From Hymenobacter sp. BT559 (GTDB lineage: Bacteria; Bacteroidota; Bacteroidia; Cytophagales; Hymenobacteraceae), in contig NZ_JAELXV010000002.1 of assembly GCF_016427535.1 (NCBI RefSeq), positions 62,001-126,000 of the forward strand: 64,000 bases of DNA. The letters are read 5' to 3'. The first letter of the stretch is position 1. The number at the start of each line of letters is the position of its first letter. The notes under the pieces are model-generated. The model was not told the origin of the DNA. It did not search any database and worked only from the letters and a program-made list of their open reading frames with translations. Positions 1 through 64,000 of the stretch are shown one piece after another. The position numbers and the translations under genes were made by a program.

Positions 1-113
1 TAGTGGAGCCCGGCCGCGTCGAGCTTCTGCTGAATTTGGGCCGGGAAGCTATCGGCCGTCGGCAAGCCGTAGCCCGCCGTGAGGCTATCACCAAAGAAAA
101 TTATATTTTTCAT
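1..113 (-). CDS. GDSL-family esterase / acyl-CoA thioesterase (TesA-like), N-terminal part only
   Basis: Only the first 37 codons are in the window; the gene runs off the left edge. The translation opens MKNIIFFGDSLTAGYG, which is block I of the SGNH/GDSL hydrolase family (catalytic Ser in GDSL). The lack of a leader before the motif and the GYG that follows resemble TesA/arylesterase proteins, which hydrolyse acyl esters or thioesters. There is no signal peptide ahead of the GDS block, so a cytoplasmic form is likely, although a downstream part cannot be judged. The ATG at 113 is the only sensible start. The family call is firm; the substrate is unknown. Confidence 0.75.
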   Translation of the reverse strand, partial: MKNIIFFGDSLTAGYGLPTADSFPAQIQQKLDAAGLH

Positions 114-290
114 TTAACTGAATAAGCCTGCTGCCTGGCCATCGAAACCAAGCGCAGCGCGCAATATCGAAGAAATAACTGCCCTAAAAGACCAGCGTGT
201 TTAGGACCTGCGTTGCCAGATGGCCCCAGCTATACTACAAAAAAACGGGCCAGATAATTTCTTATTCTAAGCTCCCAAGGAGCAATAAAT

Positions 291-322
291 AACCCCCTAA
301 GCAAGTGCTTGCCTAGGGGGTT
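291..322. terminator. Rho-independent terminator after cruF
   Basis: A 9-bp perfect stem (AACCCCCTA at 291-299, TAGGGGGTT at 314-322) encloses a 14-nt loop. Read on the minus strand it lies about 40 bp after the cruF stop and is followed by a T-rich stretch (ATTTATTG). The right arm contains one CCTAGG copy. Confidence 0.7.
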
Positions 323-362
323 GAAGAGGTGTTATAAAGCGAAACACACCCAGGAAGCAGAC

Positions 363-1031
363 CTAGGGATGCAGCAAGCTGAGTACGAAGAAGAAGAGCA
401 ACTGCACCAGATACACGAGCGGCACCAGCGGGTTGCGCTTAATAAAGGAGCCGCGCTGAAACAGCATCTGCATCACCAGCGACAACAGAAACCAGTCGCG
501 AAAATTGCGCAGCGGAATCACGTTGCCGGTCCAGTGCCAGAAGTCGTAGCGGCTGGCCACGGGCTCTAGGCACAAATCGAAGCCCACCATGAGGGCCGCC
601 CCCACCAGTATCCGAAACAGCATGGGCAGGGGTAAATAGGTCGTGAGCATGCCCGCGCAATACGTCACAATCACCCAATTGAGGCCAATCAGCCAGGGCA
701 CGTCCATGTATTTGGGACCTAGAGTGGCGCCGTAGTTGTAGCTGCCAAAAACAACCCCAGTCTTGACGCCCACAAACTCGGCGGTAAACCCCAGCAGGAA
801 CGCTTGCATCACAAATAGCCAAAAGCCCCAGTTGCGCTCGGGCTGAAACGCCCCTAGCAGCCCCGCCGTGAGCAGTAGCGTGAGCGGCGTGTACTTGAGG
901 TAAAACGCCTTATCCTGAGCAAAAGCCAGCCCCACGAAGCCCGTGAGGTGAAACAGCAAAATCAGCCCTTGCGCCACGCGCAGCCGCGAAGTAGGCGCGG
1001 CCGAAGGCGTCGGTGAATTCGAAAACTCCAT
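363..1031 (-). CDS. cruF: Carotenoid 1,2-hydratase-type membrane protein, CruF family
   Basis: A 222-residue polytopic inner-membrane protein with about six or seven hydrophobic segments and the family's central stretch GVKTGVVFGSYNYG followed by GPKYMDVPWLIGLNW. These match the CruF/DUF422 'carotenoid biosynthesis protein' family, which hydrates the psi end of gamma-carotene-type substrates to a 1'-hydroxy end group. The neighbouring 3,4-desaturase gene (crtD, 76 bp upstream on the same strand) fits the myxol/flexixanthin branch known in Cytophagales and Flavobacteria. A long inverted repeat fills the gap between the two genes. Family call is strong; the exact end product cannot be read from sequence. 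Confidence 0.85.
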   Translation of the reverse strand: MEFSNSPTPSAAPTSRLRVAQGLILLFHLTGFVGLAFAQDKAFYLKYTPLTLLLTAGLLGAFQPERNWGFWLFVMQAFLLGFTAEFVGVKTGVVFGSYNYGATLGPKYMDVPWLIGLNWVIVTYCAGMLTTYLPLPMLFRILVGAALMVGFDLCLEPVASRYDFWHWTGNVIPLRNFRDWFLLSLVMQMLFQRGSFIKRNPLVPLVYLVQLLFFFVLSLLHP

Positions 1032-1038
1032 AGATAGG

Positions 1039-1113
1039 AGTTAAGAGTTGAGAGTTATGAGTCAAGAATTGCTGATAGGCTAACTCTTAACTCGTAACTC
1101 TCAACTCTTAACT
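1039..1113. repeat. Intergenic inverted repeat (AGAGTT-word family) between crtD and cruF
   Basis: Two 24-nt arms (1039-1062 and 1090-1113) are complementary with one mismatch and enclose a 27-nt loop. Each arm is a run of near-repeats of the word AGAGTT/GAGTTA. The right arm covers the crtD stop codon (1108-1110), and the left arm ends 8 bp before the cruF start. Both genes run the same way, so the hairpin would sit inside the mRNA. Confidence 0.8.
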
Positions 1114-2607
1114 AATTAAGTCGGCGACTATTTTAGCCGAGAGTAAACATAACGGAATGCCGCCGCCCGGGTGCACCGAGCCGCCACAAAAGTACAGTCC
1201 GTGAAGTCGGCCCGAAAAGTTGGGGTGCCGCAAAAAAGCGGCCAGCGCATTATTGCTGGAGCTCCCGTAGAGCGCGCCCCCAAACGACGAAGTATCAGCC
1301 GCGATGCCGGGCGGCGTCCACACTTTTTCGGCCGCGATAAGCGGCTCTAGGTCAACGCCTAGCGTGCGGCTGAGCTTAGCCAGCACCACGCGGCGGGTGT
1401 GGGCCGTGAGGGCGGCCCAGTCCTGGCCTTCGTCATGTGGCACGTTCACCATCACAAACCAGTTTTCGTGGCCGGCAGGCGCATCAGAAGGCGTTTTCTT
1501 AGAGGTGATGTTGACGTATACCGTGACATCGTCGGCCACAGTTTTCTCTTGGAAAATGGCGTCGAACTCGCGCTTGTAGTCGGCCGAGAAGAAGATATTA
1601 TGCAAGTCCAGCTCAGCAAACTCGCGGGCGATGCCCCAGTAGAAAATGAGCGCTGACGATGAGCGCGGCTGCCCTAGTGTGCGCTCGGGCGCGGGCTGCT
1701 GGGGCAGTAGCTTACGGTAGGTGGGCACCACATCCATGTTGCTCACCACCACACCAAAGTCGTAAATATCCTGGTCGGTGCGCACGCCCGTGACGAGGTC
1801 GCCGGCCGTCAGAATCTCTCGTACTGGTTCGTTAAAGCGAAACTTCACGCCAAACTCCTCACCTAGGCGATGCAAACTTTGGGCGATGGCATAGATGCCA
1901 CCTTCCGGGTAAAACGCCCCGATGCCGTGCTCCAGGTGCGGAATGAGCGAGAGGGTAGCTGGCGCCTGGTAGGGGTCGGAGCCGTTGTAAGTAGCGTAGC
2001 GGTCAAACAGCTGCACCAGCCGCGGGTCATTAGCAAATGCCTTTTCGTGGCGCGCGTGCATCGTGCCCGTAAGACCTAGGGACGGCAGCGCGGCCACGGC
2101 TTTCAGTGTTTCGGGGCTGAAATAAGTGCCCGCCTTATGTAGCGACTTGTGCAGAAAGGTGCCCGCCGTGGCGTCGTATGCCCGCCCACTTCGACCTAGG
2201 AACTGCGTAACCGCCGCCGCTGGGGTGCCTAGCTTCTGCTCGACCTCGGCGGCAAATTTGCGGCTGTCGGCCCAAGCCGTGAGGCGCGTGCCATCGGCAA
2301 AAAAGTAGTTCGTAATCGGGTCGAGCCGCTCGTAGCGGAAGTAATCGGTCGGCTCGCGGTGGGCCAGCCGAAAAACATCGTCCACCAGCTGCGGCAGCGT
2401 AAACAGCGATGGCCCCGCGTCGAAGCGGTAGCCAACCGGCAGCTCAAACTGGTGCATCTTGCCCCCAAACGAGCCGCTGGCCTCAAACACTGTGACCGGG
2501 TGCCCCGCCACCGCCAGCCGCGCCGCGGCGGCAAGCCCCGCCACCCCCGCGCCAATGACGGCAACCGGTTGGCGAGAGGGCGGGGATTTCTGCTTTTTAG
2601 TAAACAC
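1108..2607 (-). CDS. crtD: CrtI-family carotenoid desaturase, probably 1-hydroxycarotenoid 3,4-desaturase (CrtD)
   Basis: A 499-residue FAD-dependent amine-oxidase-fold enzyme. The N-terminal dinucleotide-binding loop VIGAGVAGLAAAARLA lies at about residues 18-32, followed by the family's FEASGSFGGKM block, and a C-terminal GLYFCGGSVHPGGGIPLCL segment that is diagnostic for phytoene-desaturase-type enzymes. Length matches the family (about 490-510). Phytoene desaturase itself (CrtI), hydroxyneurosporene desaturase (CrtD) and others share these motifs; the CruF gene immediately downstream is the reason to prefer CrtD, which introduces the 3,4 double bond beside the 1-hydroxyl. Start at the ATG at 2607. 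Confidence 0.8.
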   Translation of the reverse strand: MFTKKQKSPPSRQPVAVIGAGVAGLAAAARLAVAGHPVTVFEASGSFGGKMHQFELPVGYRFDAGPSLFTLPQLVDDVFRLAHREPTDYFRYERLDPITNYFFADGTRLTAWADSRKFAAEVEQKLGTPAAAVTQFLGRSGRAYDATAGTFLHKSLHKAGTYFSPETLKAVAALPSLGLTGTMHARHEKAFANDPRLVQLFDRYATYNGSDPYQAPATLSLIPHLEHGIGAFYPEGGIYAIAQSLHRLGEEFGVKFRFNEPVREILTAGDLVTGVRTDQDIYDFGVVVSNMDVVPTYRKLLPQQPAPERTLGQPRSSSALIFYWGIAREFAELDLHNIFFSADYKREFDAIFQEKTVADDVTVYVNITSKKTPSDAPAGHENWFVMVNVPHDEGQDWAALTAHTRRVVLAKLSRTLGVDLEPLIAAEKVWTPPGIAADTSSFGGALYGSSSNNALAAFLRHPNFSGRLHGLYFCGGSVHPGGGIPLCLLSAKIVADLIS

Positions 2608-2646
2608 GCTTGTAGTACCGAAGAAGGGGCTGCGAAAGTTCGGTAT

Positions 2647-3840
2647 TTACTCGACCGCCAGTACCAAGCCCTTCAAATAAGCGCCCTCGGGGTGAAACAA
2701 GCTTACCGGGTGGTCGGCGGGCTGGGTGAGGCGGTGCAGGATGCGCGCCGGCCGCCCAGCCTCGATGGCAGCGGCTAGCACCGCGCCTTCGAACAGCTCG
2801 GGGCTAACAACTTGGGAGCACGAGAAGGTGAAGAGTAGCCCGCCCGGCGCGAGATGCGCGATGCCCGAGGCATTGAGGCGCTTGTAGCCCATGAGGGCGG
2901 CGTGGCGGGCACCCATGTGCTTGGCAAAAGCAGGCGGGTCGAGCACCAGCAGGTCGTACTCGGCCGAGTGGCTTTTAAGGAAGCTGAGCACGTCTTCGGG
3001 GTAAGCGGCGTGGCGCTCGGCGTGGCTCGATAGCTCGGCGTTGCGCTCGGTGAGGGCGATGGCTTTTTTGCTGCTATCGACGGAATGCACTAGCTCGGCG
3101 CCCGCTTCCAGGGCGTACACCGAAAAGCCGCCAGTATAGCAGAAGGTATTGAGCACGCGGCGACCGGGCGCATAGCGGGCCAGCAGGGCACGGTTATCGC
3201 GCTGGTCAATGAAGAAGCCGGTTTTCTGGCCCGTTTCCCAGTCTACGGCAAACTGGTGGCCGTTCTCCGTCACAATGTGCTCGGCGCCGGTGCTTTCGCC
3301 GAAGAGGTAACCGTTTTTAGCGTCGCCCACGGCGTTGCCGGGCACGGTTTCCGAGCTCTTGTCATAGATGGCGCGTAATTTGTCGCCAAACACAACTTGC
3401 AGGGCGCTAGCAATTTCGGGGCGGGCGCGGTACATGCCCACGCTATGCGCCTGCACCACGGCCACGTCGCCATACACGTCGATGATGAGGCCGGGCAGAC
3501 CGTCGCCCTCGGCGTGTACCAGCCGGAATACGTTGGTGTCAGCCGTGCCCGTGAGGGCCAGGCGCTGTCGCAGGGCGTAGGCGTTAGCAAGTTTTTTAAC
3601 CCAAAAATCAGGGGTAGGTAGCTCAGCCACTTGCCCAAAATCTAGCATCCGCACCGCGATGGAGCCGCCGCCCGAGTAGTGGCCCACGCCCAGCAATTCG
3701 CCCGCTTGAGTCTCAACGCGTACAGCTTCGCCCTCCGTGGGCTCGCCCTGCACGCGGGCAATAGCACCCGAAAACACCCAGGGATGGCGGCGGCGCAGGG
3801 AGTGGTCTTTTCCGTTTTTGAGGACGATGGTGGCGGGCAT
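2647..3840 (-). CDS. Class I SAM-dependent rRNA cytosine methyltransferase, RlmI-like (PUA + Rossmann)
   Basis: 397 residues from the ATG at 3840. The reading frame stays open to 3984, but that extension runs through an intergenic inverted repeat and is hydrophobic junk; MPATIVLKNGKD is the standard family start. An N-terminal PUA domain (HPWVFSGAI) is followed by an EEHUP/RlmI fold: FFIDQRDNR, the SAM-binding segment VLNTFCYTGGFSVYALEAGA, and the catalytic-loop motif VLDPPAFAK. RlmI methylates C1962 of 23S rRNA in Escherichia coli; the target here is inferred from the family. The gene lies 39 bp upstream of crtD on the same strand, probably without functional link. Confidence 0.85.
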   Translation of the reverse strand: MPATIVLKNGKDHSLRRRHPWVFSGAIARVQGEPTEGEAVRVETQAGELLGVGHYSGGGSIAVRMLDFGQVAELPTPDFWVKKLANAYALRQRLALTGTADTNVFRLVHAEGDGLPGLIIDVYGDVAVVQAHSVGMYRARPEIASALQVVFGDKLRAIYDKSSETVPGNAVGDAKNGYLFGESTGAEHIVTENGHQFAVDWETGQKTGFFIDQRDNRALLARYAPGRRVLNTFCYTGGFSVYALEAGAELVHSVDSSKKAIALTERNAELSSHAERHAAYPEDVLSFLKSHSAEYDLLVLDPPAFAKHMGARHAALMGYKRLNASGIAHLAPGGLLFTFSCSQVVSPELFEGAVLAAAIEAGRPARILHRLTQPADHPVSLFHPEGAYLKGLVLAVE

Positions 3841-3845
3841 GTGGT

Positions 3846-3940
3846 AGTGCTTAGTTATCGGTGCTTGGTATTTGAGTACAAAGGTCGCACCTTTCTGCCG
3901 CCCCATATCTAAGCACCAAGCACTAGCAGCTAAGCACCAA
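3846..3940. repeat. Intergenic inverted repeat (GTGCTTAG-word family)
   Basis: Left arm about 3846-3875 and right arm about 3907-3940 are imperfect inverted copies made from the word GTGCTTAG/GTGCTTGG. The same word family recurs at about 21166-21320 and 27144-27224. The element occupies the gap between the SRPBCC gene and the RlmI-like gene, and its right arm reaches the SRPBCC stop codon. Confidence 0.7.
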
Positions 3941-4373
3941 AAAAGCGCCGGTACACCGGCCCGCGCAGCTTGAACTGCGCCCACATGGCGGGCCGAATCA
4001 GCCAGTCGAGCCAGCGGCGGCCGGTGCTGAAATTAATATCTTCCACGATGACAGTGCCGCCGCCCGGCGCGGGCTGTAGCAGGTGGCGGTGCCGCCACTG
4101 CCGCAGCGGCGCGGGCAGCGTTTGGCCCTCATCCACAAAGTAGTGCGTGCCGTCGGGCAGCACGCTGTTGTCGGTGATGAGCGAGATCCAGCGCCAGCGC
4201 TTGGGGCCAACTTGCAGCTCGATAATCACCGTGTCGCCGGGGCGGTTGCCGTCGTAGCGGATGAGGTGAAACTGCGGAAACGGCGGGGCCAGGGCTACAA
4301 AAAGCTCCTTAGTGAAGCCGGCCATAACGGCAGCCGGCGGCTGAGCTACTGGGAAACGGAGAACGAGGTGCAC
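3930..4373 (-). CDS. SRPBCC/START-fold ligand-binding protein
   Basis: 147 residues starting at a GTG (4373). The pattern of an N-terminal beta strand and helix, then GDTVIIELQVGPKRWRW, a FVDEGQTLPAPLRQWRH segment and a C-terminal long helix (WLDWLIRPAMWAQFKLR) is typical of the SRPBCC cyclase/dehydrase-like family, whose members bind hydrophobic ligands in a helix-grip cavity. No catalytic residues are evident. It is the last gene on the minus strand after the MotB-like gene, 88 bp downstream; membership in that operon is possible but not proven. Function unknown. Confidence 0.6.
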   Translation of the reverse strand: MHLVLRFPVAQPPAAVMAGFTKELFVALAPPFPQFHLIRYDGNRPGDTVIIELQVGPKRWRWISLITDNSVLPDGTHYFVDEGQTLPAPLRQWRHRHLLQPAPGGGTVIVEDINFSTGRRWLDWLIRPAMWAQFKLRGPVYRRFFGA

Positions 4374-4461
4374 GCGGTGAAATAGATAAGTAGTAAGCTA
4401 GGGCGTTGGTATACAGCCAAGCGGCTATCTAGGGTTGCTTACTGCGCACTACTTGCCCATT

Positions 4462-5154
4462 TCACTTCTTTATCGCTTCGAGCGAGCCTATTTTGGGCTG
4501 AATCTGGATGATAAAGCGCTTATTAAGTTCTTCTTGTGCGTCGCGGTAGCGGTTTACGCCGCCGAAGCCACTGCCCGCCGGTACGACTTCGTAACGCGGG
4601 GCCGGAAATACAATACCCGCCTCGCGCCACAGTTGGTACACCGCCAGCGCCCGCAGGTAGCTGAGCTGGCGGGTGGCCGGCCCGTCGTAGTTCTGCGGCG
4701 AATTGTAGGAGTAGGTACCGTCGGCCTGGCGGGTGGCGTAGCGGGCCGTGCGACCTTCGATAACTACCAGGTATTGAATGTTATCCTGCTCATTGAGCGA
4801 GCTCAATTGGCTAACCAAAAACCGACCGGCCTGAATCAGCTTCGGTTTGTAGGCTTCTTTTAAAACGGGGCTGCTCGGGTCGAAAATGACGTCGAAGCTC
4901 AACTCGTAGCGCTTGAAATCCTTATTGTAAATAAAGTACTTCGGGTTTTCCAGCCGCTTCAGGGCCTGCTTTATCTCGTCGATTTTCTTTTTCTCTCGGA
5001 GCTGCACTTTTAGTTGCGCGTTGGCGCGCACCAGACCCTGCTGCTTGTCCTGAAATAGCTTGTAGCTCAGCACAAACAACACCAGCATCGTCAGAAACAA
5101 GGCCGTCATCAAATCGACGTAGCTGGGCCAGAAAAAGTCTTTGCTTTGCTTCAT
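4462..5154 (-). CDS. MotB/ZorB-like stator subunit with OmpA-type domain
   Basis: 230 residues. One N-terminal transmembrane helix (about 15-33) is preceded by SYVDLMTALF; the aspartate at residue 14 sits where MotB-type proteins carry the ion-binding Asp, so the channel is probably active. A coiled-coil stretch (about 37-68) leads to a C-terminal OmpA-like fold (strand FDVIFDPSSPVL, helix, VVIEGRTAR, then a YLRALAVYQLWREAG helix) that would bind peptidoglycan. It follows the MotA-like gene with a 2-bp gap, so the pair is co-translated. Flagellar genes are absent, so this is not a flagellar stator. Zorya ZorB is the closest described architecture, but this operon lacks ZorC/ZorE. Confidence 0.75.
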   Translation of the reverse strand: MKQSKDFFWPSYVDLMTALFLTMLVLFVLSYKLFQDKQQGLVRANAQLKVQLREKKKIDEIKQALKRLENPKYFIYNKDFKRYELSFDVIFDPSSPVLKEAYKPKLIQAGRFLVSQLSSLNEQDNIQYLVVIEGRTARYATRQADGTYSYNSPQNYDGPATRQLSYLRALAVYQLWREAGIVFPAPRYEVVPAGSGFGGVNRYRDAQEELNKRFIIQIQPKIGSLEAIKK

Positions 5155-5156
5155 GG

Positions 5157-6668
5157 CTAGCGAATGGGACGGCCTTTTTTACCCAAAACGGTGCGCTGAA
5201 ACCAGTTGGGCTCGGTCAACTGCTCTAGCACCGCATTGGTGCGGTCGAGTTGGCGCAGTAGCTCGCGCTGTACCTGCTCGTCGCGCTCCAGGCGCAGCTG
5301 CAAGCCAGCCAGCGCCTCGGCGCTGCGGCGCGCCTGCGCCTCCTGCAACTGATTGAGGGCCTGCTGCTGCGCTGGTAGCTGCTGAAACGGGTTCAGGTAC
5401 TCGACTATCTTCTGGTACACGTTGTCCTTGTTAAGCTGCCGGAAGTAGGCATCCCATTGCACGTGGGCCGACTGCGCCTGCGCCACAAACTCGTCGCGGC
5501 GCTTTTCGAGCACCTCGTTCATCTTGTGAGCGTCCTCGCTCAGCGCCTGCGTTACGCCCTGGCTAATCTGCGAGAGCAGCGCCTGGTGCTGCCCAAAAAA
5601 CTGCGCCTGCTCCCGAATGCGGGCGTCGTGCTGTTCCAAGTAGCCAGGCACCTGCTTCAGAGCCGCCTCTAGGCTACCGAGGCGGTCGAGCAGGCTCGTG
5701 ATGGTTTGGGCCGTGTCGGCGCCCTTGCTCACGGCTACGTTCAGGCTCTGCTGGTACCCTAAGAACTTCTCAAAAGAGGCCGCGCTCTCATCTACGCGGT
5801 CAAACACCTTAATGGTAGCGTTGGCCAGCTCGGTGTAGCCTATCTGTTGCAGCTTTTCGAGGAAGTTTTTCTGGATGCTGATATTCTCCGTGATGCGGCT
5901 GATGAGCGGCGTAAATTCCGCGATTTTCGAGAAAAAATCAGCCTGTATTTTCGAGAAAAAGTCCTGGTTAAATGTGTCCAGCACCGCCTTCAGATTGCTC
6001 ATGCTGGCCTGCATGTCCGAGTTGAGCCGGGGTAGTAGTGCCTTTTGCAGGAAGTTGTAGTAGCCGTTTTTGTAACGGTCGCGCTGGGCGCGGGCCGATT
6101 TTAGCAGTTGGTTGCCCCCTAGGGTCAGCGCCAGACCAATAAAGCTGCCACTCATGGCGATAAGAATACCGCCCAAAAAGTGCGTCACATCGGCGTTATT
6201 AAACGATGACTCGCCCGCTGCTGCCTCGCCCCCAAATGGGTTAACCAACGCTATCAGGCCCAGAATGGCACCTAGGAACGTGCCCAGCAGCCCCAGGTAA
6301 AGCGGCGTCGAAATCTGCGCCTCAATCTCCTGGTCGAGTAGCGCGGCCTCGCGCTCCGAGATGTCGCGCAGCGTGTTGAAGTCGGCCGCCGCGCCCTTGT
6401 TGGCGCGCAGGTAGTCGTTGGTGTCCGTGATGATTTGGGCAAACTCAGGGCTGGGCCGGTTCACGGTGAGGGCGTCGTACTCCTGGGGCACGTAGCTGTC
6501 GGTGTAGCGTAGTTCGGCGTTGGCATCCACGGCCTGCACGCCGAGCTGCGCCACTTCGGGATACATAGCCTGCACCCGCGCAATGAGGCGGCGATTCGTC
6601 AGGAAAACGAATACTTGCCAGGCAATTAGCCCCAGAATCAGGACGACTTCGAGTAGTTGTAAGAGCAT
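5157..6668 (-). CDS. MotA/TolQ/ExbB-like stator subunit with very long cytoplasmic coiled-coil tail (ZorA-like)
   Basis: 503 residues. An N-terminal TM helix (about 4-24) and a TM pair (about 122-142, PLYLGLLGTFLGAILGLIAL; about 163-184, FLGGILIAMSGSFIGLALTL) carry the small-residue GTF/SGSF pattern of MotA/TolQ/ExbB proton channels. The remaining 300 residues (about 190-490) are charged, Gln/Leu-rich and predicted mostly helical, ending in QFVLGKK-like basic residues. A tail this long is unlike flagellar MotA or ExbB, but is a described feature of ZorA in Zorya defence. The partner MotB-like gene follows after 2 bp. The likely role is an inner-membrane ion-driven motor or sensor that couples to the cytoplasmic components of the operon. 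Confidence 0.75.
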   Translation of the reverse strand: MLLQLLEVVLILGLIAWQVFVFLTNRRLIARVQAMYPEVAQLGVQAVDANAELRYTDSYVPQEYDALTVNRPSPEFAQIITDTNDYLRANKGAAADFNTLRDISEREAALLDQEIEAQISTPLYLGLLGTFLGAILGLIALVNPFGGEAAAGESSFNNADVTHFLGGILIAMSGSFIGLALTLGGNQLLKSARAQRDRYKNGYYNFLQKALLPRLNSDMQASMSNLKAVLDTFNQDFFSKIQADFFSKIAEFTPLISRITENISIQKNFLEKLQQIGYTELANATIKVFDRVDESAASFEKFLGYQQSLNVAVSKGADTAQTITSLLDRLGSLEAALKQVPGYLEQHDARIREQAQFFGQHQALLSQISQGVTQALSEDAHKMNEVLEKRRDEFVAQAQSAHVQWDAYFRQLNKDNVYQKIVEYLNPFQQLPAQQQALNQLQEAQARRSAEALAGLQLRLERDEQVQRELLRQLDRTNAVLEQLTEPNWFQRTVLGKKGRPIR

Positions 6669-6684
6669 TTTTTACTAATCTAAG

Positions 6685-6780
6685 TCATGCAGAGCGTAGC
6701 GAAGCATCTCGCGTGGCGCAGTAATCCTAAACGTTAGAGATTACTGCACCACGCGAGATGCTTCGCTACGCTCTGCATGA
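6685..6780. repeat. REP-like long hairpin inside the actin/tubulin operon
   Basis: Arms of 42 nt (6685-6726 and 6739-6780) pair with a single mismatch around a 12-nt loop. The outer part reads TCATGCAGAGCGTAGCGAAG, resembling the widespread bacterial 'TCATTGCGAG..GAAGCA' REP family. It lies between the coiled-coil gene and the MotA-like gene, both on the minus strand, so it is transcribed. Confidence 0.9.
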
Positions 6781-6831
6781 CGAATGCGGCATTCAGACGT
6801 TTTAAACGGCGCTGCTCCGTAAAAGAACAGC

Positions 6832-8193
6832 TTAGCTGATGTTCAGCCGCGCGCGCTGCACTACTTGCCAGCCATCGGCGTGGCGTTGAAGCTGGCCGGG
6901 GGCCGCCGCCGTTACCAGCGTAATGCGGCCACCTAGGGGCGGGTCGTAGTCGAAAAACTTTTGCAGCCGCGTCAGCCCGTCGCCGATGAGGCGGGCTTGG
7001 TCCACGTTGGGGTTAAGGGTAAACGCGGCTTGGTCGGGGGTGCGCGGGTTCACGGTCAGCATCAAGGCCAACTGGGGCAGGGGCGTATCCACGATTTTGC
7101 GCTCTTCCAAAAATGCCGATTCCTGCACCGGGCCGTAGCGCGTGGCGGCCGGCTGCGTGGCGGCCGGCGCAGCGCCAACCATTTCTTCTATCGACAGCTC
7201 TTCGGCGGCTGGCGACGCTGCGGCAGCCGGAGGCGTTGGAGCCGCGGGGGCTTGCGCTTCGGCCGCCTGTGCGGCCGCCGCCGCGGCCGCTAGCGACGTA
7301 GCAGAAATGTGCGCTGCTGCCGCTGGTGCCGGGGCAGCAGGCGTGGTGGGGGCGCCTACGAGCTGCTTCTGCAAGTCAGCCAGCTGCTGCTTAATCTGCT
7401 GAAGCTCTTTGCGAAGCTGCTGATTCTGGTTTTGGAGCTTGCGAAATTCTACAGGATTCATATCAGAAGAAGTTTCGGTTTCGACTGGCGCCAGCGGGGC
7501 CGCGTGCTGCCGGTGATGACGCCGTTTGCCCTTCGAGCGGCTGGAGGCAACGCCAAAGCCCAGCGCCGCACCTAGCAGGGCCAGTACCGCCCCCGCTAGC
7601 CCCGGCGGCATCCCGAAATAGCGCGGCTCTAGCGGCTGTGCGGTGTAGGTTGGGGTGGCGGGCAGTTGCCCTTCCGGAGCCGGGTTTTCATCTTCGGCCA
7701 CCGTTTGAGAGGCACTTGCGGGCTGGGCTGCCGCTGGCGAGGTTGAGTCGGCTGCAGCTACCACCGCCGAGGTAGTACTACCCGCGGGCACGAACGGCTC
7801 CAGGTCTACTTGCAAGGATTGCAGATTGACTTTCGCCAACGCGCCAGTTTTGCTGGTCTTGCGTTGGTTGACCTCTGCTATAATGGCCTGCACCACTTGC
7901 GTGGGCGTGGCCGGCTGGCCTTTGCCAACGCGGGCGAGTACGGCCTTCCAGAGTGACCCTAGCTCGGCTTTGTCGTTTGGCTGGGTGAGCACCCATTTGC
8001 TGAAGTCAGTACCCGTGGCCCATTTCGTGGTGGGCGGCGTGGCCTTCTCATCAGCCCAGACGCGCCGGGCGGTGGCCGTCCAAATCTGGCCCTTCACACT
8101 GTCCTCGCGAGTGGGGGTCGAGGCGGTTTGCCCCAGCCCCACCCGGCTTACGCCCAGTAAGATGGTCAAGCTTAAAATGCGGTGAATGTGCAT
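6832..8193 (-). CDS. Membrane-anchored coiled-coil protein of the actin/tubulin operon (unknown family)
   Basis: 453 residues that I do not recognise as a named family. An N-terminal signal peptide (about 1-21, ending GLGQ) leads to a probably periplasmic region (about 22-190) with an EF-like helical stretch near 76-113, a single TM helix (about 198-216), a basic stop-transfer segment (SKGKRRHHRQH), a coiled coil (about 248-279, Gln/Leu heptads), an Ala/Pro-rich linker (about 280-350) and a compact C-terminal domain (about 355-453). Topology therefore puts the coiled coil and C-terminal domain in the cytoplasm. It starts 9 bp after the actin-like gene, implying translational coupling. It may tether the cytoplasmic ATPase/GTPase to the stator. 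Confidence 0.6.
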   Translation of the reverse strand: MHIHRILSLTILLGVSRVGLGQTASTPTREDSVKGQIWTATARRVWADEKATPPTTKWATGTDFSKWVLTQPNDKAELGSLWKAVLARVGKGQPATPTQVVQAIIAEVNQRKTSKTGALAKVNLQSLQVDLEPFVPAGSTTSAVVAAADSTSPAAAQPASASQTVAEDENPAPEGQLPATPTYTAQPLEPRYFGMPPGLAGAVLALLGAALGFGVASSRSKGKRRHHRQHAAPLAPVETETSSDMNPVEFRKLQNQNQQLRKELQQIKQQLADLQKQLVGAPTTPAAPAPAAAAHISATSLAAAAAAAQAAEAQAPAAPTPPAAAASPAAEELSIEEMVGAAPAATQPAATRYGPVQESAFLEERKIVDTPLPQLALMLTVNPRTPDQAAFTLNPNVDQARLIGDGLTRLQKFFDYDPPLGGRITLVTAAAPGQLQRHADGWQVVQRARLNIS

Positions 8194-8202
8194 GATATGA
8201 GC

Positions 8203-11200
8203 TTAGTGAGCGGAACCATGCAGCACCTGCGACAGCACATAGAGCGCGTGCTTGAGGGGCAGGAAAAACAGCGTTTCGGGAATAGGCTCGCCGGCGGGCA
8301 GTGTGTTGGCGTAGCGCTGGCGACCTAGGTTGAACGAGTCGGCCAAGGCGCCCGTGAGCTCGCGCAGCACGAGGCCGGGCGGGTTTTTGATGCCTAGGTT
8401 GTGCATGGCGGCCACCAAGTCGGCGTCGGTGAGCAGCAGCGTGAGGCACTTCTCGACGTTGGCAATAACGGCGTTTTTGACTTCCTCCGTGATGTCGCTG
8501 GGGTAGAGCGGGCGGTTTTCGGTGGCGTCTTCAGTGCCGGTGCCCACGGGCTGCACGATGGGCGGCACCTCGGCGGTGCTTTCGGCATCGACGCCGGTGG
8601 CTAGCACGCCGCCGTTGGCGGTGGTTTGCTTGGGGTCGTCGGCCAGCACGATTTTGAAATTGGCCGGTGCGGGCGTGCCCATTACCTTGGTCAGGATGAG
8701 GCTCGCCACCTGCTCTAGTGGGCGCAAGTTGCTGGGGCACAGCAGGCGCAGGTACAAGCTGCCGCGGCCCGTGAAGCACAGGTAGCGCGGCGCCGTGAGG
8801 CCGCGGGCGGCCGTCACCTGCCCTAGGTGGTACACGATGGCCCCAAAGTGCAGGTAGAACAGCACCCGCAGGTGCTGCGCCATCAGCAGCCGCTCGCCAA
8901 ACTGGAATTCGCGCTCGTAGTTAAAGAGCAAGCTGGCAACTTCTTCGGAGCCAAAAGCTGGGTTAGCTTCGACTACCGCCAGGCACTTCACGGCCAGCTC
9001 GGCGGCCTTGGTGTGCGGCAGCGGGTGTGCCCGAATGCTGTCGAGGCCAAAGCGCACGAGGCCGTTGTCTTTGGTGCCGCGCACGTCGGCCGCACCGTCG
9101 CCCCACAGCTCATTACCCGCAAAGCGGAACGAGGTGCTGAACGCCGGGTGGTGTTTGCGCGGGCCGCTGGGGTTGGCTTGCTGGTCAGAGTAAAACAGCA
9201 CGTCGGAGGTGCCGCCGCCGATGTCGATGAAGGCCGCGTTTTCGCCGGGACCGGGCGTTACGAGGCCGCGCCGGGTCAGGAAGAAGTACGGGGCCGACGA
9301 TTCGGGCAGGTAGGTAGTGCCGCGGTTGGTGTGGAAAATCTCCTTAAATAGCGTATCCCACTCGCGCTGGTACAGGTCGCGGCTGAAGGCCGAGAAGCTG
9401 AGCGGCGCAAACCACACCACCTGCGTGGCCGACACATTGCCGCCGTGCAGCGCCGCTTTATACTTGAATAGCAGCAACATCTCGCGGAAGAACATCCGCA
9501 CGCGGTGGCGGGCAGCCTCGCCGGTTTCGCCCCATTTCAGGTTGGTGTGGTACGAGTCGTTGGTTTCTTCCTCGGTGTTGATGCCGAAGCCCACGTTGAC
9601 ATTGGCCAGCAGGCGCGGCGGCTCGATGGAGAAGCTAGCGGCCTCGCTCGTGGCCGTGCGAATCGGAAATTGGTACGGCGACCCGCCCGCACCCACAAAC
9701 GAGGGCACAAACTCGCGCTGCTGATACCGCTGCCAACGCCGCAGCTGAATGCCGTGCGCCGGGTCTTCCTCAATGCCCCGGTACAGCTGTTCGTAAGCTT
9801 GGTAATCAGTCTCTTCCGAAGACTTCTTGAGTAAGGCCACCGCCGTATCCTCCGGCCCAAAGTTGAAGGGCTGCGGCGGCTGGCTGGGCCCGTCGTGGTA
9901 GGCCACGTGGGTGTTGGTCGTGCCAAAGTCGATGGCGAAGCGGAACTCCTTGGTGCCCTGGCGCACCTCGCGCCACCTAGGTACCACGAGCGCCTGCCCA
10001 GCAGCCGGTGCGGGGCTCGCCACCACCACGTAGTCGAAGGGCGTGCCCCTGATTTCGTAGTACGTGCTGCCTTCGTCGGTGCTGCTCTTGCGGGTGCGGG
10101 GGTAGGCCGTGGCGCTCTGCTCGGTGCCGGTGGGCGATAGCACCCGTCCTTGCACGCCAAATTGCAGCTCTACCGGCTTGTGTACCAAACTAGGGTCGAT
10201 GTTGTTGGCATCGACTAACATCACCTTGTAGAAGTCGTTGAGCTGCGGCGCATCGGCGATTTTCACGAAGGGAAAAACCGACAAGCCCACGTTGGTCACC
10301 AGTAGGCGACCTAGGCCCTCGGTGCGCGGGTTGGGGTAGTAGGCGCGCTCATAATCAACGGTGAAGCCACCCGCCACCGGAATGCGCAGGCGCACCCGCA
10401 CGCAGGCCGGGTCGAGCTCCATCGTGAGTTGGGTGGCCAGCTCGGCCGCCGTGAAATAGTCGAAGTACAGCGGCTTCACCGGCAGCAGCGGCCAGCACGT
10501 GGGCTTGTAGCCAGGCGCGGTTTTGAGCTGGCCGGTCACGAAGCGGCTGCCATCGACCTCGTAGGGCACAGTGAGCAGCGTTTCTTCGAGTAAGTCGTTG
10601 AGGGTGAGGTAAGGGTAGGCCAGGTCGGGACCAGGCAGCGTGCGGTCAGCCAGGGCGCGGGGGTCGCTGGCGGGCACCTTGTTGCCGCTATCGCCGAGCA
10701 GCGAGTTGTTATAGTAAAACTTGCCCGGTGCTTGCAGGCCAGGGCGCAGCACCAGCGGCAGCGGGTTCGGCAGCGGCCAGCCCGGCACCGGCACCCGGTC
10801 GGGCCGAATGGTGAAATCGGAGTTGCGTAGGATTCCCTCGTCGGGGCGCACCCGCACGGTCACGCCCGCCACCGCCACCGGGTTGCCGGCCTGGTCGGCC
10901 AGGTAGGGGTAGTCGGCTAGCTGGGCGTTGCCATCCAGGCCCCACTTATTTAAGATGTTAGGGTCAAGTGCATTGCGCACGGCTGGGGCCAGCCGGCCCA
11001 GCGCTGGGTCGGCTACAAACTGCTGATAGATATAGTCCTGAAACGCTTGCTCGCGCTGACCTAGGGCCACGTAGCGACCATCGAAATAGTGGCCGCCACC
11101 CTCGGGCCGCTGCACCGCCAAGGCCCGCACGGCTGGTGCCGGAAAAAACACCGTGAGCGGCGAGGTGCCACCTAGCAGCTGCGGGGCCTCCTGCGGCGTG

Positions 11201-11664
11201 GCGCCGGGGAAGTACAGCAGATTCAGGTCGGTGATATTCGCAAAGCGCTTGTCGTTCAGGTACAGCGCTAGTGCCTGGGCCAACGGCCGGGTCTGCGGAT
11301 TGGCTTCGAGGCGAGCTAGCTCGGCGGTGCGGTTCCAAGTGCGCACGCTTAGACGCTGGCTGGCTTGCCGCCGCTGGTAGTAGTTGAATACCAGCTCCCA
11401 CAAGTCCCAAAACTGGCCCACCAGCCGGTGGTGTACCGAATCAGTTTGGCCGGGGTTGCTGCCCACGTAGGCCAGCGCCGTTTCGACCAGGTGCATGCGC
11501 GCGAAGGGCGATGGAATGGCTACGGCCACGCGCTCGGCCCGGCCGCCCTCGGGGTCGAGGATGCCGCTGGGACCTTCAATTTCATTTTTGCCGATTTTGC
11601 CGGTGCGGCCCCAGCCCTCGTGGGTGCTGGAGCCCGTGCGGTGCAGGCGAAGGATTTTGGCCAT
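8203..11664 (-). CDS. Giant actin/Hsp70-fold ATPase with a large unknown N-terminal region
   Basis: 1153 residues. Residues about 575-1000 show the actin/Hsp70/sugar-kinase nucleotide signatures: phosphate-1 FAIDFGTTNTH (579-586), phosphate-2 FIDIGGGTSDVLF (814-821) and an adenosine-type FTGRGS (964-969). The first 570 residues match no family I know; they are soluble, rich in Pro/aromatic beta-type segments. No signal peptide or TM helix is visible. The protein would be a cytoplasmic ATPase that might polymerise or act as a conformational switch. SrfB-like virulence-factor proteins, also large and with an actin-like fold, are a possible distant relation that I cannot confirm. It lies between the coiled-coil membrane gene (9 bp) and the tubulin-like gene (166 bp, containing a hairpin). 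Confidence 0.75.
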   Translation of the reverse strand: MAKILRLHRTGSSTHEGWGRTGKIGKNEIEGPSGILDPEGGRAERVAVAIPSPFARMHLVETALAYVGSNPGQTDSVHHRLVGQFWDLWELVFNYYQRRQASQRLSVRTWNRTAELARLEANPQTRPLAQALALYLNDKRFANITDLNLLYFPGATPQEAPQLLGGTSPLTVFFPAPAVRALAVQRPEGGGHYFDGRYVALGQREQAFQDYIYQQFVADPALGRLAPAVRNALDPNILNKWGLDGNAQLADYPYLADQAGNPVAVAGVTVRVRPDEGILRNSDFTIRPDRVPVPGWPLPNPLPLVLRPGLQAPGKFYYNNSLLGDSGNKVPASDPRALADRTLPGPDLAYPYLTLNDLLEETLLTVPYEVDGSRFVTGQLKTAPGYKPTCWPLLPVKPLYFDYFTAAELATQLTMELDPACVRVRLRIPVAGGFTVDYERAYYPNPRTEGLGRLLVTNVGLSVFPFVKIADAPQLNDFYKVMLVDANNIDPSLVHKPVELQFGVQGRVLSPTGTEQSATAYPRTRKSSTDEGSTYYEIRGTPFDYVVVASPAPAAGQALVVPRWREVRQGTKEFRFAIDFGTTNTHVAYHDGPSQPPQPFNFGPEDTAVALLKKSSEETDYQAYEQLYRGIEEDPAHGIQLRRWQRYQQREFVPSFVGAGGSPYQFPIRTATSEAASFSIEPPRLLANVNVGFGINTEEETNDSYHTNLKWGETGEAARHRVRMFFREMLLLFKYKAALHGGNVSATQVVWFAPLSFSAFSRDLYQREWDTLFKEIFHTNRGTTYLPESSAPYFFLTRRGLVTPGPGENAAFIDIGGGTSDVLFYSDQQANPSGPRKHHPAFSTSFRFAGNELWGDGAADVRGTKDNGLVRFGLDSIRAHPLPHTKAAELAVKCLAVVEANPAFGSEEVASLLFNYEREFQFGERLLMAQHLRVLFYLHFGAIVYHLGQVTAARGLTAPRYLCFTGRGSLYLRLLCPSNLRPLEQVASLILTKVMGTPAPANFKIVLADDPKQTTANGGVLATGVDAESTAEVPPIVQPVGTGTEDATENRPLYPSDITEEVKNAVIANVEKCLTLLLTDADLVAAMHNLGIKNPPGLVLRELTGALADSFNLGRQRYANTLPAGEPIPETLFFLPLKHALYVLSQVLHGSAH

Positions 11665-11725
11665 GTTATTCTGAAGCTGGTAGCCGGTGGCTAGTAGCTG
11701 TTTTTTAATGATTTTCGAGGCTGTT

Positions 11726-11823
11726 GTTGCGCGGACTTTGTAGTCCGCGTATGAGCAATGCGAATATTAGCGCCTGCGAGAATCTTCGCATTGCTCGTAC
11801 GCGGACTACAAAGTCCGCGCAAC
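11726..11823. repeat. Long nested hairpin between the tubulin-like and actin-like genes
   Basis: Arms of 39 nt (11726-11764 and 11785-11823) pair with one mismatch around a 20-nt loop. Each arm holds its own smaller palindrome (GCGGACT-TTGT-AGTCCGC), so both one large and two small hairpins can form. The whole element is within the operon transcript. Confidence 0.9.
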
Positions 11824-11830
11824 TGCCTCC

Positions 11831-13315
11831 TTACGAGTATTGCAACTTGTTCTCGACTACCTTCTCGGTAGCCGTATTAAAGGCCTCCACCAGCCAGCGC
11901 AATGCCCGCGCTGAGTCGGGGTTATCGAGGTTCGTCTTGCCCACCGCGTCGTTTAGCTCGGCGCGCAATACATCATCCGTCAGGCCTTTATTGAAGAAAC
12001 CGGTGCTGATAATCTTGTCGGCCACCATCTTGTTGAAGTCAGTTTCGTCGGGGTGCAGGGCAGTGAAGCGGCGCTCGTTTACGCCGAGTTCGCGCAGCCA
12101 GCTTTCGTACTCGGTAAAGAAATCGGTGAGGTCGGCGAGCGGACCGGTGCTAGCGGGCAGGTGCTGGCCTAGCTTGCCGCCCTTGTAGAGCGGGGCGCTC
12201 TTTTCTTCCAGCAGGTGCTGCCGGAAGTACCGGGCGAAGTAGTGAAACTGTATCATCGGCCGGGCTACCTCGCGGCGCTGGGCCGGCGAGAGCTGCCCAA
12301 AATCCACCGTCGGCGCGTCACTTTTCAGGCCAAACTCGTGGTAGGCCGGGTTGCCGCGGTCGAGTTGGCTGGCCGGCTGACCTAGGAAGTGCTGGATGGC
12401 GAGTGCGCCCAGCACCTCCATGAGATGCGCTTGGTTGCGCTGCTCGGCGCGACCGGGGTTGTTAGGCAGCGGCTGCCCGGCCTGGTCGCCTAGGTAGTAC
12501 ATGGCCTCTATACCCTCCAAGTGCTCGGCGTAGTAGCTAAGCGCTGTCTTCGTCTTGGTAATGAAGGTGTTGGAGTCGATAAAATCCTGGCCGTTTTTCT
12601 TCTCTTCCGCTGAAGGCTGTTGCAGCTTGAAGTAGGGTAACAGCACCAGCGCGCCAGCCGGTACGGCGGCGCGCACCGAAGGCTGCGGCAAATCCACACC
12701 AGGGTCACGTAGGTTCTTGACCAGCAGCGGGAAGCCGGCCGCGCCCGTGCCGCCGAAGATGCTGCTGATGAAAAACACCCGGTCGTCGGAATTAAGGCTT
12801 TGAGCGAGGTAGCGCATTTCCTTGGCCTGCACCAGCGAGTTGAGCACCACGCTGCCCACGTTGGGCGAGCCCCGAAAACCTAGGTCGAGGCTGGCGTTGA
12901 GGCTGTCGGGCGTGAAAAGTAAATCGAGCAGGCCCCGCGTTTCCACACTAGCCTCGTTGTAGTGCATGAAGTCTTTGAACGACTGATTGATACCGCCAAA
13001 ATCATACACGAATGAGTCACGCAGCCCCTCCACGCCGGAGGTATTGAGTTGGGCTAGCGTGGTCAGGTCCTGGCCAAAAAAGCCCTCGTTTTTGGCGTGC
13101 TGGCCATCCTGGTACAGCGCGTCGTGGATGCGCTTGTAGCGCTTGAGTAGGTCCACAGTGCGTGTCACGTCACCGTTTTGGGTGTCGGGGTCTACCAGGA
13201 CAGGAATAACTTGGTCGCAGCCGGGCAGGCGCATGCCGGCGGCCAGTAGCATCGTGAGTGAGCGCAACACTCGCGCACCAGTGCCGCCCACGGCAAATAT
13301 GAATAGACGAGCCAT
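11831..13315 (-). CDS. Tubulin/FtsZ-like GTPase (Tubulin_2-type family)
   Basis: 494 residues. The N-terminus MARLFIFAVGGTGARV (GGTG at 10-13) is a glycine-rich nucleotide loop at the start of a Rossmann-like fold, and FFISSIFGGTGAAGF (GGTGAAG at 188-194) matches the tubulin/FtsZ signature GGTG(S/A)G that contacts the GTP phosphates. VLVDPDTQNGD (39-49) fits the strand that follows. The length exceeds FtsZ (about 350-400) and the C-terminal third is divergent. These features fit the bacterial tubulin-like family that has been linked by genome analysis to membrane remodelling, not cell-division FtsZ. No membrane segment is seen. Its own gene is flanked by hairpins on both sides. Confidence 0.75.
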   Translation of the reverse strand: MARLFIFAVGGTGARVLRSLTMLLAAGMRLPGCDQVIPVLVDPDTQNGDVTRTVDLLKRYKRIHDALYQDGQHAKNEGFFGQDLTTLAQLNTSGVEGLRDSFVYDFGGINQSFKDFMHYNEASVETRGLLDLLFTPDSLNASLDLGFRGSPNVGSVVLNSLVQAKEMRYLAQSLNSDDRVFFISSIFGGTGAAGFPLLVKNLRDPGVDLPQPSVRAAVPAGALVLLPYFKLQQPSAEEKKNGQDFIDSNTFITKTKTALSYYAEHLEGIEAMYYLGDQAGQPLPNNPGRAEQRNQAHLMEVLGALAIQHFLGQPASQLDRGNPAYHEFGLKSDAPTVDFGQLSPAQRREVARPMIQFHYFARYFRQHLLEEKSAPLYKGGKLGQHLPASTGPLADLTDFFTEYESWLRELGVNERRFTALHPDETDFNKMVADKIISTGFFNKGLTDDVLRAELNDAVGKTNLDNPDSARALRWLVEAFNTATEKVVENKLQYS

Positions 13316-13354
13316 TTACAGAGGAAAGGGAATGACAGCGGTAAAAAGACGTTT

Positions 13355-13444
13355 GTCATGCTGACGAAGGAAGCATCTCGCTCGCTTTGTTGCTAACACT
13401 AGAGGTTAGTGCTGCACGCGAGATGCTTCCTTCGTCAGCATGAC
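13355..13444. repeat. REP-like hairpin upstream of the tubulin-like gene
   Basis: Perfect 27-nt arms (13355-13381 and 13418-13444) begin GTCATGCTGACGAAGGAAGC and enclose a 36-nt loop that holds a further short stem (CTAAC/GTTAG). This is the same REP type as the element at 6685. It lies between the small membrane gene and the tubulin-like gene. Confidence 0.9.
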
Positions 13445-13465
13445 GAAATGGCTATTATTAGCCGA

Positions 13466-13876
13466 TTAAAACGGTGTGCGACGGGCGTGATTCGAGCCCC
13501 ACTTCAAAATCACTGAAAACAGAATAAACCAAAGTGGCGCTACCAACGTGTTGGTAATGATGAAGTAGCGCATATAGGGGTCGCGTACCGCGCCCGCGCC
13601 CATGCTCACTTGGTAAGCCAGCAAGGCACCTAGGCCGGCTACCAGCAGCAGTACCAGCAGCCAGTGCGTGGGCTTGTACATACCTAGGTGCGTAAGGGTC
13701 GGGATGGCATGATTGAAGATGTAGTAGAACACGACCACTAATGCCAGCGCCGTGAGCAAGGTGTAGAAGCCAGTGGTATTGAAAATCTCGGCTTTGTACA
13801 GCCCGTAAAGCGGCGATTTGCGGTCGTAGAAGAGCCCAATACCGTTCGTGTACAGGCTGTTAAAGAATTGTTGCAT
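13466..13876 (-). CDS. Small three-TM membrane protein of the actin/tubulin operon
   Basis: 136 residues of unknown family. Three hydrophobic segments are clear (about 36-57 ending IFNHAIP, 71-89 with LLVLLLVAGLGALLAY, and 106-124 with TLVAPLWFILFSVIL), with a basic C-terminus (HARRTPF) that favours a cytoplasmic end. There is no signal peptide. It starts 16 bp after the lipoprotein stop, so the two are probably translated together; a role in assembling the membrane part of the complex is an inference from position only. Confidence 0.6.
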   Translation of the reverse strand: MQQFFNSLYTNGIGLFYDRKSPLYGLYKAEIFNTTGFYTLLTALALVVVFYYIFNHAIPTLTHLGMYKPTHWLLVLLLVAGLGALLAYQVSMGAGAVRDPYMRYFIITNTLVAPLWFILFSVILKWGSNHARRTPF

Positions 13877-13892
13877 AGCAAAAAAAGGCGTT

Positions 13893-15206
13893 TTATTGGG
13901 CGAGGGCGAAGGTGGTGGTAAACACGGGCGGCAGGGCCTGCGGGAAAGCCCCGCGTACGCCGTTCATAATTTCGGTGAGGCGATAGGTGTGCGGCGCGGC
14001 GGTGGGTTGATTGTCGTTTTCGGTGCTACGCTGAGCCACCCAGGCCGGCATACTTGGTGCGGGTAGCGTCAGGCTAAGTTGGCCGCCCACCTTGGGGAAG
14101 TCGCTGAGCCGCAAGCGTAAAGTGTGAGTGTAGGCTTGCAGTTCGGGCACGCCGGTAGTGAGTTTAACAGAATTGGGCAGTAGTTGCACGCGGCCATTGG
14201 GCACTTGGGCTTGCAAGTGTTGAGCCAAGAAGGCGGGCTCACGCCAAGCGGCGGGCAGTTGGCGTAGGTCGAGAGCCACGGTGAAATCCACACCTTTCTT
14301 AACGTCGTCAACCTCCAGATTCGTACTTATACCCGCCCCGCCGTAAGAAATCGACCCATCGCCGCCCGGCGCTAGCGGGCTGCCAGCCGGCACCTGCGTG
14401 AGTACCGCCGCGTAGGGCACCCTAGGGAAGGTTAGCCCAAAGTACGCCTGCTGCGTAGCGGCCGAAGCAGCTGGCAGCACCTCATTCACATAGCGCGCTA
14501 CGGCGGCGGGCGGCCCAATTACCCAGATATAATAGGGTAGGGTTTCGCCCTTCAGCGGCCGCTGCTTGAGCGGGGTTTTCACGGCCGGGTGGTAGGTGCC
14601 GTAGAACTTCGACGTCTCGCTCAGCACGGCCACGGCTAGCCCTTTTTTGGTAACGGTCGCCAGTGCGTCGGTGATGTTGACGTTCATCAAGGCGCTGGTC
14701 GCCTGATTTTTGGGGCCATAGATGAAGTCGGAGACGACCACATTTACCTTATCGGCCGCTTGGGGCAGGGTTAGGATATTTTCGAGCATTGTGGGGAGCT
14801 CGGTACCTAGGGCGGCCTCGTGGGTGTCGCCCTGCACTATTTCTCGAAAGTGCGCATAGGTGCTAGCCTGCGGCGCCTTGTTCAGCGATAACCAAAACTT
14901 AGTATCGGCCACAGCCGGGCTGCTATTGGTACGCGAGGCCAGCAAGCTCACGCGCTGCTGAAACGCCGTGGGCTCGGTAGCCGTGGTATTGGCAGGCATG
15001 AAGCCGCGCATGCCGCCCGATAATTCCAGAAAAATATTGGCTTGGATGGGAGCCGCGGCGTCGGCCTTGGTAGTAGCTGCCGCTGGCTTGGTTGGGGTGG
15101 CTGCCGTGTCAGTCGTTGTTTTCGTATCGTCAACTTCCCCGCAGCTACTGAGCAAGACGCCGCCGAGCGCGCCCATCAATAGTGCTTTCGTAAGTGCAGT
15201 GTGCAT
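13893..15206 (-). CDS. Lipoprotein with degenerate vWA-like motif, first gene of the actin/tubulin operon
   Basis: 437 residues. Signal peptide with lipobox LLSSC (Cys at 22) and a low-complexity Thr/Ala linker (about 28-53). The mature domain opens IFLELSGGMRGFM (about 58-70), which resembles a von Willebrand A beta-strand plus DxSxS MIDAS motif in degraded form (ELSGGM), and VNVVVSDFIYG later matches the second MIDAS strand. A C-terminal beta-rich domain (about 260-437) follows. It would be anchored at the membrane, most likely on the periplasmic side. It is the first gene after the terminator behind the SNF2 helicase. The vWA assignment is suggestive, not firm. Confidence 0.55.
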   Translation of the reverse strand: MHTALTKALLMGALGGVLLSSCGEVDDTKTTTDTAATPTKPAAATTKADAAAPIQANIFLELSGGMRGFMPANTTATEPTAFQQRVSLLASRTNSSPAVADTKFWLSLNKAPQASTYAHFREIVQGDTHEAALGTELPTMLENILTLPQAADKVNVVVSDFIYGPKNQATSALMNVNITDALATVTKKGLAVAVLSETSKFYGTYHPAVKTPLKQRPLKGETLPYYIWVIGPPAAVARYVNEVLPAASAATQQAYFGLTFPRVPYAAVLTQVPAGSPLAPGGDGSISYGGAGISTNLEVDDVKKGVDFTVALDLRQLPAAWREPAFLAQHLQAQVPNGRVQLLPNSVKLTTGVPELQAYTHTLRLRLSDFPKVGGQLSLTLPAPSMPAWVAQRSTENDNQPTAAPHTYRLTEIMNGVRGAFPQALPPVFTTTFALAQ

Positions 15207-15224
15207 AGGTAAAACCAGCTACTT

Positions 15225-15240
15225 GGTAGTAACAACTACC
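15225..15240. other. Small hairpin in the operon leader
   Basis: GGTAGT (15225-15230) and ACTACC (15235-15240) form a 6-bp stem with a 4-nt AACA loop, about 20 bp before the lipoprotein start. It lies in the likely promoter/leader of the operon; no convincing TAnnTTTG -7 box was found here. Confidence 0.35.
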
Positions 15241-15288
15241 GTTGAGGCCGCAAGTAACGACAAGCGACGGATTTGCAACATACGCGCC

Positions 15289-15333
15289 AAAAAAACAGGC
15301 GTTAGGAAACGGGCTATTCCGCTTCCTAACGCC
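15289..15333 (-). terminator. Rho-independent terminator after the SNF2 helicase gene
   Basis: GGCGTTAGGAAACGG (15298-15312) pairs with CCGCTTCCTAACGCC (15319-15333) with one mismatch, and on the minus strand a run of seven T follows (15289-15295). It sits 27 bp past the helicase stop codon and before the lipoprotein gene, so most helicase transcripts should end here. Confidence 0.85.
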
Positions 15334-15359
15334 CTAAAGGCCTGCCTTCTTATTTTCGC

Positions 15360-18359
15360 TTACCCCAGCAATTCCTCGATATCCTCCCGCGTCAGCGACT
15401 TAATCACGGCCTCATCGGTTGTTATCAAGTCGCTCACCAATTGCAGCTTGCGGCGTTGCAGGGCTAGGATTTTTTCCTCTACTGTGTTCTGGCTGATGAA
15501 CTTGTAGACGAAGACGGGTCGTTGCTGCCCAATGCGGTGGGCGCGGTCAATGGCCTGGGCTTCCACCGCAGGGTTCCACCAGGGGTCGAGGATGAAGACA
15601 TAGTCGGCGGCCGTGAGGTTGAGGCCTACACCGCCCGCTTTGAGGCTGATAAGGAAGATTTTAAGGTTCTTATCGTGCTGAAAGCGCTCTACTTCGGCCT
15701 GGCGGTCGCGGGTGTGGCCGTCTAGGTAGGCGTAGCTGAGCTGGCGCTCGTCGAGGCCCGCACGTACTAGAGCCAAGTGCTGTACGAATTGGCTAAATAC
15801 CAGTACCTTGTGTCCCTCGGCAATAACGCTGCGGAGCATACGCAGTATCTCGCGCATCTTGCCCGATTCGCCTTCGTATTTGTCGTCGGCGAGGCGTGGG
15901 TGGTTGGCTATTTGGCGCAGGCGCGTGAGGCCTTGCAGCAGCAGCAGTTGAGTGCCGCCGGCCGGTGTAGGCGCGTGGCCCTCCAGGCTTTCGAGGATTT
16001 TATTGCGGTAAAAGCTTTTGGTTTCCTCGTAAAACTGCGCCTGCTCCTCCGTGAGGGGGCAATAGCTGAGGTGCTCGGTTTTCTCGGGCAGCTCGCTGGC
16101 TACTTGGGCTTTATGTCGGCGCAGGACGAAGGGCTTGATGAGCGCGTGTAGCTTCTTGGTGCGGCTCTCATCCTGGTTCTTCTCGATGGGCTTCACGAAT
16201 TCCTTGCGGAAGAACGCCTGCGTGCCCAGCAGACCAGGATTAATAAAGGTCATTTGCGACCACAGGTCCATCGTGCTGTTCTCCACCGGCGTACCGGTGA
16301 GGATGAGCCGGTGCCGCGCTCGCAGCTGCCGCACGGCCTGTGCCGTAGTCGAAGAGGGGTTTTTAATGGCCTGCGACTCGTCCAGAATCACGTAGTCAAA
16401 CTGGTAGCTCGCCAGCAGCTCGGTGTCGAGCCGCACGATACCGTAGCTGGTCAGCACGATGTCGTAGTCGGCAAACTGGGCCACGTTTTTATCGCGGTAG
16501 GTGCCGGTGTACACGAGCAGCCGCAGGCTGGGGGTGAACTTACGCGCCTCCGCCATCCAGTTATAAACCAGTGAAGTAGGTAGCACGAGCAGCGAGGCTG
16601 CACCCTGGCTGGCGCCGCTTTCCTGGCGTTCGAGTAGCATCACCAGCGTTTGCACGCTCTTGCCCAGGCCCATATCGTCGGCCAGGCAGCCACCTAGGTG
16701 GTAGTCCTGCACAAAGCGCAGCCAGTTGTAGCCCGCCTGCTGGTAGGGCCGCAGCGTGCCCCGGAAGCCCACTGGTAGCGGCCGGTCTTCTACCGCCGCA
16801 AAGTCACGTAGCTTTTCGAGGCGGCGCGTGAGCGTGACGGTAGCAAGGTTATCCTGCTCTAGGTCATTAATTAACGACAGGTGGTGCCGGCGTAGGGCTA
16901 GCGGCTGACCTTCGGTTTCTTCTGCAAACGCGAACAGCTCTAGGTAGTCAGTAAACCACTCATCAGGGATGAACGCGACTTGCCCGTTGGGCAACCGATA
17001 CTCGCGGCGGCGCTGCAAAATGTAGGGCCGCAGCCGGATAAACGGCACGGCAAACTCGCCAAACCACACCGTGCCGCGCACGTCAAACCAATCACCACGC
17101 TCCTCGATGCCCACCTCAACCCGCACAGGGCCAATGAAATAATCCTGGCTAGCCGTTTCGCTGCCCTGCACCTGAAAGCCGAGCTCACCTAGTGCTGGCG
17201 CATTGTCGTGCAGCCAGCGGAAGGCCTCGGCCTTGGGCAGCGAGGCGTGGCCCTCGGCGTCGAGGGGCAGGCCGCGCTGGCGTAGTTCGTCGGCGCGGTC
17301 GTTTTCTTCCTTGGCCGAGCGCAGCAGGCGGCGGAAAATGTATGAGTCCGCATCTTCCTCTAGCTGCACGCTCATGGGGCGCGGCGGCGTAAGGGGCAGG
17401 TCGTAGGCGCCGTAGCGGAAAGTGAGGTTGAAAAACAACGGAGCTTCATCGGTGCCGGCGCCGGGCACTACCACGGGCTTAGGCAGCGGCACCCGGCCAC
17501 GCCTAGGTGGGCCGGGCGGGCGCACGGGCACCACAGGCGTGCCCGCGGCGGGTGCGGGCGGCACGTCCGAAAACGTGAGCTGGGGCCGGGCTAGGTAGCG
17601 CTCGGTGCGAATATCGAAGCCGCGCGCGTGCACGTCAAACGACTCCATGAGCGGGGCCACGAACTTCTGGAAGTAATTCTTCTCTACGGCCCGCGGCACC
17701 ACGATAAACTTCTTGTTCAAAAACGGCAGCAGCTTGCGCCCATCCACATCGTGGCGGAAATGGTACAGCACATTATCGACCATCAGCCACGCCGGCTGCT
17801 GGCACACTAAGACAGCGTTTTTAAATTGAAAATCAAGCTTCTGATTCTGGTACTGAATGGTAGGGAAGTAGTGCGTACCCTCCTCATTGCGCCGAAAGTG
17901 AAACAGGATAGAAGCCGGATTAGGGGCAAGCTTGAGCTCGCGCCAGGTAGGCTCGCCGTCGCGGCCCATGATAAACACTTTCTTTTCTTGCAACCCAGTC
18001 AGCAGCTTGGCCAGCCGCGTCTGGATGTAGCGGGCAATGGCTTCCTGCAAAGGCTTATCGCCTTTTTCGGGGTGGTAGGTTTTTAGAAAAAACTCGGCCG
18101 TCGTGATTTTGCGCGGCCAAAATTCTTTGATTACTGCCTCCTGCTGCAGCTCGTCGCAAAGCTTAATCAGCTCGTAGTCGTCATCTTCTAGGCCCTCGGC
18201 AAACTCGGGTGCGTTCTTGCTCGATACCATTTGGTGTTGCAGCGTGAGCTGCCCCCGGGGCCCCAGCTGCACAACGTGCGCCGAAAACAGGTGACCTAGG
18301 TATTCGTGAGCAAACAGCGAATAAACAAGTTGAAAAGGAAGAGAAGTAGAAACAGTCAT
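15360..18359 (-). CDS. SWI2/SNF2-family DEAD/DEAH-box helicase-like ATPase
   Basis: 999 residues. The first 530 are a lineage-specific region with a Pro-rich linker near 265-305. The SNF2 ATPase follows: Walker A DDMGLGKSVQT (about 561-571), Walker B variant LDESQAIK (about 659-666), motif III LTGTPVENS, and the helicase C lobe with FSQFVQHL, SLKAGGVGLNLT and the DRAHRIGQ motif. Such enzymes translocate on duplex DNA and remodel protein-DNA complexes. Similar proteins are common in Bacteroidetes chromosomes, so it may be ordinary, but in Zorya type I an SNF2-class helicase (ZorD) works with a MotAB-type pair, and here it lies 153 bp upstream of the stator operon. A terminator separates them. 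Confidence 0.85.
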   Translation of the reverse strand: MTVSTSLPFQLVYSLFAHEYLGHLFSAHVVQLGPRGQLTLQHQMVSSKNAPEFAEGLEDDDYELIKLCDELQQEAVIKEFWPRKITTAEFFLKTYHPEKGDKPLQEAIARYIQTRLAKLLTGLQEKKVFIMGRDGEPTWRELKLAPNPASILFHFRRNEEGTHYFPTIQYQNQKLDFQFKNAVLVCQQPAWLMVDNVLYHFRHDVDGRKLLPFLNKKFIVVPRAVEKNYFQKFVAPLMESFDVHARGFDIRTERYLARPQLTFSDVPPAPAAGTPVVPVRPPGPPRRGRVPLPKPVVVPGAGTDEAPLFFNLTFRYGAYDLPLTPPRPMSVQLEEDADSYIFRRLLRSAKEENDRADELRQRGLPLDAEGHASLPKAEAFRWLHDNAPALGELGFQVQGSETASQDYFIGPVRVEVGIEERGDWFDVRGTVWFGEFAVPFIRLRPYILQRRREYRLPNGQVAFIPDEWFTDYLELFAFAEETEGQPLALRRHHLSLINDLEQDNLATVTLTRRLEKLRDFAAVEDRPLPVGFRGTLRPYQQAGYNWLRFVQDYHLGGCLADDMGLGKSVQTLVMLLERQESGASQGAASLLVLPTSLVYNWMAEARKFTPSLRLLVYTGTYRDKNVAQFADYDIVLTSYGIVRLDTELLASYQFDYVILDESQAIKNPSSTTAQAVRQLRARHRLILTGTPVENSTMDLWSQMTFINPGLLGTQAFFRKEFVKPIEKNQDESRTKKLHALIKPFVLRRHKAQVASELPEKTEHLSYCPLTEEQAQFYEETKSFYRNKILESLEGHAPTPAGGTQLLLLQGLTRLRQIANHPRLADDKYEGESGKMREILRMLRSVIAEGHKVLVFSQFVQHLALVRAGLDERQLSYAYLDGHTRDRQAEVERFQHDKNLKIFLISLKAGGVGLNLTAADYVFILDPWWNPAVEAQAIDRAHRIGQQRPVFVYKFISQNTVEEKILALQRRKLQLVSDLITTDEAVIKSLTREDIEELLG

Positions 18360-18468
18360 AGCCGAACACGAGAACGTGCAAGTTAGGTCTCAAAGCCAAA
18401 AATGCACATCGGCTCAGCTTACTCAATAAAGCAAGGTTGTGTTCGCCCGTTTTGACTAGTAAATTGGC

Positions 18469-19701
18469 TTACAGGTTCTCCTTCACGTCCATGCGCCCCG
18501 CATTTAGTGCCGGGCGGATAGAAACGGCTAGGGTAATGGCAATGATAGCCAAACAGATAAAGAAAATGTCGGCGGCTTGCATTTTTACTGGGTACGAGTC
18601 CACAATACTGGTGGCCATTCCCATGCTCACGATGTGAAATGTTTGCTGCACCCAGCAAATAGTGACGCCTAGCACCAGCCCTGACACTGCGCCCACCAAC
18701 GCCACAATGGCCCCTACCAGCAAAAACGATTTGCGGACTGTCTGCTCGCTCGCGCCCATGGCCAGCAGCACGGCAATGTCCTTGCGCTTGTCGATGACCA
18801 GCATCGAGAGCGAAAAAAAGATGTTGAGTGAAGCGATAAGCAGAATGAATGCAAACGTGATGAACACGAATAGCTTCTCAATCTTAATTGCTTTTAGCAA
18901 GCTAACGTGCTGCTCGTCCGAATCTTGCACTACAAATCCGCTACCTAGGCTCTCGCGCAACTCGTCTTTTACATCATCGAGCTTAAAGCTAGTGCCTACC
19001 CGCACGTAGAGCGCGGTGCGGCGATTACCATAGTTGAGTAGCCGCTGCGCAAAGCTTAAGGGCACAAAGAGGTAACTATCGTCGAGGTGCTGCTCGATGT
19101 GGAAGATGCCGCCCGCCAGGATGTTTTCTTCATTGAACGCTTGGTCGGGATTGATGGATAGCGTTTTGCGGCCCGGCACCTGGCGCGGATACAGAAGCTT
19201 GAGCGGGGCTAGGCGGTTGTCGAGCGTGATACTGAGCTCGTGCTGCACGCCTTCGCCCACGAGAGCATATTCGAGGTCGCCGCGCCGCAGGCGGTGGTCG
19301 CCGGCCTTGATGCTAGAGTCGATAGGGCTTTGGCCAAAGTAGTTCTCCGACAGGCCGCGCATCTTCACCACCATCTGGCGGTCGTGGTATTGCAGCAGGG
19401 CATTGTCTTCGATGACTTCGGTGAGCAGCGCTACGCCGGGCGTGTTCTGCACCTTAGCCAGCAGCGCGGGCGTCATCTCGAAAGACTTGCCCTGCACGGC
19501 CGTAATGGCCAGGTTGGGGTCCGACTTGCCGTAGAGCGAACGCACTAGGTCCTCTAGGCCATTAAAAACCGACAGCACCACGATGAGCGCCATAGTGCCC
19601 ACTGCCACCCCCACCATCGAAATATTGGAGATGATGGTGATGATATTACGCTTTTTCTTGGAAAGAAAGTAGCGCTTGGCAATGAGCAAGGGAACGTTCA
19701 C
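18469..19701 (-). CDS. ABC transporter permease, LolC/LolE family
   Basis: 410 residues. An N-terminal cytoplasmic/TM1 segment with the family start RYFLSKKKRNIITIISNISM is followed by a large periplasmic domain (about 45-270), then three TM helices near 280-305, 325-355 and 375-400 with the FtsX-type signature AVLLAMGASEQTVRKSF. This architecture matches the lipoprotein-releasing LolC/LolE permeases. In Bacteroidetes such a gene commonly lies near rbfA, as it does here. The gene for the ATPase (LolD) is not adjacent. Confidence in the family is high; the sorted lipoproteins are not known. Confidence 0.8.
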   Translation of the reverse strand: MNVPLLIAKRYFLSKKKRNIITIISNISMVGVAVGTMALIVVLSVFNGLEDLVRSLYGKSDPNLAITAVQGKSFEMTPALLAKVQNTPGVALLTEVIEDNALLQYHDRQMVVKMRGLSENYFGQSPIDSSIKAGDHRLRRGDLEYALVGEGVQHELSITLDNRLAPLKLLYPRQVPGRKTLSINPDQAFNEENILAGGIFHIEQHLDDSYLFVPLSFAQRLLNYGNRRTALYVRVGTSFKLDDVKDELRESLGSGFVVQDSDEQHVSLLKAIKIEKLFVFITFAFILLIASLNIFFSLSMLVIDKRKDIAVLLAMGASEQTVRKSFLLVGAIVALVGAVSGLVLGVTICWVQQTFHIVSMGMATSIVDSYPVKMQAADIFFICLAIIAITLAVSIRPALNAGRMDVKENL

Positions 19702-19705
19702 GAGA

Positions 19706-19822
19706 CCGCAGATTTAACTGACTTAACGGATAAAACGGATATTATGCGGTTCTGCCTCCTACTAACTGTTGATTTCTAGAACCTGATTCGGAACGAGCAT
19801 ACACCACACTCGTTTTCTCCGT
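19706..19822. repeat. Imperfect inverted repeat (CAGAT..AACGGAT-word family)
   Basis: The left part (about 19706-19741) is a run of CAGATTTAAC, TTAACGGAT and AAACGGAT words; the right part (about 19800-19832) reads as an inverted, shorter copy (CGTTTTCTCCGTTACATCTG). A one-sided relative of the same word family lies at 54165-54196. It fills the gap between two minus-strand genes. Confidence 0.55.
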
Positions 19823-19835
19823 TACATCTGTGGCT

Positions 19836-20645
19836 CTACTTCCACGCTTTCACAATGAGGCCAGTGCCCGAGTCGTGCTTGCCTCTAGCGTCGAGCCAAT
19901 TGAGCAGCAAGCAGAAAGGGAACGTAACAGCGTAGTAAAATGGAAGAAATAAGAAGAATAGTCGTGACTTGCCCAGCATCAAAATTGGGTATTTCATGCT
20001 CAGGCGCCACGAAATCTGGCCCGGCTCGCCGTAGCTGTAGCGGGCCTCGATGCGCTCGAAGCCGGCGGTGCGCAGTTTCTGCTGAATCTCGTGGATGTTA
20101 TAGCCATCGCGCACGTGCTCCTCGATAAAGCTGGTTTCGGAGTCGGCGTGCACATCGGAGCCGCCCTGGTCGCTGGGGGTCGAGATGAGCAGCATGCCCC
20201 CATCCTTGAGCGAGGCGTGGATGTTGCGAAACACCTCTACGTCCTCCAGAATGTGCTCCATTACATCGACCGACAGCGCTAGGTCAAAAGAATTGGGCTC
20301 TTGGTACAGTACCAAGTCCTGTGCCGCAAACTGCACCTGCGGGCGGCCAATGGCCCGAAAAAAATTATTGGAGTCCTGTACCTGCTCTTCTTTCACATCC
20401 ACGGCCAGGATGCGCCACAGGCTGCTAAGGCCACTCAGCCAGTACGTGTACTGGCCGTAGCCCGCGCCAGCATCCAGAATGTCGAGCGGCTCGCGGGTGC
20501 GGCCCTTGGCCCACTGGCGCAGCTCGCGGTGCACGTGCCAGGTGCGCAACAGCAAGAGGTCGAGTAGGTTATAAAACAAGCGCCGCAGCCACGGCGAGCG
20601 GTTGAACACATTGCCGAGGCTGCGCTTAATCGGGTCGTAGTACAT
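19836..20645 (-). CDS. Class I SAM-dependent methyltransferase
   Basis: About 269 residues from the ATG at 20645 (a GTG six codons upstream is possible). The SAM-binding motif I DILDAGAGYGQYTYWL, the acidic AVDVKEEQ end of strand 2, and the post-motif LALSVDVMEHI are those of the Methyltransf_11/25 type. The C-terminal region is hydrophobic (FFLFLPFYYAVTFPFCLLL), suggesting association with the membrane. Substrate unknown; lipid or cell-surface glycan methylation would fit the hydrophobic tail, but that is a guess. It lies between rbfA and the LolC/E gene on the same strand. Confidence 0.7.
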   Translation of the reverse strand: MYYDPIKRSLGNVFNRSPWLRRLFYNLLDLLLLRTWHVHRELRQWAKGRTREPLDILDAGAGYGQYTYWLSGLSSLWRILAVDVKEEQVQDSNNFFRAIGRPQVQFAAQDLVLYQEPNSFDLALSVDVMEHILEDVEVFRNIHASLKDGGMLLISTPSDQGGSDVHADSETSFIEEHVRDGYNIHEIQQKLRTAGFERIEARYSYGEPGQISWRLSMKYPILMLGKSRLFFLFLPFYYAVTFPFCLLLNWLDARGKHDSGTGLIVKAWK

Positions 20646-20722
20646 AGGAGGGGCGCGTCGCACGCGCCCGTGGGTGAAGTGGCTATAAAACGAACTAGCA
20701 AACGGGCGGCTACAGGCCGCCC

Positions 20723-21139
20723 TTACCGGAATAAGCGCGGCCGTTCGTCGGTAGTATCCGAGTCGTCCTCGTCTTCGGGCGGGGCGGGCGGAATGTCGAG
20801 CTTGCTCAGCACTTGGTCCATGTGGGCAGCATAAGCGGCGCTGTCGTCGTGGAAGAAGGTGAGCTCGGGCACTACGCGGGCCTGGTTGCGAATGCGCTTA
20901 CCTAGGGCGTGGCGAATTTCTTTGGTGTTCTCGCGAATCGTTTCGATGCGCTCGGCGGCATCATTGCCGAGAAGCAGGCTCAGGTACACGCGGGCCACGG
21001 CTAGGTCGGGCGTCACATGCACGGCGCTAATGCTGGGTACTAGCCCCCCGCCAAACAGGTGCGGCAGGTCGCGCTGCAGCACTTGGGCCAGCTCCTGCTG
21101 CAGCAAGCTGGCCATTTTTTGTTGTCGTTTGCTTTCCAT
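20723..21139 (-). CDS. rbfA: Ribosome-binding factor A
   Basis: 138 residues with the RbfA KH-like fold: start MESKRQQKMASLLQQELAQVL, then LVPSISAVHVTPDLAVARVYLSL and RIRNQARVVPELTFFHDDS. RbfA assists late maturation of the 30S subunit and cold adaptation. The last 20 residues are acidic (DEDDSDTTDE), as often in Bacteroidetes. A CAAAGGTA sequence at 21150-21157 is a TACCTTTG -7 box on the minus strand 11 bp before the start. Confidence 0.9.
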   Translation of the reverse strand: MESKRQQKMASLLQQELAQVLQRDLPHLFGGGLVPSISAVHVTPDLAVARVYLSLLLGNDAAERIETIRENTKEIRHALGKRIRNQARVVPELTFFHDDSAAYAAHMDQVLSKLDIPPAPPEDEDDSDTTDERPRLFR

Positions 21140-21149
21140 ACTAAAGCTG

Positions 21150-21157
21150 CAAAGGTA
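21150..21157 (-). promoter_or_regulatory. Bacteroidetes-type -7 box for rbfA
   Basis: On the minus strand this reads TACCTTTG, an exact match to the TAnnTTTG element used by the Bacteroidetes primary sigma factor, ending 10 bp before the rbfA ATG. No clear -33 TTTG was found. Confidence 0.5.
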
Positions 21158-21165
21158 CTCTTGGT

Positions 21166-21320
21166 TAGGGGTTGGTGCTTGGTGCTTGGCTGTTAGTGCC
21201 CAAAACCTGCCTGCGGTTGCTAGGCTACCTAGGACACAGTATCAAATTTAGATTCCCTAAAACGACCTTTGCACCTTACTTGGCTAGCCTAGGCACCAAG
21301 CGCCAGGCCCCAAGCACTAG
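21166..21320. repeat. Intergenic inverted repeat (GTGCTTGG-word family)
   Basis: GTGCTTGGTGCTTGGCTG (left, about 21172-21190) is answered on the right (about 21292-21320) by AGGCACCAAGCGCCAGGCCC and CAAGCACTAG. The spacer of about 100 nt holds two CCTAGG copies and a GACCTTTG sequence. It sits between divergent genes (rbfA and the membrane protein). Confidence 0.6.
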
Positions 21321-21326
21321 TAACGA

Positions 21327-22754
21327 ATGCTGCGTTTTTTTAAAAGCACCCTCCCGGCCCAATTGCTCGTGCTGCTCGTGCTGGTGCTGGCCCTGCGGCT
21401 ACCGCTGCTGTGGCTGGGCCTGCCCGTGTCGGCCGCCGAGCTGCGCCTGCTGCTGCTGGGCGAGGGCGTAGGGGCGGGGGCCTGGCCCTACCGCGACCTC
21501 TACGATAGTACTGCCCCGCTGGCCGCCGCCGCCGCCGGTGCCCTCGAACTGGCCTGGAACCGCCCGGTGCTGCTGTACCGGGCCGGGGCGCTGGCCATCC
21601 TGCTCATCCAAGCCCTACGCCTCAACAATGTGCTCAACCGGGCCGACGTGCACCCCGAGCGGGGCTACCTGGCAGCGCTTACCTACCTAGTGGTGGGCAG
21701 CCTGAGCACGCAGCTCGATGAGTTGTCGCCGCTGCTCATTGGGCATACCTTTATCATCTTTGCGCTCAGTGCCTTGCTGCCTACTTCGCGCGAGGGCTAC
21801 GACAACCGGCGCCTGTTTCGGGCGGGGTTTTTGATTGGGTTGGCGGCGTTGTGCTACCTGCCGCTGGGGCTGTTTGTGGCCCTAGGGCTGTTTGCGGTGC
21901 TCATTTTTGCGGCCAACTCCTTTCGGAGTGCCCTGCTGCTAGTGTGTGGGTTTTTGTCGCCCTACGCGCTGGTAGCCACGGTGTTTTTGTACGTCGGCGC
22001 GCTGCCCAGCTTTGTAGAGCTGCACCTCGAGCGCGGCTTGCGCGTGCACGTGGCCAGTGTGGATGGCCTGCCGCCGGCCGTAGCGTGGCCGCTGCTGGTG
22101 GGGCCCGCCGTGTTGCTACTATTAGCATTGGTGCGCACGGGTAGTACCGCTCTAGGGCTGGTGTTTCAGGCTAAGTTTCGGCAACTGATGCTGGTGTGGC
22201 TGCTGGTGGCGCTGGCGGTGCTGGCAGTGGGCCGCGGGCTGGCGCCCGGCTCGCTGGTGCTGCTGCTGCCGCCGCTCACGTATTTCGGGTTGTTCTTGTG
22301 GCAAAAGCTACCCGGCCGGGCCGGGTGGGCGCCCGAGCTACTCTTTCTGGTGGTGCTAGGCAGCGTGTGGGCCCTGCGCTACCGCGAGCTGGTGCCCGGC
22401 TTGCAAGGCTTGTTGCGCCTACCCGCCGAAAGCCGCTTTGCGCCTCAGTCTGCGCCGGCCTACAGCCGCCTAGGTGCCGCTGGCCCGGTGCTGGTGCTCG
22501 GCCCCGACCGCCGGCCTTACCTTTCGCACCCCGCCGCGCGGCCGTACCTCGACTGGCCACTGGCCGAGGAGGACTTTGGCCACCTCAACGAGTATGCGGC
22601 GGTGGTGCGCATTGCGGCTAGCTTCGATGGCCAGTTGCCGGCCTATGTCATTGACCAGCGCGGCCTGATGCCTTCGCTGCGCTACCTGCTGCCGGGTGTT
22701 TTTGGCCGCTACGAGGCAGTAGCCAACCAGCCAGGCGTATACCAGCGCCGATAG
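21327..22754 (+). CDS. Polytopic inner-membrane protein, possibly GT-C glycosyltransferase-like
   Basis: 475 residues, extremely Leu-rich, with about ten TM helices. The first periplasmic loop holds GAWPYRDLYDSTAPLAA, an arrangement (aromatic-rich, acidic, directly after TM1) like the first loop of GT-C lipid-linked glycosyltransferases. The last 110 residues (after about 375) are soluble and contain LVLGPDRRPYLSHPAARPYLDW. I know of similar uncharacterised membrane proteins in Cytophagales but cannot name the reaction. It is transcribed divergently from rbfA and ends at a strong bidirectional terminator. Confidence 0.55.
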   Translation: MLRFFKSTLPAQLLVLLVLVLALRLPLLWLGLPVSAAELRLLLLGEGVGAGAWPYRDLYDSTAPLAAAAAGALELAWNRPVLLYRAGALAILLIQALRLNNVLNRADVHPERGYLAALTYLVVGSLSTQLDELSPLLIGHTFIIFALSALLPTSREGYDNRRLFRAGFLIGLAALCYLPLGLFVALGLFAVLIFAANSFRSALLLVCGFLSPYALVATVFLYVGALPSFVELHLERGLRVHVASVDGLPPAVAWPLLVGPAVLLLLALVRTGSTALGLVFQAKFRQLMLVWLLVALAVLAVGRGLAPGSLVLLLPPLTYFGLFLWQKLPGRAGWAPELLFLVVLGSVWALRYRELVPGLQGLLRLPAESRFAPQSAPAYSRLGAAGPVLVLGPDRRPYLSHPAARPYLDWPLAEEDFGHLNEYAAVVRIAASFDGQLPAYVIDQRGLMPSLRYLLPGVFGRYEAVANQPGVYQRR

Positions 22755-22814
22755 GGGCAGAGAGGTGCCTATGTGCCGTAGCAATAAGTTGTGTTGCGTT
22801 TGAGCAAAAGAAAA

Positions 22815-22849
22815 GGGACCTGCTTCATGTAGAAGCAGGTCCCTTTTTT
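22815..22849. terminator. Bidirectional terminator between the membrane protein gene and tatC
   Basis: Perfect 12-bp stem GGGACCTGCTTC / GAAGCAGGTCCC (22815-22826, 22832-22843) with a 5-nt loop, six T after it on the plus strand and TTTTCTTTT on the minus side. It ends both convergent genes. Confidence 0.95.
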
Positions 22850-22865
22850 GATGGCTAGCTAGGAC

Positions 22866-23750
22866 CTAGGCGGCCCCAGTCCCTTGCTGGCGGGCTAACT
22901 CGGCATTTAGCTCGGCGGTGCGCTCACGGCGCACGGCGCGGGCAATGTAAATGCTAAGCTCGTAGAGCAGCAGAATCGGAATGGTAACGATAATCTGGGC
23001 CGAGATATCGGGCGGTGTAATGACGGCCGCGATGATGAGAATGACTACAATAGCGTGCTTGCGGTAGAGTATCATCAGCTCGGGCGTCACAAGGCCTGCC
23101 TTGGCCAGGAAGAACACTATCATGGGCAGCTCAAACACGAAGGCGCACGAGAGCGTCATGGTGGTGAGCGTGCTTAGGTAGCTCTGCAAGTCAATCTGGT
23201 TCTCGATGGTCGAGTCTACAGTGTACGAAGCTAGAAAGTTGATGCTCAGCGGCGCGGCGATATAGTAGCCAAAAAGTAGACCTAGGACGAACAGCACCGA
23301 TACAAAAAACACGGCTCCCCGCGAGTTCTTGCGCTCGTGCGGGTACAGGCCTGGCTTCACAAACCGCCACAGCTCCCAGAATAAGTACGGAAACGTCATG
23401 CAGATGCCTGCGATAAACGATGTACTGATGTGCATGGCCAGCTGCCCACTCATCTCCCGGTTCTGGATGATGAAATTAACTTGGTTTTCGCAAGGGTCTT
23501 GCGAACCGACCAAGTTACCCAGCTTACACAGCATGCGGTAAGTCCAGAAATCGTTGCGCGACGGCCCTAGGATGAGGTCATGAAACAAAAATTCCTTCGA
23601 GAAGAAGGCAATCAGCGAAAACACCACCACCGCGATAGCCGACCTGATAATGTGCCAGCGCAGCGCTTCTAGGTGGTCGATGAAAGACATCTCCGCTTCG
23701 CCCTCGGCGATGGCGCGGTTCTGCTGAAACTTTTGAGTGGGGGAAGCCAA
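22866..23750 (-). CDS. tatC: Sec-independent protein translocase TatC
   Basis: A six-TM protein with the TatC start block MSFIDHLEALRWHIIRSAIA, the KPGLYPHERK segment and the C-terminal VITPPD motif; TatC is the receptor and core channel component for folded, twin-arginine proteins. The frame is open to an ATG at 23816, but that codon lies inside the terminator hairpin of glyA, so it is unlikely to be used. I chose the TTG at 23750 (ASPTQKFQQNRAIAEGEAE...), giving 294 residues; the ATG at 23690 is the alternative. TatA/B genes are not in this window. Confidence 0.85.
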   Translation of the reverse strand: MASPTQKFQQNRAIAEGEAEMSFIDHLEALRWHIIRSAIAVVVFSLIAFFSKEFLFHDLILGPSRNDFWTYRMLCKLGNLVGSQDPCENQVNFIIQNREMSGQLAMHISTSFIAGICMTFPYLFWELWRFVKPGLYPHERKNSRGAVFFVSVLFVLGLLFGYYIAAPLSINFLASYTVDSTIENQIDLQSYLSTLTTMTLSCAFVFELPMIVFFLAKAGLVTPELMILYRKHAIVVILIIAAVITPPDISAQIIVTIPILLLYELSIYIARAVRRERTAELNAELARQQGTGAA

Positions 23751-23793
23751 GAGTAGTTCGAGTAATAGGTAGGAGCGTAAGGTGAGAAGGAAG

Positions 23794-23826
23794 AAGGCGC
23801 GTAATGCGTTCGGCACTACGCGCCTT
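23794..23826 (-). terminator. Hairpin terminator after glyA
   Basis: AAGGCGCGTA (23794-23803) pairs perfectly with TACGCGCCTT (23817-23826) around a 13-nt loop, 15 bp past the glyA stop. The following minus-strand sequence is CT-rich (CTTCCTTCTC) but without a long T run. Confidence 0.6.
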
Positions 23827-23840
23827 TCTTACTAGTCAGC

Positions 23841-25148
23841 TTAGGCTTGAAACAGCGGGTAGCCTTGCAGCCACTCGTTGACCTGGGTGCGCACGCCAGC
23901 CAGGCGGCTAGCGTCGGCGTGGTGCATGAGGGCCTCGTCGATGAGCTCCACAATGCGCGCCATGTCAGTTTCGACCAGGCCGCGGGTAGTTACGGCGGCC
24001 GAGCCAATCCGGATGCCGCTGGTCACGAACGGCGACTTGTCGTCGAACGGTACCATGTTCTTGTTAATGGTAATGTCGGCCTGTACTAAGGTGTTTTCGG
24101 CCAGTTTGCCCGTTAAGCCCTTCGAGCGCAGGTCGATGAGCATCAGGTGGTTGTCGGTGCCGCCCGAAATGATGTCGTAGCCGCGGTTCAGGAATTCCTT
24201 CGCCAGCGCCTGGGCATTTTTCTGCACTTGGTGGGCGTACTTGGTGTAGCCTTCACCTAGGGCCTCGCCAAAAGCAACCGCCTTAGCCGCAATAACGTGC
24301 TCGAGCGGGCCACCCTGGGTGCCGGGGAACACGGCCGAGTCGAGCAGGGCCGACATGGGGCGCGTTTCGCCTTTGGGCGTCTTCAGGCCAAACGGATTGT
24401 CGAAGTCCTGGCCCAGCATGATGAGGCCACCGCGAGGGCCACGCAGCGTTTTGTGCGTGGTGGTGGTCACGATGTGGCAGTGCTGGAAGGGATTGTTGAG
24501 CAAGCCCTTGGCGATGAGGCCGCTGGGGTGCGAAATATCGGCTAGCAGCAGGGCGCCTACCTCGTCGGCAGCGCGGCGTAGGGCCTCGTAGTTCCAGTCG
24601 CGCGAATAGGCCGAAGCTCCGCAGATGATAAGCTTGGGGCGCTCGCGGCGGGCGGTGTCTACTACTTTGTCCCAGTCGATGAGGCCGGTTTCTTTTTCTA
24701 CGCCGTAGAAGCTAGGCTGGTAGAGCTTGCCCGAGAAGTTGACGGGCGAGCCGTGCGTGAGGTGTCCGCCGTGGCTGAGGTCAAAGCCCAGGATTTTGTC
24801 GCCGGGGTTGAGGCAGGCCAGCATCACGGCCGCATTGGCCTGCGCACCCGAGTGGGGCTGCACGTTGGCCCAGGCCACCCCAAATAGCTCCTTGATGCGG
24901 TCGATAGCGAGCTGCTCTACTTGGTCTACCACTTCGCAGCCACCGTAGTAGCGCTTGCCGGGTAGGCCCTCGGCATACTTATTGGTGAGCACCGAGCCCT
25001 GCGCCGCCATTACTTGGTCGGAAACGTAGTTTTCGGAGGCAATGAGCTCAAGGCCGTGGGTTTGGCGCTGGCGTTCCTGCTCGATGAGAGCGAAAACAGC
25101 CGTGTCGTGCACGGCAGCGGGGGCGAGGGTTGGGGCAGTGGCTTGCAT
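23841..25148 (-). CDS. glyA: Serine hydroxymethyltransferase
   Basis: 435 residues. PLP-dependent enzyme that interconverts serine and glycine while charging tetrahydrofolate with a one-carbon unit. The PLP-lysine motif [14 protein letters not shown], the [10 protein letters not shown]-terminal block, [10 protein letters not shown] and the TPKGETRP insert match bacterial GlyA over the full length. The start ATG at 25148 is preceded by a TACTTTTG box (25154-25161) only 5 bp away, suggesting a very short or absent leader. Confidence 0.95.
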
Positions 25149-25153
25149 GGCCC

Positions 25154-25161
25154 CAAAAGTA
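25154..25161 (-). promoter_or_regulatory. Bacteroidetes-type -7 box for glyA
   Basis: Minus-strand TACTTTTG matches TAnnTTTG exactly and ends 5 bp before the ATG. With transcription normally starting a few bases downstream of this box, the mRNA may be nearly leaderless. Confidence 0.5.
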
Positions 25162-25229
25162 CAACCGCCTCGCGCGGGATGCCGTAGCCCGCCCGCGAAT
25201 AATAGCAGCCGTCTAGGCAGGCCTAGGCC

Positions 25230-25937
25230 TTAGCGCTTGACAATGGGATAGGCTTCTTCCCGGTTTTCTACCAGGTGCAGCTCCCAGCTGTCGAGGTTGA
25301 GGGCGGCGAGGTGGCGCAGCTCGGAGTTGTGACGGTACACGCCGCCCGCATCCAGACCAATGGCGCCGTTTTTGGCGACTACACTCGCTTTTATATTGGC
25401 CACAGGTGTGGGCACGTGGCCGTGTAGTAGGCGCTTGCCACCTAGGCGCGAGGGGTCGAACACAAAATGCTTGGTGTAGAGCATGCTGTGCTCATCGTGG
25501 CGCATTTCTGCTGGTGGCAAGGCAAAGTTGTAGCCCGCGTGCACCAGCACGAAATCAGGTAGTTCCAACTCTAGCGGCAAGGCTTGCATCCAGGCCACGT
25601 AGTGGACCGGAATGTCAGTAGCTTGGGCCACGCCAAAGCTGGCGAGCACCATGTTGCGCTCGGCCTCTAGCTTCCACATGTGGTTAGCATTGGGGGTGCC
25701 GTGGATGGTGTCGAGTAGTTCTTTCTCATGGTTGCCGCGTAGGCAATGCACTTGGTACCCTAAGGCTTGCAGCTGCATCAGGTAGTCGAGCACGCCGCGG
25801 CTGTCGGGGCCTTTGTTCACATAGTCGCCCAGCAGGTATAGCGTGTCGGCGGGGCGCAGGCGCAGCTCGTGCTCTACTAGGTAGCGAAAGGTATGCAAGC
25901 AGCCGTGCAGGTCGGTAGCGGCAAAGCGACGAGCCAT
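25230..25937 (-). CDS. Metallophosphoesterase, serine/threonine protein phosphatase-like
   Basis: 235 residues from the ATG at 25937 (MARRFAATDLHGC). An upstream in-frame ATG at 26000 lies within a terminator and is rejected. The calcineurin-type metal motifs are complete: ATDLHG (D-x-H), YLLGDYVNKGPDS (GDxxxxGxxS), LRGNHEKE (GNH[E/D]), VLVHAGY and GHVPT (GHxP). This is the PrpE/ApaH-like single-domain phosphatase family. Substrate (phosphoprotein or nucleotide) cannot be inferred. No signal peptide, so cytoplasmic. Confidence 0.8.
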   Translation of the reverse strand: MARRFAATDLHGCLHTFRYLVEHELRLRPADTLYLLGDYVNKGPDSRGVLDYLMQLQALGYQVHCLRGNHEKELLDTIHGTPNANHMWKLEAERNMVLASFGVAQATDIPVHYVAWMQALPLELELPDFVLVHAGYNFALPPAEMRHDEHSMLYTKHFVFDPSRLGGKRLLHGHVPTPVANIKASVVAKNGAIGLDAGGVYRHNSELRHLAALNLDSWELHLVENREEAYPIVKR

Positions 25938-25974
25938 ATTTTGCTGGGTTTGGGGCCTAAGAGTAGAGAAAGGA

Positions 25975-26007
25975 TACGAAAAAGCCCCGGCCAAGGGCAC
26001 GGGGCTT
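25975..26007 (-). terminator. Terminator after the 70-residue small protein gene
   Basis: AAGCCCCG (25982-25989) pairs with CGGGGCTT (26000-26007); on the minus strand TTTTTCGT follows. It closes the small hydrophilic protein gene that ends at 26035. Confidence 0.75.
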
Positions 26008-26034
26008 CATTCCATTCAGGGCAAATTAGCTGAC

Positions 26035-26247
26035 CTAGGCGTAGCTGCCTTTGCCGTTGTCGGGCTTGTTGTGGCCGCGGTTGGGATGGCGAACACCCGC
26101 GTCTTCGGCCTCTTCAGCAAGACGCTCTTCGGTGGCTTCGTCGAGATTACCAGCAGGCAGCGCGTCGGCTTTGTGCTGCTCGGGCATACCAGCTTGGTTT
26201 TTGTTGGTCTGCGACTCTTGGTTCTGCTCAGTGTGGTGGGTAGCCAT
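26035..26247 (-). CDS. Small disordered hydrophilic protein (paralogue of 26293-26463)
   Basis: 70 residues with no hydrophobic core: an N-terminal His/Gln/Asn-rich part, a central EERLAEEAEDAG acidic helix and a C-terminal HPNRGHNKP tail. The helix-HPNR end repeats in the next upstream small gene (REEAQDAPHTHPNR), so the two are paralogues. Composition is like stress-induced hydrophilins, which gives no firm function. Own terminator downstream. Confidence 0.55.
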   Translation of the reverse strand: MATHHTEQNQESQTNKNQAGMPEQHKADALPAGNLDEATEERLAEEAEDAGVRHPNRGHNKPDNGKGSYA

Positions 26248-26292
26248 GGGAGATGTAATTAAAGGTTAAAACAATACGCGACGCCGCTAGGG

Positions 26293-26463
26293 CTAGCGAT
26301 TGGGGTGCGTATGTGGCGCATCCTGAGCTTCTTCGCGCAGGCGCTTTTCGGTCTGCTCGTCGCGCCCTTTATCGTTGTCTTCGCCGGTGCCGGCGGCTTG
26401 CTGAGCTACGTTGGGGCCGCCCTGGTGCGACTCGCCCTGCTTATTTGACTTATGGTCTGCCAT
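26293..26463 (-). CDS. Small disordered hydrophilic protein, 56 residues
   Basis: ATG at 26463, stop TAG at 26293. The translation begins MADHKSNKQGESHQGGPN, continues with Gly/Asp/Gln-rich sequence, then a TEKRLREEAQDA helix and ends HTHPNR. The helix plus HPNR matches the C-terminal half of the neighbouring 70-residue protein, which is the main support for its reality. It is short and lies 45 bp upstream of that gene on the same strand, so both may be co-transcribed. Confidence 0.5.
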   Translation of the reverse strand: MADHKSNKQGESHQGGPNVAQQAAGTGEDNDKGRDEQTEKRLREEAQDAPHTHPNR

Positions 26464-26467
26464 GATG

Positions 26468-26554
26468 ATTAATTGTTAATGGTGAATTGTCAGTGGTTAA
26501 TGATTGGCTGTCACTGGTCAATTAACCATTAACAACTAACCATTAACCATTAAA
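26468..26554. repeat. Intergenic inverted repeat (TTAATGGTTAATTG-word family)
   Basis: Both arms are built from TTAATTGTTAATGGTTAAT-like words; the right arm contains AATTAACCATTAACAACTAA, which is found again almost exactly at about 54919-54940. It lies between two minus-strand small genes. Confidence 0.75.
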
Positions 26555-27076
26555 TCAAAAGCCTTGGTCAATGGCCGAATCTTGCGCACCGGGGTCGGTG
26601 AGCTCGGCATTGGTATCGGTGCCGGTGATGGGCTTAGGCGTTTTGGGAGCCATTTGGCCCATGCCTACGTGCGAGTCGGCATCTTCCATTTCGTCGGGGC
26701 CCTGACGCAGGTCGTCGGCTTCTAGCTCATCAGCGGGGCCGCGGCGGGGGCGGCGGCCCTCTTCGTCGCGTTCGTCGTCGGGGCTCGGTAGGTCTTGGTT
26801 GCGGCGCTGGTCGGCGCCCTCGTCGGCGCGGCGCATGTTGTCGCCGGGCTGCTGGTCGTCGGGAGCATCGGTGCGAGCGTTCATGGCCGTAGCCGTTACG
26901 CCTTCGCTGCTGTCGGTGCCGTAGCCTTCCTTGCCCTCGCGGTTGCCGAAGCCACCGCGGGCGGCCTCATTCTTAGGCGGGTCGGCATTGGGGATGCGCA
27001 GGCCAGCGGCAAATTCTTCTTCAGTCGTATCGTCGTTGATGACGCGGATGGGACGGTTGTTAGGGTCGACAGACAT
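26555..27076 (-). CDS. Acidic, probably disordered protein of unknown function
   Basis: 173 residues, strongly acidic, rich in Asp, Glu, Gly, Pro, Arg, with no hydrophobic stretch and no motif I recognise (N-terminus MSVDPNNRPIRVINDD, middle DEGADQRRNQDLPSPDDERDEE). Composition suggests an intrinsically disordered protein. It heads a run of three small hydrophilic proteins on the minus strand (with 26293-26463 and 26035-26247), a common arrangement for stress-related proteins; this is inference only. Confidence 0.6.
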   Translation of the reverse strand: MSVDPNNRPIRVINDDTTEEEFAAGLRIPNADPPKNEAARGGFGNREGKEGYGTDSSEGVTATAMNARTDAPDDQQPGDNMRRADEGADQRRNQDLPSPDDERDEEGRRPRRGPADELEADDLRQGPDEMEDADSHVGMGQMAPKTPKPITGTDTNAELTDPGAQDSAIDQGF

Positions 27077-27143
27077 GATAGGGGAGGGCTTAGCAAATTG
27101 GTAATGGGGTTTACTTAGGTTCGGCCGTTTGGGTTGTTGGTTG

Positions 27144-27224
27144 GGTGCTTAGTGCTTGGTGCTTAGTGCATAGAGTTGAAAGCGCAGAAAATGCCTACGC
27201 ACTAGGCACCAAGCACTAAGCACC
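27144..27224. repeat. Intergenic inverted repeat (GTGCTTAGTGCTTGG-word family)
   Basis: 30-nt arms (27144-27173 and 27195-27224) complementary with about three mismatches around a 21-nt loop. Each arm is four copies of the word GTGCTTAG/GTGCTTGG. It lies between divergent genes and ends 9 bp before the rsmI -7 box. Confidence 0.85.
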
Positions 27225-27232
27225 AGCCGCCC

Positions 27233-27240
27233 TACCTTTG
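27233..27240 (+). promoter_or_regulatory. Bacteroidetes-type -7 box for rsmI
   Basis: TACCTTTG matches TAnnTTTG exactly and ends 4 bp before the rsmI ATG, again implying a leaderless or near-leaderless transcript. Confidence 0.55.
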
Positions 27241-27244
27241 CTCT

Positions 27245-28000
27245 ATGCCTGAAGCCGCTGCCCTTACCCTTGTGCCCACGCCTATTGGCAACCTCGAAGA
27301 CATTACGTTGCGGGCCATCCGGGTGCTCGGCGAAGCCGACCTCATCCTCTGCGAAGACACCCGCACCAGCGGCCGGCTCCTGCAGCACCTCGAAATCAAA
27401 AAGCCGCTGCAAGCCTATCACTTGCACAACGAGCACCAGGTGGTGCCCCGCCTGCTCGAACGCCTAGCCAAGGGCGAGCGCATGGCGCTCGTAAGCGATG
27501 CGGGCACGCCTGGCATCTCCGACCCCGGCTTTTTGCTGGTGCGCGAGTGCCTGGCCCAGGGGTTGCGAGTGGAGTGCTTGCCCGGCCCCACGGCCTTTGT
27601 GCCCGCCCTGCTCAAGTCGGGCTTCGGGGCCGAGCGTTTCTCCTTCGAAGGTTTTTTGCCCGCTAAAAAGGGCCGCCAGACCCGCCTGCGTGAACTAGCC
27701 CGCGAAACGCGCACGTTGATTTTTTACGAGTCGCCGCACCGCATCGTGAAAACCCTCACGCAGCTGGCCGAAGTTTTTGGCCCTGAGCGTCCGGCTTCCG
27801 TCAGCCGCGAGCTGACCAAGCTTTTTGAAGAAACGCTTACCGCCCCGCTCGGCGAGCTGGCCGCTACCCTGGCCGCCCGCCCCGCCATCAAGGGCGAAAT
27901 TGTACTGGTAATAGAAGGTGCCAAACTCGAGAAACGCAGCAAATACGATGACTCCGACGACGACGCAGCCGACGCCCCCGACCCTGACGACGCCGACTAG
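27245..28000 (+). CDS. rsmI: 16S rRNA (cytidine-1402-2'-O)-methyltransferase RsmI
   Basis: 251 residues of the tetrapyrrole-methylase fold: PTPIGNLEDITLRAI at the N-terminus, LILCEDTRTSGRLLQHL, and LVSDAGTPGISDPGFLLV, all RsmI hallmarks. It 2'-O-methylates C1402 in the decoding centre of 16S rRNA. The C-terminal tail is acidic and low in complexity (DDSDDDAADAPDPDDAD). The last 53 bp overlap the start of lnt in another frame, so the two are coupled. Confidence 0.95.
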   Translation: MPEAAALTLVPTPIGNLEDITLRAIRVLGEADLILCEDTRTSGRLLQHLEIKKPLQAYHLHNEHQVVPRLLERLAKGERMALVSDAGTPGISDPGFLLVRECLAQGLRVECLPGPTAFVPALLKSGFGAERFSFEGFLPAKKGRQTRLRELARETRTLIFYESPHRIVKTLTQLAEVFGPERPASVSRELTKLFEETLTAPLGELAATLAARPAIKGEIVLVIEGAKLEKRSKYDDSDDDAADAPDPDDAD

Positions 28001-29609
28001 CGCCCTAGGTCGGCTGGGGCAGTCGCCGCCCCTGCTGGCCTTGCTGGGGGCCGCGCTGCTGTGGGCGGGCTGGCCTATTCATCCGGCGCCACTCACGCTG
28101 CTATTGTTCTTGGGTTTTGTGCCCTACCTACGCCTCGAACAGGTGCTAACCCAGCAAGGAGCCCGGCGCGGACGAGTGTTTGCCATGACGTACCTGTTCT
28201 TGGTGCTCTGGAATGTCTTCACCACCTGGTGGGTCAGCTACAGTACCCTAGGTGGCGGCATTGCGGCCGTGGTGCTCAATGCGGCGCTTATGTGCCTGCC
28301 GCTCATGGCATTTCGCCGCACCAAAGAGCGCCTAGGGTCGGCGATAGGCTACCTGTCACTGCCCATCTACTGGATAGCTTTTGAGCAATTACACTTGCAT
28401 TGGGACCTCACCTGGCCTTGGCTCACGCTTGGCAACGGCTTTGCCAGCGTGCCCGGCTGGGTGCAGTGGTATGAGTACACCGGCTTTCTAGGTGGCTCGG
28501 TGTGGGTGTGGGTCGTAAATATCTTGGTGTTTTGGGCCATCTTTAATCGCAGCAAAATGCCGGTTTGGGCGAGCAGCTGGCCAGTACTTGCGGTAGGTCT
28601 ACCCATTACGCTGTCGTTGACCATTGGCCATAATTACCAGGAAAAAGGCCCTGCCGCTGAAGTCCTGGTTATTCAGCCCAACATCGACCCCTATCAGGAG
28701 AAATTTCCCGAAAACCCGAAGTTCATTCCCCGCGAGGAGCAACTACGCCGCCTGCTTGAACGCACCGAGCAAAACCTGACGCCGCAAACCAAGCTGGTGC
28801 TGTGGCCCGAGACCACGCTGGAAGAGGCGCTTTTCGAATCCACTTTCGAGCAGCAGCCGCAGATACAGCGCATCCGGCGCGAACTGTTGGCGCGGCACCC
28901 TGGCTTAAGCTTACTCACGGGTGTCACCTCCATTGGGCGCTATCCCGACAAGGAGCACGCTTCCGCTACAGCCCGCTTCCGCGACGATGTGGGCTACTAC
29001 GACGTGTACAATACGGCCGCCTTCTTTGCCGATGCTACTACCCCGGCGCAGTTTTACCACAAGTCACGCCTGGTGCCGGGCGTCGAAAAGATTCCGCCCG
29101 CGCTGGCGGGTTTACTGGCTAACATCGACCTAGGGGGCATTGTGGGCTCTTACGGCTCGCAAGACGAGCGCACTGTTTTTCAGGCGCCTACGACGCCGGC
29201 CATCCGGCTCGCGCCCATCATCTGCTACGAAAGCATTTACGGCGACTTCATTGGCCAGTATGCCAAAAACGGAGCTAACCTACTCGGCATCATCACCAAC
29301 GATGGCTGGTGGAGCGACTCGCCCGGCCACGAGCAACACCTCGTGTACGGCGCTCTGCGTGCCATCGAAACCCGCCGCGATGTAGCCCGCTCGGCCAATA
29401 CAGGCATCTCGGGCTTTGTAAACCAGCACGGCAACATCACCCAGCGCACCGGCTGGTGGGTGGGCGCCGCCAGCCGCGCCACCGTGCACCTCAACGACGA
29501 GCTAACCTTCTATGTGCGCTATGGCGAGCTCATCGGGCGCGGGGCGCAGGGGCTGGCCGTGCTCCTGCTGCTAGGTGCGCTAGTAGGGCCACTGGTGCGC
29601 AAGAATTAA
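27948..29609 (+). CDS. lnt: Apolipoprotein N-acyltransferase Lnt
   Basis: 553 residues from the ATG at 27948, which lies inside rsmI. Multi-TM N-terminal region (about 20-225) followed by a periplasmic nitrilase-fold domain with the full Glu-Lys-Cys triad: LWPETTLEEALFE, YHKSRLVPGVEKIP and IICYESIYGD. Lnt adds the third acyl chain to lipoproteins in the inner membrane. Several lipoproteins in this window would be substrates. Good match to family length. Confidence 0.9.
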   Translation: MTPTTTQPTPPTLTTPTSALGRLGQSPPLLALLGAALLWAGWPIHPAPLTLLLFLGFVPYLRLEQVLTQQGARRGRVFAMTYLFLVLWNVFTTWWVSYSTLGGGIAAVVLNAALMCLPLMAFRRTKERLGSAIGYLSLPIYWIAFEQLHLHWDLTWPWLTLGNGFASVPGWVQWYEYTGFLGGSVWVWVVNILVFWAIFNRSKMPVWASSWPVLAVGLPITLSLTIGHNYQEKGPAAEVLVIQPNIDPYQEKFPENPKFIPREEQLRRLLERTEQNLTPQTKLVLWPETTLEEALFESTFEQQPQIQRIRRELLARHPGLSLLTGVTSIGRYPDKEHASATARFRDDVGYYDVYNTAAFFADATTPAQFYHKSRLVPGVEKIPPALAGLLANIDLGGIVGSYGSQDERTVFQAPTTPAIRLAPIICYESIYGDFIGQYAKNGANLLGIITNDGWWSDSPGHEQHLVYGALRAIETRRDVARSANTGISGFVNQHGNITQRTGWWVGAASRATVHLNDELTFYVRYGELIGRGAQGLAVLLLLGALVGPLVRKN

Positions 29610-29635
29610 AATTTTCAAAACCAAACTGGCAAACG

Positions 29636-29752
29636 CCTGTCATTGCGAGGAAGCACAGCATGCTGCGCATCAAGCAGAACAATTGCATTTGAAGAGCACT
29701 AAAGCGGCTCGTTTTGATGCGATGCTTTGTCGTGCCTCCTTGCAATAACAGG
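29636..29752. repeat. REP-like inverted repeat between lnt and the IMPase gene
   Basis: The left arm opens CCTGTCATTGCGAGGAAGCA, the classical intergenic 'GTCATTGCGAGGAAGC' REP sequence, and the right arm (about 29714-29752) is its imperfect inverse. Loop about 35 nt. Confidence 0.8.
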
Positions 29753-29782
29753 TTGATGCAATATCCAAAATACCCCTTATAA

Positions 29783-30601
29783 ATGACCCCCGACCTCCTC
29801 CAACTTTCGCAGTCCGTAGCTGACCTCTGCCGCCAAGCCGGCGCTTTCATCCGTGAGCAAGTAAGCAGCTTCGACCAGTCGAAAATCGTGACCAAAGGCC
29901 TGCACGACCTCGTTTCCTACGTCGATAAAGAGTCGGAAAAAATGCTGGTAGAGGGCCTGCAAAAGCTCTTCCCCGAAGCTGGCTTCGTAACCGAGGAAGG
30001 CACCGTGGCCAACTCTGACGAAAGCACCGAGTACCGCTGGATAATCGACCCGCTCGACGGCACCACCAACTTCATCCACGGCCTGCCGTGCTTCGCCGTG
30101 AGCGTGGCCCTGGCGCGGGGCGTGGTGCCCGTCCTAGGTGTGGTGTATGAGGTGAGCCGCGACGAGTGCTTCCGTGGGGCCGAGGGCCAAGGCGCTTTCC
30201 TGAACGACAAGCCCATTCGGGTGAGCACTGCTGCCAGCACTGAAGACACGCTGATTGCCACCGGCTTGCCCTTCTACAAGTTCGACCACATGGAAGCCTA
30301 CATGGCCATCCTCAAAGAGTACGCCCAGCACTCGCGCGGCATCCGTCGTTGGGGCTCGGCAGCTACCGACCTAGCCTACGTGGCCTGCGGGCGCTTTGAC
30401 AGCTACTTCGAGTTCAACATCAATGCCTACGACGTGGCAGCCGGCATTTTGCTGGTGCGCGAGGCGGGCGGCCGCGTCACGCAGTGGCTCAAAGACGGCG
30501 ACCCCGTTTTCAGCCGCGAAACGCTAGCCACCAACGGCCTGGTGCACGACCAAATGCAGGCCGTGATGAAGCAACACTGGCAGGAGGGCTTTCGGTCGTA
30601 G
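29783..30601 (+). CDS. Inositol monophosphatase family protein
   Basis: 272 residues with the full Li+-sensitive phosphatase metal motifs: FVTEEGT near 66-72, the DPLDGTTNFIHG signature (about 92-103) and WGSAATDLAYVACGRFDSY (about 193-211). Likely hydrolyses inositol-1-phosphate or a related sugar or nucleotide phosphate; SuhB-like members also act on RNA polymerase in enterobacteria. The substrate here is not determined by sequence. Confidence 0.85.
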   Translation: MTPDLLQLSQSVADLCRQAGAFIREQVSSFDQSKIVTKGLHDLVSYVDKESEKMLVEGLQKLFPEAGFVTEEGTVANSDESTEYRWIIDPLDGTTNFIHGLPCFAVSVALARGVVPVLGVVYEVSRDECFRGAEGQGAFLNDKPIRVSTAASTEDTLIATGLPFYKFDHMEAYMAILKEYAQHSRGIRRWGSAATDLAYVACGRFDSYFEFNINAYDVAAGILLVREAGGRVTQWLKDGDPVFSRETLATNGLVHDQMQAVMKQHWQEGFRS

Positions 30602-30606
30602 CTTAG

Positions 30607-30625
30607 GGCGCACTTAATCTGCGCC
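30607..30625 (+). other. Short hairpin ahead of the thioredoxin-like gene
   Basis: GGCGCA (30607-30612) and TGCGCC (30620-30625) form a small stem 2 bp before the ATG at 30628. It may end the IMPase transcript or mask the start; no T run follows. Confidence 0.3.
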
Positions 30626-30627
30626 TT

Positions 30628-31686
30628 ATGAAAACATTGCTGACCGTAGGGCTAGCCGCGTTGCTGGCTAGCCCTTGCTTTGCCCAAACCTGCCGGGTAG
30701 CGGGCACCATAGCTGGCCTAGGTAGTCAGAAGGCTATCTACCACTACACCCGCGAGGGGCAGCGTCGTGTCGATACCTTGCGCATCATAAACGACCAGCT
30801 TGCCCAGGCGATAAACTACGGCGACGATGGAATGGCAAACCTGGAAATTCGCACTGGTGATGATGGCAGTATTGTTATCGTAAACGTGTGGGCCGAGCCA
30901 GGAACAGTGCGCCTGCAGGGCACCAAGCAGCATCTAGACCGGATAGAGGTAACGGGCACGCCCGAGAACGACCTTCTGACTGCTTATAAGCGCGCTGTGC
31001 TGTGGCAGGAGACCCGGCCTACTAAGAGCGAGGCTGAATATCGGGTATTACAGGCTAAGCAGAGCCAGCAGACCCGACAGTTTATTCAGGCCCATGCGGC
31101 TGCTCGCACTAGCGCCTACCTGCTCTACGACCAAACAATGGCGCAACCCGCGCACCCGGTAGCCGACTACGAGAAGCTGCTGCAGGGCCTGAAGCCTGCC
31201 GTGCGCCAGAGCTGGTATGGGCAGCAAGCTGCCAAGCGCATAACAGTGCTACGCAACCAGCCAACGGTAGGCAAGCCCGTAGCTGATTTTAGCATGGCCG
31301 ACACAATGGGAGTAAAGCATTCGCTGGCGACCTACCGGGGTAAGTATGTGCTGCTAGATTTCTGGGGGCACTGGTGCGGCCCGTGCATCAGGGCCATGCC
31401 CAAGGTGAATGCACTACACCAGCAGTACCCTGATAAACTGGCAATCATCGGTATAGCAATGGAAGACGCTGGCGACGCCAAGCTGTGGAAGCAGGCGATT
31501 CGCAAGCACCAAGTGCCCGGCTTGCAGCTGTCGGAACTGCAGCAAGACCAAGGCCCGGTCATTTCCGGTTACAACATCAATGCTTTTCCTACCTACATGC
31601 TGCTCGACCCCAAAGGCGCGCTCGTAATGCGCACCAGCAGTGTAGACGACATCACCAAAAAATTAGCGACCCTAGGGGCGTTGTAG
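30628..31686 (+). CDS. TlpA-family periplasmic thiol-disulfide oxidoreductase (DUF4369-type N-terminus)
   Basis: 352 residues. Signal peptide (about 1-20, ending SPCFA), a beta-rich N-terminal domain typical of Bacteroidetes DUF4369 proteins (about 21-115), a helical middle, and an AhpC/TSA-thioredoxin domain (about 210-352) with an intact redox motif WGHWCGPCIRAMP and the cis-Pro segment INAFPTYMLLD. Probably an exported reductant of disulfides in the periplasm. No linked cytochrome-maturation genes. Confidence 0.8.
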   Translation: MKTLLTVGLAALLASPCFAQTCRVAGTIAGLGSQKAIYHYTREGQRRVDTLRIINDQLAQAINYGDDGMANLEIRTGDDGSIVIVNVWAEPGTVRLQGTKQHLDRIEVTGTPENDLLTAYKRAVLWQETRPTKSEAEYRVLQAKQSQQTRQFIQAHAAARTSAYLLYDQTMAQPAHPVADYEKLLQGLKPAVRQSWYGQQAAKRITVLRNQPTVGKPVADFSMADTMGVKHSLATYRGKYVLLDFWGHWCGPCIRAMPKVNALHQQYPDKLAIIGIAMEDAGDAKLWKQAIRKHQVPGLQLSELQQDQGPVISGYNINAFPTYMLLDPKGALVMRTSSVDDITKKLATLGAL

Positions 31687-31750
31687 TGTTAGCAACCAAG
31701 GCCAACTCGATACCAAACTTTCCCGCGGCGCCCGTAGTTCTAGCTCAGTT

Positions 31751-31945
31751 ATGGATATTCAACTGCTTATCATCCTTGCCCTGTGTGCCGCGGCGGCGTT
31801 CTACCTAGGGCGCCGCGTGTGGCTAACCTTCGCTGCCAAGGGCCAAGCTGGCTGCGCCAAAGGCTGCGGCGGCGCCTGCGGTGCGGCGCTCGATGTCGAT
31901 GCACTGCAGCGCACTATTGAGGCCCGGGCCACCCGCCACGGATAA
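31751..31945 (+). CDS. Small Cys-rich membrane protein (FeoB-associated type)
   Basis: 64 residues. One N-terminal TM helix (about 3-20, LLIILALCAAAAFYLG) followed by a Cys-rich stretch CAKGCGGACGAA. The pattern (short TM, then CxxxCxxxC) is that of the FeoB-associated Cys-rich membrane proteins. In this window there is no feoA or feoB, so it is an orphan. Function unknown. Confidence 0.6.
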   Translation: MDIQLLIILALCAAAAFYLGRRVWLTFAAKGQAGCAKGCGGACGAALDVDALQRTIEARATRHG

Positions 31946-32045
31946 ACTTAACTTCAACCATAACCCAGTTCCGCCTCGGCTCCGTATAGCCGGGGCGGCC
32001 TGCTTTTGGCCCTCCCCCATACCACCTACGAAAACACCTACCGCC

Positions 32046-32387
32046 ATGCAGGACAAAGAAGAAATGACCTCGATGACCACCGTCGAGAAGAAGCTGAAAA
32101 GCCAGGGCTATACCCACGATTTTAACGTGCAGGAAGGCCGCCTGACTACCATGGACAACGAGAGCGCCCGCACCTTCATCCCCGAGGAAACTACTATTGT
32201 CGATTACTTCCGCTTTGAGGGCGAAAGCAACCCCGACGATATGGCCATTCTCTACGTTATCGAAACGGCAGATGGCACCAAGGGCACTATTTCGTCGGCC
32301 TACGGCACCTACGCTAACGAGGACGTAGACCAGTTCATTTTGAAAGTAGAATCGCTGGGTAAAAACCTGGTGAAAGGCACCAAATAG
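32046..32387 (+). CDS. Conserved small Bacteroidetes protein of unknown function
   Basis: 113 residues from the ATG at 32046. One alpha/beta domain: TTVEKKLKSQGYTHDFNVQEGRL, then FRFEGESNPDDMAILYVIETADGTKGTISSAYG. Proteins of this type are common in Bacteroidetes and often carry the misleading name 'phosphoribosylpyrophosphate synthetase', but nothing here resembles PRPP synthetase. No signal peptide. A strong terminator follows. Confidence 0.65.
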   Translation: MQDKEEMTSMTTVEKKLKSQGYTHDFNVQEGRLTTMDNESARTFIPEETTIVDYFRFEGESNPDDMAILYVIETADGTKGTISSAYGTYANEDVDQFILKVESLGKNLVKGTK

Positions 32388-32410
32388 CTTGCACCAACGC
32401 TGCCATAAAA

Positions 32411-32446
32411 AACCCTTCCTGCATTCGTTGCAGGAAGGGTTTTTTA
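32411..32446. terminator. Bidirectional terminator
   Basis: Perfect 13-bp stem AACCCTTCCTGCA / TGCAGGAAGGGTT (32411-32423, 32429-32441) with a 5-nt loop and T run. It lies between two convergent genes (32387 + and 32494 -) and serves both. Confidence 0.95.
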
Positions 32447-32493
32447 TGGCGTTCGCAGAATTGCTCTGCACGGTTTGGGTCATTACTGACCAC

Positions 32494-33468
32494 CTAGGGC
32501 ACAAGGCCGAAGCGCTGGTGCGCCACATCTACGATAATGGTATGCTGGTTGAAAGGCCGATTGCCTAGCATCCCGCCCATGCCGGAAAAGCGCATAAGCG
32601 AGCGCTGCAGCAGCGTAGTGCCCTCCATGTAAGTAACCGTCTGCAAAGGCACGGCGACGCGGCCCAGCTGTAGCGTTGCGGCCGTGGCCACGGTGTGGGC
32701 GGTAAGGGTGCGACCGAGCGAATTGACGGCAGCCACATAAGCCGGAGCTTGGGGGCTGGCCAGCTGCTGCCAGGTAGCCTCACTGGTGAGCAGGGCAAAG
32801 GAGCTACTGCCCGAGTCGAATAGCAATTGCCGGGGCTGGCCGGCTGCCGCTGCGCCGAGCACCAGCCGGCGGCCCGTAAAAGCCAGCGGCACAAATACTG
32901 TCCGCCGGGCGAGGCTATCGGGCACCTGCGCCAAGAGGCTAAAGCGCTGCCGACGATAATCGAGCACGAGAACCTGGTTTTCGAGCACATCGGCCCCGAG
33001 TGTACCTACAAGGAGCGGAGCCGCCGTATCGGCCGGTAGCTGCCGGGCGCCGTAGGCAATGACGCGCAGGCGGCGTGCCTGCACCTGCCCATTGCCCAAT
33101 GCAAAGCGTAGGTTGCGCAGCGTATCGGCCTGGGGCTGCAGTGCCGGGCGGGCGCCGGGGTAGCGGGCGGCCAGTGCTGCCAGTGGGTGCGCATAAAACA
33201 CCGAGCTAGGTGCGCCCGTGTCAAACTGCACGTAGCAGCGGCGCGGGCAACCAGGCAGTGCAATGGGTAGCAGCAACGCCGCCTGCGGCACCGCGGGCCG
33301 GGCCCCGTTATCGGCTTGCCACACAAAGGGACTACCGAGCGGCACGCCCGCTACCACCAGCTGGTTGGGAGCCGGCTTAAACTTGTGCTGCACGTAGAAA
33401 TACCCACCTATGCCACCAATAAGCAAGAGCAAAAGCAGGCCCGCCAGGGCTTTGAGAAGGAGTTTCAT
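32494..33468 (-). CDS. Membrane-anchored protein with aspartyl-protease-like (pepsin/retropepsin) fold
   Basis: 324 residues from the ATG at 33468. An N-terminal TM anchor (LLLKALAGLLLLLLIGGIGGY) is followed by two beta-rich lobes, each holding an aspartic protease motif: YVQFDTGAPSSV and LLFDSGSSSFALL. Two D-[TS]-G motifs in one chain is the pepsin-like two-lobe arrangement, unusual in bacteria where single-lobe retropepsins prevail. If active, it would be a periplasmic or surface peptidase. It overlaps nothing and ends at the bidirectional terminator. Confidence 0.7.
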   Translation of the reverse strand: MKLLLKALAGLLLLLLIGGIGGYFYVQHKFKPAPNQLVVAGVPLGSPFVWQADNGARPAVPQAALLLPIALPGCPRRCYVQFDTGAPSSVFYAHPLAALAARYPGARPALQPQADTLRNLRFALGNGQVQARRLRVIAYGARQLPADTAAPLLVGTLGADVLENQVLVLDYRRQRFSLLAQVPDSLARRTVFVPLAFTGRRLVLGAAAAGQPRQLLFDSGSSSFALLTSEATWQQLASPQAPAYVAAVNSLGRTLTAHTVATAATLQLGRVAVPLQTVTYMEGTTLLQRSLMRFSGMGGMLGNRPFNQHTIIVDVAHQRFGLVP

Positions 33469-33602
33469 GGGGTGCTGAGGAGCAGGTGAACAACAAGCCA
33501 AACCTAGGCCGAGGGCACTGCCACCCCGTGCGTCATTCTCCCGTCATTTTGCCGCCATTTTAAGCAAGGCATTAGTTAGTAATGCCTTACAAAAATGATT
33601 GC

Positions 33603-34199
33603 CTAAAGTCGCCACCGATATATAGCTAGGTTACCTTGCCGCAGCTGGAAGGCGTAGTAGCAAACCACGCCGACGTTGAGCGCATACGTGAGCACCAGCA
33701 CCCCTAGAAATAAGCCCGGCAGCCTCACGTGGTAGGAGCGCGCTGCCAGCTGCGCCAGCACGGCCAGCAGATACAGGAAAAAGCACCCCACTTGCCACAA
33801 AACTTGAAACCCAAAAACCCGGCGGCCCAACTCCGCCACGTGCTCGGTATCGTGCCGGCGCGCGCGCCACAGCAACCACGGCCCTAGTAGGTTGAGAAAC
33901 GGAAACAACAAAAACCCGAGCGCACTTAGGTTGAGCAGCTGTAGCAGGTGCTGGTCTTCCCGCAGGGTAGGGGTGGGCGCCGGCGGCGCCACTGGTGCTG
34001 GTGCGGTTTCCTCCCGCAATGCTTCTAGCGGCACACCTAGGGCGGTTGCCAAGGCCTGTAGGGTGTGGCCGCGCGGCACGGTGTCGCCCTGCTCTACTCG
34101 CTGAATGGTGCGTAGGCTCACGCCGGCTTCTTCGGCTAAAACCTCTTGCGACAATCCCTTGCTTTTGCGAATAGCTTGGATGCGAGTAGCTGAGAACAT
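33603..34199 (-). CDS. XRE-family regulator with C-terminal membrane domain
   Basis: 198 residues. N-terminal helix-turn-helix (about 5-60): IQAIRKSKGLSQEVLAEEAGVSLRTIQRVEQG. A Pro-rich linker (about 66-80) leads to three or four TM helices (about 88-185) resembling the DUF4870 family. A DNA-binding domain fixed to the membrane suggests response to an envelope signal; target genes unknown. It sits between convergent and co-directional genes without an obvious partner. Confidence 0.75.
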   Translation of the reverse strand: MFSATRIQAIRKSKGLSQEVLAEEAGVSLRTIQRVEQGDTVPRGHTLQALATALGVPLEALREETAPAPVAPPAPTPTLREDQHLLQLLNLSALGFLLFPFLNLLGPWLLWRARRHDTEHVAELGRRVFGFQVLWQVGCFFLYLLAVLAQLAARSYHVRLPGLFLGVLVLTYALNVGVVCYYAFQLRQGNLAIYRWRL

Positions 34200-34317
34200 A
34201 AGGCAGCAAAGCCGGCCAGCTCAAGTGATGACTACCACGGCAAACGAAGGTAAGTATTGAAAGCCCGCCGCAAGTAGTCGTAGCTACGCAAGCTGTTCAA
34301 TCAGCTCAGGACTGCAA

Positions 34318-35343
34318 TTAGCCCCACACTTTGGTGCCTTCGGTGCAGTTGCGGCACATCTCTATCTGGTCGCGGCCCTTGAGCAAAGCCTGCCGAAAAC
34401 CCTGGTATTTCTGGCCGTGCCAAAGCGCCTGGAAGCTTTCGTGTTGGTTGTCGCCGAGGCGGTATTCGGCGTCTTTGTCGAAGCAGCAGGGTACTACTTT
34501 GCCGTCCCAGGTCACTACGCACGAGTGCCACATTTTCCAGCAGCCGTTCACTAGCTTGTTTTTTAGGCTGTAGGTGCCGTTGCCATTATTCTGGTAGCGC
34601 GAGTAGTAGTCGATGGTGGGAATGAGCGGCGACCCCTGCTGGTAGTCGTAAATCTGAGCGGTTTTAAACCATACATCATCGACCCCTAGGGCGTCGGCCA
34701 ACTGCCGGGCATCGGCTATCTGGTGCTCGTTGGGCCGCACCACCAAAAATTGGAAAATAATGCGCGGCGTGCTGCTCTTAAGCTCCTTGCGCCACTTCAC
34801 CACGTTGCGGGTGCCCGCCAGCACTTTTTCGAGCTTGCCGCCCACGCGGTACTGCTGGTACACCTCCTGGGTAGTGCCGTCGAGCGAGATAATAAGGCGG
34901 TCGAGGCCGCTTTCTACCGTGCGCCGAGCATTAGCATCGTTCAGGAAGTGAGCGTTAGTACTAGTGGCAGTATAGAGCCCCTTCTGATGCGCATACGCTA
35001 CCAAGTCCAGAAACTCGGGGTGCAGGTAGGGCTCCCCCTGAAAGTAAAAAATGAGATACCACAGCCGACTCGCCACTTCATCCATTGTGCGCTTGAACAG
35101 CTCGGCTGGTAGCATGCCGGTGGGCCGCGTAAACGAGCGCAGGCCGCTCGGGCACTCGGGGCAGCGCAGGTTGCAGCTAGTCGTGGGCTCAAACGACATA
35201 GCTACCGGCAGCCCCCAGGCGCGGGCGCGCCCCGTGAGGCGGCTCACCACGTAGCTAGCCACCACTTGTAGGCCGTTGGCCACGCGGCGCAGCGTGGCCT
35301 TGCGCATAAAGGAGCGGGCGTCGCGGAGAGAGGAGGAGCGCAT
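34318..35343 (-). CDS. Radical SAM/SPASM domain protein
   Basis: 341 residues from the ATG at 35343. An earlier in-frame ATG (35415) lies in a terminator and is rejected. The 4Fe-4S site CNLRCPEC (CxxxCxxC) follows the FEPTTSCN start; the SPASM-like C-terminus has CWKMWHSC, VVPCCFD and CRNC cysteines for auxiliary clusters. Such proteins modify peptides, sugars or other substrates through a radical. No peptide precursor gene is recognisable next to it, so the substrate is unknown. Confidence 0.8.
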   Translation of the reverse strand: MRSSSLRDARSFMRKATLRRVANGLQVVASYVVSRLTGRARAWGLPVAMSFEPTTSCNLRCPECPSGLRSFTRPTGMLPAELFKRTMDEVASRLWYLIFYFQGEPYLHPEFLDLVAYAHQKGLYTATSTNAHFLNDANARRTVESGLDRLIISLDGTTQEVYQQYRVGGKLEKVLAGTRNVVKWRKELKSSTPRIIFQFLVVRPNEHQIADARQLADALGVDDVWFKTAQIYDYQQGSPLIPTIDYYSRYQNNGNGTYSLKNKLVNGCWKMWHSCVVTWDGKVVPCCFDKDAEYRLGDNQHESFQALWHGQKYQGFRQALLKGRDQIEMCRNCTEGTKVWG

Positions 35344-35413
35344 AGCAAGCGTAAAGGTCGGTAAGCCGCAGCGAGCCACGAATGTTTTAGCCAAGCGGGG
35401 CCCTAGGTGCCAC

Positions 35414-35450
35414 AAAAAAGCCGAAATGCAGGCAAGGGCATTTCGGCTTT
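35414..35450. terminator. Terminator after the 524-residue TlpA-like gene
   Basis: AAAGCCGAAATGC pairs with GCATTTCGGCTTT (about 35417-35429 and 35438-35450); TTTTTT follows on the minus strand. It lies 19 bp past the stop of the TlpA-like gene. Confidence 0.9.
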
Positions 35451-35468
35451 CCTAGGTGTGCTATTCGC

Positions 35469-37043
35469 TTATTTGGGCCCGTTGGCCGTGCCGCTCGTTA
35501 GTTGCGTAAGGGCGGCGCTGTAGGTGCTGGCTTTGCCAAATGACTGGTTAATTTCGTCGACGGCGGCGCGGCTGCTCATACGCTTAGGCTTCGGGTTGAG
35601 GATGGTGCCGTCTTCGCCAATTAGCAAGTAGGTAGGTACTTCCTGCAGGCTGTAGGCCCGGGCCATAGCCGAGGTGTAGCCGCCCGTTGCCCGCATGTGC
35701 ACGCCAGGCAGCTTCTTCACTACCACGAGCTGCTTCCAAGGCAGCTCGGCATCATCGAGTGCTACGTTTACGAACACGATATTCTTGCCTTCGAAGCGCT
35801 TGGCTAAGTCTTGAGCATAAGCCAAGTCGCGCAAGCACAGGCCGTTGGTGGTTTTCCAGAAGTTGAGATACACTAGCTTGCCCTGGAAGCTGCTGAGGCT
35901 GGTAGTGTCGCCTTTGGCCGTTACAAGCCGAAAGTCTGGAGCGGGGGCTCCAATGGCTAGCGCCCGGTGGCTGCCAAAGTCGGCCTCCAGCGTGGGCAAG
36001 AAGCGGTGCTTGGTGTCTAGGTTGCGGAAGTCGGCCAGCATGGCCTCCGACTGCCGGATGTGCCCGAAGCGGAACGACTCCTGTAAAATACGCCCTAGGG
36101 TAATAAGGCGCGGCACGCCCTGAAAGCGCTTGCTCGCTAGCGCGTAGCAGAAGGGATAAAAGTCAGGGTCGGAGCGCAGGTGCTTTTGCTGCGCGGCCGT
36201 GTGGTGAATAAAGTTGAGCAGAAACTCCTGGAACTGCTCGTTCTGGCCCGCCGTGGGGTCGTTGTAGAGGAGCGGGTTGCGCAGAAAGTCGTAGTAGTTG
36301 GGCGTCATGGTTAGGCGCCCCTCGGTATTCACTACCTGCTCGCGGAGGTCCTGAAAGGTCAGTTTGTCGTTGGCATTGGAATAAGTTACCTCTGCCTTGG
36401 CATAGTTATAAAAATCAATGGTAAAAGACTGCTTGGCGGCACGGTCTTCCAAGAAGTTTTGCTCGTGCTTTAGGCGGTACTCAATGAAGGAAAGGAAGGG
36501 CGCTTCGTAGAGCTGAATGTTATCAGGCAGGACCTGAAAGCCGTCGTTAGATACGAACTGCTCGTCAAATTCGGCGAGGTAGTTATTGGCATTAGCCATC
36601 TGCTGGCGGTGCTTCTGCTCGTCGGTCAGGTTGCCGCCGTTGCGAAGCTTTGTGCCAAAACCAGTGGGTACATCGTTGGCCTTAAACTTGACCGTGCTAG
36701 CCATATCGGCCCCTTTAAAGCGCACATCAAGGTCTGTGCCGGGGTCTAGGTACAAGTCCGCTACATCGTCGCCGTACACCAAGTCAGCTTTGGTAGAAGC
36801 AGTTACGGGTATTGTCAGCTTGAACTCCCCTTTCTCATCGACGCGGGCGTAGCTAGTGCGCTCTTTGGCGTCGAAGGGGTTATCACGGATAGATACAGCG
36901 ATAGTATCATTCACCGGATTACTGATATGACCAATAATAATAGCCTTGCCTGCCGGGGCTTGGGCCTGGGCTGCCGTAGTGGCACCACAAGCGAGAACCA
37001 ACCCCGTGGCCCACTTAAGAATAGAAGTAACTTTTAGGTTCAT
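35469..37043 (-). CDS. TlpA/AhpC-like exported protein with degenerate redox motif
   Basis: 524 residues. Signal peptide (about 1-28, ATTAAQAQA) then a DUF4369-like beta domain (to about 120), a long helical middle with many aromatic residues, and a C-terminal thioredoxin fold (about 365-500: APDFRLVTAKGDTTSLSSFQGKLVYLNFW). In place of WCxxC the sequence is WKTTNGLCLRD, so the first catalytic cysteine is missing. Disulfide reduction by the usual mechanism is therefore not expected; a binding or regulatory role is possible. Relative to its family it is intact in length. Confidence 0.7.
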   Translation of the reverse strand: MNLKVTSILKWATGLVLACGATTAAQAQAPAGKAIIIGHISNPVNDTIAVSIRDNPFDAKERTSYARVDEKGEFKLTIPVTASTKADLVYGDDVADLYLDPGTDLDVRFKGADMASTVKFKANDVPTGFGTKLRNGGNLTDEQKHRQQMANANNYLAEFDEQFVSNDGFQVLPDNIQLYEAPFLSFIEYRLKHEQNFLEDRAAKQSFTIDFYNYAKAEVTYSNANDKLTFQDLREQVVNTEGRLTMTPNYYDFLRNPLLYNDPTAGQNEQFQEFLLNFIHHTAAQQKHLRSDPDFYPFCYALASKRFQGVPRLITLGRILQESFRFGHIRQSEAMLADFRNLDTKHRFLPTLEADFGSHRALAIGAPAPDFRLVTAKGDTTSLSSFQGKLVYLNFWKTTNGLCLRDLAYAQDLAKRFEGKNIVFVNVALDDAELPWKQLVVVKKLPGVHMRATGGYTSAMARAYSLQEVPTYLLIGEDGTILNPKPKRMSSRAAVDEINQSFGKASTYSAALTQLTSGTANGPK

Positions 37044-37191
37044 AGCGCACTAAACAGGCTGGCTCTAAAAGTGACCAACCCCCTAAAAAAATAAAGTAAT
37101 TAGCAATCCGTATCCGCGGGAAAATTCAATTTCCGGTTCGAAGATAGCAGATGGCGGTTACTAAACTGCAAGCGCTACGAATAATACTAGA

Positions 37192-37220
37192 CTGGCTCCC
37201 GCATTTTTTGCGAGAGCCAG
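37192..37220. terminator. Possible terminator after radA
   Basis: CTGGCTCCCGCA (37192-37203) and TGCGAGAGCCAG (37209-37220) pair with one mismatch; it lies 10 bp past the radA stop, but the minus-strand tail is not T-rich. Confidence 0.5.
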
Positions 37221-37229
37221 CTCACTATT

Positions 37230-38627
37230 TTACCCAAACAAGCCGTTCAAAACTTCATCTAAACGGCCTACCGCCTGCACGCGCATGCTGGTGCGGTCCT
37301 GCTCGCCAAGGTTGCGGCCATTGAATTGTGACACATACATCTCCTTAAAACCCAATTTCTCGGCTTCTGCGAGGCGTTGGTCGAGGCGGGGCACCGCCCG
37401 CATCTCGCCACTGAGGCCTACCTCAGCGGCCAGGCACACATCGCCCGGAATCGGCAAATCATTTAAAGAAGAAACTACCGCCGCGCACACCGCTGCATCA
37501 AGCGCGGGGTCGTCAAGGCGCAGGCCACCCGCAATATTTAGGAACACGTCGTGCTGCCCTAGACGCAGGCCGGCGCGCTTCTCCAACACGGCCAATAGCA
37601 TCTGTAGGCGCTTGCTGTCGAAGCCCGTGCTGCTGCGCTGGGGCGTGCCGTAGGTAGCGGGCGTCACCAGCGCCTGCACCTCCACTAGCAGCGGGCGGTT
37701 GCCCTCTAGGGTGGCGCCAATAGCCATGCCGCTCAGGCTCTCGGCCCGCTGCGACAGCAGAATTTCGGAGGGATTGGATACCTGCCGTAGGCCGGTGCCT
37801 TGCATCTCGTAAATGCCTAGCTCTGAAGTAGAACCAAAGCGGTTTTTAATGGTGCGCAGGATGCGGTAGCTTAAATGGCGGTCGCCCTCAAACTGCAGCA
37901 CCGTATCTACCATGTGCTCTAGTATTTTGGGCCCCGCAATGCTGCCGTCTTTGGTGATGTGGCCGATGAGGAGCACCGGCGTGCTGGTTTCTTTGGCGTA
38001 CTTCAGTAGCTCGGCGGTGCACTCGCGTACCTGGCTTACCGAGCCGGCCCCACTCTCCACCAAGGTCGAGTGCATGGTCTGGATGGAGTCGATGACCACT
38101 ACATTGGGCTGCACTTGGTCTATCTGCCGGAAAATATTCTGGGTGCTGGTCTCGGTGAGGATGTAGCAGCCGGGGTGCTGGCCATCGGCCAGGCGCTCAG
38201 CGCGCATCTTTATCTGGGCTTCGCTTTCCTCGCCGCTCACGTACAATACTTTGAGCTTCTTGAGCGCTAACGCAATCTGCAGCATGAGGGTGCTTTTGCC
38301 AATACCTGGCTCTCCACCAATGAGCACCAGCGAGCCGGGCACCAGCCCGCCCCCCAAGACGCGGTTGAGCTCGCCATCTGGGGTAAGGATGCGCGGCTCT
38401 TCCTCATGCTGGATATCGGCGAGGGGGCGCGACTTGGCGGCCTTCTGCAAGTTGCCGCCCGGCACAGTGCTAGCGGGCTTCCAAGAACCGGCAGCGGGGG
38501 CCGTTTCTTTTTGCACAACTTCTTCTACATAGGTGTTCCACTCGCCGCACGAGGGGCACCGTCCTATCCATTTTGCCGACTGCGCGCCGCAGTTCTGACA
38601 GAAAAAAACCGTTCTTGCCTTCGCCAT
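37230..38627 (-). CDS. radA: DNA repair protein RadA (Sms)
   Basis: 465 residues. C4 zinc finger CQNCGAQ...CPSCGEW at the N-terminus, RecA-like ATPase with Walker A GEPGIGKST, the RadA-specific KNRFGSTSELG motif, and a C-terminal Lon-protease-like domain. RadA acts at recombination intermediates, aiding branch migration and D-loop processing. Upstream, a TAATTTTA sequence close to the start is a near match to the -7 box. Confidence 0.95.
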   Translation of the reverse strand: MAKARTVFFCQNCGAQSAKWIGRCPSCGEWNTYVEEVVQKETAPAAGSWKPASTVPGGNLQKAAKSRPLADIQHEEEPRILTPDGELNRVLGGGLVPGSLVLIGGEPGIGKSTLMLQIALALKKLKVLYVSGEESEAQIKMRAERLADGQHPGCYILTETSTQNIFRQIDQVQPNVVVIDSIQTMHSTLVESGAGSVSQVRECTAELLKYAKETSTPVLLIGHITKDGSIAGPKILEHMVDTVLQFEGDRHLSYRILRTIKNRFGSTSELGIYEMQGTGLRQVSNPSEILLSQRAESLSGMAIGATLEGNRPLLVEVQALVTPATYGTPQRSSTGFDSKRLQMLLAVLEKRAGLRLGQHDVFLNIAGGLRLDDPALDAAVCAAVVSSLNDLPIPGDVCLAAEVGLSGEMRAVPRLDQRLAEAEKLGFKEMYVSQFNGRNLGEQDRTSMRVQAVGRLDEVLNGLFG

Positions 38628-38674
38628 TTTGCTAAAATTATTCGCAAGAATAAGGCTGAAAACGGCGAAAAAGT

Positions 38675-38725
38675 TGCGTCCTAGGTTAGCCTAGGTTTGT
38701 CGAACCCAGACTAACCTAGGACGCA
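38675..38725. terminator. Hairpin with CCTAGG arms (terminator-like)
   Basis: TGCGTCCTAGGTTAG (38675-38689) and CTAACCTAGGACGCA (38711-38725) form a perfect 15-bp stem with a 21-nt loop. Three CCTAGG sites lie in the element. It is 48 bp upstream of the radA start and 5 bp before the end of the sugar dehydrogenase gene read on the minus strand it would lie before that gene's end, so whether it ends or attenuates transcription is unclear. Confidence 0.6.
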
Positions 38726-38729
38726 GATA

Positions 38730-39932
38730 TTACCCTTTTTTCTTGCCGGTATAGGCCACACGGTAAATCACGCCGTTGTCGTCGTCGCCCATCAGCAGCG
38801 CGCCATCAGGAGCTTGCACTAGGCCGCAAGGGCGGCCAAACTCTGACTTATCGCTGTCGACCAAAAAGCCCGTAATAAAGTCTTCGAAGCGCTCAGGCTG
38901 GCCCTGGGCGTTGAAGTGCACCCGCACGAGCTTGTAGCCCGAGGGCTGGGCGCGGTTCCAGGAGCCGTGCATGGTCACGAAGGCATCGTTTTGGTATTCC
39001 TTCGGAAACTGCGCGGCCCGGTTGAATACTAGCCCTAGGGGCGCAGAATGTGCCTTGTACAAGAGCAGCGGGCGTTGGTTCTTGGCATCGAAAGTCTCGT
39101 AGCTCTCGCCGCTCTTGGGCTTGTTGGCAGGGTAGTGCTTGCCATCGGCGATGATGGAAGGCCAGCCGTAGCCCGCGCCGGGCTTTATCTGGTTCAACTC
39201 CTCCTGCTGGTCTTCGTCGCCGAGCCAGTCGATGCCGTGGTCCATGCCAAACAGCTCCTTGGTAACCGGGTGCCAGTCGAAGCCGATGGTATTGCGCAGG
39301 CCGCGAGCCACCACTTGGCGGCCCGAGCCATCGGTGTTGAGCTGAATAATGGTGGCATTCTCTGGGTTGTCTTCGTCGCAGGCATTGCAAGTGCTGCCCA
39401 CTGAGAGGTAGAGCTTGCCATCGGGGCCGAAGCGCAGCGTGCGGTTGGCGTGCTGACCAGCGTCGGGCAGGTCGTGGTACAGCTCTTTGAGCTCGCTTAG
39501 GTTGCCATCGGGCAGCACATCGGCCACGTACACCTCCCGGATGGCGCTGATGTATAGCTTATTGCCTTGCAGGGCCACGCCGTGTAAGTGCGGCTTTTGG
39601 GCTACCTGGCGCATTACTTCGGCCTTGCCGTCGCGGTTGGCGTCGCGCACCAGCGTAATGGTGCCCTTCACACGGTTGCTCACGTAGAGGTCGCCGTTGG
39701 GCATCACAGCCAGCATGCGCGGCATATCAAGACCCTCGGCATACTTGGTAATGGTAAAACCCGCCGGCACCTTGAGGGCAGCCACGCGGGCGTCGGTGGC
39801 GGGTAGCTTATTGGGTAAGTAAATATTGCCCGTCATGTGGAAGGGCGTGGCGGGCGGCGGTACATTTTGGGCAGCGGCCGCCGTGGCAAGTAGGAGCGTG
39901 GCAGCCGGTAATAGGCGAGGCAACAAGGGCAT
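38730..39932 (-). CDS. Sorbosone/glucose dehydrogenase-type beta-propeller protein
   Basis: 400 residues from the ATG at 39932. Signal peptide (about 1-22) then a six-bladed propeller of the soluble PQQ-glucose dehydrogenase/sorbosone dehydrogenase family, with repeated DGKLYLSVG/NGDLYVSNR strands, FGPDGKLYLSVGSTCNACDEDN, the RNTIGFDWHP turn and FGRPCGLVQAPDGALLMGDDDNG close to the C-terminus. Likely a periplasmic quinoprotein; PQQ-binding residues can only be inferred from the family. It stands alone, without pqq biosynthesis genes nearby. Confidence 0.75.
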   Translation of the reverse strand: MPLLPRLLPAATLLLATAAAAQNVPPPATPFHMTGNIYLPNKLPATDARVAALKVPAGFTITKYAEGLDMPRMLAVMPNGDLYVSNRVKGTITLVRDANRDGKAEVMRQVAQKPHLHGVALQGNKLYISAIREVYVADVLPDGNLSELKELYHDLPDAGQHANRTLRFGPDGKLYLSVGSTCNACDEDNPENATIIQLNTDGSGRQVVARGLRNTIGFDWHPVTKELFGMDHGIDWLGDEDQQEELNQIKPGAGYGWPSIIADGKHYPANKPKSGESYETFDAKNQRPLLLYKAHSAPLGLVFNRAAQFPKEYQNDAFVTMHGSWNRAQPSGYKLVRVHFNAQGQPERFEDFITGFLVDSDKSEFGRPCGLVQAPDGALLMGDDDNGVIYRVAYTGKKKG

Positions 39933-40150
39933 AGTAGATGAATAGGAACAATTCACACTATTCAACTGCTAATCAGTAAGTCGGGTTGCGCACTGCAACC
40001 GAACCTACCGTCAGGCTTAGGAACCGACCTAGGTAGGAATGCAGCTGCCACTAGTTCTCAATCTTGTGAGCGTGGTCCAAATGAGTATAGGTGTCGGGCG
40101 CTACTAATTACGCTATATCCTAAAAAAATAGTGATAGGTTTATGGTTTAG

Positions 40151-40327
40151 CTTTATTATAAAGACCTAATTGACTTATCTATAGTTGCTCTTAAAAAAGA
40201 ATGCCTCGCACTAAATGAGACTGATGAGGCTATTAATGGTTCTGACTATTCCGCATTAACTAATGGAATTATCCGATGCAATAACCGCGTGGCAATACTT
40301 CAGCTTGATAGTAATTATTATATTTAA
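40151..40327 (+). pseudogene. Possible remnant of a small gene, no start codon
   Basis: An open frame of 58 codons with a natural-looking amino acid mix (KDLIDLSIVALKKECLALNE...) ends at a TAA (40325). It begins just after a TAG and has no ATG, GTG or TTG at its beginning, so I read it as a decayed gene or random frame. Codon choice is AT-rich, unlike the neighbours. No homologue is known to me. Confidence 0.25.
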
Positions 40328-40502
40328 TATTATTAAAATTATAAATATAATTTGCTGCGTTTGAGCAACTGTTATCTAGATACGCGTCCTTTATTTTAAT
40401 TGCATACGTTTAAGCCTACTGACTAAGGATATGCAGAAAGCTGCGGCGAGAGAAAACAAGGTATTTTCTTGTTAGATACATCTTAATCAAGCAAAAGGCG
40501 TA

Positions 40503-40530
40503 ACCGGATTGCTTAATCGGTTTTTTATAA
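40503..40530 (+). terminator. Weak terminator-like hairpin in the AT-rich region
   Basis: AACCGGATT ... AATCGGTT pair imperfectly and are followed by TTTTTT. It could end a small RNA encoded upstream in the AT-rich gap; there is no other support. Confidence 0.3.
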
Positions 40531-40763
40531 CCTAAGGACAGTTTTTGGCGCCTTGTTAGATGTTCTAACTTATTATAGGATAATTACCTGTTTGTGATAT
40601 GTGTTGGCTCTACGCTTAGCATCAGATAAGTGTTGCAATGTATGAGCAATTAAACCATAGCCATTCTGATAGTAAAACCATTTATACCAGTACTTATTAG
40701 TTATTTATAATACTTCGTCCGCCTACTGTAATTGCTTAATAGGTCTACCTGTTTCTGAACACT

Positions 40764-42026
40764 ATGAAAAAAGTATTAATCTCTGCCTACGCTTGCGTTC
40801 CCGATAAAGGTTCGGAAGAAGGAAATGGCTGGTATTACTCGTCCCTAGTGAGCCAACAAGGGTACGAAGTATGGTGCTTAACCAGAAATTTAGGTCAGGC
40901 CGCTATCGAGCAAAAGCTGCGTGATGTGCCGCACCCCAACCTGCACTTTGTGTACGTGACCGTGCCGGCGTGGGTAGATAAGGCTTACCACCGCGGCTTG
41001 TTTGGCATGTACTTCCACTATATCTACTGGCAGTGGGCGTTGCTGCAAACAGCCCTTAAACTAGACAAGATTCATAAGTTTGACTTAGTGCACCATGTCA
41101 GCTATACTAGCTTGCAGCTGGGGAGCTTTTTATACCGCCTAAAGCGGCCATTCATCTACGGGCCAGTGGGCGGCGGGCAGGAAGCGCCCCACGCAATGCG
41201 CCAGTATTTTAAGGGGCACTGGCGGCGCGAACGTATGCGGGCCTTTGTGAGCAAGCTGATGCTGCGCTTTAACCCTGGCTGCTACCAGTCGGTGCGGAAA
41301 GCGAGCTACGTGCTGGCCTGGAATGAAGACACTCGCCTGATGATTAATTCCCTAGGTCGCACCGAGGCCGTCGATAAGGTCTTTGGTGGCGTTGGCCAGC
41401 GCTTTATTCCCGCCGAGCCTATCCAGCGCGAGCCGCATCGCACTTTAGAGTTGGTGTGGGTGGGGCGCCTGATGCCACGCAAGGCCCTGGAGCTTTCGCT
41501 ACAGGGACTCGGCCAGGTAGCGGCTAGTGTGCCCGTGCACCTCACTATTGTGGGCGATGGTGAAATGGCCGAGTATATGCCGGAGTATCTCGAAAAGTAC
41601 CAACTGCACAACCGGGTGACGTGGGTAGGCAAGGTCAACTACGAGCAGGTAAAAGAATACTACCGGCAGGCCGACGTGTTCTTGCTGACCAGCCTGCGCG
41701 ATACCGGCCCGGCCCAGCTAATGGAAGCCATGGGCTACTCGCTGCCCGTTGTGACGCTTGACCTGCACGGGCAAGCCGAACTGGTAGACGATACCACAGG
41801 CATTCGAGTGCCCGTGACCGAGCCCACCGCTACGGCGGCGGGCTTGGCCAGAGCCATCGAATGGATGCACTACCACGAAGCCGAGCGCCTCGAAATGGGC
41901 AAAAATGCCTTCGACTTTGCCCAGCGGCAGCGCTGGGAGCACAAGGTGGGGCACCTCGTGCAGAAGTACTATCGGCCACTGCTCAAGCAGCCTGCTATGT
42001 CGCGCGAATTAGTAGCGGCCGACTAA
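40764..42026 (+). CDS. Glycosyltransferase family 4 protein
   Basis: 420 residues of GT-B fold. The N-terminal half opens MKKVLISAYACVPDKGSEEGNG, with the GxEExG acceptor loop near residues 16-21, and the C-terminal half holds LELVWVGRLMPRKALELSLQ, WVGKVNY and the DRxxGxxQLMEAMGYSLPVV sugar-nucleotide block (TSLRDTGPAQLMEAMGYSLP). Transfers a sugar from a nucleotide donor to an unknown acceptor, probably a surface polysaccharide or glycolipid. It is a lone gene with no partner. Confidence 0.85.
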   Translation: MKKVLISAYACVPDKGSEEGNGWYYSSLVSQQGYEVWCLTRNLGQAAIEQKLRDVPHPNLHFVYVTVPAWVDKAYHRGLFGMYFHYIYWQWALLQTALKLDKIHKFDLVHHVSYTSLQLGSFLYRLKRPFIYGPVGGGQEAPHAMRQYFKGHWRRERMRAFVSKLMLRFNPGCYQSVRKASYVLAWNEDTRLMINSLGRTEAVDKVFGGVGQRFIPAEPIQREPHRTLELVWVGRLMPRKALELSLQGLGQVAASVPVHLTIVGDGEMAEYMPEYLEKYQLHNRVTWVGKVNYEQVKEYYRQADVFLLTSLRDTGPAQLMEAMGYSLPVVTLDLHGQAELVDDTTGIRVPVTEPTATAAGLARAIEWMHYHEAERLEMGKNAFDFAQRQRWEHKVGHLVQKYYRPLLKQPAMSRELVAAD

Positions 42027-42037
42027 GAACTAGGTAG

Positions 42038-44203
42038 TTAGCCAGCCACCACTGTACGCCGAATGCCCAGTTTTTTCATGCGGGCTTCCAACGTTTTGGG
42101 GTTGATATCGAGCAGCACCGCTGCACCCTGCTGGCCACTCACGCGCCCATCAGTGCGGCGCAGGGCTGCCAGAATATGGTCGCGCTCCTGCTCACGCAGT
42201 GTTTTAATGGGCGCATCAGCTGCCGCTTCGGGGGCTGCGGGTGAGATAAGGATGTCGGGGCTGGCCGGGCTAGGCGGCAAGACTAGCTGGCGGCCCGCTG
42301 CTGCAAAGCCACCAAACTCCAGCCACGCGCCCTGGCTCACGATGATGGCCTGCTCGAGCACGTGCTCAAGCTCCCGGATGTTGCCGGGCCAGGGGTAGGC
42401 CAGCAGGGCAGCCATATCGGCGGGCCGAATGGGCCGCGCCGGCCGCGCAAAGCGCTTGCTGAGACTACCTAGGTAGTGCTGCACCAGCGGCGCAATGTCC
42501 TGCGGGCGCTCGCGCAAGGGCAGCAAGTGAATCGGAAACACATTCAGCCGGTAATAGAGGTCGGCCCGGAAGCGGCCGGCGCGCACCTCATCTTCGAGCA
42601 CGCGGTTGGTGGCGGCTAGCACGCGGGCATCGGTATGCAGCACGCGGTTGCCACCTAGGCGCTCAAATTCCCGTTCTTGCAGCACGCGCAGCAGCTTGGC
42701 TTGCAGGTCGAGGGGTAGCTCGCCCACCTCATCGAGGAAGATGGTGCCGCCGTCGGCCAGTTCAAACTTGCCGATGCGCCGCTCCACGGCCCCGGTAAAA
42801 GCCCCCTTCTCGTGTCCAAATAGCTCGCTCTCAATAAGCTGAGCCGGCAGGGCGGCGCAGTTGATTTTGACTAGCGCACGGCCCGCGCGCGGCGAGGCCT
42901 GGTGCAGGGCGCGGGCCACCACCTCTTTGCCAGTGCCGGTTTCGCCAGTTATTAGCACGGTGGCATCGGTGCCTGCCACCTGTGCAATGCGCTGGCGCAC
43001 CTGCTGCAAGGCCGGGCTGGTGCCAATGAGGCCATCGGCGGCCGGCCTGTCCGTGTTGATTTCGTCTATTAGATAGGTGCGCTCTTGCTCTACTTGGGCT
43101 TTGAGCTGCTCAATCTGCTCAAAGGCAAACAGGTTTTCGAGGGCCAGGGCTACTTGCGGCACCAGTGCCTGCACCGTAGTCAGGCTGTCAGGCGTGAAGC
43201 CATTGGGCTTGGGCGAAGCCAGCAGCAGCACGGCCGCACTATCGGCCCGCTGCCAAATAGGCACAATGAGCATAGCGCGCACGTGGTGCTCGTCGTGGGC
43301 GTAGCGCATGGCGGGGTAGCGCACTGCCAGCTGCCGAAAATCATCGCCTGTGTAAAGGCCCGGGCCTTGCAGCAGGCCGCCTACCTGCCGGTACATGGCA
43401 TCAACGTCCGCTTGGTGTTGGCCCTGGTGGCGATTGGGGTCGAGGGCCACCAGTTCGCCCTCGGGCTCATCGGTGGGCCGTGTAAATTCGGCAAAGCCCT
43501 CAAAGGCCTCGCGCTGCCCGGCCCGCTGCACCCGAATACCAAAATAATCGAAGGGTACCACCCGCCCTAGCTCGTCGGCAATGGCCCGGAACAGCGGCTC
43601 TCGCTGCTTGATGCTGAGTAGGGCGTTCGTAATGTTGAGCTGCAAGGTGCGCTGCTGCTCGCGCAGAGCTACCTCTTCAAAGTCAAGTGTGTTACGCACG
43701 GCCACGGCCACCAGTGAGGTTATCTTTTCGAGCAATTGCTCGTCGGCAGTTGAGTAGGACGGTGGCCGCATGGTAGCCAAAATGAGATACCCTGTGAGGT
43801 GCCCATTCAGCCACATCGGCACCATGGTCATATACTGAATACCTAGGGCTAACAGCCGCTGGAAAGCCTCAAACTTAGGATACTGATTTAACTGCTTGCG
43901 AAGCTCAATGTGCTGGATGCGTGGGTTTTCGAGCAGTAGCTCTACCGGCGAGCCAGCGATAGGCGTGAACGCAGCAATGTTGTTAGGTGGCGGCTCAGGC
44001 GGATTGATGGTCGTATAATCTTTGAAAAACAACCGCTTATTCAGCAGCTGCTCGTCAAGAATGCTGATACCCATCATCTCAAAGGGGAAAATGAGGCGCA
44101 GCTTGCGAGCGATTATTTGAAATAGCTCTTCCTTATCGCGAATGGTAGCAATGGCCTCATTGAGGTGCAGTAACAATAAGTCGTCGGTGTTAGTAGTATC
44201 CAT
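42038..44203 (-). CDS. GAF-sigma54-dependent Fis-type activator (FhlA/NorR class)
   Basis: 721 residues. Two GAF-like sensory regions (about 1-180 and 180-350), a central sigma-54 AAA+ domain with Walker [10 protein letters not shown], the [15 protein letters not shown] loop that contacts sigma-54, Walker [11 protein letters not shown], and a C-terminal Fis-like HTH ([34 protein letters not shown]). It should activate a sigma-54 promoter in response to a small ligand or redox signal. It is divergent from the tolC-type operon, whose upstream region carries a TGGCAC element, so that operon is the most likely target. Confidence 0.9.
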
Positions 44204-44282
44204 CAGCTGATAAAGAGAGATTCCTGATATTTAAGGAAACTCTATAAATTACTTATTGTTTATTCTAACCTGGAAAAGCGTC

Positions 44283-44295
44283 TTAATAATATTAA
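44283..44295. promoter_or_regulatory. Palindrome, possible activator binding site
   Basis: TTAATAATATTAA is a perfect palindrome (TTAATA-A-TATTAA) in the divergent region, about 50 bp upstream of the sigma-54-like element. The distance suits an enhancer site for the divergent activator. It could equally be chance in AT-rich DNA. Confidence 0.3.
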
Positions 44296-44343
44296 TTTAT
44301 TGATTGTTAATGTGTTGTAAATATAAAACTCGTCGATAACCAA

Positions 44344-44361
44344 TTGGCACAACTTTCGGTA
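44344..44361 (+). promoter_or_regulatory. Sigma-54-type promoter candidate for the efflux operon
   Basis: TTGGCACAACTTTCGG aligns with the -24/-12 consensus TGGCAC-N5-TTGC: the -24 GG and TGGCAC are exact, the -12 part is imperfect (TCGG). The predicted start would lie about 20-25 bp before the tolC-type ATG at 44395. The divergent sigma-54 activator supports it. Confidence 0.5.
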
Positions 44362-44394
44362 AGTCGAGAGCAACACTACTACGCCACTTGGCTT

Positions 44395-45780
44395 ATGTTA
44401 TCACGATATAAATTGGTTGGCTTCGCGGGGCTCTCATTAGCCGGCGCACTGCTGACCCAACCGGCGCTGGCTCAGTCTCAGCCAAGCGTTCCGGCCTCTA
44501 ACCAAGCCATTGGGTTGGCTAGCGACTCGCTTACGCTTGGCGGGACAGTACAGGCTGTGCTCGATGCCAACCCAGGCGTTACCAATCTTACTGAACTGGC
44601 AAATGCAGCCAGCAGCCGCCTTGCGCAAACTCAAGCTGGCTTTTTACCACAGATTACGGGTACTGCCACGTACACCCGCATCGACCCGGTATCGCAGGTT
44701 CAGTTGGCACCGGGCGGCGATGTGCTGGCTTTTGCGCCCAACAATAACTTCGACGGACACATCACGGCGCAGTACGAGCTGTATGACTTCGGTAAGCGTG
44801 CGGCCAACACCAACTTGTCGCGCTCGCAGGTGCAAACGGCGCAAGACAATGTATTGGTGGCCCGCCGCGACCTAGCCTTCAGCGCTGCGCAAACGTATTT
44901 CAATATCCTGTTTGCCCGCGAAAGTATTCGGGTGCAAGACCAGCAGATAGCCTCGCTGGTGGCTCACCGCAACGAAATGCAGAAGCGCGTAGACGCGGGT
45001 GTGAGCACCAAGTTCGATGTGACGACTACCGACGTGCGCATCACGCAGGCCCAAAACCAGAAGCTCGACCAGCAAAACCAGTTGCTCAACCAACAGGTAC
45101 AGCTAGCTCGCCTGCTGCACAAGCCGCAGCAGGCCGACATTCCGGTGAAAGGCCGCCTGAGCTACGACCCGCAGCCAGTGGACCTAACCGCCGAGCTGAC
45201 CAAGGCTGCCGAAAACCGCCCCGAGGCCAAGCTAGCCAAAGATGCTGAAACCACTGCTAACCTGCAAGCCAAGCTCGTTGACCGCAGCAACTTGCCCGTG
45301 CTAGGTGTGGGTGTGCAGGCAGGTGGTAAAAACGGCTACCTGATTCCTGGTGTAGCGCCCGCCGACGCACTACAGCGCATCCGTTTCAACACGGTAGGGG
45401 TGGCGCAACTGAGCGTGCCCATCTATGATGGTGGCCTGAACCGCAAGAAGAAAACCGAAGCGGCGGCTAACTACCGCGCCGCCCAATCTAAAACGGAGGA
45501 TACGCAAGAGCAGATTCGGGCCGATGTGCGCCAAGCCGTCAATAACATGACGTTTAGCCAATCTCGCTACGACAACGCCATCCAGCAGGTAAATCAAGCC
45601 ACCGACGCGCTCAACCGTGCTCAAGGCCGCTACCGCTACGGAGTAGGCCAAAACCTCGACGTGCTCGACGCCGAGACCCAACTGGCCCAGGCCCGCCTAG
45701 CTCGCGCCCAAGCCATGTACAACTACACCCTAGGTCAGTACCAGCTGCGTCGCGCCACTGGGGAGCAGATTTGGAAGTAA
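44395..45780 (+). CDS. TolC-family outer membrane efflux protein
   Basis: 461 residues from the ATG at 44395; an in-frame TTG at 44344 overlaps the promoter candidate. Signal peptide (about 1-27, ending PALAQ), two TolC-type repeats of long amphipathic helices with the QYELYDFGKRAANTNL and VPIYDGGLNRKKKTEAAANY segments (beta-strand plus helix). Forms the trimeric outer membrane channel for the HlyD/DHA2 pair encoded two genes further on. Confidence 0.85.
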   Translation: MLSRYKLVGFAGLSLAGALLTQPALAQSQPSVPASNQAIGLASDSLTLGGTVQAVLDANPGVTNLTELANAASSRLAQTQAGFLPQITGTATYTRIDPVSQVQLAPGGDVLAFAPNNNFDGHITAQYELYDFGKRAANTNLSRSQVQTAQDNVLVARRDLAFSAAQTYFNILFARESIRVQDQQIASLVAHRNEMQKRVDAGVSTKFDVTTTDVRITQAQNQKLDQQNQLLNQQVQLARLLHKPQQADIPVKGRLSYDPQPVDLTAELTKAAENRPEAKLAKDAETTANLQAKLVDRSNLPVLGVGVQAGGKNGYLIPGVAPADALQRIRFNTVGVAQLSVPIYDGGLNRKKKTEAAANYRAAQSKTEDTQEQIRADVRQAVNNMTFSQSRYDNAIQQVNQATDALNRAQGRYRYGVGQNLDVLDAETQLAQARLARAQAMYNYTLGQYQLRRATGEQIWK

Positions 45781-45782
45781 AC

Positions 45783-45858
45783 TAATTAACAATGAGCAAT
45801 AAGCAGTCTCGCTTAAGGTTCGTCCGCTAGCTGCTCCTTATTCATTGATAATTGTTCA
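45783..45858. repeat. Intergenic inverted repeat (AATTAACAATGAGCAATAAG-type)
   Basis: The left arm (about 45783-45807) AATTAACAATGAGCAATAAG and right arm (about 45831-45858) TTATTCATTGATAATTGTTC are imperfect inverses, related in words to the TTAATTG family at 26468 and 54869. It lies between the tolC-type gene and uspA in an operon. Confidence 0.6.
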
Positions 45859-45864
45859 TCAGGT

Positions 45865-46254
45865 ATGACTCTCACCACCATCCTCTGTCCACTCGACTTC
45901 TCGGCAGCCTCGGCGGCGCTGGTGGCCTATGCCGCCGCGCTGGCCGTGGGCACCGGGGCCGAGTTGCGGCTGCTCTACGTGCAGGAGCCAGCTACTCCCG
46001 CTGCGACTGGGGTAGAGGCAGAGCTAAGTGCGCACCGGGCCGCAGCTGAGGCTGCTGGCGCCAGCCGCGTGAGTACTTACACGCTGCGCGGCGAGGCGGC
46101 CCCCCAGATAGTGGCCGAAGCCCGCCGCCAGCACGCCGACCTCATCGTAATTGGGGCGCATGGCCAAACGGGCCTCAGTCGCTTTCTGATGGGCAACACG
46201 GCCGAAGTGGTAGTGCGCACAGCGCCCTGCCCCACCATGCTCGTTCGAGAATAG
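45865..46254 (+). CDS. Universal stress protein (UspA family)
   Basis: 129 residues: one UspA domain with beta1 TTILCPLDFSAASAALV and the ATP-binding G-x2-G-x9-G(S/T) type motif VIGAHGQTGLSRFLMGNTAE. The G-H-G form indicates an ATP-binding subclass. Length equals a single domain. It is inserted between the TolC and HlyD genes of the efflux operon, suggesting co-expression under stress. Confidence 0.85.
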   Translation: MTLTTILCPLDFSAASAALVAYAAALAVGTGAELRLLYVQEPATPAATGVEAELSAHRAAAEAAGASRVSTYTLRGEAAPQIVAEARRQHADLIVIGAHGQTGLSRFLMGNTAEVVVRTAPCPTMLVRE

Positions 46255-46346
46255 TTTTTTAAAATCAATTGTTGACTGCTTCGCCACCTGTGCTGGCAGC
46301 AGTTCTGTTTGCAAGTCAAGTACCAACCAGCAATACCTCGTTAAAA

Positions 46347-47474
46347 ATGGCTACTCAATCCTCTCTCCAAGACGCTCCTCCCACCGCTGTGGCCGAGCCG
46401 CTCGAAGAACCCAAAAAGCGCAATCCGCTGGTGTTTATTATTCTGGCTGTCGTGCTGCTAGTCGGCGGCTATTTTGGCTGGACACGTTACCAGTTTGGCC
46501 AAGCCCACGAAAGCACCGACGATGCCCAGGTAGAAGGCGACGTGTACCCCGTGCTGCCCCGCGTATCGGGGCCCGTCATGAAGGTGTATGTTGACGACAA
46601 CCAAGTGGTGAAAAAGGGTGACACACTCGTTACCATTGACCAAGCCGACTACATCCAGCGTGTGAACGCCGCTCAGGCAGCATTGCTCGCCGCTCAGGCC
46701 CAGGTAACAGCTGCTCGCGCCGGGGTAGGCTCGGCCCAGGCTGGGGTGGGCACCGCCCAAGCCAACGTGCGTACCGCCCAAACTACCATCGGTGTAAGTG
46801 CGGCCACTCGCGCTCGCTTGCAGCAAGACTTGGCTCGCAGCACCAAGCTCCGTAACCAGGATATCATTCCGCAGAGTGAGTACGACGCCGTGGCCGCTAA
46901 CCTCAAATCTACCAGCGCTCAGCAAAGCACTGCCCAAGACCAGGTGAGCGTAGCTCGCAACCAGGTAACGGCCGCACGGCAGCAGGTAGCCCAAGCCCAG
47001 CAGCAAGTAGCTGTGGCGCAGGCCGTAGTGAAGCAGCGCCAAACCGACCTAGACAATGCCAAGCTGCAGCTGAGCTACACCACCATCGTGGCGCCTGCCA
47101 ACGGTGTGGTTAGCCGCAAGAGCGTGCAGCCTGGCCAGGTAGTAAGCCCCGGCCAGCAGCTCATCGGCCTGGTAAGCAGCGCCCGCACCTGGGTAGTAGC
47201 CAACTTCAAGGAAACGCAGCTGGAGAACATGAAAGTGGGCCAGCCGGTGAAATTGGAAGTAGACGCCTACCCCAACGAAGATTTTGAAGGCCACATCGAG
47301 TCGCTGTCGGCCGCTACGGGCGCCCGCTTTGCCTTGCTGCCCCCCGACAACTCGACCGGCAACTTCGTGAAAGTGACGCAGCGCGTACCGGTTAAAATCG
47401 TGCTCAATAAAGAAGACCCCGAGCACCCCCTGCGCACTGGCATGAGCGTGAATGCCATTGTGAAGGTGAAGTAG
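46347..47474 (+). CDS. HlyD/EmrA-type membrane fusion protein
   Basis: 375 residues from the ATG at 46347. N-terminal TM helix (about 27-47), biotinyl-lipoyl half motif VSGPVMKVYVDDNQVVKKGDTL, a long coiled-coil hairpin (Ala/Gln/Val repeats), the second lipoyl half IVAPANGVVSRKSVQPGQVV, and a beta-barrel/C-terminal domain. Connects the inner membrane MFS pump to the TolC channel. No signal peptide, as is normal for EmrA. Confidence 0.9.
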   Translation: MATQSSLQDAPPTAVAEPLEEPKKRNPLVFIILAVVLLVGGYFGWTRYQFGQAHESTDDAQVEGDVYPVLPRVSGPVMKVYVDDNQVVKKGDTLVTIDQADYIQRVNAAQAALLAAQAQVTAARAGVGSAQAGVGTAQANVRTAQTTIGVSAATRARLQQDLARSTKLRNQDIIPQSEYDAVAANLKSTSAQQSTAQDQVSVARNQVTAARQQVAQAQQQVAVAQAVVKQRQTDLDNAKLQLSYTTIVAPANGVVSRKSVQPGQVVSPGQQLIGLVSSARTWVVANFKETQLENMKVGQPVKLEVDAYPNEDFEGHIESLSAATGARFALLPPDNSTGNFVKVTQRVPVKIVLNKEDPEHPLRTGMSVNAIVKVK

Positions 47475-47476
47475 TT

Positions 47477-47568
47477 GTGAGTTGACCGTTGTCAGCTGCC
47501 AGGGCCTCCCAGGTCCTCGGCAGCTGGCAGCCTCGTCGCTACCTGACAACTGACAACTAGCAACTGAT
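47477..47568. repeat. Intergenic inverted repeat (GTTGTCAGTTG-type)
   Basis: AGTTGTGAGTTGACCGTTGTCAG on the left and CTGACAACTGACAACTAGCA on the right (about 47542-47563) pair imperfectly; nested GCTGCC / GGCAGC stems fill the loop. It lies between the emrA-like and emrB-like genes. Confidence 0.7.
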
Positions 47569-47575
47569 AAGTAAT

Positions 47576-49147
47576 ATGGAAACCGGATTTAGAAAGTGGA
47601 TTATCGTTGTGACGGTGGTGTTTTGCTGCCTGCTAGAGCTGATTGATACCAGTATCGTGAACGTGGCCCTGACCCAGATGATGGGTAACCTCTCGGCCAC
47701 GCAGCAGGAAGTAAGCTGGGTAATTGCCTCCTATGCTATCGCCAACGTAATCGTAATCCCAATGACCGGCTTTTTGGCCGAGCAGTTTGGGCGCAAAAAC
47801 TACTACCTGGTGTCGGTGATACTCTTCACCCTGGCCTCTATGGCCTGCGGACAGAGCACCAGCCTGTGGGAGCTAGTAGCCTTCCGATTTATACAAGGTG
47901 TTGGGGGTGGGGCGCTTATGGCTACCTCACAGGCTATTCTGGTCGATACCTTTCCGCCTAAGCAGCTGCCGCTGGGCCAGGCCCTGTTTGGCATGGGCGT
48001 GATTATTGGCCCCACCATTGGCCCTACCCTAGGTGGCTACATAGTGGAGAACTACGACTGGCCCTGGATTTTCTACGTGAACGTGCCAGTGGGCATCTTG
48101 GCCAGCATTTTCACCATGCTGTTCATCCGCGACCCTGAGCGTATCAAAAATGCCATTCCGCGGCCGTTGCGCGAGATTGACTGGGCTGGCATCGGCTTCC
48201 TCATCTTGGGCGTAGGCTCGATGCAATACGTGCTGGAGCAAGGCGAAACCAACGACTGGTTCGATGATGAAATCATTCGCCTATTCACCGGCCTGGCCGT
48301 GGTTGGAGTAGTGGGCTTCTTGTGGCGCGAGCTTACGGCCAAAGCTCCTATCGTAGACTTGCGAGTGCTGACCAAGAGCCGCAACCTGGCTGTTGGAGCG
48401 TTCTTGTCATTCGTGCTGGGCTTCGGGTTGTTCGCTTCTGTGTTTGTGTTTCCCATCTTCACCCAGCGCATCCTAGGGTTCTCGGCCGAGCAAACCGGCT
48501 ACCTACTGCTGCCGGGCGCCCTGGCTTCTGGCTTCATGATGCCCATTGTAGGCCGTATGCTCATGGCGGGTGTGCCTCAAAAGGCCATGCTGCCGGTGGG
48601 TTTTGCCATCTTCTTTGGCTTCACCTTCTGGATGGGAAGCAAGATTTCACCCACCGCGGGCGAGAGCGACTTCTTCTGGCCGCTCATTACGCGGGGAGTA
48701 GGCCTAGGTCTCATTTTTATGCCCATTACGACCATGAGCCTGGCCGGCCTGCAAGGGCGCGATGCGGGCCAAGCTGCGGGCCTCACCGGCATGATTCGCC
48801 AGCTCGGTGGTTCGTTTGGGGTGGCCATCGTGGGTACCTACCTCGAGCGCAGTATCCAGAACAACCGCGTGGCGCTGCTCCCCAACATCTCGCTGTATAA
48901 TCCCGAAACGGCCCAGCGGGTACAGGCTTTCACGCAGAGCTTCATCAACAAAGGCCTCTCGCTCGACCAAGCCAAGCAGGCGGCTTACGCTGCCCTCGAC
49001 GGCACCCTGATGAAGCAGGTGTCGCTTATCACTTACACCCAGATTTTCTATGCCCTAGGGTATTTCTTCCTGGCCTGCGTGCCGCTCATCATTCTTGTGA
49101 AGCGCCCCAAGCCTGGCGAGGCCATCGACCTCAATGCCGCACACTAA
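47576..49147 (+). CDS. DHA2-family MFS multidrug transporter (EmrB-like)
   Basis: 523 residues, 14 TM helices expected for the DHA2 family. Signature segments: LIDTSIVNVALTQMMGNL (motif D1), GRKNYYLVSVILF (motif A), QGVGGGALMATSQAI, and GPTLGGYIVENYDWPWIFYVNVP (motif C). Proton-driven extrusion of hydrophobic compounds through the HlyD/TolC partners. Ends at a strong terminator. Confidence 0.9.
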   Translation: METGFRKWIIVVTVVFCCLLELIDTSIVNVALTQMMGNLSATQQEVSWVIASYAIANVIVIPMTGFLAEQFGRKNYYLVSVILFTLASMACGQSTSLWELVAFRFIQGVGGGALMATSQAILVDTFPPKQLPLGQALFGMGVIIGPTIGPTLGGYIVENYDWPWIFYVNVPVGILASIFTMLFIRDPERIKNAIPRPLREIDWAGIGFLILGVGSMQYVLEQGETNDWFDDEIIRLFTGLAVVGVVGFLWRELTAKAPIVDLRVLTKSRNLAVGAFLSFVLGFGLFASVFVFPIFTQRILGFSAEQTGYLLLPGALASGFMMPIVGRMLMAGVPQKAMLPVGFAIFFGFTFWMGSKISPTAGESDFFWPLITRGVGLGLIFMPITTMSLAGLQGRDAGQAAGLTGMIRQLGGSFGVAIVGTYLERSIQNNRVALLPNISLYNPETAQRVQAFTQSFINKGLSLDQAKQAAYAALDGTLMKQVSLITYTQIFYALGYFFLACVPLIILVKRPKPGEAIDLNAAH

Positions 49148-49207
49148 TGAGTTGCATTGATTTCTGATAGGAGCCAAATGGTATTATTATAATATCGGAT
49201 AATACTA

Positions 49208-49248
49208 AATCCCTTCGCTCGCTAATGCTGCGGGCGAAGGGATTTTTT
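49208..49248 (+). terminator. Terminator after the efflux operon
   Basis: AATCCCTTCGC (49208-49218) and GCGAAGGGATT (49234-49244) form a perfect stem with TTTTTT following. Confidence 0.95.
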
Positions 49249-49362
49249 ATGCGCTAAAGCGTACAAATAGCTTATGGGGCTATTCAGCATCGTTTTGAAA
49301 TCGTTCGCCTAGTCTTGTAATAGGTTTGCTGCAAAACGCTAGCTTCTTTATTTTGCAGTAGC

Positions 49363-49370
49363 TAGATTTG
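49363..49370 (+). promoter_or_regulatory. Possible -7 box upstream of the DUF937-like/OmpA gene
   Basis: TAGATTTG fits TAnnTTTG. It lies about 240 bp before the start, so the leader would be long; TAGGTTTG at 49321 is an equal candidate. Confidence 0.3.
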
Positions 49371-49610
49371 TACTTTTAACAGCAAGGTCACTGTAATAAG
49401 ATAATTATTAATGACTTTGCTGGTACTATTGGATTAAGACCAAAAGTGTATCGCCAATAAAGAGTAGTGGCTTATCATTTGATAGCGTGCGGAGTTAGCT
49501 ATCAAAGTGTATTTATAAAATAAAGCCATCGCATTTACTGAATTTAGAGAGCGCAGGGCACCCTGCCAAGCACCAGCAAGCAGAAATTACTTACTAGCCT
49601 TTCGAGGTAT

Positions 49611-50987
49611 ATGCGATTAGATAGTATTGTTAAGCAGTATTTAAGCAATGACTTGCTGGCACAGTTGGCGCAAGCCTCTGCTATGCCGCAGGCTGCCACT
49701 GAGGCCTACTGCCAGTTGGCCCTGCCAGCTCTGGTGCGCCAGTTAGCCGCGCCTATCGATGCCAGCGAAGCCGATGCTCGCTGGGATATGTGCCGCCAGC
49801 TGTTTTTGAGCCGCCTGCTCACTGACAAAGACGAGCTGCTGCGTACCGATATTGGCTGGCCCGACCGGCGCCGCTACCTCACCCAAAAGATATTGGGCCC
49901 AGCTCAGGTGAGCTCTCTCACCGAGGCTACGGCGCAGCCTGCCCAGGCTGTTACGCTGCTTGGGTTCTTGACTATCATGACCTTGGCAGCACTAGGTGAG
50001 CACGCCCACGAAGCTGACCTAGACCCCACTGCGCTCAGCAAGTGGCTAAGTGAGCAGGCTACGCTCGTAGAGGCTGAGGCTAGCCAGTCGGCTTCGGCCC
50101 CTAGCCCTGCCAAGCCTAAAGCCGCAGCAGCCGCCAGCCGGCCCTTGCCAGCTGCTGCACCCGCAGCGGGTGGCGGCAAAAAGGTGAAACTAATGTCAGT
50201 AGTCGGTACCCTTGTAATGGTGGCCTTGGCCGGTGGTTACTTCCTGCTCGGCACGCCCGCCAATGCGCAGCAAGAAGCCCCAGCTACGGAAGTGGCCGCC
50301 TCTACTACCCCGGCCGCGACGCCGGCCAGCGAGCCCTCTACTGAGCCCGTAGCCGCGGCACCAGCCACCCCTGAGGTAGCAGCCCCCGTAGCTGTGGCAC
50401 CCCTAGTGGCGGCACCTGCCGCAGTGGCTCGCCCAGCCGCCGCTGGTGCTGTACTGCGCGACACAGTGGGCAACGCTGCCCTGGCCCGCCAGATAGGCGG
50501 CAAGTTTAATGCGGCTATAGGGCGCTATCCCAAAGGGGAAGGCCAGCCGCTCATCGTGAAGCTCATTAACCGGGCTACCCTTACGGTGGGCATCAACTCG
50601 ACCGAAAGCCTGCTCTACAAGCGGCTGTCTAAGCCCAGCCTGCCCCGGCCCAGTGATATCGTGCTCGACCGCCTAACATTTGACATGGGCCAGGCCCGCC
50701 TTGGGGCCGAAGGCGCCCAGCAACTTGGCAGCGTAGCCAGCATCCTCAAGACCTTTCCGAAGGCGCACATGGTAGTGGTGGGCCACGCCAATAACCAAGA
50801 GGCCCAAGCCATGCGCCTAGGGCTGCAGCGGGCCACTGCCGCCGTCGATGAGCTAGTGAAGCAAGGCATCAGTGCCAGCCGGTTGCAGGCGCAGGGCATG
50901 CTTTCAACCGAGCTGCCCACCGACAACGACTCGCCCGAAAAACAAGCCATGCTGCAGGGCATAAGCTTGAAGATGAGCAGGTTGTAG
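49611..50987 (+). CDS. DUF937-like / OmpA-domain membrane protein
   Basis: 458 residues. N-terminal helical domain (about 1-150) resembling DUF937, a TM helix (about 197-215, SVVGTLVMVALAGGYFLLG), a Pro/Ala-rich linker (about 220-285) and a C-terminal OmpA-like domain (about 350-455) with the strand LTFDMGQARLGAEGA and the peptidoglycan-contact part MVVVGHANNQ. It should span the inner membrane and bind the cell wall. It is followed by two roadblock-like genes, suggesting a polarity or motility-linked module. Confidence 0.7.
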   Translation: MRLDSIVKQYLSNDLLAQLAQASAMPQAATEAYCQLALPALVRQLAAPIDASEADARWDMCRQLFLSRLLTDKDELLRTDIGWPDRRRYLTQKILGPAQVSSLTEATAQPAQAVTLLGFLTIMTLAALGEHAHEADLDPTALSKWLSEQATLVEAEASQSASAPSPAKPKAAAAASRPLPAAAPAAGGGKKVKLMSVVGTLVMVALAGGYFLLGTPANAQQEAPATEVAASTTPAATPASEPSTEPVAAAPATPEVAAPVAVAPLVAAPAAVARPAAAGAVLRDTVGNAALARQIGGKFNAAIGRYPKGEGQPLIVKLINRATLTVGINSTESLLYKRLSKPSLPRPSDIVLDRLTFDMGQARLGAEGAQQLGSVASILKTFPKAHMVVVGHANNQEAQAMRLGLQRATAAVDELVKQGISASRLQAQGMLSTELPTDNDSPEKQAMLQGISLKMSRL

Positions 50988-51064
50988 ACAAAATAATTAG
51001 TCATTCTTCTATTAGGTAGCCGTGGGGCAGCGCTGCCGCCTGCTTGGCTGCCGCTAACTATGCT

Positions 51065-51625
51065 ATGGGGCTTTTTTCTAATTTATCTTTTCTTAAACGC
51101 AGTCAGGCCGAGGCTCCTCAGCCTAATGCCTTGGTGGCTGAGGCGACTCCCGCGCCCGCCGAGGCAGCAACTGCCGCAGCGGCCGACGACCCTGCACTGG
51201 CAGTGCTAATAGCAGCGGCTACCCCAGCAGCTCCCGAGCCTACCAGCGGCGAAGCGCGGGCACAGGCCGAAGCCCTAGTGCGCCGCGTGGTGCAGGAGCT
51301 ACCCGATTTTATGACGGTGGCCATTGTGGATGGCGCCAGCGGGCACATCTTGGCCGGGCAGTGGGCTGGCCACAGCGGTGGGGCCGTGGAGGTGGCAGCC
51401 GCCCACGCCGAAATAGTGAAGCAAACCCGCCTCGTCATCGAAGCGCTGCAGTTGGGGCCCGAAGAACTACTAGAAGACATCCTTATTACGCTGCGCCGAC
51501 AGTTGCATTTGCTGCGCGTACTGCCAGCCTCCAACTGGCTGCTGTACCTAGCCGTGCGCACCCAGGATACTAACCTGGCCCTTGCCCGCGCCGTGCTGCG
51601 CAATATAGCGATAGAGGGTACCTAG
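51065..51625 (+). CDS. Roadblock/LC7-like protein with Ala-rich N-terminus
   Basis: 186 residues from the ATG at 51065. Residues 1-70 are Ala/Glu/Pro-rich and disordered. The C-terminal part (from about 70) ELPDFMTVAIVDGASGHIL ... ILITLRRQLHLLRVL ... NLALARAVLRNI has the roadblock/LC7 pattern (one strand pair, helix, dimer strand), as in MglB, the GAP of the MglA GTPase. It is a paralogue of the next gene. No GTPase gene is adjacent. Confidence 0.55.
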   Translation: MGLFSNLSFLKRSQAEAPQPNALVAEATPAPAEAATAAAADDPALAVLIAAATPAAPEPTSGEARAQAEALVRRVVQELPDFMTVAIVDGASGHILAGQWAGHSGGAVEVAAAHAEIVKQTRLVIEALQLGPEELLEDILITLRRQLHLLRVLPASNWLLYLAVRTQDTNLALARAVLRNIAIEGT

Positions 51626-51718
51626 GGGTTTTGTAATATTATCTTAAAAATCAGTGAGTTATGCTGATTTGTAGATTTATTTTTTAATTTTTCTTTCTTT
51701 TTTAAGTTACCCTATTTC

Positions 51719-52099
51719 ATGGCATATTCTGCATCTACTCCCGCCGGCAAAGCCGTTCAAAACATCATAGATGACCTGCCGGGCCTGATGGCTGTGGCTA
51801 TCGTGGACATCAGCTCGGGCATGAGCCTGGCTTCGCACTCTAACTCGGATATCAACCCCGAAACGGCCGCCGCTTACAACACCGAGGTGGTAAAGCAGAA
51901 GCTGAAGGCAATGAACGCCCTCAAGCTGCAAGGCGAAATCATCGACGATATCCTCATTAGCCTCACCAACCAGCTGCACCTTATCAAGCTGGTTGCTGAT
52001 AGCAAGAAGTTTATCTACTTGGTAGTGAACTCGCGCGATACCAACTTAGCCATTGCCCGTGAGGTGCTGCGGGCACAAAACGACTTATTGTCGGCTTAG
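51719..52099 (+). CDS. Roadblock/LC7-like protein, single domain
   Basis: 126 residues, the whole of which is the domain found in the C-terminus of the upstream protein: DLPGLMAVAIVDISSGMSLAS, DILISLTNQLHLIKLV and DTNLAIAREVLRA align position for position. Roadblock proteins dimerise and regulate small Ras-like GTPases in bacteria. The gap to the upstream gene is 93 bp and very AT-rich. Confidence 0.6.
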   Translation: MAYSASTPAGKAVQNIIDDLPGLMAVAIVDISSGMSLASHSNSDINPETAAAYNTEVVKQKLKAMNALKLQGEIIDDILISLTNQLHLIKLVADSKKFIYLVVNSRDTNLAIAREVLRAQNDLLSA

Positions 52100-52130
52100 T
52101 TTAGTAGTGAATTATTCGCGTGATTCAATA

Positions 52131-52161
52131 AAAAAGGCCTCCCTATTTGGGAGGCCTTTTT
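52131..52161. terminator. Bidirectional terminator
   Basis: AAAAAGGCCTCCC / GGGAGGCCTTTTT stem with 5-nt loop, between convergent genes. Confidence 0.95.
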
Positions 52162-52180
52162 GCGTATGAGGATAGCGCAC

Positions 52181-53200
52181 TTACTGGTACTGCACATAGA
52201 GCGGCACGGGGTCCAGCTGCGTTAGCACTTCCTTAGGAGTCATCAGGTGGTAGGGCTTGCGCTTGATGTCGTACTCGTAAAAGAGCTTGAAGCCAGTGTA
52301 TTGCACGGGCTCCTTCTGGATGTAGGCTTTGTAAGAGTCCTTTTTCAGGACAGGGTCGCCCCAGCCATCCATGTCCATAATTATTTGCACCCGCGGGTCG
52401 AGCTTGATGTTTTTGTAGTTGGTGAGCATGCCCTTGGTAAAGCGGTGCACCATCAAAATCTTAGGCGGCAAGTGGTTCTCGCTCACGATGCGCGCCAGGA
52501 AATTGATGGCGTAGTTGACATCCTTCGCATCGTAGGTTCCGATTTTTTTGCCGGGCCGCACCTTCTTGGTCACCATGGCAAACTCCGGGTCGATGCCTAG
52601 GTGGATGGTGGGGTCTTTGAGATACTCGGTGAGTTTAGGTAGCTCGTGTTCTAGGTCGCTCAGCCCCACTTGCACGTCCAGAAATAAGATGGCGTTCTTC
52701 TCCTTAGCCCAGGCGCGGGTTTCAGCAATGGTGGCCGCCGAGTTCATCAGGCGGTACTTGCCGTCGGCACCGGCCGCGCCCTGCGCCGTGATAGTGACGC
52801 TGTGTAGCGCGGGCATCACCGGCAAGCTAGGGTCGGCATCTTGCCATTCTTTCAGCACTTTGTCAAATTTAGCCATCATCTGCGCCTTCGGCTCGCGGCC
52901 CAGGATGCCCATGCCCTTCGACCGGATGTTGCCGTAGAAAGCTACTATGCGGTGGCCCGGGAGCAAGGCGCCCGGCAACTGGCCATTTTTGCGGGCAATG
53001 CTGTCGGCCTTGAGCGAGTCGCGCTGCAAAGCCAGGCGCTTGAGCTTGATGGTATCGGCAGGGGCCGTTGAGATAGTGGAGGAGTCGGTTGGCTGTCCAG
53101 TGGCAGTTTCGCCTTGGCCAGCGCGGTTTTGACAGGCAGCCAGTGTGGCTAAGATAGCTAACGCAGCCAGCGTAGCGCCCGGCTTAAAAGTAAAAGACAC
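52181..53200 (-). CDS. Lipoprotein of unknown function
   Basis: 339 residues. Signal peptide with lipobox ATLAAC (Cys about 23), a Ser/Thr-rich spacer to about 80, then an alpha/beta domain containing HRIVAFYGNIRSKGMGILG, ILFLDVQVGLSDLEHELP, HLGIDPEFAMV and KILMVHRFTKGML. The order of strands with conserved D/H ends (DVQVG, GIDPEF, VHRFT) resembles a TIM-barrel with polar residues at strand ends, but I cannot name a family. It would be outer- or inner-membrane anchored. Confidence 0.55.
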   Translation of the reverse strand: MSFTFKPGATLAALAILATLAACQNRAGQGETATGQPTDSSTISTAPADTIKLKRLALQRDSLKADSIARKNGQLPGALLPGHRIVAFYGNIRSKGMGILGREPKAQMMAKFDKVLKEWQDADPSLPVMPALHSVTITAQGAAGADGKYRLMNSAATIAETRAWAKEKNAILFLDVQVGLSDLEHELPKLTEYLKDPTIHLGIDPEFAMVTKKVRPGKKIGTYDAKDVNYAINFLARIVSENHLPPKILMVHRFTKGMLTNYKNIKLDPRVQIIMDMDGWGDPVLKKDSYKAYIQKEPVQYTGFKLFYEYDIKRKPYHLMTPKEVLTQLDPVPLYVQYQ

Positions 53201-53335
53201 TAGATAAAAAAGCTATTGAAAGGGAATAAGAAACAGGCAAATATAGGGCGAGCTATAACCGGCGCGCGCACTTACTGGCCTTCTCTTTTCAGCTAATTTA
53301 GCTTGGCGCGCTGCCTAGGCCGAGCCTTAACACAA

Positions 53336-53366
53336 GCACGCGGTCCTGCTAAGCAGAACCGCGTGC
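53336..53366. terminator. Hairpin downstream of pdxJ
   Basis: GCACGCGGTCCTGC and GCAGAACCGCGTGC (53336-53349, 53353-53366) pair with one mismatch around a 3-nt loop, about 80 bp past the pdxJ stop. There is no strong T run, so a terminator role is only probable. A smaller palindrome AGCTGCTCAGCAGCT lies nearer to the stop at about 53396-53410. Confidence 0.5.
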
Positions 53367-53444
53367 CGAAGGTGCTGGCTTACGACTTGTTGGTTAGCTG
53401 CTCAGCAGCTGAAGGCCTAGCGCAAAGCAGCTTCCTAGGTGCCG

Positions 53445-54164
53445 CTAAAACTTTAGCTGGCGCTTATACAGCTGCACAGTGTTTTCGAGCCCTAGGTATA
53501 GGGCATCGGCTACGAGGGCGTGCCCGATGCTAACTTCCTGCAGGCCGGGCAGCTCCTGAGCTAGGTAGGCCAGGTTTTCGAGGTCCAGGTCGTGGCCGGC
53601 GTTAAGGCCTAGGCCAGCGGCTACGGCAGCCTTCGCGGTTTCGCGGTAGGGGAGCACGGCGGCAGCGCGGTCCTGGGCGTAGTGCCGGGCGTAGGCTTCG
53701 GTGTAGAGCTCGATGCGGTCGGTGCCGGTGCTGGCGGCAGCCTCAATCAGCGCCGGGTCGGGGTCGAGGAAGATGCTGACGCGGGCGCCGAGGCTTTTAA
53801 GTTCGGCCACCACATCGCGCAGGTAGCCTTGATGCTGCACCACATTCCAGCCGGCATTGGATGTAATGGCATCGGGGGCGTCGGGCACTAGGGTCACTTG
53901 CTCGGGCCGTACTTCGCGGCACAGGGCCAGGAAATCGGGGGTAGGGTTGCCCTCCACGTTCAGCTCGGTAGTGACGATGCTTTTGAGGTTGCGCACGTCG
54001 TCGTAGCGAATGTGGCGCTCGTCGGGGCGGGGGTGTACCGTAATGCCTTCGGCCCCGAAGCGCTCGATGTCGCGGGCGGCTTGCAGCAGGTCGGGGCGGG
54101 CATGCAGCCCGCGGGCATTGCGCAAGGTGGCAATTTTGTTGATGTTAACGCTTAGCTTGACCAC
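53445..54164 (-). CDS. pdxJ: Pyridoxine 5'-phosphate synthase
   Basis: 239 residues from the GTG at 54164 ([18 protein letters not shown]), the normal family length and N-terminus; the frame runs on to 54368 but that part is not PdxJ-like and crosses a repeat. The family blocks [44 protein letters not shown] and [18 protein letters not shown] are all present. Condenses 1-deoxy-D-xylulose 5-phosphate with 3-amino-1-phosphohydroxyacetone to pyridoxine 5'-phosphate, the vitamin B6 precursor. It is divergent from yqeY. Confidence 0.9.
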
Positions 54165-54196
54165 AGATTCAAACGGATTTGTCGGATTTAACGGAT
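54165..54196. repeat. CAGATT/ACGGATT word repeat
   Basis: CACAGATTCAAACGGATTTG followed by TCGGATTTAACGGAT: three near-copies of the ACGGATT word, related to the element at 19706. No matching inverted arm is seen here, so it may be a half element. It begins at the pdxJ start. Confidence 0.45.
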
Positions 54197-54399
54197 GCGC
54201 CCGCTGCGCAGGCTGGCTAGGGAACGGGATGATGGGTGAGCCCGCTGCGTGGGCGGGCGGTGCAAGGTACATTTGCCGGGTGGCAGCAGGGCAGCAGCCT
54301 AGGGCTGCTAGTGGCGTACTACGCAACTGGTCCGTGCCCTGCTGGTTTAAGCCTTTCGCTGCGCACAAGTCAGTTCTATCTCATTCTCCCCCTCTTTCA

Positions 54400-54864
54400 A
54401 TGGCTCTTAAAGAAACCATCGACGCCGGCATCAAGCAAGCTATGCTGGCTAAGGATAAAGTGCGCCTCACGGCGCTGCGCTCTATCAAATCGCAGATTTT
54501 GCTGGCCGAAACGGCCGAAGGTGCCAGCGCTACGGGCCTCAGTACCGACCAAGAGCTAAAGCTGCTTAACAAAGCTGCCAAGCAGCGTCGCGAGTCGGCC
54601 GCTACCTACAAAGAGCAGTTTCGCTCTGACCTTGAAGAAACTGAGCTTGCCGAGCTGGCCATCATCGAAGAGTTTTTGCCGCAGCAGCTTTCCGAGGGCG
54701 AGCTGGTCGAAACGTTGGTCGGCATTATTCAGCGCGTAGGGGCCAAAGGTCCTTCCGACCTAGGCAAGGTAATGGGCGTAGCCGCCCGCGAGCTTAGCGG
54801 CAAAGCCGATGGCAAGCGCATCTCGGACGTAGTGAACATGCTGCTGAATAACACTGATTTCTAA
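54400..54864 (+). CDS. GatB/YqeY domain protein
   Basis: 154 residues from the ATG at 54400 (MALKETIDAGIKQAMLAKDK), the usual family start; a longer open frame to 54010 is antisense to pdxJ and rejected. The family blocks VRLTALRSIKSQILLAE, KAAKQRRESAATYKEQ, EFLPQQLSEGEL and DLGKVMGVAARELSGKADGKRISDVV are clear. YqeY is an all-helical homologue of the tail of GatB; its role is not established but may concern tRNA handling. Confidence 0.85.
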   Translation: MALKETIDAGIKQAMLAKDKVRLTALRSIKSQILLAETAEGASATGLSTDQELKLLNKAAKQRRESAATYKEQFRSDLEETELAELAIIEEFLPQQLSEGELVETLVGIIQRVGAKGPSDLGKVMGVAARELSGKADGKRISDVVNMLLNNTDF

Positions 54865-54868
54865 GTAA

Positions 54869-54944
54869 GGATTAATGGTTAATTGTTGATGTAAAGCTAT
54901 TTAAGCAGCTCATTAGCAATTAACCATTAACAACTAACCAATAA
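54869..54944. repeat. Intergenic inverted repeat (TTAATGGTTAATTG family)
   Basis: TTAATGGTTAATTGTTGATG on the left and a right arm containing AATTAACCATTAACAACTAA, the same as at 26520. It lies between yqeY and cvpA on the plus strand. Confidence 0.75.
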
Positions 54945-54948
54945 AGAA

Positions 54949-55470
54949 TTGACGCCGCTCGACCTGTTGCTGTTGCTGCCCCTAGCCGTGGGTACCGTGA
55001 AGGGCTACCGGCGCGGGCTGGTGTTGGAGGCCGTGTCGCTGCTGGCCTTTGTGCTAGGCGTGGTGGGCGGGCTTAGCTTGCTGAGCGCGGCTGTGCCAGT
55101 GGTGCGGTCTTACCTAGGTGAGGTATTTGGGCTGCTGCCACTGGTGTCATTTTTGTTGGTGCTGGTGGGCATCATGTGGGGTGTGCACCTGTTGGGCGGG
55201 CTAGTGAAGACCGCCGTGCACCTCACGCCGCTCGGCGTGCTTGACCATCTGCTGGGGGGCGCAGCCGGTGCCCTCAAGTGGCTGCTTGGTCTGAGCTTGC
55301 TACTGCATGGCACTTCACTAGCGGGCGTGCACCTGCTGGCGCCCAGCCTCACGGCGGGCTCGGTGGTGCTGCCGTGGGTACAAAAGGCGACTCCGCTGGC
55401 GTTGCAGCTCACGGGCTATGCCCTGCCCTTTGCCCATAACCTGCTGGCGCGGCTCAAGGCGGCTATGTAA
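54949..55470 (+). CDS. CvpA-family membrane protein
   Basis: 173 residues starting at a TTG (54949). Four TM helices with the CvpA/colicin V production pattern: PLDLLLLLPLAVGTVKGYRRG at the N-terminus, then VRSYLGEVFGLLPLVSFLLV and a Pro-Leu-rich third segment followed by LGGAAGALKWLLG. Role in Bacteroidetes unknown; in enterobacteria linked to purine-operon context and envelope stress. Confidence 0.75.
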   Translation: MTPLDLLLLLPLAVGTVKGYRRGLVLEAVSLLAFVLGVVGGLSLLSAAVPVVRSYLGEVFGLLPLVSFLLVLVGIMWGVHLLGGLVKTAVHLTPLGVLDHLLGGAAGALKWLLGLSLLLHGTSLAGVHLLAPSLTAGSVVLPWVQKATPLALQLTGYALPFAHNLLARLKAAM

Positions 55471-55528
55471 CCCAGCCCTAGGTGCCCGCCGCGAACAACT
55501 GCCGGGGGTATGGCTGTTTACTCTCTTC

Positions 55529-56164
55529 ATGGCCCTTCTGCTGCTTGACAACTTCGATTCCTTTACCTACACCCTGGCCGACTACCTGCATCAGTTGGGA
55601 GCCGAGGTACTGGTGCGGCGCAATGATGTGCCCCTGGCCCAGCTGCGCGAGTTAGCTATTGAAGGCATCGTGTTGTCGCCCGGGCCCGGCGAGCCCGCCG
55701 CGGCAGGGCAGCTGTGGGCCGTCATTGCTGAGTATCACCAGCGCCTGCCTATGCTGGGCGTATGCTTGGGGCAGCAGGCCCTAGGTGAGTTTTTTGGGGC
55801 CCGGCTGCGGCGCGCGGCGCGGCCCATGCACGGCAAGGTATCCGAGATAGAGCTACTGGGCAGAGACCCCTGGCTGGCTGATTTGCCGCGTCGGCAGCCG
55901 GTCACGCGCTACCATTCGCTGGCGTTAGAAGCCAGTACCTTACCGCCTAGCCTGCATCCGCTGGCCGTTACGGCCGATGCCGACCGCGAGCTTATGGCGC
56001 TGCGCCACGCCACGCTGCCGCTCTACGGCGTGCAGTTTCACCCCGAGGCGCTGCTCACCACGCACGGCCTGGCGTGGCTGCGCAATTGGATGCGCTGTTG
56101 TAACATTGCGCCCAGCGCTCCCTTTGCCGAGGCGAGCCAGCATCTATCACCCAGTAGTCAGTAA
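55529..56164 (+). CDS. Class I glutamine amidotransferase (PabA/TrpG type)
   Basis: 211 residues from the ATG at 55529. N-terminal MALLLLDNFDSFTYTLADYL, the oxyanion and nucleophile blocks SPGPGEP and GVCLGQQALGEFFG, and the His-Glu part QFHPEALLTTHG make up the active triad. Supplies ammonia from glutamine to chorismate amination, either as aminodeoxychorismate synthase subunit (folate) or anthranilate synthase II; no partner (pabB/trpE) is nearby, which favours a stand-alone pabA. The C-terminus is about 20 residues longer than usual and ends 4 bp before the next gene. Confidence 0.8.
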   Translation: MALLLLDNFDSFTYTLADYLHQLGAEVLVRRNDVPLAQLRELAIEGIVLSPGPGEPAAAGQLWAVIAEYHQRLPMLGVCLGQQALGEFFGARLRRAARPMHGKVSEIELLGRDPWLADLPRRQPVTRYHSLALEASTLPPSLHPLAVTADADRELMALRHATLPLYGVQFHPEALLTTHGLAWLRNWMRCCNIAPSAPFAEASQHLSPSSQ

Positions 56165-56168
56165 GCAC

Positions 56169-56972
56169 GTGGAGCTACGCCGCCAGCATCAGCACGGGTT
56201 CGAGTACGTCGACGAAGGCCAAGGGCCGGTGTTGCTACTGCTGCATGGGCTATTCGGTGCGCTCAGCAACTGGCAGCAGGTGGTAGAAGAATTTTCGCCC
56301 CGCTACCGAGTCGTTATTCCGGTGCTGCCCGTCTACGACATGCCGCTGCTGCAAGCTACGGTGCCCGGCCTACAGGCATATGTGGAAAACTTTGTGGAAA
56401 AGCTAGCGCTGCCGCCCACTTTCACGCTGCTCGGCAATTCCCTAGGTGGCCACATCGCGCTGGTGTATACGCTGCACAACCCCGGCCGCATAAGCCAGCT
56501 CATTCTCACAGGCAGTAGTGGCTTGTTTGAGGATGGCATGGGCGGCTCATTTCCGAAGCGCGGCGACTACAACTTTGTGCGCGAGCGGGTGGGATACACC
56601 TTCTACGACCCCACGATAGCCACTGCCGAGCTGGTCGACGAAGTGTTTGCCGTCACTAACTCCAACGCCAAGTGTCTGCGCATGATTAGCATTGCGCGCT
56701 CGGCGCAACGCCACAACCTAGCCCGCGAACTGCACCGCATAGCGGTGCCCGTGCTGCTGGTGTGGGGGCTGAACGACACGATTACGCCGCCGTCCGTCGC
56801 GCACGACTTTGCCCGACTGCTGCCCCAGGCCACGCTGGGTTTTCTCGACCACTGTGGCCACGCCCCCATGATGGAGCGCCCACTGGCATTTAACCGATAC
56901 TTGAAGCAGTTCCTCGAACGTTCAGTATCAGCGCCTTCAGATTGGGCGGCCGCCACGGCGGTTTCGGCCTGA
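56169..56972 (+). CDS. Alpha/beta hydrolase
   Basis: 267 residues from a GTG at 56169, the only start that gives a normal length. Catalytic triad: nucleophile LLGNSLGGH (Ser), acid WGLNDTITPP (Asp), base DHCGHAPMMERP (His); oxyanion HGLFGALSNW. Esterase or hydrolase of unknown substrate. It starts 4 bp after the amidotransferase stop, so the two are coupled. Confidence 0.75.
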   Translation: MELRRQHQHGFEYVDEGQGPVLLLLHGLFGALSNWQQVVEEFSPRYRVVIPVLPVYDMPLLQATVPGLQAYVENFVEKLALPPTFTLLGNSLGGHIALVYTLHNPGRISQLILTGSSGLFEDGMGGSFPKRGDYNFVRERVGYTFYDPTIATAELVDEVFAVTNSNAKCLRMISIARSAQRHNLARELHRIAVPVLLVWGLNDTITPPSVAHDFARLLPQATLGFLDHCGHAPMMERPLAFNRYLKQFLERSVSAPSDWAAATAVSA

Positions 56973-56985
56973 CAAAGCGCCACCT

Positions 56986-57021
56986 CGCCGAGGGCCGGCT
57001 TGGTTTTTGCCCTTCCTCGGC
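56986..57021. other. Hairpin between the hydrolase and the CBS gene
   Basis: GCCGAGGGC (56986-56994) and GCCCTTCCTCGGC (about 57009-57021) pair around a loop of about 14 nt (with a 2-nt bulge). It lies in a 120-bp gap between plus-strand genes; there is no T run. Confidence 0.4.
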
Positions 57022-57092
57022 AACCTTTCACTGGGTATTCTAGTCCTACTCTCAGAGGGGGCTTTCCTTTCCGCCTTTTAGTCTGCGCCGTC

Positions 57093-57770
57093 ATGTCTGC
57101 TCTGCTTGCCGAAGACTTACTCAATCAAATGATTCCGCCGCTCAAAAGCACTGACACCACGGCCAAGGCCGCCCGGTGGCTGGAGGAATTTCACGTAAAC
57201 CAACTACCTGTACTGGTGGGCCGAAACTACCGTGGCCTCATTACGGGCAATGACTTAGCCGACTACGAAAATCCTGATACCCAGCTGGCCGAGCTGCCCT
57301 TGCGCTACGCCGATGCCCACGTGCAGCACGACCAGCACTTTTACCGGGTGATGGAGCTGGCGATTCAAAACCGCATTCAGCTGGTGCCCGTGCTCGACGA
57401 ACAGCAGGAGTACGCTGGTGTTGTAACGGTGAGCGACGCGCTGGCCGCCTTCGGCCCCGTGCCCGGCCCGGCCGGCCAGGGTAGCATCTTGGTGCTTACG
57501 ATGGAGGAGCGCGACTATTCGCTATCGCAGATAAGCCGCTATGTGGAGGAGAACAATGCCAAAATCTTGTCGGCCCACGTCGTGACCGATGAGCATGACC
57601 CCTTCCGTATTCGCCTGACCCTACGCTTGAACACCGACAATATGGCCCGTATCACGGCCACGCTCGAGCGCTTTGGCTACTTGGTGTCGGCACAATTTAG
57701 CGGCACGGCTGCCGTAAGCGAAGACGAGCAGGACCGCTTCGACGCCCTACTGCGCTACCTCAGCGTCTAA
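57093..57770 (+). CDS. CBS-domain protein with C-terminal ACT-like domain
   Basis: 225 residues from the ATG at 57093 (MSALLAEDLLNQMIPPLKST); the upstream frame to 57000 is not protein-like. Two CBS repeats (about 5-130; LPVLVGRNYRGLITGNDLAD and LVPVLDEQQEYAGVVTVSDAL) are followed by an ACT-like stretch (about 145-205, ILVLTMEERDYSLSQISRYVEENNAKILSAHV). Likely an adenosine-nucleotide or amino-acid sensor. Its position before nadK is a known conserved neighbourhood in Bacteroidetes. Confidence 0.75.
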   Translation: MSALLAEDLLNQMIPPLKSTDTTAKAARWLEEFHVNQLPVLVGRNYRGLITGNDLADYENPDTQLAELPLRYADAHVQHDQHFYRVMELAIQNRIQLVPVLDEQQEYAGVVTVSDALAAFGPVPGPAGQGSILVLTMEERDYSLSQISRYVEENNAKILSAHVVTDEHDPFRIRLTLRLNTDNMARITATLERFGYLVSAQFSGTAAVSEDEQDRFDALLRYLSV

Positions 57771-57779
57771 CTTTGCGAG

Positions 57780-59360
57780 GTGAACCCTCAGGCCCGGCCG
57801 CATTTTAGTTTTTGCTGGTTACTACTGGCTGCGCTGGCTGGGCTTTTAAGTGCCATTCATCCGGCCCTAGGTCAGGTTGTGGGCTTGCCCGCGGCGCCCG
57901 ACAGCTTGCGCCGGCTTGCAGACGACAAGCCCGCCCCTGTACTGCCACCCGTGGTGGTACCCACCGATACCCTGGTGCAGATAGGAACCTGCCCCAACGC
58001 AGGACCTAGGGCCCGCGTTTTCGCCATCCTGTTTGTAGGCAACAGCAAAACCAAGGAGCGTATTCTGCGGGCCGAGCTTAACATCCGCGAAGGTGATACG
58101 CTGACGCTGGTCGATTTGCCCGCCCGCCTGGAGGCCAATCGTCGGCGCCTCTACAACCTCCAGATTTTTCATTCGGTGCTAGTGCAGGCTACCTGCGGTG
58201 GCTCGGGGCAACTCACGCTGCTATTCAGCGTGCAGGAGCGTTGGTATGTGATTCCGACGCCCATCTTCTCCCTCGCTGACCCCAATTTTAAGCGCTGGCT
58301 CGACCGCTCGGGGCGCGAGCGCTGGCAGCGTCTCGACTACGGGATACATCTCACGCACACCAACTTCCGGGGGCGGGCTGAGCAGCTAGTGGCCAACCTG
58401 CAGCTCGGCTTCAACCGCAAGTACGAGCTGTTCTACGAAGTGCCAGGCTTTGGGCGCCGTCGCCGTGTGGGCATGGGCTTTGGCATCTCATATTACCAAA
58501 GCCGCAACCTTGACTACATCACTGACTACGACCGGCCCAAGCCTTTGCCCCAGCCCGAGGAAGACGCGTTTCCCATTCAGCGCTTCTACGTATCGGGGGG
58601 GCTGCGGCTGCGCCACACGGTGCAGTTCATCACGGCGCTCGATGTGGCCTACCACCGCGAAAGCATCAGCGATTCCATCTACCGCCTCAACCCCGACTAT
58701 TTCCTAGGTCGTACCCAGCGCGAATACTTAGAGTTTGGTCTGCTAACCACCAACAACCAGCGTAACACGTTTGCCTATCCGCTTACGGGGCGGTTTATGC
58801 AGGCGGCGGTTAGCTTCCGGCAGTTTGTGGGCGGGGTTAGCGGGCCAGCCGTGGCGCCGGCTTTTGCCACGGTGCGGCTGCGCTACGCGCAATATTTTAG
58901 CCTAGGGCACCAGTTTTATTACGCGCTCGGCTTATGGGGACAAACGCGCCTACTCGCCTCGCGCTACGCCTACGCCGACTCGCGGGCCCTTGGCTACGAT
59001 GCGCTGGTACGCGGCTACGACGCCTACATCATTGATGGGCGCTCTTACGGGCTAGTGCAGCAAGGACTTAGCTTTCGCGCCTGGGCCCCGCCGCCCCTGC
59101 GTCTGCCCTTCGTAGCCAACCCCAAAGTCAATACCCTGCCGCTCGCCGTCTATCTCAATATCTTCGCCGATGCGGGCCTGGCCAGCGGCAGCGTGGGGCG
59201 GCCCGAGCCGGCTACAAACCAGCTGCCAGGGCACTTACTTGCCTCCCTAGGGCTGGGTCTGCACGTAGTGACGTACTACGACCGCGTGTTTTGCTTTGAG
59301 CTGGCGCGCACCGCGCACCACCAGACGGGTTTCTTCATCCGGTCTGCTTTCCCTATCTAG
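57780..59360 (+). CDS. BamA/TamA-like outer membrane protein with a POTRA domain
   Basis: 526 residues from a GTG at 57780, 9 bp after the CBS gene. Signal peptide (ending PALGQ), one POTRA-type unit (about 75-150: ILFVGNSKTKERILRAELNIREGD...LARLEANRRRLYNLQIFHSV) and a C-terminal 16-strand-type barrel ending HQTGFFIRSAFPI (terminal Phe region). Shorter than BamA (one POTRA versus five) and so more like a TamA/Omp85-family accessory. Function unknown. Confidence 0.75.
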   Translation: MNPQARPHFSFCWLLLAALAGLLSAIHPALGQVVGLPAAPDSLRRLADDKPAPVLPPVVVPTDTLVQIGTCPNAGPRARVFAILFVGNSKTKERILRAELNIREGDTLTLVDLPARLEANRRRLYNLQIFHSVLVQATCGGSGQLTLLFSVQERWYVIPTPIFSLADPNFKRWLDRSGRERWQRLDYGIHLTHTNFRGRAEQLVANLQLGFNRKYELFYEVPGFGRRRRVGMGFGISYYQSRNLDYITDYDRPKPLPQPEEDAFPIQRFYVSGGLRLRHTVQFITALDVAYHRESISDSIYRLNPDYFLGRTQREYLEFGLLTTNNQRNTFAYPLTGRFMQAAVSFRQFVGGVSGPAVAPAFATVRLRYAQYFSLGHQFYYALGLWGQTRLLASRYAYADSRALGYDALVRGYDAYIIDGRSYGLVQQGLSFRAWAPPPLRLPFVANPKVNTLPLAVYLNIFADAGLASGSVGRPEPATNQLPGHLLASLGLGLHVVTYYDRVFCFELARTAHHQTGFFIRSAFPI

Positions 59361-59396
59361 TGCCGGCACTTCCGGGCCGATTGTTACCTTTTTGTT

Positions 59397-60299
59397 ATGA
59401 AATTTGCAATCCTTGGCAAGCCCTTCGATGAGGCCGCGGCACCGTTCATTCAGGCCCTATTTGATGAGCTGGCCGCCCGCCAGGCGCAGGTGCTGCTGGT
59501 AGAGTCGTTTCGCACTTTCCTGGAGCAGCGGGGTACCCGACTGCCCGAAGGCTGCACCACCTTTAGGCGCGGCGATTCGCTACGCGGCGTGCAATATGTT
59601 ATTAGCATCGGGGGTGATGGCACGCTGCTCGACACCGTCACGTATGTCGGGGCACTGCAGTTGCCCATCCTAGGTATCAATACCGGGCGCCTAGGCTTCT
59701 TAGCGCCCACGCCGCCTAGCTACATCCCGCAGGCCATCGATGCCCTATACCGGGGCCATTTCACGCTGGAAGAGCGCAGCCTGCTGCGGGTAGAGACTGA
59801 CCCCGACGTATTTGGGAATCTGAACTTTGGCTTAAACGAGTTCAGCATTCTCAAGCGCGATACCTCGTCGATGATTGCCGTCCACACGTACATTGACGGC
59901 GAGTACCTGAATTCTTATTGGGCCGATGGCCTCATCGTTTCCACGCCTACGGGCTCAACTGGCTATTCGCTCAGCTGCGGGGGACCTGTAATGCTGCCTC
60001 AAACCAACAATTTTATTATTGCTCCCGTATGCCCCCACAATTTGAATGTGAGGCCCCTCGTAGTATCTGACCAAAGCGTGATATCATTTGAAATAGAAGG
60101 CCGTGGAACCAGCTATTTGCTCGCGCTCGATTCGCGCTCGGTGCCTATCGAGGCAACTGTGCAGATGGCCGTACGCCGCGAAACCTTCAATGCCCGCTTA
60201 GTGAAGCTTAACCACGTCAATTTTCTCAGCACCTTACGCAATAAGCTCAGCTGGGGCTTAGACCGTCGTAATCCCGGTTCGGCTCTGACTACCAAATAG
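59397..60299 (+). CDS. nadK: NAD kinase
   Basis: 300 residues. Catalytic GGDGTLLDTV, GINTGRLGFL, NEFSILKRDTSS and SPTGSTGYSLSCGG blocks are complete. Phosphorylates NAD to NADP with ATP or polyphosphate. Start ATG at 59397 has TTACCTTTTTG just upstream, near the -7 box. First of the conserved nadK - porG - uppS - bamA cluster. Confidence 0.95.
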   Translation: MKFAILGKPFDEAAAPFIQALFDELAARQAQVLLVESFRTFLEQRGTRLPEGCTTFRRGDSLRGVQYVISIGGDGTLLDTVTYVGALQLPILGINTGRLGFLAPTPPSYIPQAIDALYRGHFTLEERSLLRVETDPDVFGNLNFGLNEFSILKRDTSSMIAVHTYIDGEYLNSYWADGLIVSTPTGSTGYSLSCGGPVMLPQTNNFIIAPVCPHNLNVRPLVVSDQSVISFEIEGRGTSYLLALDSRSVPIEATVQMAVRRETFNARLVKLNHVNFLSTLRNKLSWGLDRRNPGSALTTK

Positions 60300-60351
60300 G
60301 AGCGAGGTCGCAAAAAACGCACTATAAATTTTTTTAGTTCCTGTCATTGCG

Positions 60352-60359
60352 TACTTTTG
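60352..60359 (+). promoter_or_regulatory. Bacteroidetes-type -7 box upstream of the first PorG-like gene
   Basis: TACTTTTG matches TAnnTTTG; a T-rich run (TTTTTTTAG, about 60329) lies near the -33 position. It gives a leader of about 70 bases for the gene at 60433. Confidence 0.5.
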
Positions 60360-60432
60360 TCTTCATTGTAACCCCCGTCCAACAGCTATCGAAACTGATT
60401 TTTCTCGAATTGTTTAGTTCTACCTGCGCCTT

Positions 60433-61326
60433 ATGACCAAGTTTTTCACCTACTCAACAGCCCTATTAGCGGGGCTTGCCCTGCTCGGCTCGACGCAGCA
60501 GGCAGATGCACAACAGTTTAGTAAGCGCAAGCAGTACACTTCTATTGGAGTGAATCTGAATGCAATGAACTACTTCGGGGACTTGAACCCGAACACCAAC
60601 TTTGCATCGTTCAAGTTCGCTGATACTCGGCCCAACCTAGGTATTTCTATCACCCACCGCTTCTTCCCGCGGGTGTCAGGCCGCTTCGGGTTGGCCTACG
60701 GCCGTATCACAGCTGAAGATGGTGATAACGCTAACCGCGACGATAACAATGCCCGGTATCGTTATACTAGAAATATGAATTTTCGTAACGACATCGCAGA
60801 AGCCTCGGCTGTGATGATTGTCGACCTCATCGAAAACCGTAATAATTACCTCAAGCGCCCTGACTTCGTACCCTACCTGTTTGCTGGGGTAGCTGGCTTC
60901 TACCACAACCCTAAGGGCAAAGACCAGAACGGCAATTACGTAGCGCTGCAGCCGCTCCAGACCGAGGGTAAGGACTACAGCAAGGTGAGCTTTGCGATTC
61001 CGTTTGGGGCAGGCGTGCGCTACCGCATCAACCGTAACCTAGACGCTTCGTTTGAGATTGGCCTGCGCAAAACATTCACCGGCTACCTAGACGACGTGAG
61101 CACTAACTACGCTGACCTGTCGAGCAAAAGCGCTGAAGCGCAATATTTTGGCGGCTATGCTGGTGGTGCCGGTGGTAAAGGCATTACTAACACGAGCACG
61201 GGTGTAGCAGGTGGTTTTGTACCTGGTGCCAAGCGTGGCGAAGGCCACAACGACTGGTACACTGTGTCTGGCTTCTCGCTGAACTACATCCTGACGCCCC
61301 GCATCAAAAACCCCAAGTTCCGCTAG
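60433..61326 (+). CDS. PorG-like (DUF6089-type) outer membrane beta-barrel protein
   Basis: 297 residues. Signal peptide (about 1-27, ending QQADAQ), then an eight-strand-type barrel: YTSIGVNLNAMNYFGDLNPN, LGISITHRFFPRVSGRFGLAYGRI, FVPYLFAGVAGFYHNPKGKD, VSFAIPFGAGVRYRINRNLDASFEIGLRKTFTGYLDDV. This pattern and its place between nadK and uppS match PorG, a type IX secretion and gliding machinery protein of the outer membrane. A Gly-rich stretch occurs near the C-terminus (GGYAGGAGGKG). Assignment is by family pattern and synteny. Confidence 0.65.
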   Translation: MTKFFTYSTALLAGLALLGSTQQADAQQFSKRKQYTSIGVNLNAMNYFGDLNPNTNFASFKFADTRPNLGISITHRFFPRVSGRFGLAYGRITAEDGDNANRDDNNARYRYTRNMNFRNDIAEASAVMIVDLIENRNNYLKRPDFVPYLFAGVAGFYHNPKGKDQNGNYVALQPLQTEGKDYSKVSFAIPFGAGVRYRINRNLDASFEIGLRKTFTGYLDDVSTNYADLSSKSAEAQYFGGYAGGAGGKGITNTSTGVAGGFVPGAKRGEGHNDWYTVSGFSLNYILTPRIKNPKFR

Positions 61327-61349
61327 GCAGCCACTGCCAGCCGAGCTCT

Positions 61350-61357
61350 TATCTTTG
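61350..61357 (+). promoter_or_regulatory. Bacteroidetes-type -7 box for the second PorG-like gene
   Basis: TATCTTTG matches TAnnTTTG and ends 4 bp before the ATG, again implying a near-leaderless message. Confidence 0.5.
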
Positions 61358-61361
61358 CTGA

Positions 61362-62126
61362 ATGCCCAAGACCTGGTTTTCATCCGTACTCCTCGCTGGC
61401 CTGGTGCTAGCGGGGAGTTCGTTTTTAGGGGCCGCCTCGGCGTGGGCCCAGAGCACAAGTGAGCTGGGCATCGGCCTAGGCGGCACCAATTACAAAGGCG
61501 AGGTATCGCCGCAGTACCAGTTCCAAAACAACAGGCCGGCCCTCACAGTCTTCTACCGCCGCGATATCTCAGCGCCTATTACCCTGCGGGGCGGCCTTAC
61601 GGTAGGTGGGTTGCGGGCCCGCGACAGCAATGTAGAGGGTGTGAATGGCGGTGTACCGCCGCTGCAGAGCTACCGCCAGGCCAGCATGCGTGGCACGGTA
61701 GTGGAGCTTTCGGGGGTAGTGGAGTATAATTTTCTGGACTACCACGACCGGGACGACCACAGCCGGATTCATCTGAGTCCCTACCTGTTTATAGGGCTGG
61801 CACCTTACTTCGCTCATACCACTACCGAAAGCGAAAACCAGGCCTTGCAGCCTGACTTCAACCGCAAGGGGGGGCAATTCAGCGTGGCTATTCCAGCTGG
61901 CGCTGGTATAAAAGTAGCTCTATCGCCCCGCTGGAACCTAGGGGTCGAAATAGGGGCGCGTAAAACTTTTAGCGACCAGCTCGACCACCTAGGCGACCAA
62001 GACCCCCTGCTAGTGAACCCGCACGATAAAGACTGGTACTACTACAACGGTATCAGCGTATCGTACACGTTCTATAAAATCAACTGCCCACCGCCTTACA
62101 AGCGTAATAAGGGCCTACTCAAGTAG
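61362..62126 (+). CDS. PorG-like (DUF6089-type) outer membrane beta-barrel protein, second copy
   Basis: 254 residues, paralogue of the preceding gene: signal peptide (ending SAWAQ), ELGIGLGGTNYKGEVSP, ITLRGGLTVGGLRARDSNV, HLSPYLFIGLAPYFAHTTTE, FSVAIPAGAGIKVALSPRWNLGVEIGARKTFSDQLDHLGD. The two proteins share the barrel signature IGxRKTF. Which one is the true PorG and whether both act in the type IX secretion system is not known. Confidence 0.65.
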   Translation: MPKTWFSSVLLAGLVLAGSSFLGAASAWAQSTSELGIGLGGTNYKGEVSPQYQFQNNRPALTVFYRRDISAPITLRGGLTVGGLRARDSNVEGVNGGVPPLQSYRQASMRGTVVELSGVVEYNFLDYHDRDDHSRIHLSPYLFIGLAPYFAHTTTESENQALQPDFNRKGGQFSVAIPAGAGIKVALSPRWNLGVEIGARKTFSDQLDHLGDQDPLLVNPHDKDWYYYNGISVSYTFYKINCPPPYKRNKGLLK

Positions 62127-62221
62127 TATGGGCGAGCTGCTTCGGCGGCTCGCCTTTTGTTTTGCCCGCGCATCTGCAACCATTTGCGTAACTTGCGGCC
62201 TCTTATACGCAAACCGCAACG

Positions 62222-62968
62222 ATGGCCGAACGGTCCGAAATTGACCTCTCCAATATTCCTACCCACATCGCCGTTATCATGGATGGTAACGGGCGCTGGG
62301 CCAAGCAGCGGGGTGGGCTGCGCGTCTTCGGGCACCAAAGCGCCATTACGGCGGTGCGCGATACGGTGGAAGAAGCCGCCGAGCTGGGGGTCAAGTACCT
62401 CACGCTCTACGCTTTTTCAACCGAGAACTGGAACCGCCCCGCGCTGGAAGTAACCGCGCTGATGCAACTGCTGGTGCACACCATCCGGCAGGAAACACCA
62501 ACGCTGCTCAAAAACAGCGTGCGCCTGCAAGCTATCGGCGACCTGGCCACGCTGCCCAAAAACTGCCAGCGCGAGCTAGCCGAGTCGATAGAGCTCACCA
62601 AAAGCGGCACCCGCATGACGCTGGTGCTGGCCCTGAGCTACAGCGGCCGCTGGGACCTTACCCAGGCTACGCGGCGCTTGGCGGCCGATGTGGCAGCCGG
62701 CCGCCTGCAGCCCGACGCCGTGACGGAAGCCACAGTGACGAGTTACCTGGCCACGGCTGGCATGCCCGACCCCGAACTGCTTATCCGCACCAGCGGCGAG
62801 CAGCGCATTAGTAACTTTCTGCTCTGGCAGTTAGCTTACACCGAGCTCTACATAACCCCCGAGCTGTGGCCTGATTTCCGGCGCAGCCACCTGCGTGCCG
62901 CCTTGGTAGCCTACCAGCGTCGCGAGCGCCGGTTTGGCAAAACCAGCGAGCAGCTTTCCGTATCTTGA
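62222..62968 (+). CDS. uppS: Undecaprenyl diphosphate synthase (isoprenyl transferase)
   Basis: 248 residues. Signature HIAVIMDGNGRWAKQRG with the catalytic Asp, YAFSTENWNRP, and the C-terminal SGEQRISNFLLWQLAYTELYI. Makes C55-PP, the lipid carrier for peptidoglycan and polysaccharides. In conserved order with nadK and bamA. Confidence 0.95.
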   Translation: MAERSEIDLSNIPTHIAVIMDGNGRWAKQRGGLRVFGHQSAITAVRDTVEEAAELGVKYLTLYAFSTENWNRPALEVTALMQLLVHTIRQETPTLLKNSVRLQAIGDLATLPKNCQRELAESIELTKSGTRMTLVLALSYSGRWDLTQATRRLAADVAAGRLQPDAVTEATVTSYLATAGMPDPELLIRTSGEQRISNFLLWQLAYTELYITPELWPDFRRSHLRAALVAYQRRERRFGKTSEQLSVS

Positions 62969-62984
62969 TTTAGTTATCTTATTA

Positions 62985-64000
62985 ATGCGCACTTACTTAC
63001 GTAGCTCCTGCTTTGGATTGCTACTGCTGGCTACTGGCTTGGTAGCCGCTCCGGCTCATGCTCAGCAAGTCGCGGCTACCGTCGATGAGCCCCGCAAGTA
63101 CACGCTTGGGGGTATCACGGTAAGCGGGGCGCGCTCCCTAGACCCTAATACGCTGATTGGGCTATCGGGTTTACGAATAGGCGACCAAATCAATATTCCG
63201 GGCGAAGAAATCGGGAAAGCCATTCGCCGCATTTGGACGCAGGGTCTCGTGGCCGACGTGTCGGTGAGCATTGCGCGTACCGAAGGCGATAAAATATTCC
63301 TGGATTTCAATCTGCGTGAGCGGCCCCGTTTGTCGAAGTTCAACTTCACGGGCATCAGCAAGGGCCAAGCGGAGGACCTAGAGAAGAAAATTAAGCTTAT
63401 CCGCGGTAAGGTAGTGACCGATGCGTTGCTGTCGAACACCCGCACGCAAGTGCGTAAGTTCTACACCAACAAGGGCTTCCTAGATACCAAAGTAGTTATT
63501 CGCCAAGTGGCTGATTCGGCGCTGTCGAATAGCGTGGCGCTCAAAATTGACGTGGACAAGGGCAGCAAAGTCCGCATTCACGACATTGCGTTTGAAGGTA
63601 ATAAGGCCTTCAAAGACAGCAAACTGAAGAAGCAGTTTAAGAAGACCAAAGAGCGCAAGCCGTATAAATTCCTGACGCCGGGCAAATACCAGGCTTCAGA
63701 ATTTGAGGAAGACAAGAAGAAGCTCGTTGATTTCTATAATAACGAAGGCTACCGCGATGCCAGCATTGTGTCAGACACCCTGATACGCGACGACAAGGGC
63801 CTGGCGCTGCGCATCAAGGTGGATGCTGGCCCCAAGTACTACTTCCGTAACATCAGCTGGACGGGTAACTACCTCTACGACAGCAAGACGCTGTCGTCGG
63901 TCCTAGGTATCAAGTCGGGCACGCCCTACAGCAAAGAGACGCTGGACAAGCGCCTGAGCTACAACCCTACCGGCCAAGACGTAACGTCGCTCTACATGAA
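62985..64000 (+). CDS. bamA: Outer membrane protein assembly factor BamA, N-terminal part only
   Basis: The gene starts at the ATG at 62985 and runs past the right edge; 338 codons are visible. Signal peptide (about 1-28, ending APAHAQ), followed by POTRA domains of the Omp85 type: YTLGGITVSGARSLDPNTL, RLSKFNFTGIS, VRIHDIAFEGNKAFKDSKL, YYFRNISWTGNYLYDSKTL (each F/I-x-G-N/A start). The barrel is not in the window. BamA inserts outer membrane beta-barrels. The position right after uppS is typical of Bacteroidetes. Confidence 0.9.
   Translation, partial: MRTYLRSSCFGLLLLATGLVAAPAHAQQVAATVDEPRKYTLGGITVSGARSLDPNTLIGLSGLRIGDQINIPGEEIGKAIRRIWTQGLVADVSVSIARTEGDKIFLDFNLRERPRLSKFNFTGISKGQAEDLEKKIKLIRGKVVTDALLSNTRTQVRKFYTNKGFLDTKVVIRQVADSALSNSVALKIDVDKGSKVRIHDIAFEGNKAFKDSKLKKQFKKTKERKPYKFLTPGKYQASEFEEDKKKLVDFYNNEGYRDASIVSDTLIRDDKGLALRIKVDAGPKYYFRNISWTGNYLYDSKTLSSVLGIKSGTPYSKETLDKRLSYNPTGQDVTSLYM

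Follow-up and report, generated by a model that had tools for sequence, protein, structure and literature searches.

Ion-driven 5:2 motors power the flagellum, outer-membrane uptake, gliding, secretion and Zorya phage defense. The locus studied here, in a stretch of 64,000 nucleotides of Hymenobacter sp. BT559 DNA (the window), raises the question of what a membrane protein of this class, endowed with a long cytoplasmic tail, does among genes for tubulin-like and actin-like proteins. The gene product is an ExbB/TolQ/ZorA-type membrane protein in which three transmembrane (TM) helices are followed by a mostly helical tail. Arguing by analogy, we lean slightly towards the interpretation that this protein and its ZorB-like neighbor would form a ZorAB-type ion-driven motor, acting as an exchangeable output or anchoring module of a tubulin-actin cassette.

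The locus and its seven-gene cassette

The reading frame of the ZorA-like protein is intact and begins with ATG, and a gap of 2 bases separates it from the ZorB-like gene. The pair makes up the last two genes of a seven-gene cassette, the order of which is vWA-like lipoprotein, small membrane protein, tubulin-like protein, actin-like protein, one-TM protein, ZorA-like protein and ZorB-like protein (Table 1).

Table 1. Features of the cassette and its upstream neighbor, with positions in the window
Feature	Position	Strand	Basis
ZorA-like motor subunit, 503 aa, with 316-residue helical C-terminal tail	5157..6668	(-)	ORF, model, fold searches
TM helix 1, residues 3-25 (limits by eye)	6594..6662	(-)	sequence and model
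TM helix 2, residues 119-142, Thr130 in 45/45	6243..6314	(-)	alignment and model
TM helix 3, residues 161-187, Ser175 in 45/45	6108..6188	(-)	alignment and model
Cytoplasmic helical tail, residues 188-503; last 24 residues net +3	5160..6107	(-)	model and composition
ZorB/MotB-like partner, 230 aa: one TM with Asp14, OmpA-like C-terminal domain	4462..5154	(-)	profile matches
453-aa cassette protein: signal peptide, one TM, coiled-coil stretch	6832..8193	(-)	by eye and weak Pfam matches
1153-aa protein, actin/Hsp70-type ATPase motifs in C-terminal half	8203..11664	(-)	motifs, profile
Tubulin/FtsZ-like protein, 494 aa	11831..13315	(-)	PF00091 and PF13809 matches in relatives
136-aa membrane protein, about 3 TM segments by eye, cassette member	13466..13876	(-)	sequence
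Probable lipoprotein, 437 residues: invariant Cys22, vWA-like domain (about 50-245), second beta domain	13893..15206	(-)	model, alignment
SNF2 helicase, 999 residues, upstream of cassette	15360..18359	(-)	not a stable member (adjacent in 7/49 loci)

Membrane core of the ZorA-like protein and its ZorB-like partner

Taken alone, the ZorA-like sequence of the window gave only weak, unrelated matches in Pfam and NCBIfam and none in PADLOC at E ≤ 1, and it was absent among the MotA_ExbB matches of its own genome. When 45 members of the family were scanned one by one with PADLOC (E ≤ 0.1), two ZorA2 models were matched by 15 and 12 of them, while a third ZorA2 model (best 1.4e-7) and one ZorA1 model were matched by 8 each; a relative from Parabacteroides matched ZorA1 at 1.4e-7. 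The LmuB and LeoC models were also matched by 8 of the 45 each (best 9.4e-5 and 1.6e-4, respectively); these are coiled-coil defense models and no motors, and the matches are read as coiled-coil matches. Against PDB sequences, the profile of the 45 proteins met no motor protein, the best matches (0.012) being coiled-coil or other unrelated chains, and a profile of 18 rows placed TolQ at 0.16, under a coiled-coil chain at 0.014. A tree of the ZorA core, computed from 17 rows and 114 columns, showed not a single starred branch and was set aside.

The AlphaFold2 model, built from the 45 sequences, had a mean pLDDT of 72 and a pTM of 0.46. The first 250 residues were mostly at pLDDT ≥80 and residues 258-351 mostly below 50, and the modelled helices 2-33, 121-142 and 158-273 contain the three TM segments. 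Foldseek returned ExbB first (E 0.002, probability 1.00) and ZorA of 8qyd at E 0.005 (probability 0.99), the top range being 0.002-0.005. With VIA-align, the scores of the model against ExbB (Z 11.0, rmsd 4.5, 199 aligned), ZorA (Z 10.9, rmsd 6.7, 214 aligned) and TolQ (Z 10.8, rmsd 4.3, 196 aligned) were tied, at a Z level of about 11 that, according to the warning of the program, helical proteins can attain by chance. Indeed, unrelated helical chains came directly below (CorA, Z 9.9; SNARE complex, 9.4). A stronger argument for kinship than the Z values is that the first 21 rows were all ExbB, TolQ or ZorA. Three of the five ZorA rows end at model residues 256-259 and the other two at 239 and 213, and the ExbB rows end at 220-233.

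From both fold searches, the region alike to ExbB, TolQ and ZorA comprises approximately residues 1-260, with no Foldseek E-value below 0.001. An earlier note on this DNA had proposed a MotA/ExbB-type subunit and a comparison with ZorA structures; the ZorA model matches, Foldseek and VIA-align bear out the first, and the comparison places the region just mentioned. The residues Thr130 and Ser175, each kept in all 45 sequences, were matched to the Ser/Thr ring by alignment with ZorA1 and ZorA2.

Concerning the partner, which the same note had considered MotB-like, the assignment was confirmed by its TM aspartate and by profile matches to ZorB. The protein of the window itself matched ZorB1 of PADLOC (1.8e-8). 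The profile of 32 sequences matched 8vvn_B, the type I ZorB of Shewanella (8.1e-10, covering positions 5-210 of the 220 in the profile), as well as 8qyd_F at 1e-5 (TM part) and the type II ZorB 8vvi_A at 0.002. Asp14 is present in the 31 rows that have that column, and also in the remaining row (Parabacteroides) if its start is set upstream of the annotated one. By correspondence established by eye, Arg168 and Arg213, found in 32 of 32 rows, are the counterparts of the wall-binding arginines of Zorya, and the position of the wall-binding His is occupied by Arg in 19 rows, Met in 9 and other residues in 4. In the part of PMC11890865 that concerns the wall-binding site of ZorB, this site includes a His that mattered.

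Tubulin-like, actin-like and lipoprotein partners

Of the 17 tubulin-like members, 16 matched PF00091 (best 3.9e-5) and 13 matched PF13809, Tubulin_2 (best 1.7e-4), at E ≤ 0.1. The tubulin-like protein of the window had no PF13809 match, and its own genome gave none at E ≤ 10; the tubulin-like profile found nothing relevant in the PDB. Tubulin_2 is the family described as FtsZ-like by Makarova and Koonin, in the excerpts of PMC9871819 and PMC2875224 used here. In the actin-like protein, the motifs D-F-G-T-x-N-T, D-I-G-G-G-T and G-x-G-S show little or no variation among 13 sequences, and the best PDB matches of the profile were an actin family protein (0.004) and then MreB (0.033). In a draft genome (L191:3-4892), tubulin-like and actin-like domains share one frame of 1630 codons that reaches the contig edge; this single case, which may be a natural fusion or a lost stop, would suggest contact between the two proteins.

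In the lipoprotein, Cys22 is found in 52 of 52 sequences, as are a metal-site-like E/D-x-S-x-x-M motif and Asp160. Its model (pLDDT 85) gave in VIA-align about 43 of 50 rows of vWA type, by reading of titles, with Z 5.8-6.8, below the trusted range. Foldseek gave first an archaeal Sec23/24-like protein (ArnAB, E 0.003) and mixed results after it; Pfam gave no vWA match and the profile search found nothing. Since the Z values are below the trusted range, it is likely, rather than proven, that the modelled domain is a vWA domain.

Together with Zorya ZorAB, the closest known kind is that of the FtsZl1/vWA/OmpA operons (PMC2875224), which likewise include an OmpA-type domain and membrane proteins and which would share with the cassette a Tubulin_2-related protein and a vWA-like domain. 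The differences are that neither a protein kinase nor a P-loop GTPase, both reported in PMC2875224, was found by Pfam among the cassette proteins, and that the tubulin-like protein, with its 494 aa, is shorter than the FtsZl1 type protein, which has 1051 aa and includes a long coiled coil (PMC2875224). The kinase or P-loop GTPase is described as frequent, not universal, in the excerpts of PMC2875224 used, where no actin-like operon member is listed, and a term search of its main text found no mention of MotA or ExbB. The gene set of the cassette was not found described in titles and abstract starts of the open-access papers searched, a scope that takes in few subscription journals, and neither the section of PMC11890865 used nor PMC2875224 describes it. 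The motor class and the kind of operon are each familiar, the combination being new as far as found in print.

Conservation of the cassette in Hymenobacter and related genera

Relatives of the ZorA-like protein were collected from public genomes, and the loci of the best 80 of 197 relatives were analyzed. They belong to Hymenobacter, Pontibacter, Adhaeribacter and Rufibacter (Hymenobacteraceae), plus one Solirubrum, which has no family at NCBI. Single-sequence searches among these best 80 of 197 found the ZorA-like gene in 80 loci, the actin-like gene in 79, the ZorB-like gene in 78, the lipoprotein, 136-aa and tubulin-like genes in 76 each, and the gene of the fast-changing 453-aa protein in 49, with all seven genes in 44. 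Sufficient length for a test of gene order was available at 76 loci, and in all 76 the genes found had the same order and strand; the six genes other than the 453-aa one were present in 75 of these, the exception (L063) being truncated by the contig end. The 453-aa protein (window 6832-8193), the member least found by these searches, contains a long Ala/Pro-rich stretch. The flanking genes vary among subclades, and the commonest flanking cluster occurs in 19 of 73 loci.

Within the genus, the ZorA-like gene is present in 36 of 37 genomes, own included; the lone genome without it is 82% complete and has a tubulin-like match. A genome of the same family (G573) gave no actin-like match. In a sample of the phylum, the ZorA-like profile matched 7 of 395 genomes, 4 of them of the same genus, own included. 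This distribution would suit a core function of the cassette in Hymenobacter better than that of a scattered defense island.

Relationship to Zorya and to phage defense

The ZorA-like and ZorB-like proteins resemble those of Zorya types I and II by the ZorB profile match, the ZorA model matches, the fold of the TM core, the TM Asp, the Thr/Ser positions and the long helical tail. They differ from Zorya by the tubulin, actin and vWA-like partners, the near-universal presence in the genus, a wall-binding site of the ZorB-like protein in which, by eye, the His is not kept, and the tail end of the ZorA-like protein, which is basic or, in two relatives, a TM helix. Concerning partner genes, PADLOC gave no match to ZorC, ZorE, ZorF or ZorG in eight window proteins. 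The SNF2 gene matched ZorD1 models at 5.9e-118 and, better, DpdE at 9e-148 (PADLOC), it fell far under the NCBIfam cut-off for ZorD (237 of 1500 bits), and it was rejected as a stable ZorD-like member, being adjacent in just 7 of the 49 loci whose upstream DNA was long enough. Since the SNF2 gene is an unstable neighbor and none of the other Zorya partners was found, the cassette is not filed as a Zorya system.

A function in phage defense is nevertheless conceivable. In such a Zorya-like immune system, ZorAB would sense the disturbance of the wall or membrane at injection, and the tubulin-like and actin-like proteins would replace ZorC and ZorD as effector or sensor. Swappable last modules, such as the ZorAB-like pair would be here, are usual in defense systems. 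The strong match of the SNF2 helicase to ZorD1, the low count in the phylum sample, 4 of the 7 genomes being of the same genus, and an uneven occurrence beyond the family are further points compatible with defense, and ZorAB itself acts in phage defense, as stated in the portion of PMC11890865 used.

Moreover, a ZorA-like/ZorB-like pair has been found in such company in Parabacteroides distasonis (NZ_OY725823.1, L111:11953-16072), on a record listed as a plasmid yet carrying lepA. The pair lies there behind a DarT-like gene (PADLOC 3.6e-14) and a DUF6939 gene (7.2e-67), the latter with a match to the DarT1-associated NADAR antitoxin just below cut-off (9.9e-6) and a weak SduA match (2.8e-4), and an integrase precedes the DarT-like gene by about 7 kb. 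No other cassette gene, actin and tubulin included, was matched in the 29 kb around the pair, and the tubulin profile matched nothing on the record, in a run that had no positive control of its own. Judging from the sequence, this locus is possibly a Zorya variant with an ADP-ribosylating effector. Two other settings were observed. At L124:5098-12127, which is Zorya-like by eye, genes for a 1473-aa helicase-like protein, a ZorA-like protein, a ZorB-like protein and an HNH-like protein stand beside restriction-modification genes. In the Spirosoma linguale plasmid pSLIN01 (L200:1-6863), a ZorA-like/ZorB-like pair lies between a DNA methylase, an unknown 881-aa gene and an HNH endonuclease.

What speaks against defense as the function of the Hymenobacter cassette is its presence in nearly the whole genus, the greater closeness of the SNF2 protein to DpdE and its infrequent adjacency, and the fact that Pfam, PADLOC and NCBIfam identified neither a nuclease nor a known effector in the seven proteins of the cassette. 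The ten flanking proteins of the window gave no convincing PADLOC system, and the flanks of the 73 loci look ordinary, by eye, in the 14 largest clusters. A defense-island context was discarded, the flanks of the window having given just a desaturase-type model, a short LmuA match and two mad2 matches, all taken as generic enzymes. We regard defense as possible, although well short of probable.

Cassettes with and without the motor outside the family

In the order, strong matches to the actin-like profile were obtained in 79 of 291 genomes, 44 of the own family and 35 outside it. Before this count, 19 of 98 genomes were dropped because their matches were weak (5.7e-5 to 9.7e-4) and for the most part located near the actin phosphate motif; among them, G474, G498 and G549 (about residues 710-834, in frames of 1179-1246 codons) may be distant relatives. 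Neighborhoods outside the family were inspected in 22 hand-picked genomes with 23 loci (16 of the 35 genomes and 6 from the phylum searches). The lipoprotein, the 136-aa protein, tubulin and actin were found in one complete stretch in 15 loci. This set leaves out L186, L191 and L195 (contig ends), L123 (broken genes, genome 13% contaminated), L192 and L193 (distant), and L119 and L194 (one genome, split cassette); L124, a Zorya-like locus without cassette, is outside the loci counted.

The ZorA-like and ZorB-like genes follow, after one further gene, in six of the 15 (L122, L181, L182, L184, L189 and L190), while the other nine are complete cassettes without the motor (L177, L178, L179, L180, L183, L185, L187, L188 and L196). 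A ZorA-like match at E ≤ 0.001 was found in none of the nine motor-less genomes, in a search in which G040 and the Parabacteroides record did match. The motor is an exchangeable part of the cassette, and it can be absent. Near its position, six of the nine loci (L177, L178, L183, L185, L188 and L196) have a protein with one TM segment by the scale used here, and the one-TM proteins of cassettes devoid of ZorAB are perhaps an alternative module. That of L178:13548-14849 ends in a WG repeat (8.6e-7), and that of L185:15198-16511 gives an SH3 match that stays under the cut-off of Pfam (1.1e-4).

The nine motor-less genomes, together with the Parabacteroides pair without actin or tubulin match nearby, mean that the motor and the tubulin/actin cassette are each found without the other; docking between them is thus needed by neither side, although it may occur where both are present. 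Other arrangements were seen. The cassette of G040 is split, with the lipoprotein, the membrane protein and tubulin at one site and actin, a 453-like protein and the ZorA-like protein at another, where no ZorB-like gene is beside the ZorA-like one. Proteins of the 453-aa type occur in two and three copies at L180:12301-14797 and L195:104-3872, respectively, with a C-terminal ending that is similar by eye. Thermonuclease-like genes, also recognized by eye, adjoin the ZorB-like gene at L189:5116-5799 and L122:7990-8553.

The tail of the ZorA-like protein

The earlier note had claimed a ZorA-style helical tail of about 300 residues, rich in Gln and Leu. The length and the helical character hold, as the tail has 316 residues and is mostly helical in the AlphaFold2 model (helices after TM3 at 297-342, 348-414, 417-485 and 489-494), with pLDDT below 50 over most of 258-351, along the path of the tail. 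As to composition, Gln is enriched (12.3% versus 5.3% before residue 188) and Leu is not (12.3% versus 15.5%). The hydrophobic periodicity observed in the four long tail helices was reached by 1, 0, 0 and 2 of 500 shuffles, and that of the whole tail by 10 of 500. The C-terminal extensions of Zorya ZorA comprise residues 236-696 (type I) and 100-378 (type II), according to the excerpts of PMC11890865 used. With ExbB and TolQ, the protein shares the fold of about residues 1-220 (Z ~11, the level that chance can reach), and it differs from them in size, the two ExbB-type proteins of its own genome having 235 and 295 aa in total versus 503.

Expressed as the share of the commonest residue per position, conservation of residues 188-237 (0.74) equals that of TM3 (0.74), the value for TM1 being 0.44; further along the tail it is 0.68 at 284-312 and 0.64 at 405-440, and 0.52-0.53 in the lowest stretches. 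Since tail conservation rises up to the level of TM3, the tail is under constraint. This bears on the idea of an envelope energizer like TolQR, ExbBD or GldLM, in which ion-motive force would be passed outward to the lipoprotein and the tail would be a mere cytoplasmic anchor. Such a function would fit a core fold as near to ExbB and TolQ as to ZorA, a cassette with a lipoprotein and membrane proteins, and near-universality in the genus. It is however unlikely, because the conservation of 188-237 goes beyond what an anchor needs, and matches to TonB, TolA and GldM are absent among the cassette proteins (Pfam, NCBIfam).

The end of the tail suggests a different possibility. In the distant relatives L119 and L184 it is a hydrophobic 19-mer (mean KD 2.07 and 2.37), predicted to be a TM helix, so the tail has to return there to the membrane. 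In Hymenobacter and its kin, the final 24 residues carry a net charge of +2 to +5 at all 80 loci, and this peptide presumably resembles the membrane-targeting helices of MinD and FtsA; in the model, a helix break is located near residues 343-347, approximately midway along the tail. These features would agree with a looped tail, in which the helices lead away from the membrane and return to it, an amphipathic peptide or a TM helix fixing the C-terminus there. On the other hand, the confidence of the model is low where the turn would be, and the ends of L189 and L190 are net acidic. The ZorA controls are also amphipathic by the same measure, one ZorA2 end being net +3. Because of the acidic ends and the amphipathic controls, the return to the membrane is a hint only, and we consider the loop doubtful. 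Correlated arm lengths, tried as proof of a hairpin, turned out weak (r 0.33).

A straight five-helix rod with its tip docking the actin-like or tubulin-like protein, a form of the docking proposed in the earlier note, would agree with a long helical tail as in ZorA (excerpts of PMC11890865) and with the fixed gene order with actin and tubulin, yet it seems improbable, given that the Parabacteroides protein has a similar tail with no tubulin match on that record and that cassettes exist without any ZorA-like match. The tail stretch ~286-310 was considered as an actin/tubulin-specific site and dropped, because the Parabacteroides tail, which follows the family pattern by eye, carries it too.

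Proposed mechanism and significance

By analogy with MotAB and Zorya, five ZorA-like subunits would be arranged around two ZorB-like ones, giving an inner-membrane motor whose ZorB subunits could extend to the cell wall. The constant part of the cassette would be the vWA-like lipoprotein, the small membrane protein, the tubulin-like GTPase, the actin-like ATPase and, in most cases, a one-TM adaptor. In response to an envelope signal or load, ZorB would engage the wall, ions would pass at Asp14, the ZorA ring would turn or shift, and the ZorA tail would relay this movement to the cytoplasmic NTPases or to the 453-aa adaptor. Since they are fixed neighbors, the tubulin/actin pair or the 453-aa adaptor are the best guesses for the target of the tail. 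The subunit families, the ion-path residues, the gene order and the possible absence of the motor are the computed parts of this explanation. Similar motor terms are used for Zorya in a summary of its model given in a 2026 review, in the part of it used here (PMC12904381).

A more specific picture would be that of an ion-driven rotor acting through its tail, which may loop to the bilayer, on a paired tubulin-actin assembly under the membrane, the motor being one interchangeable head on a widespread tubulin-actin-vWA chassis. We offer it tentatively, as it has the smaller chance of being right.

If an ion-driven motor is a constant operon partner of tubulin-like and actin-like proteins, it would be connected to a cytoskeleton, and the cassette would make the purpose of FtsZl1/vWA-type operons testable in culturable bacteria. 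The occurrence of ZorAB-like pairs beside DarT-like and NADAR-like genes in one record and beside tubulin and actin in others points to ZorAB as a portable module, a matter of relevance to the origin of Zorya.
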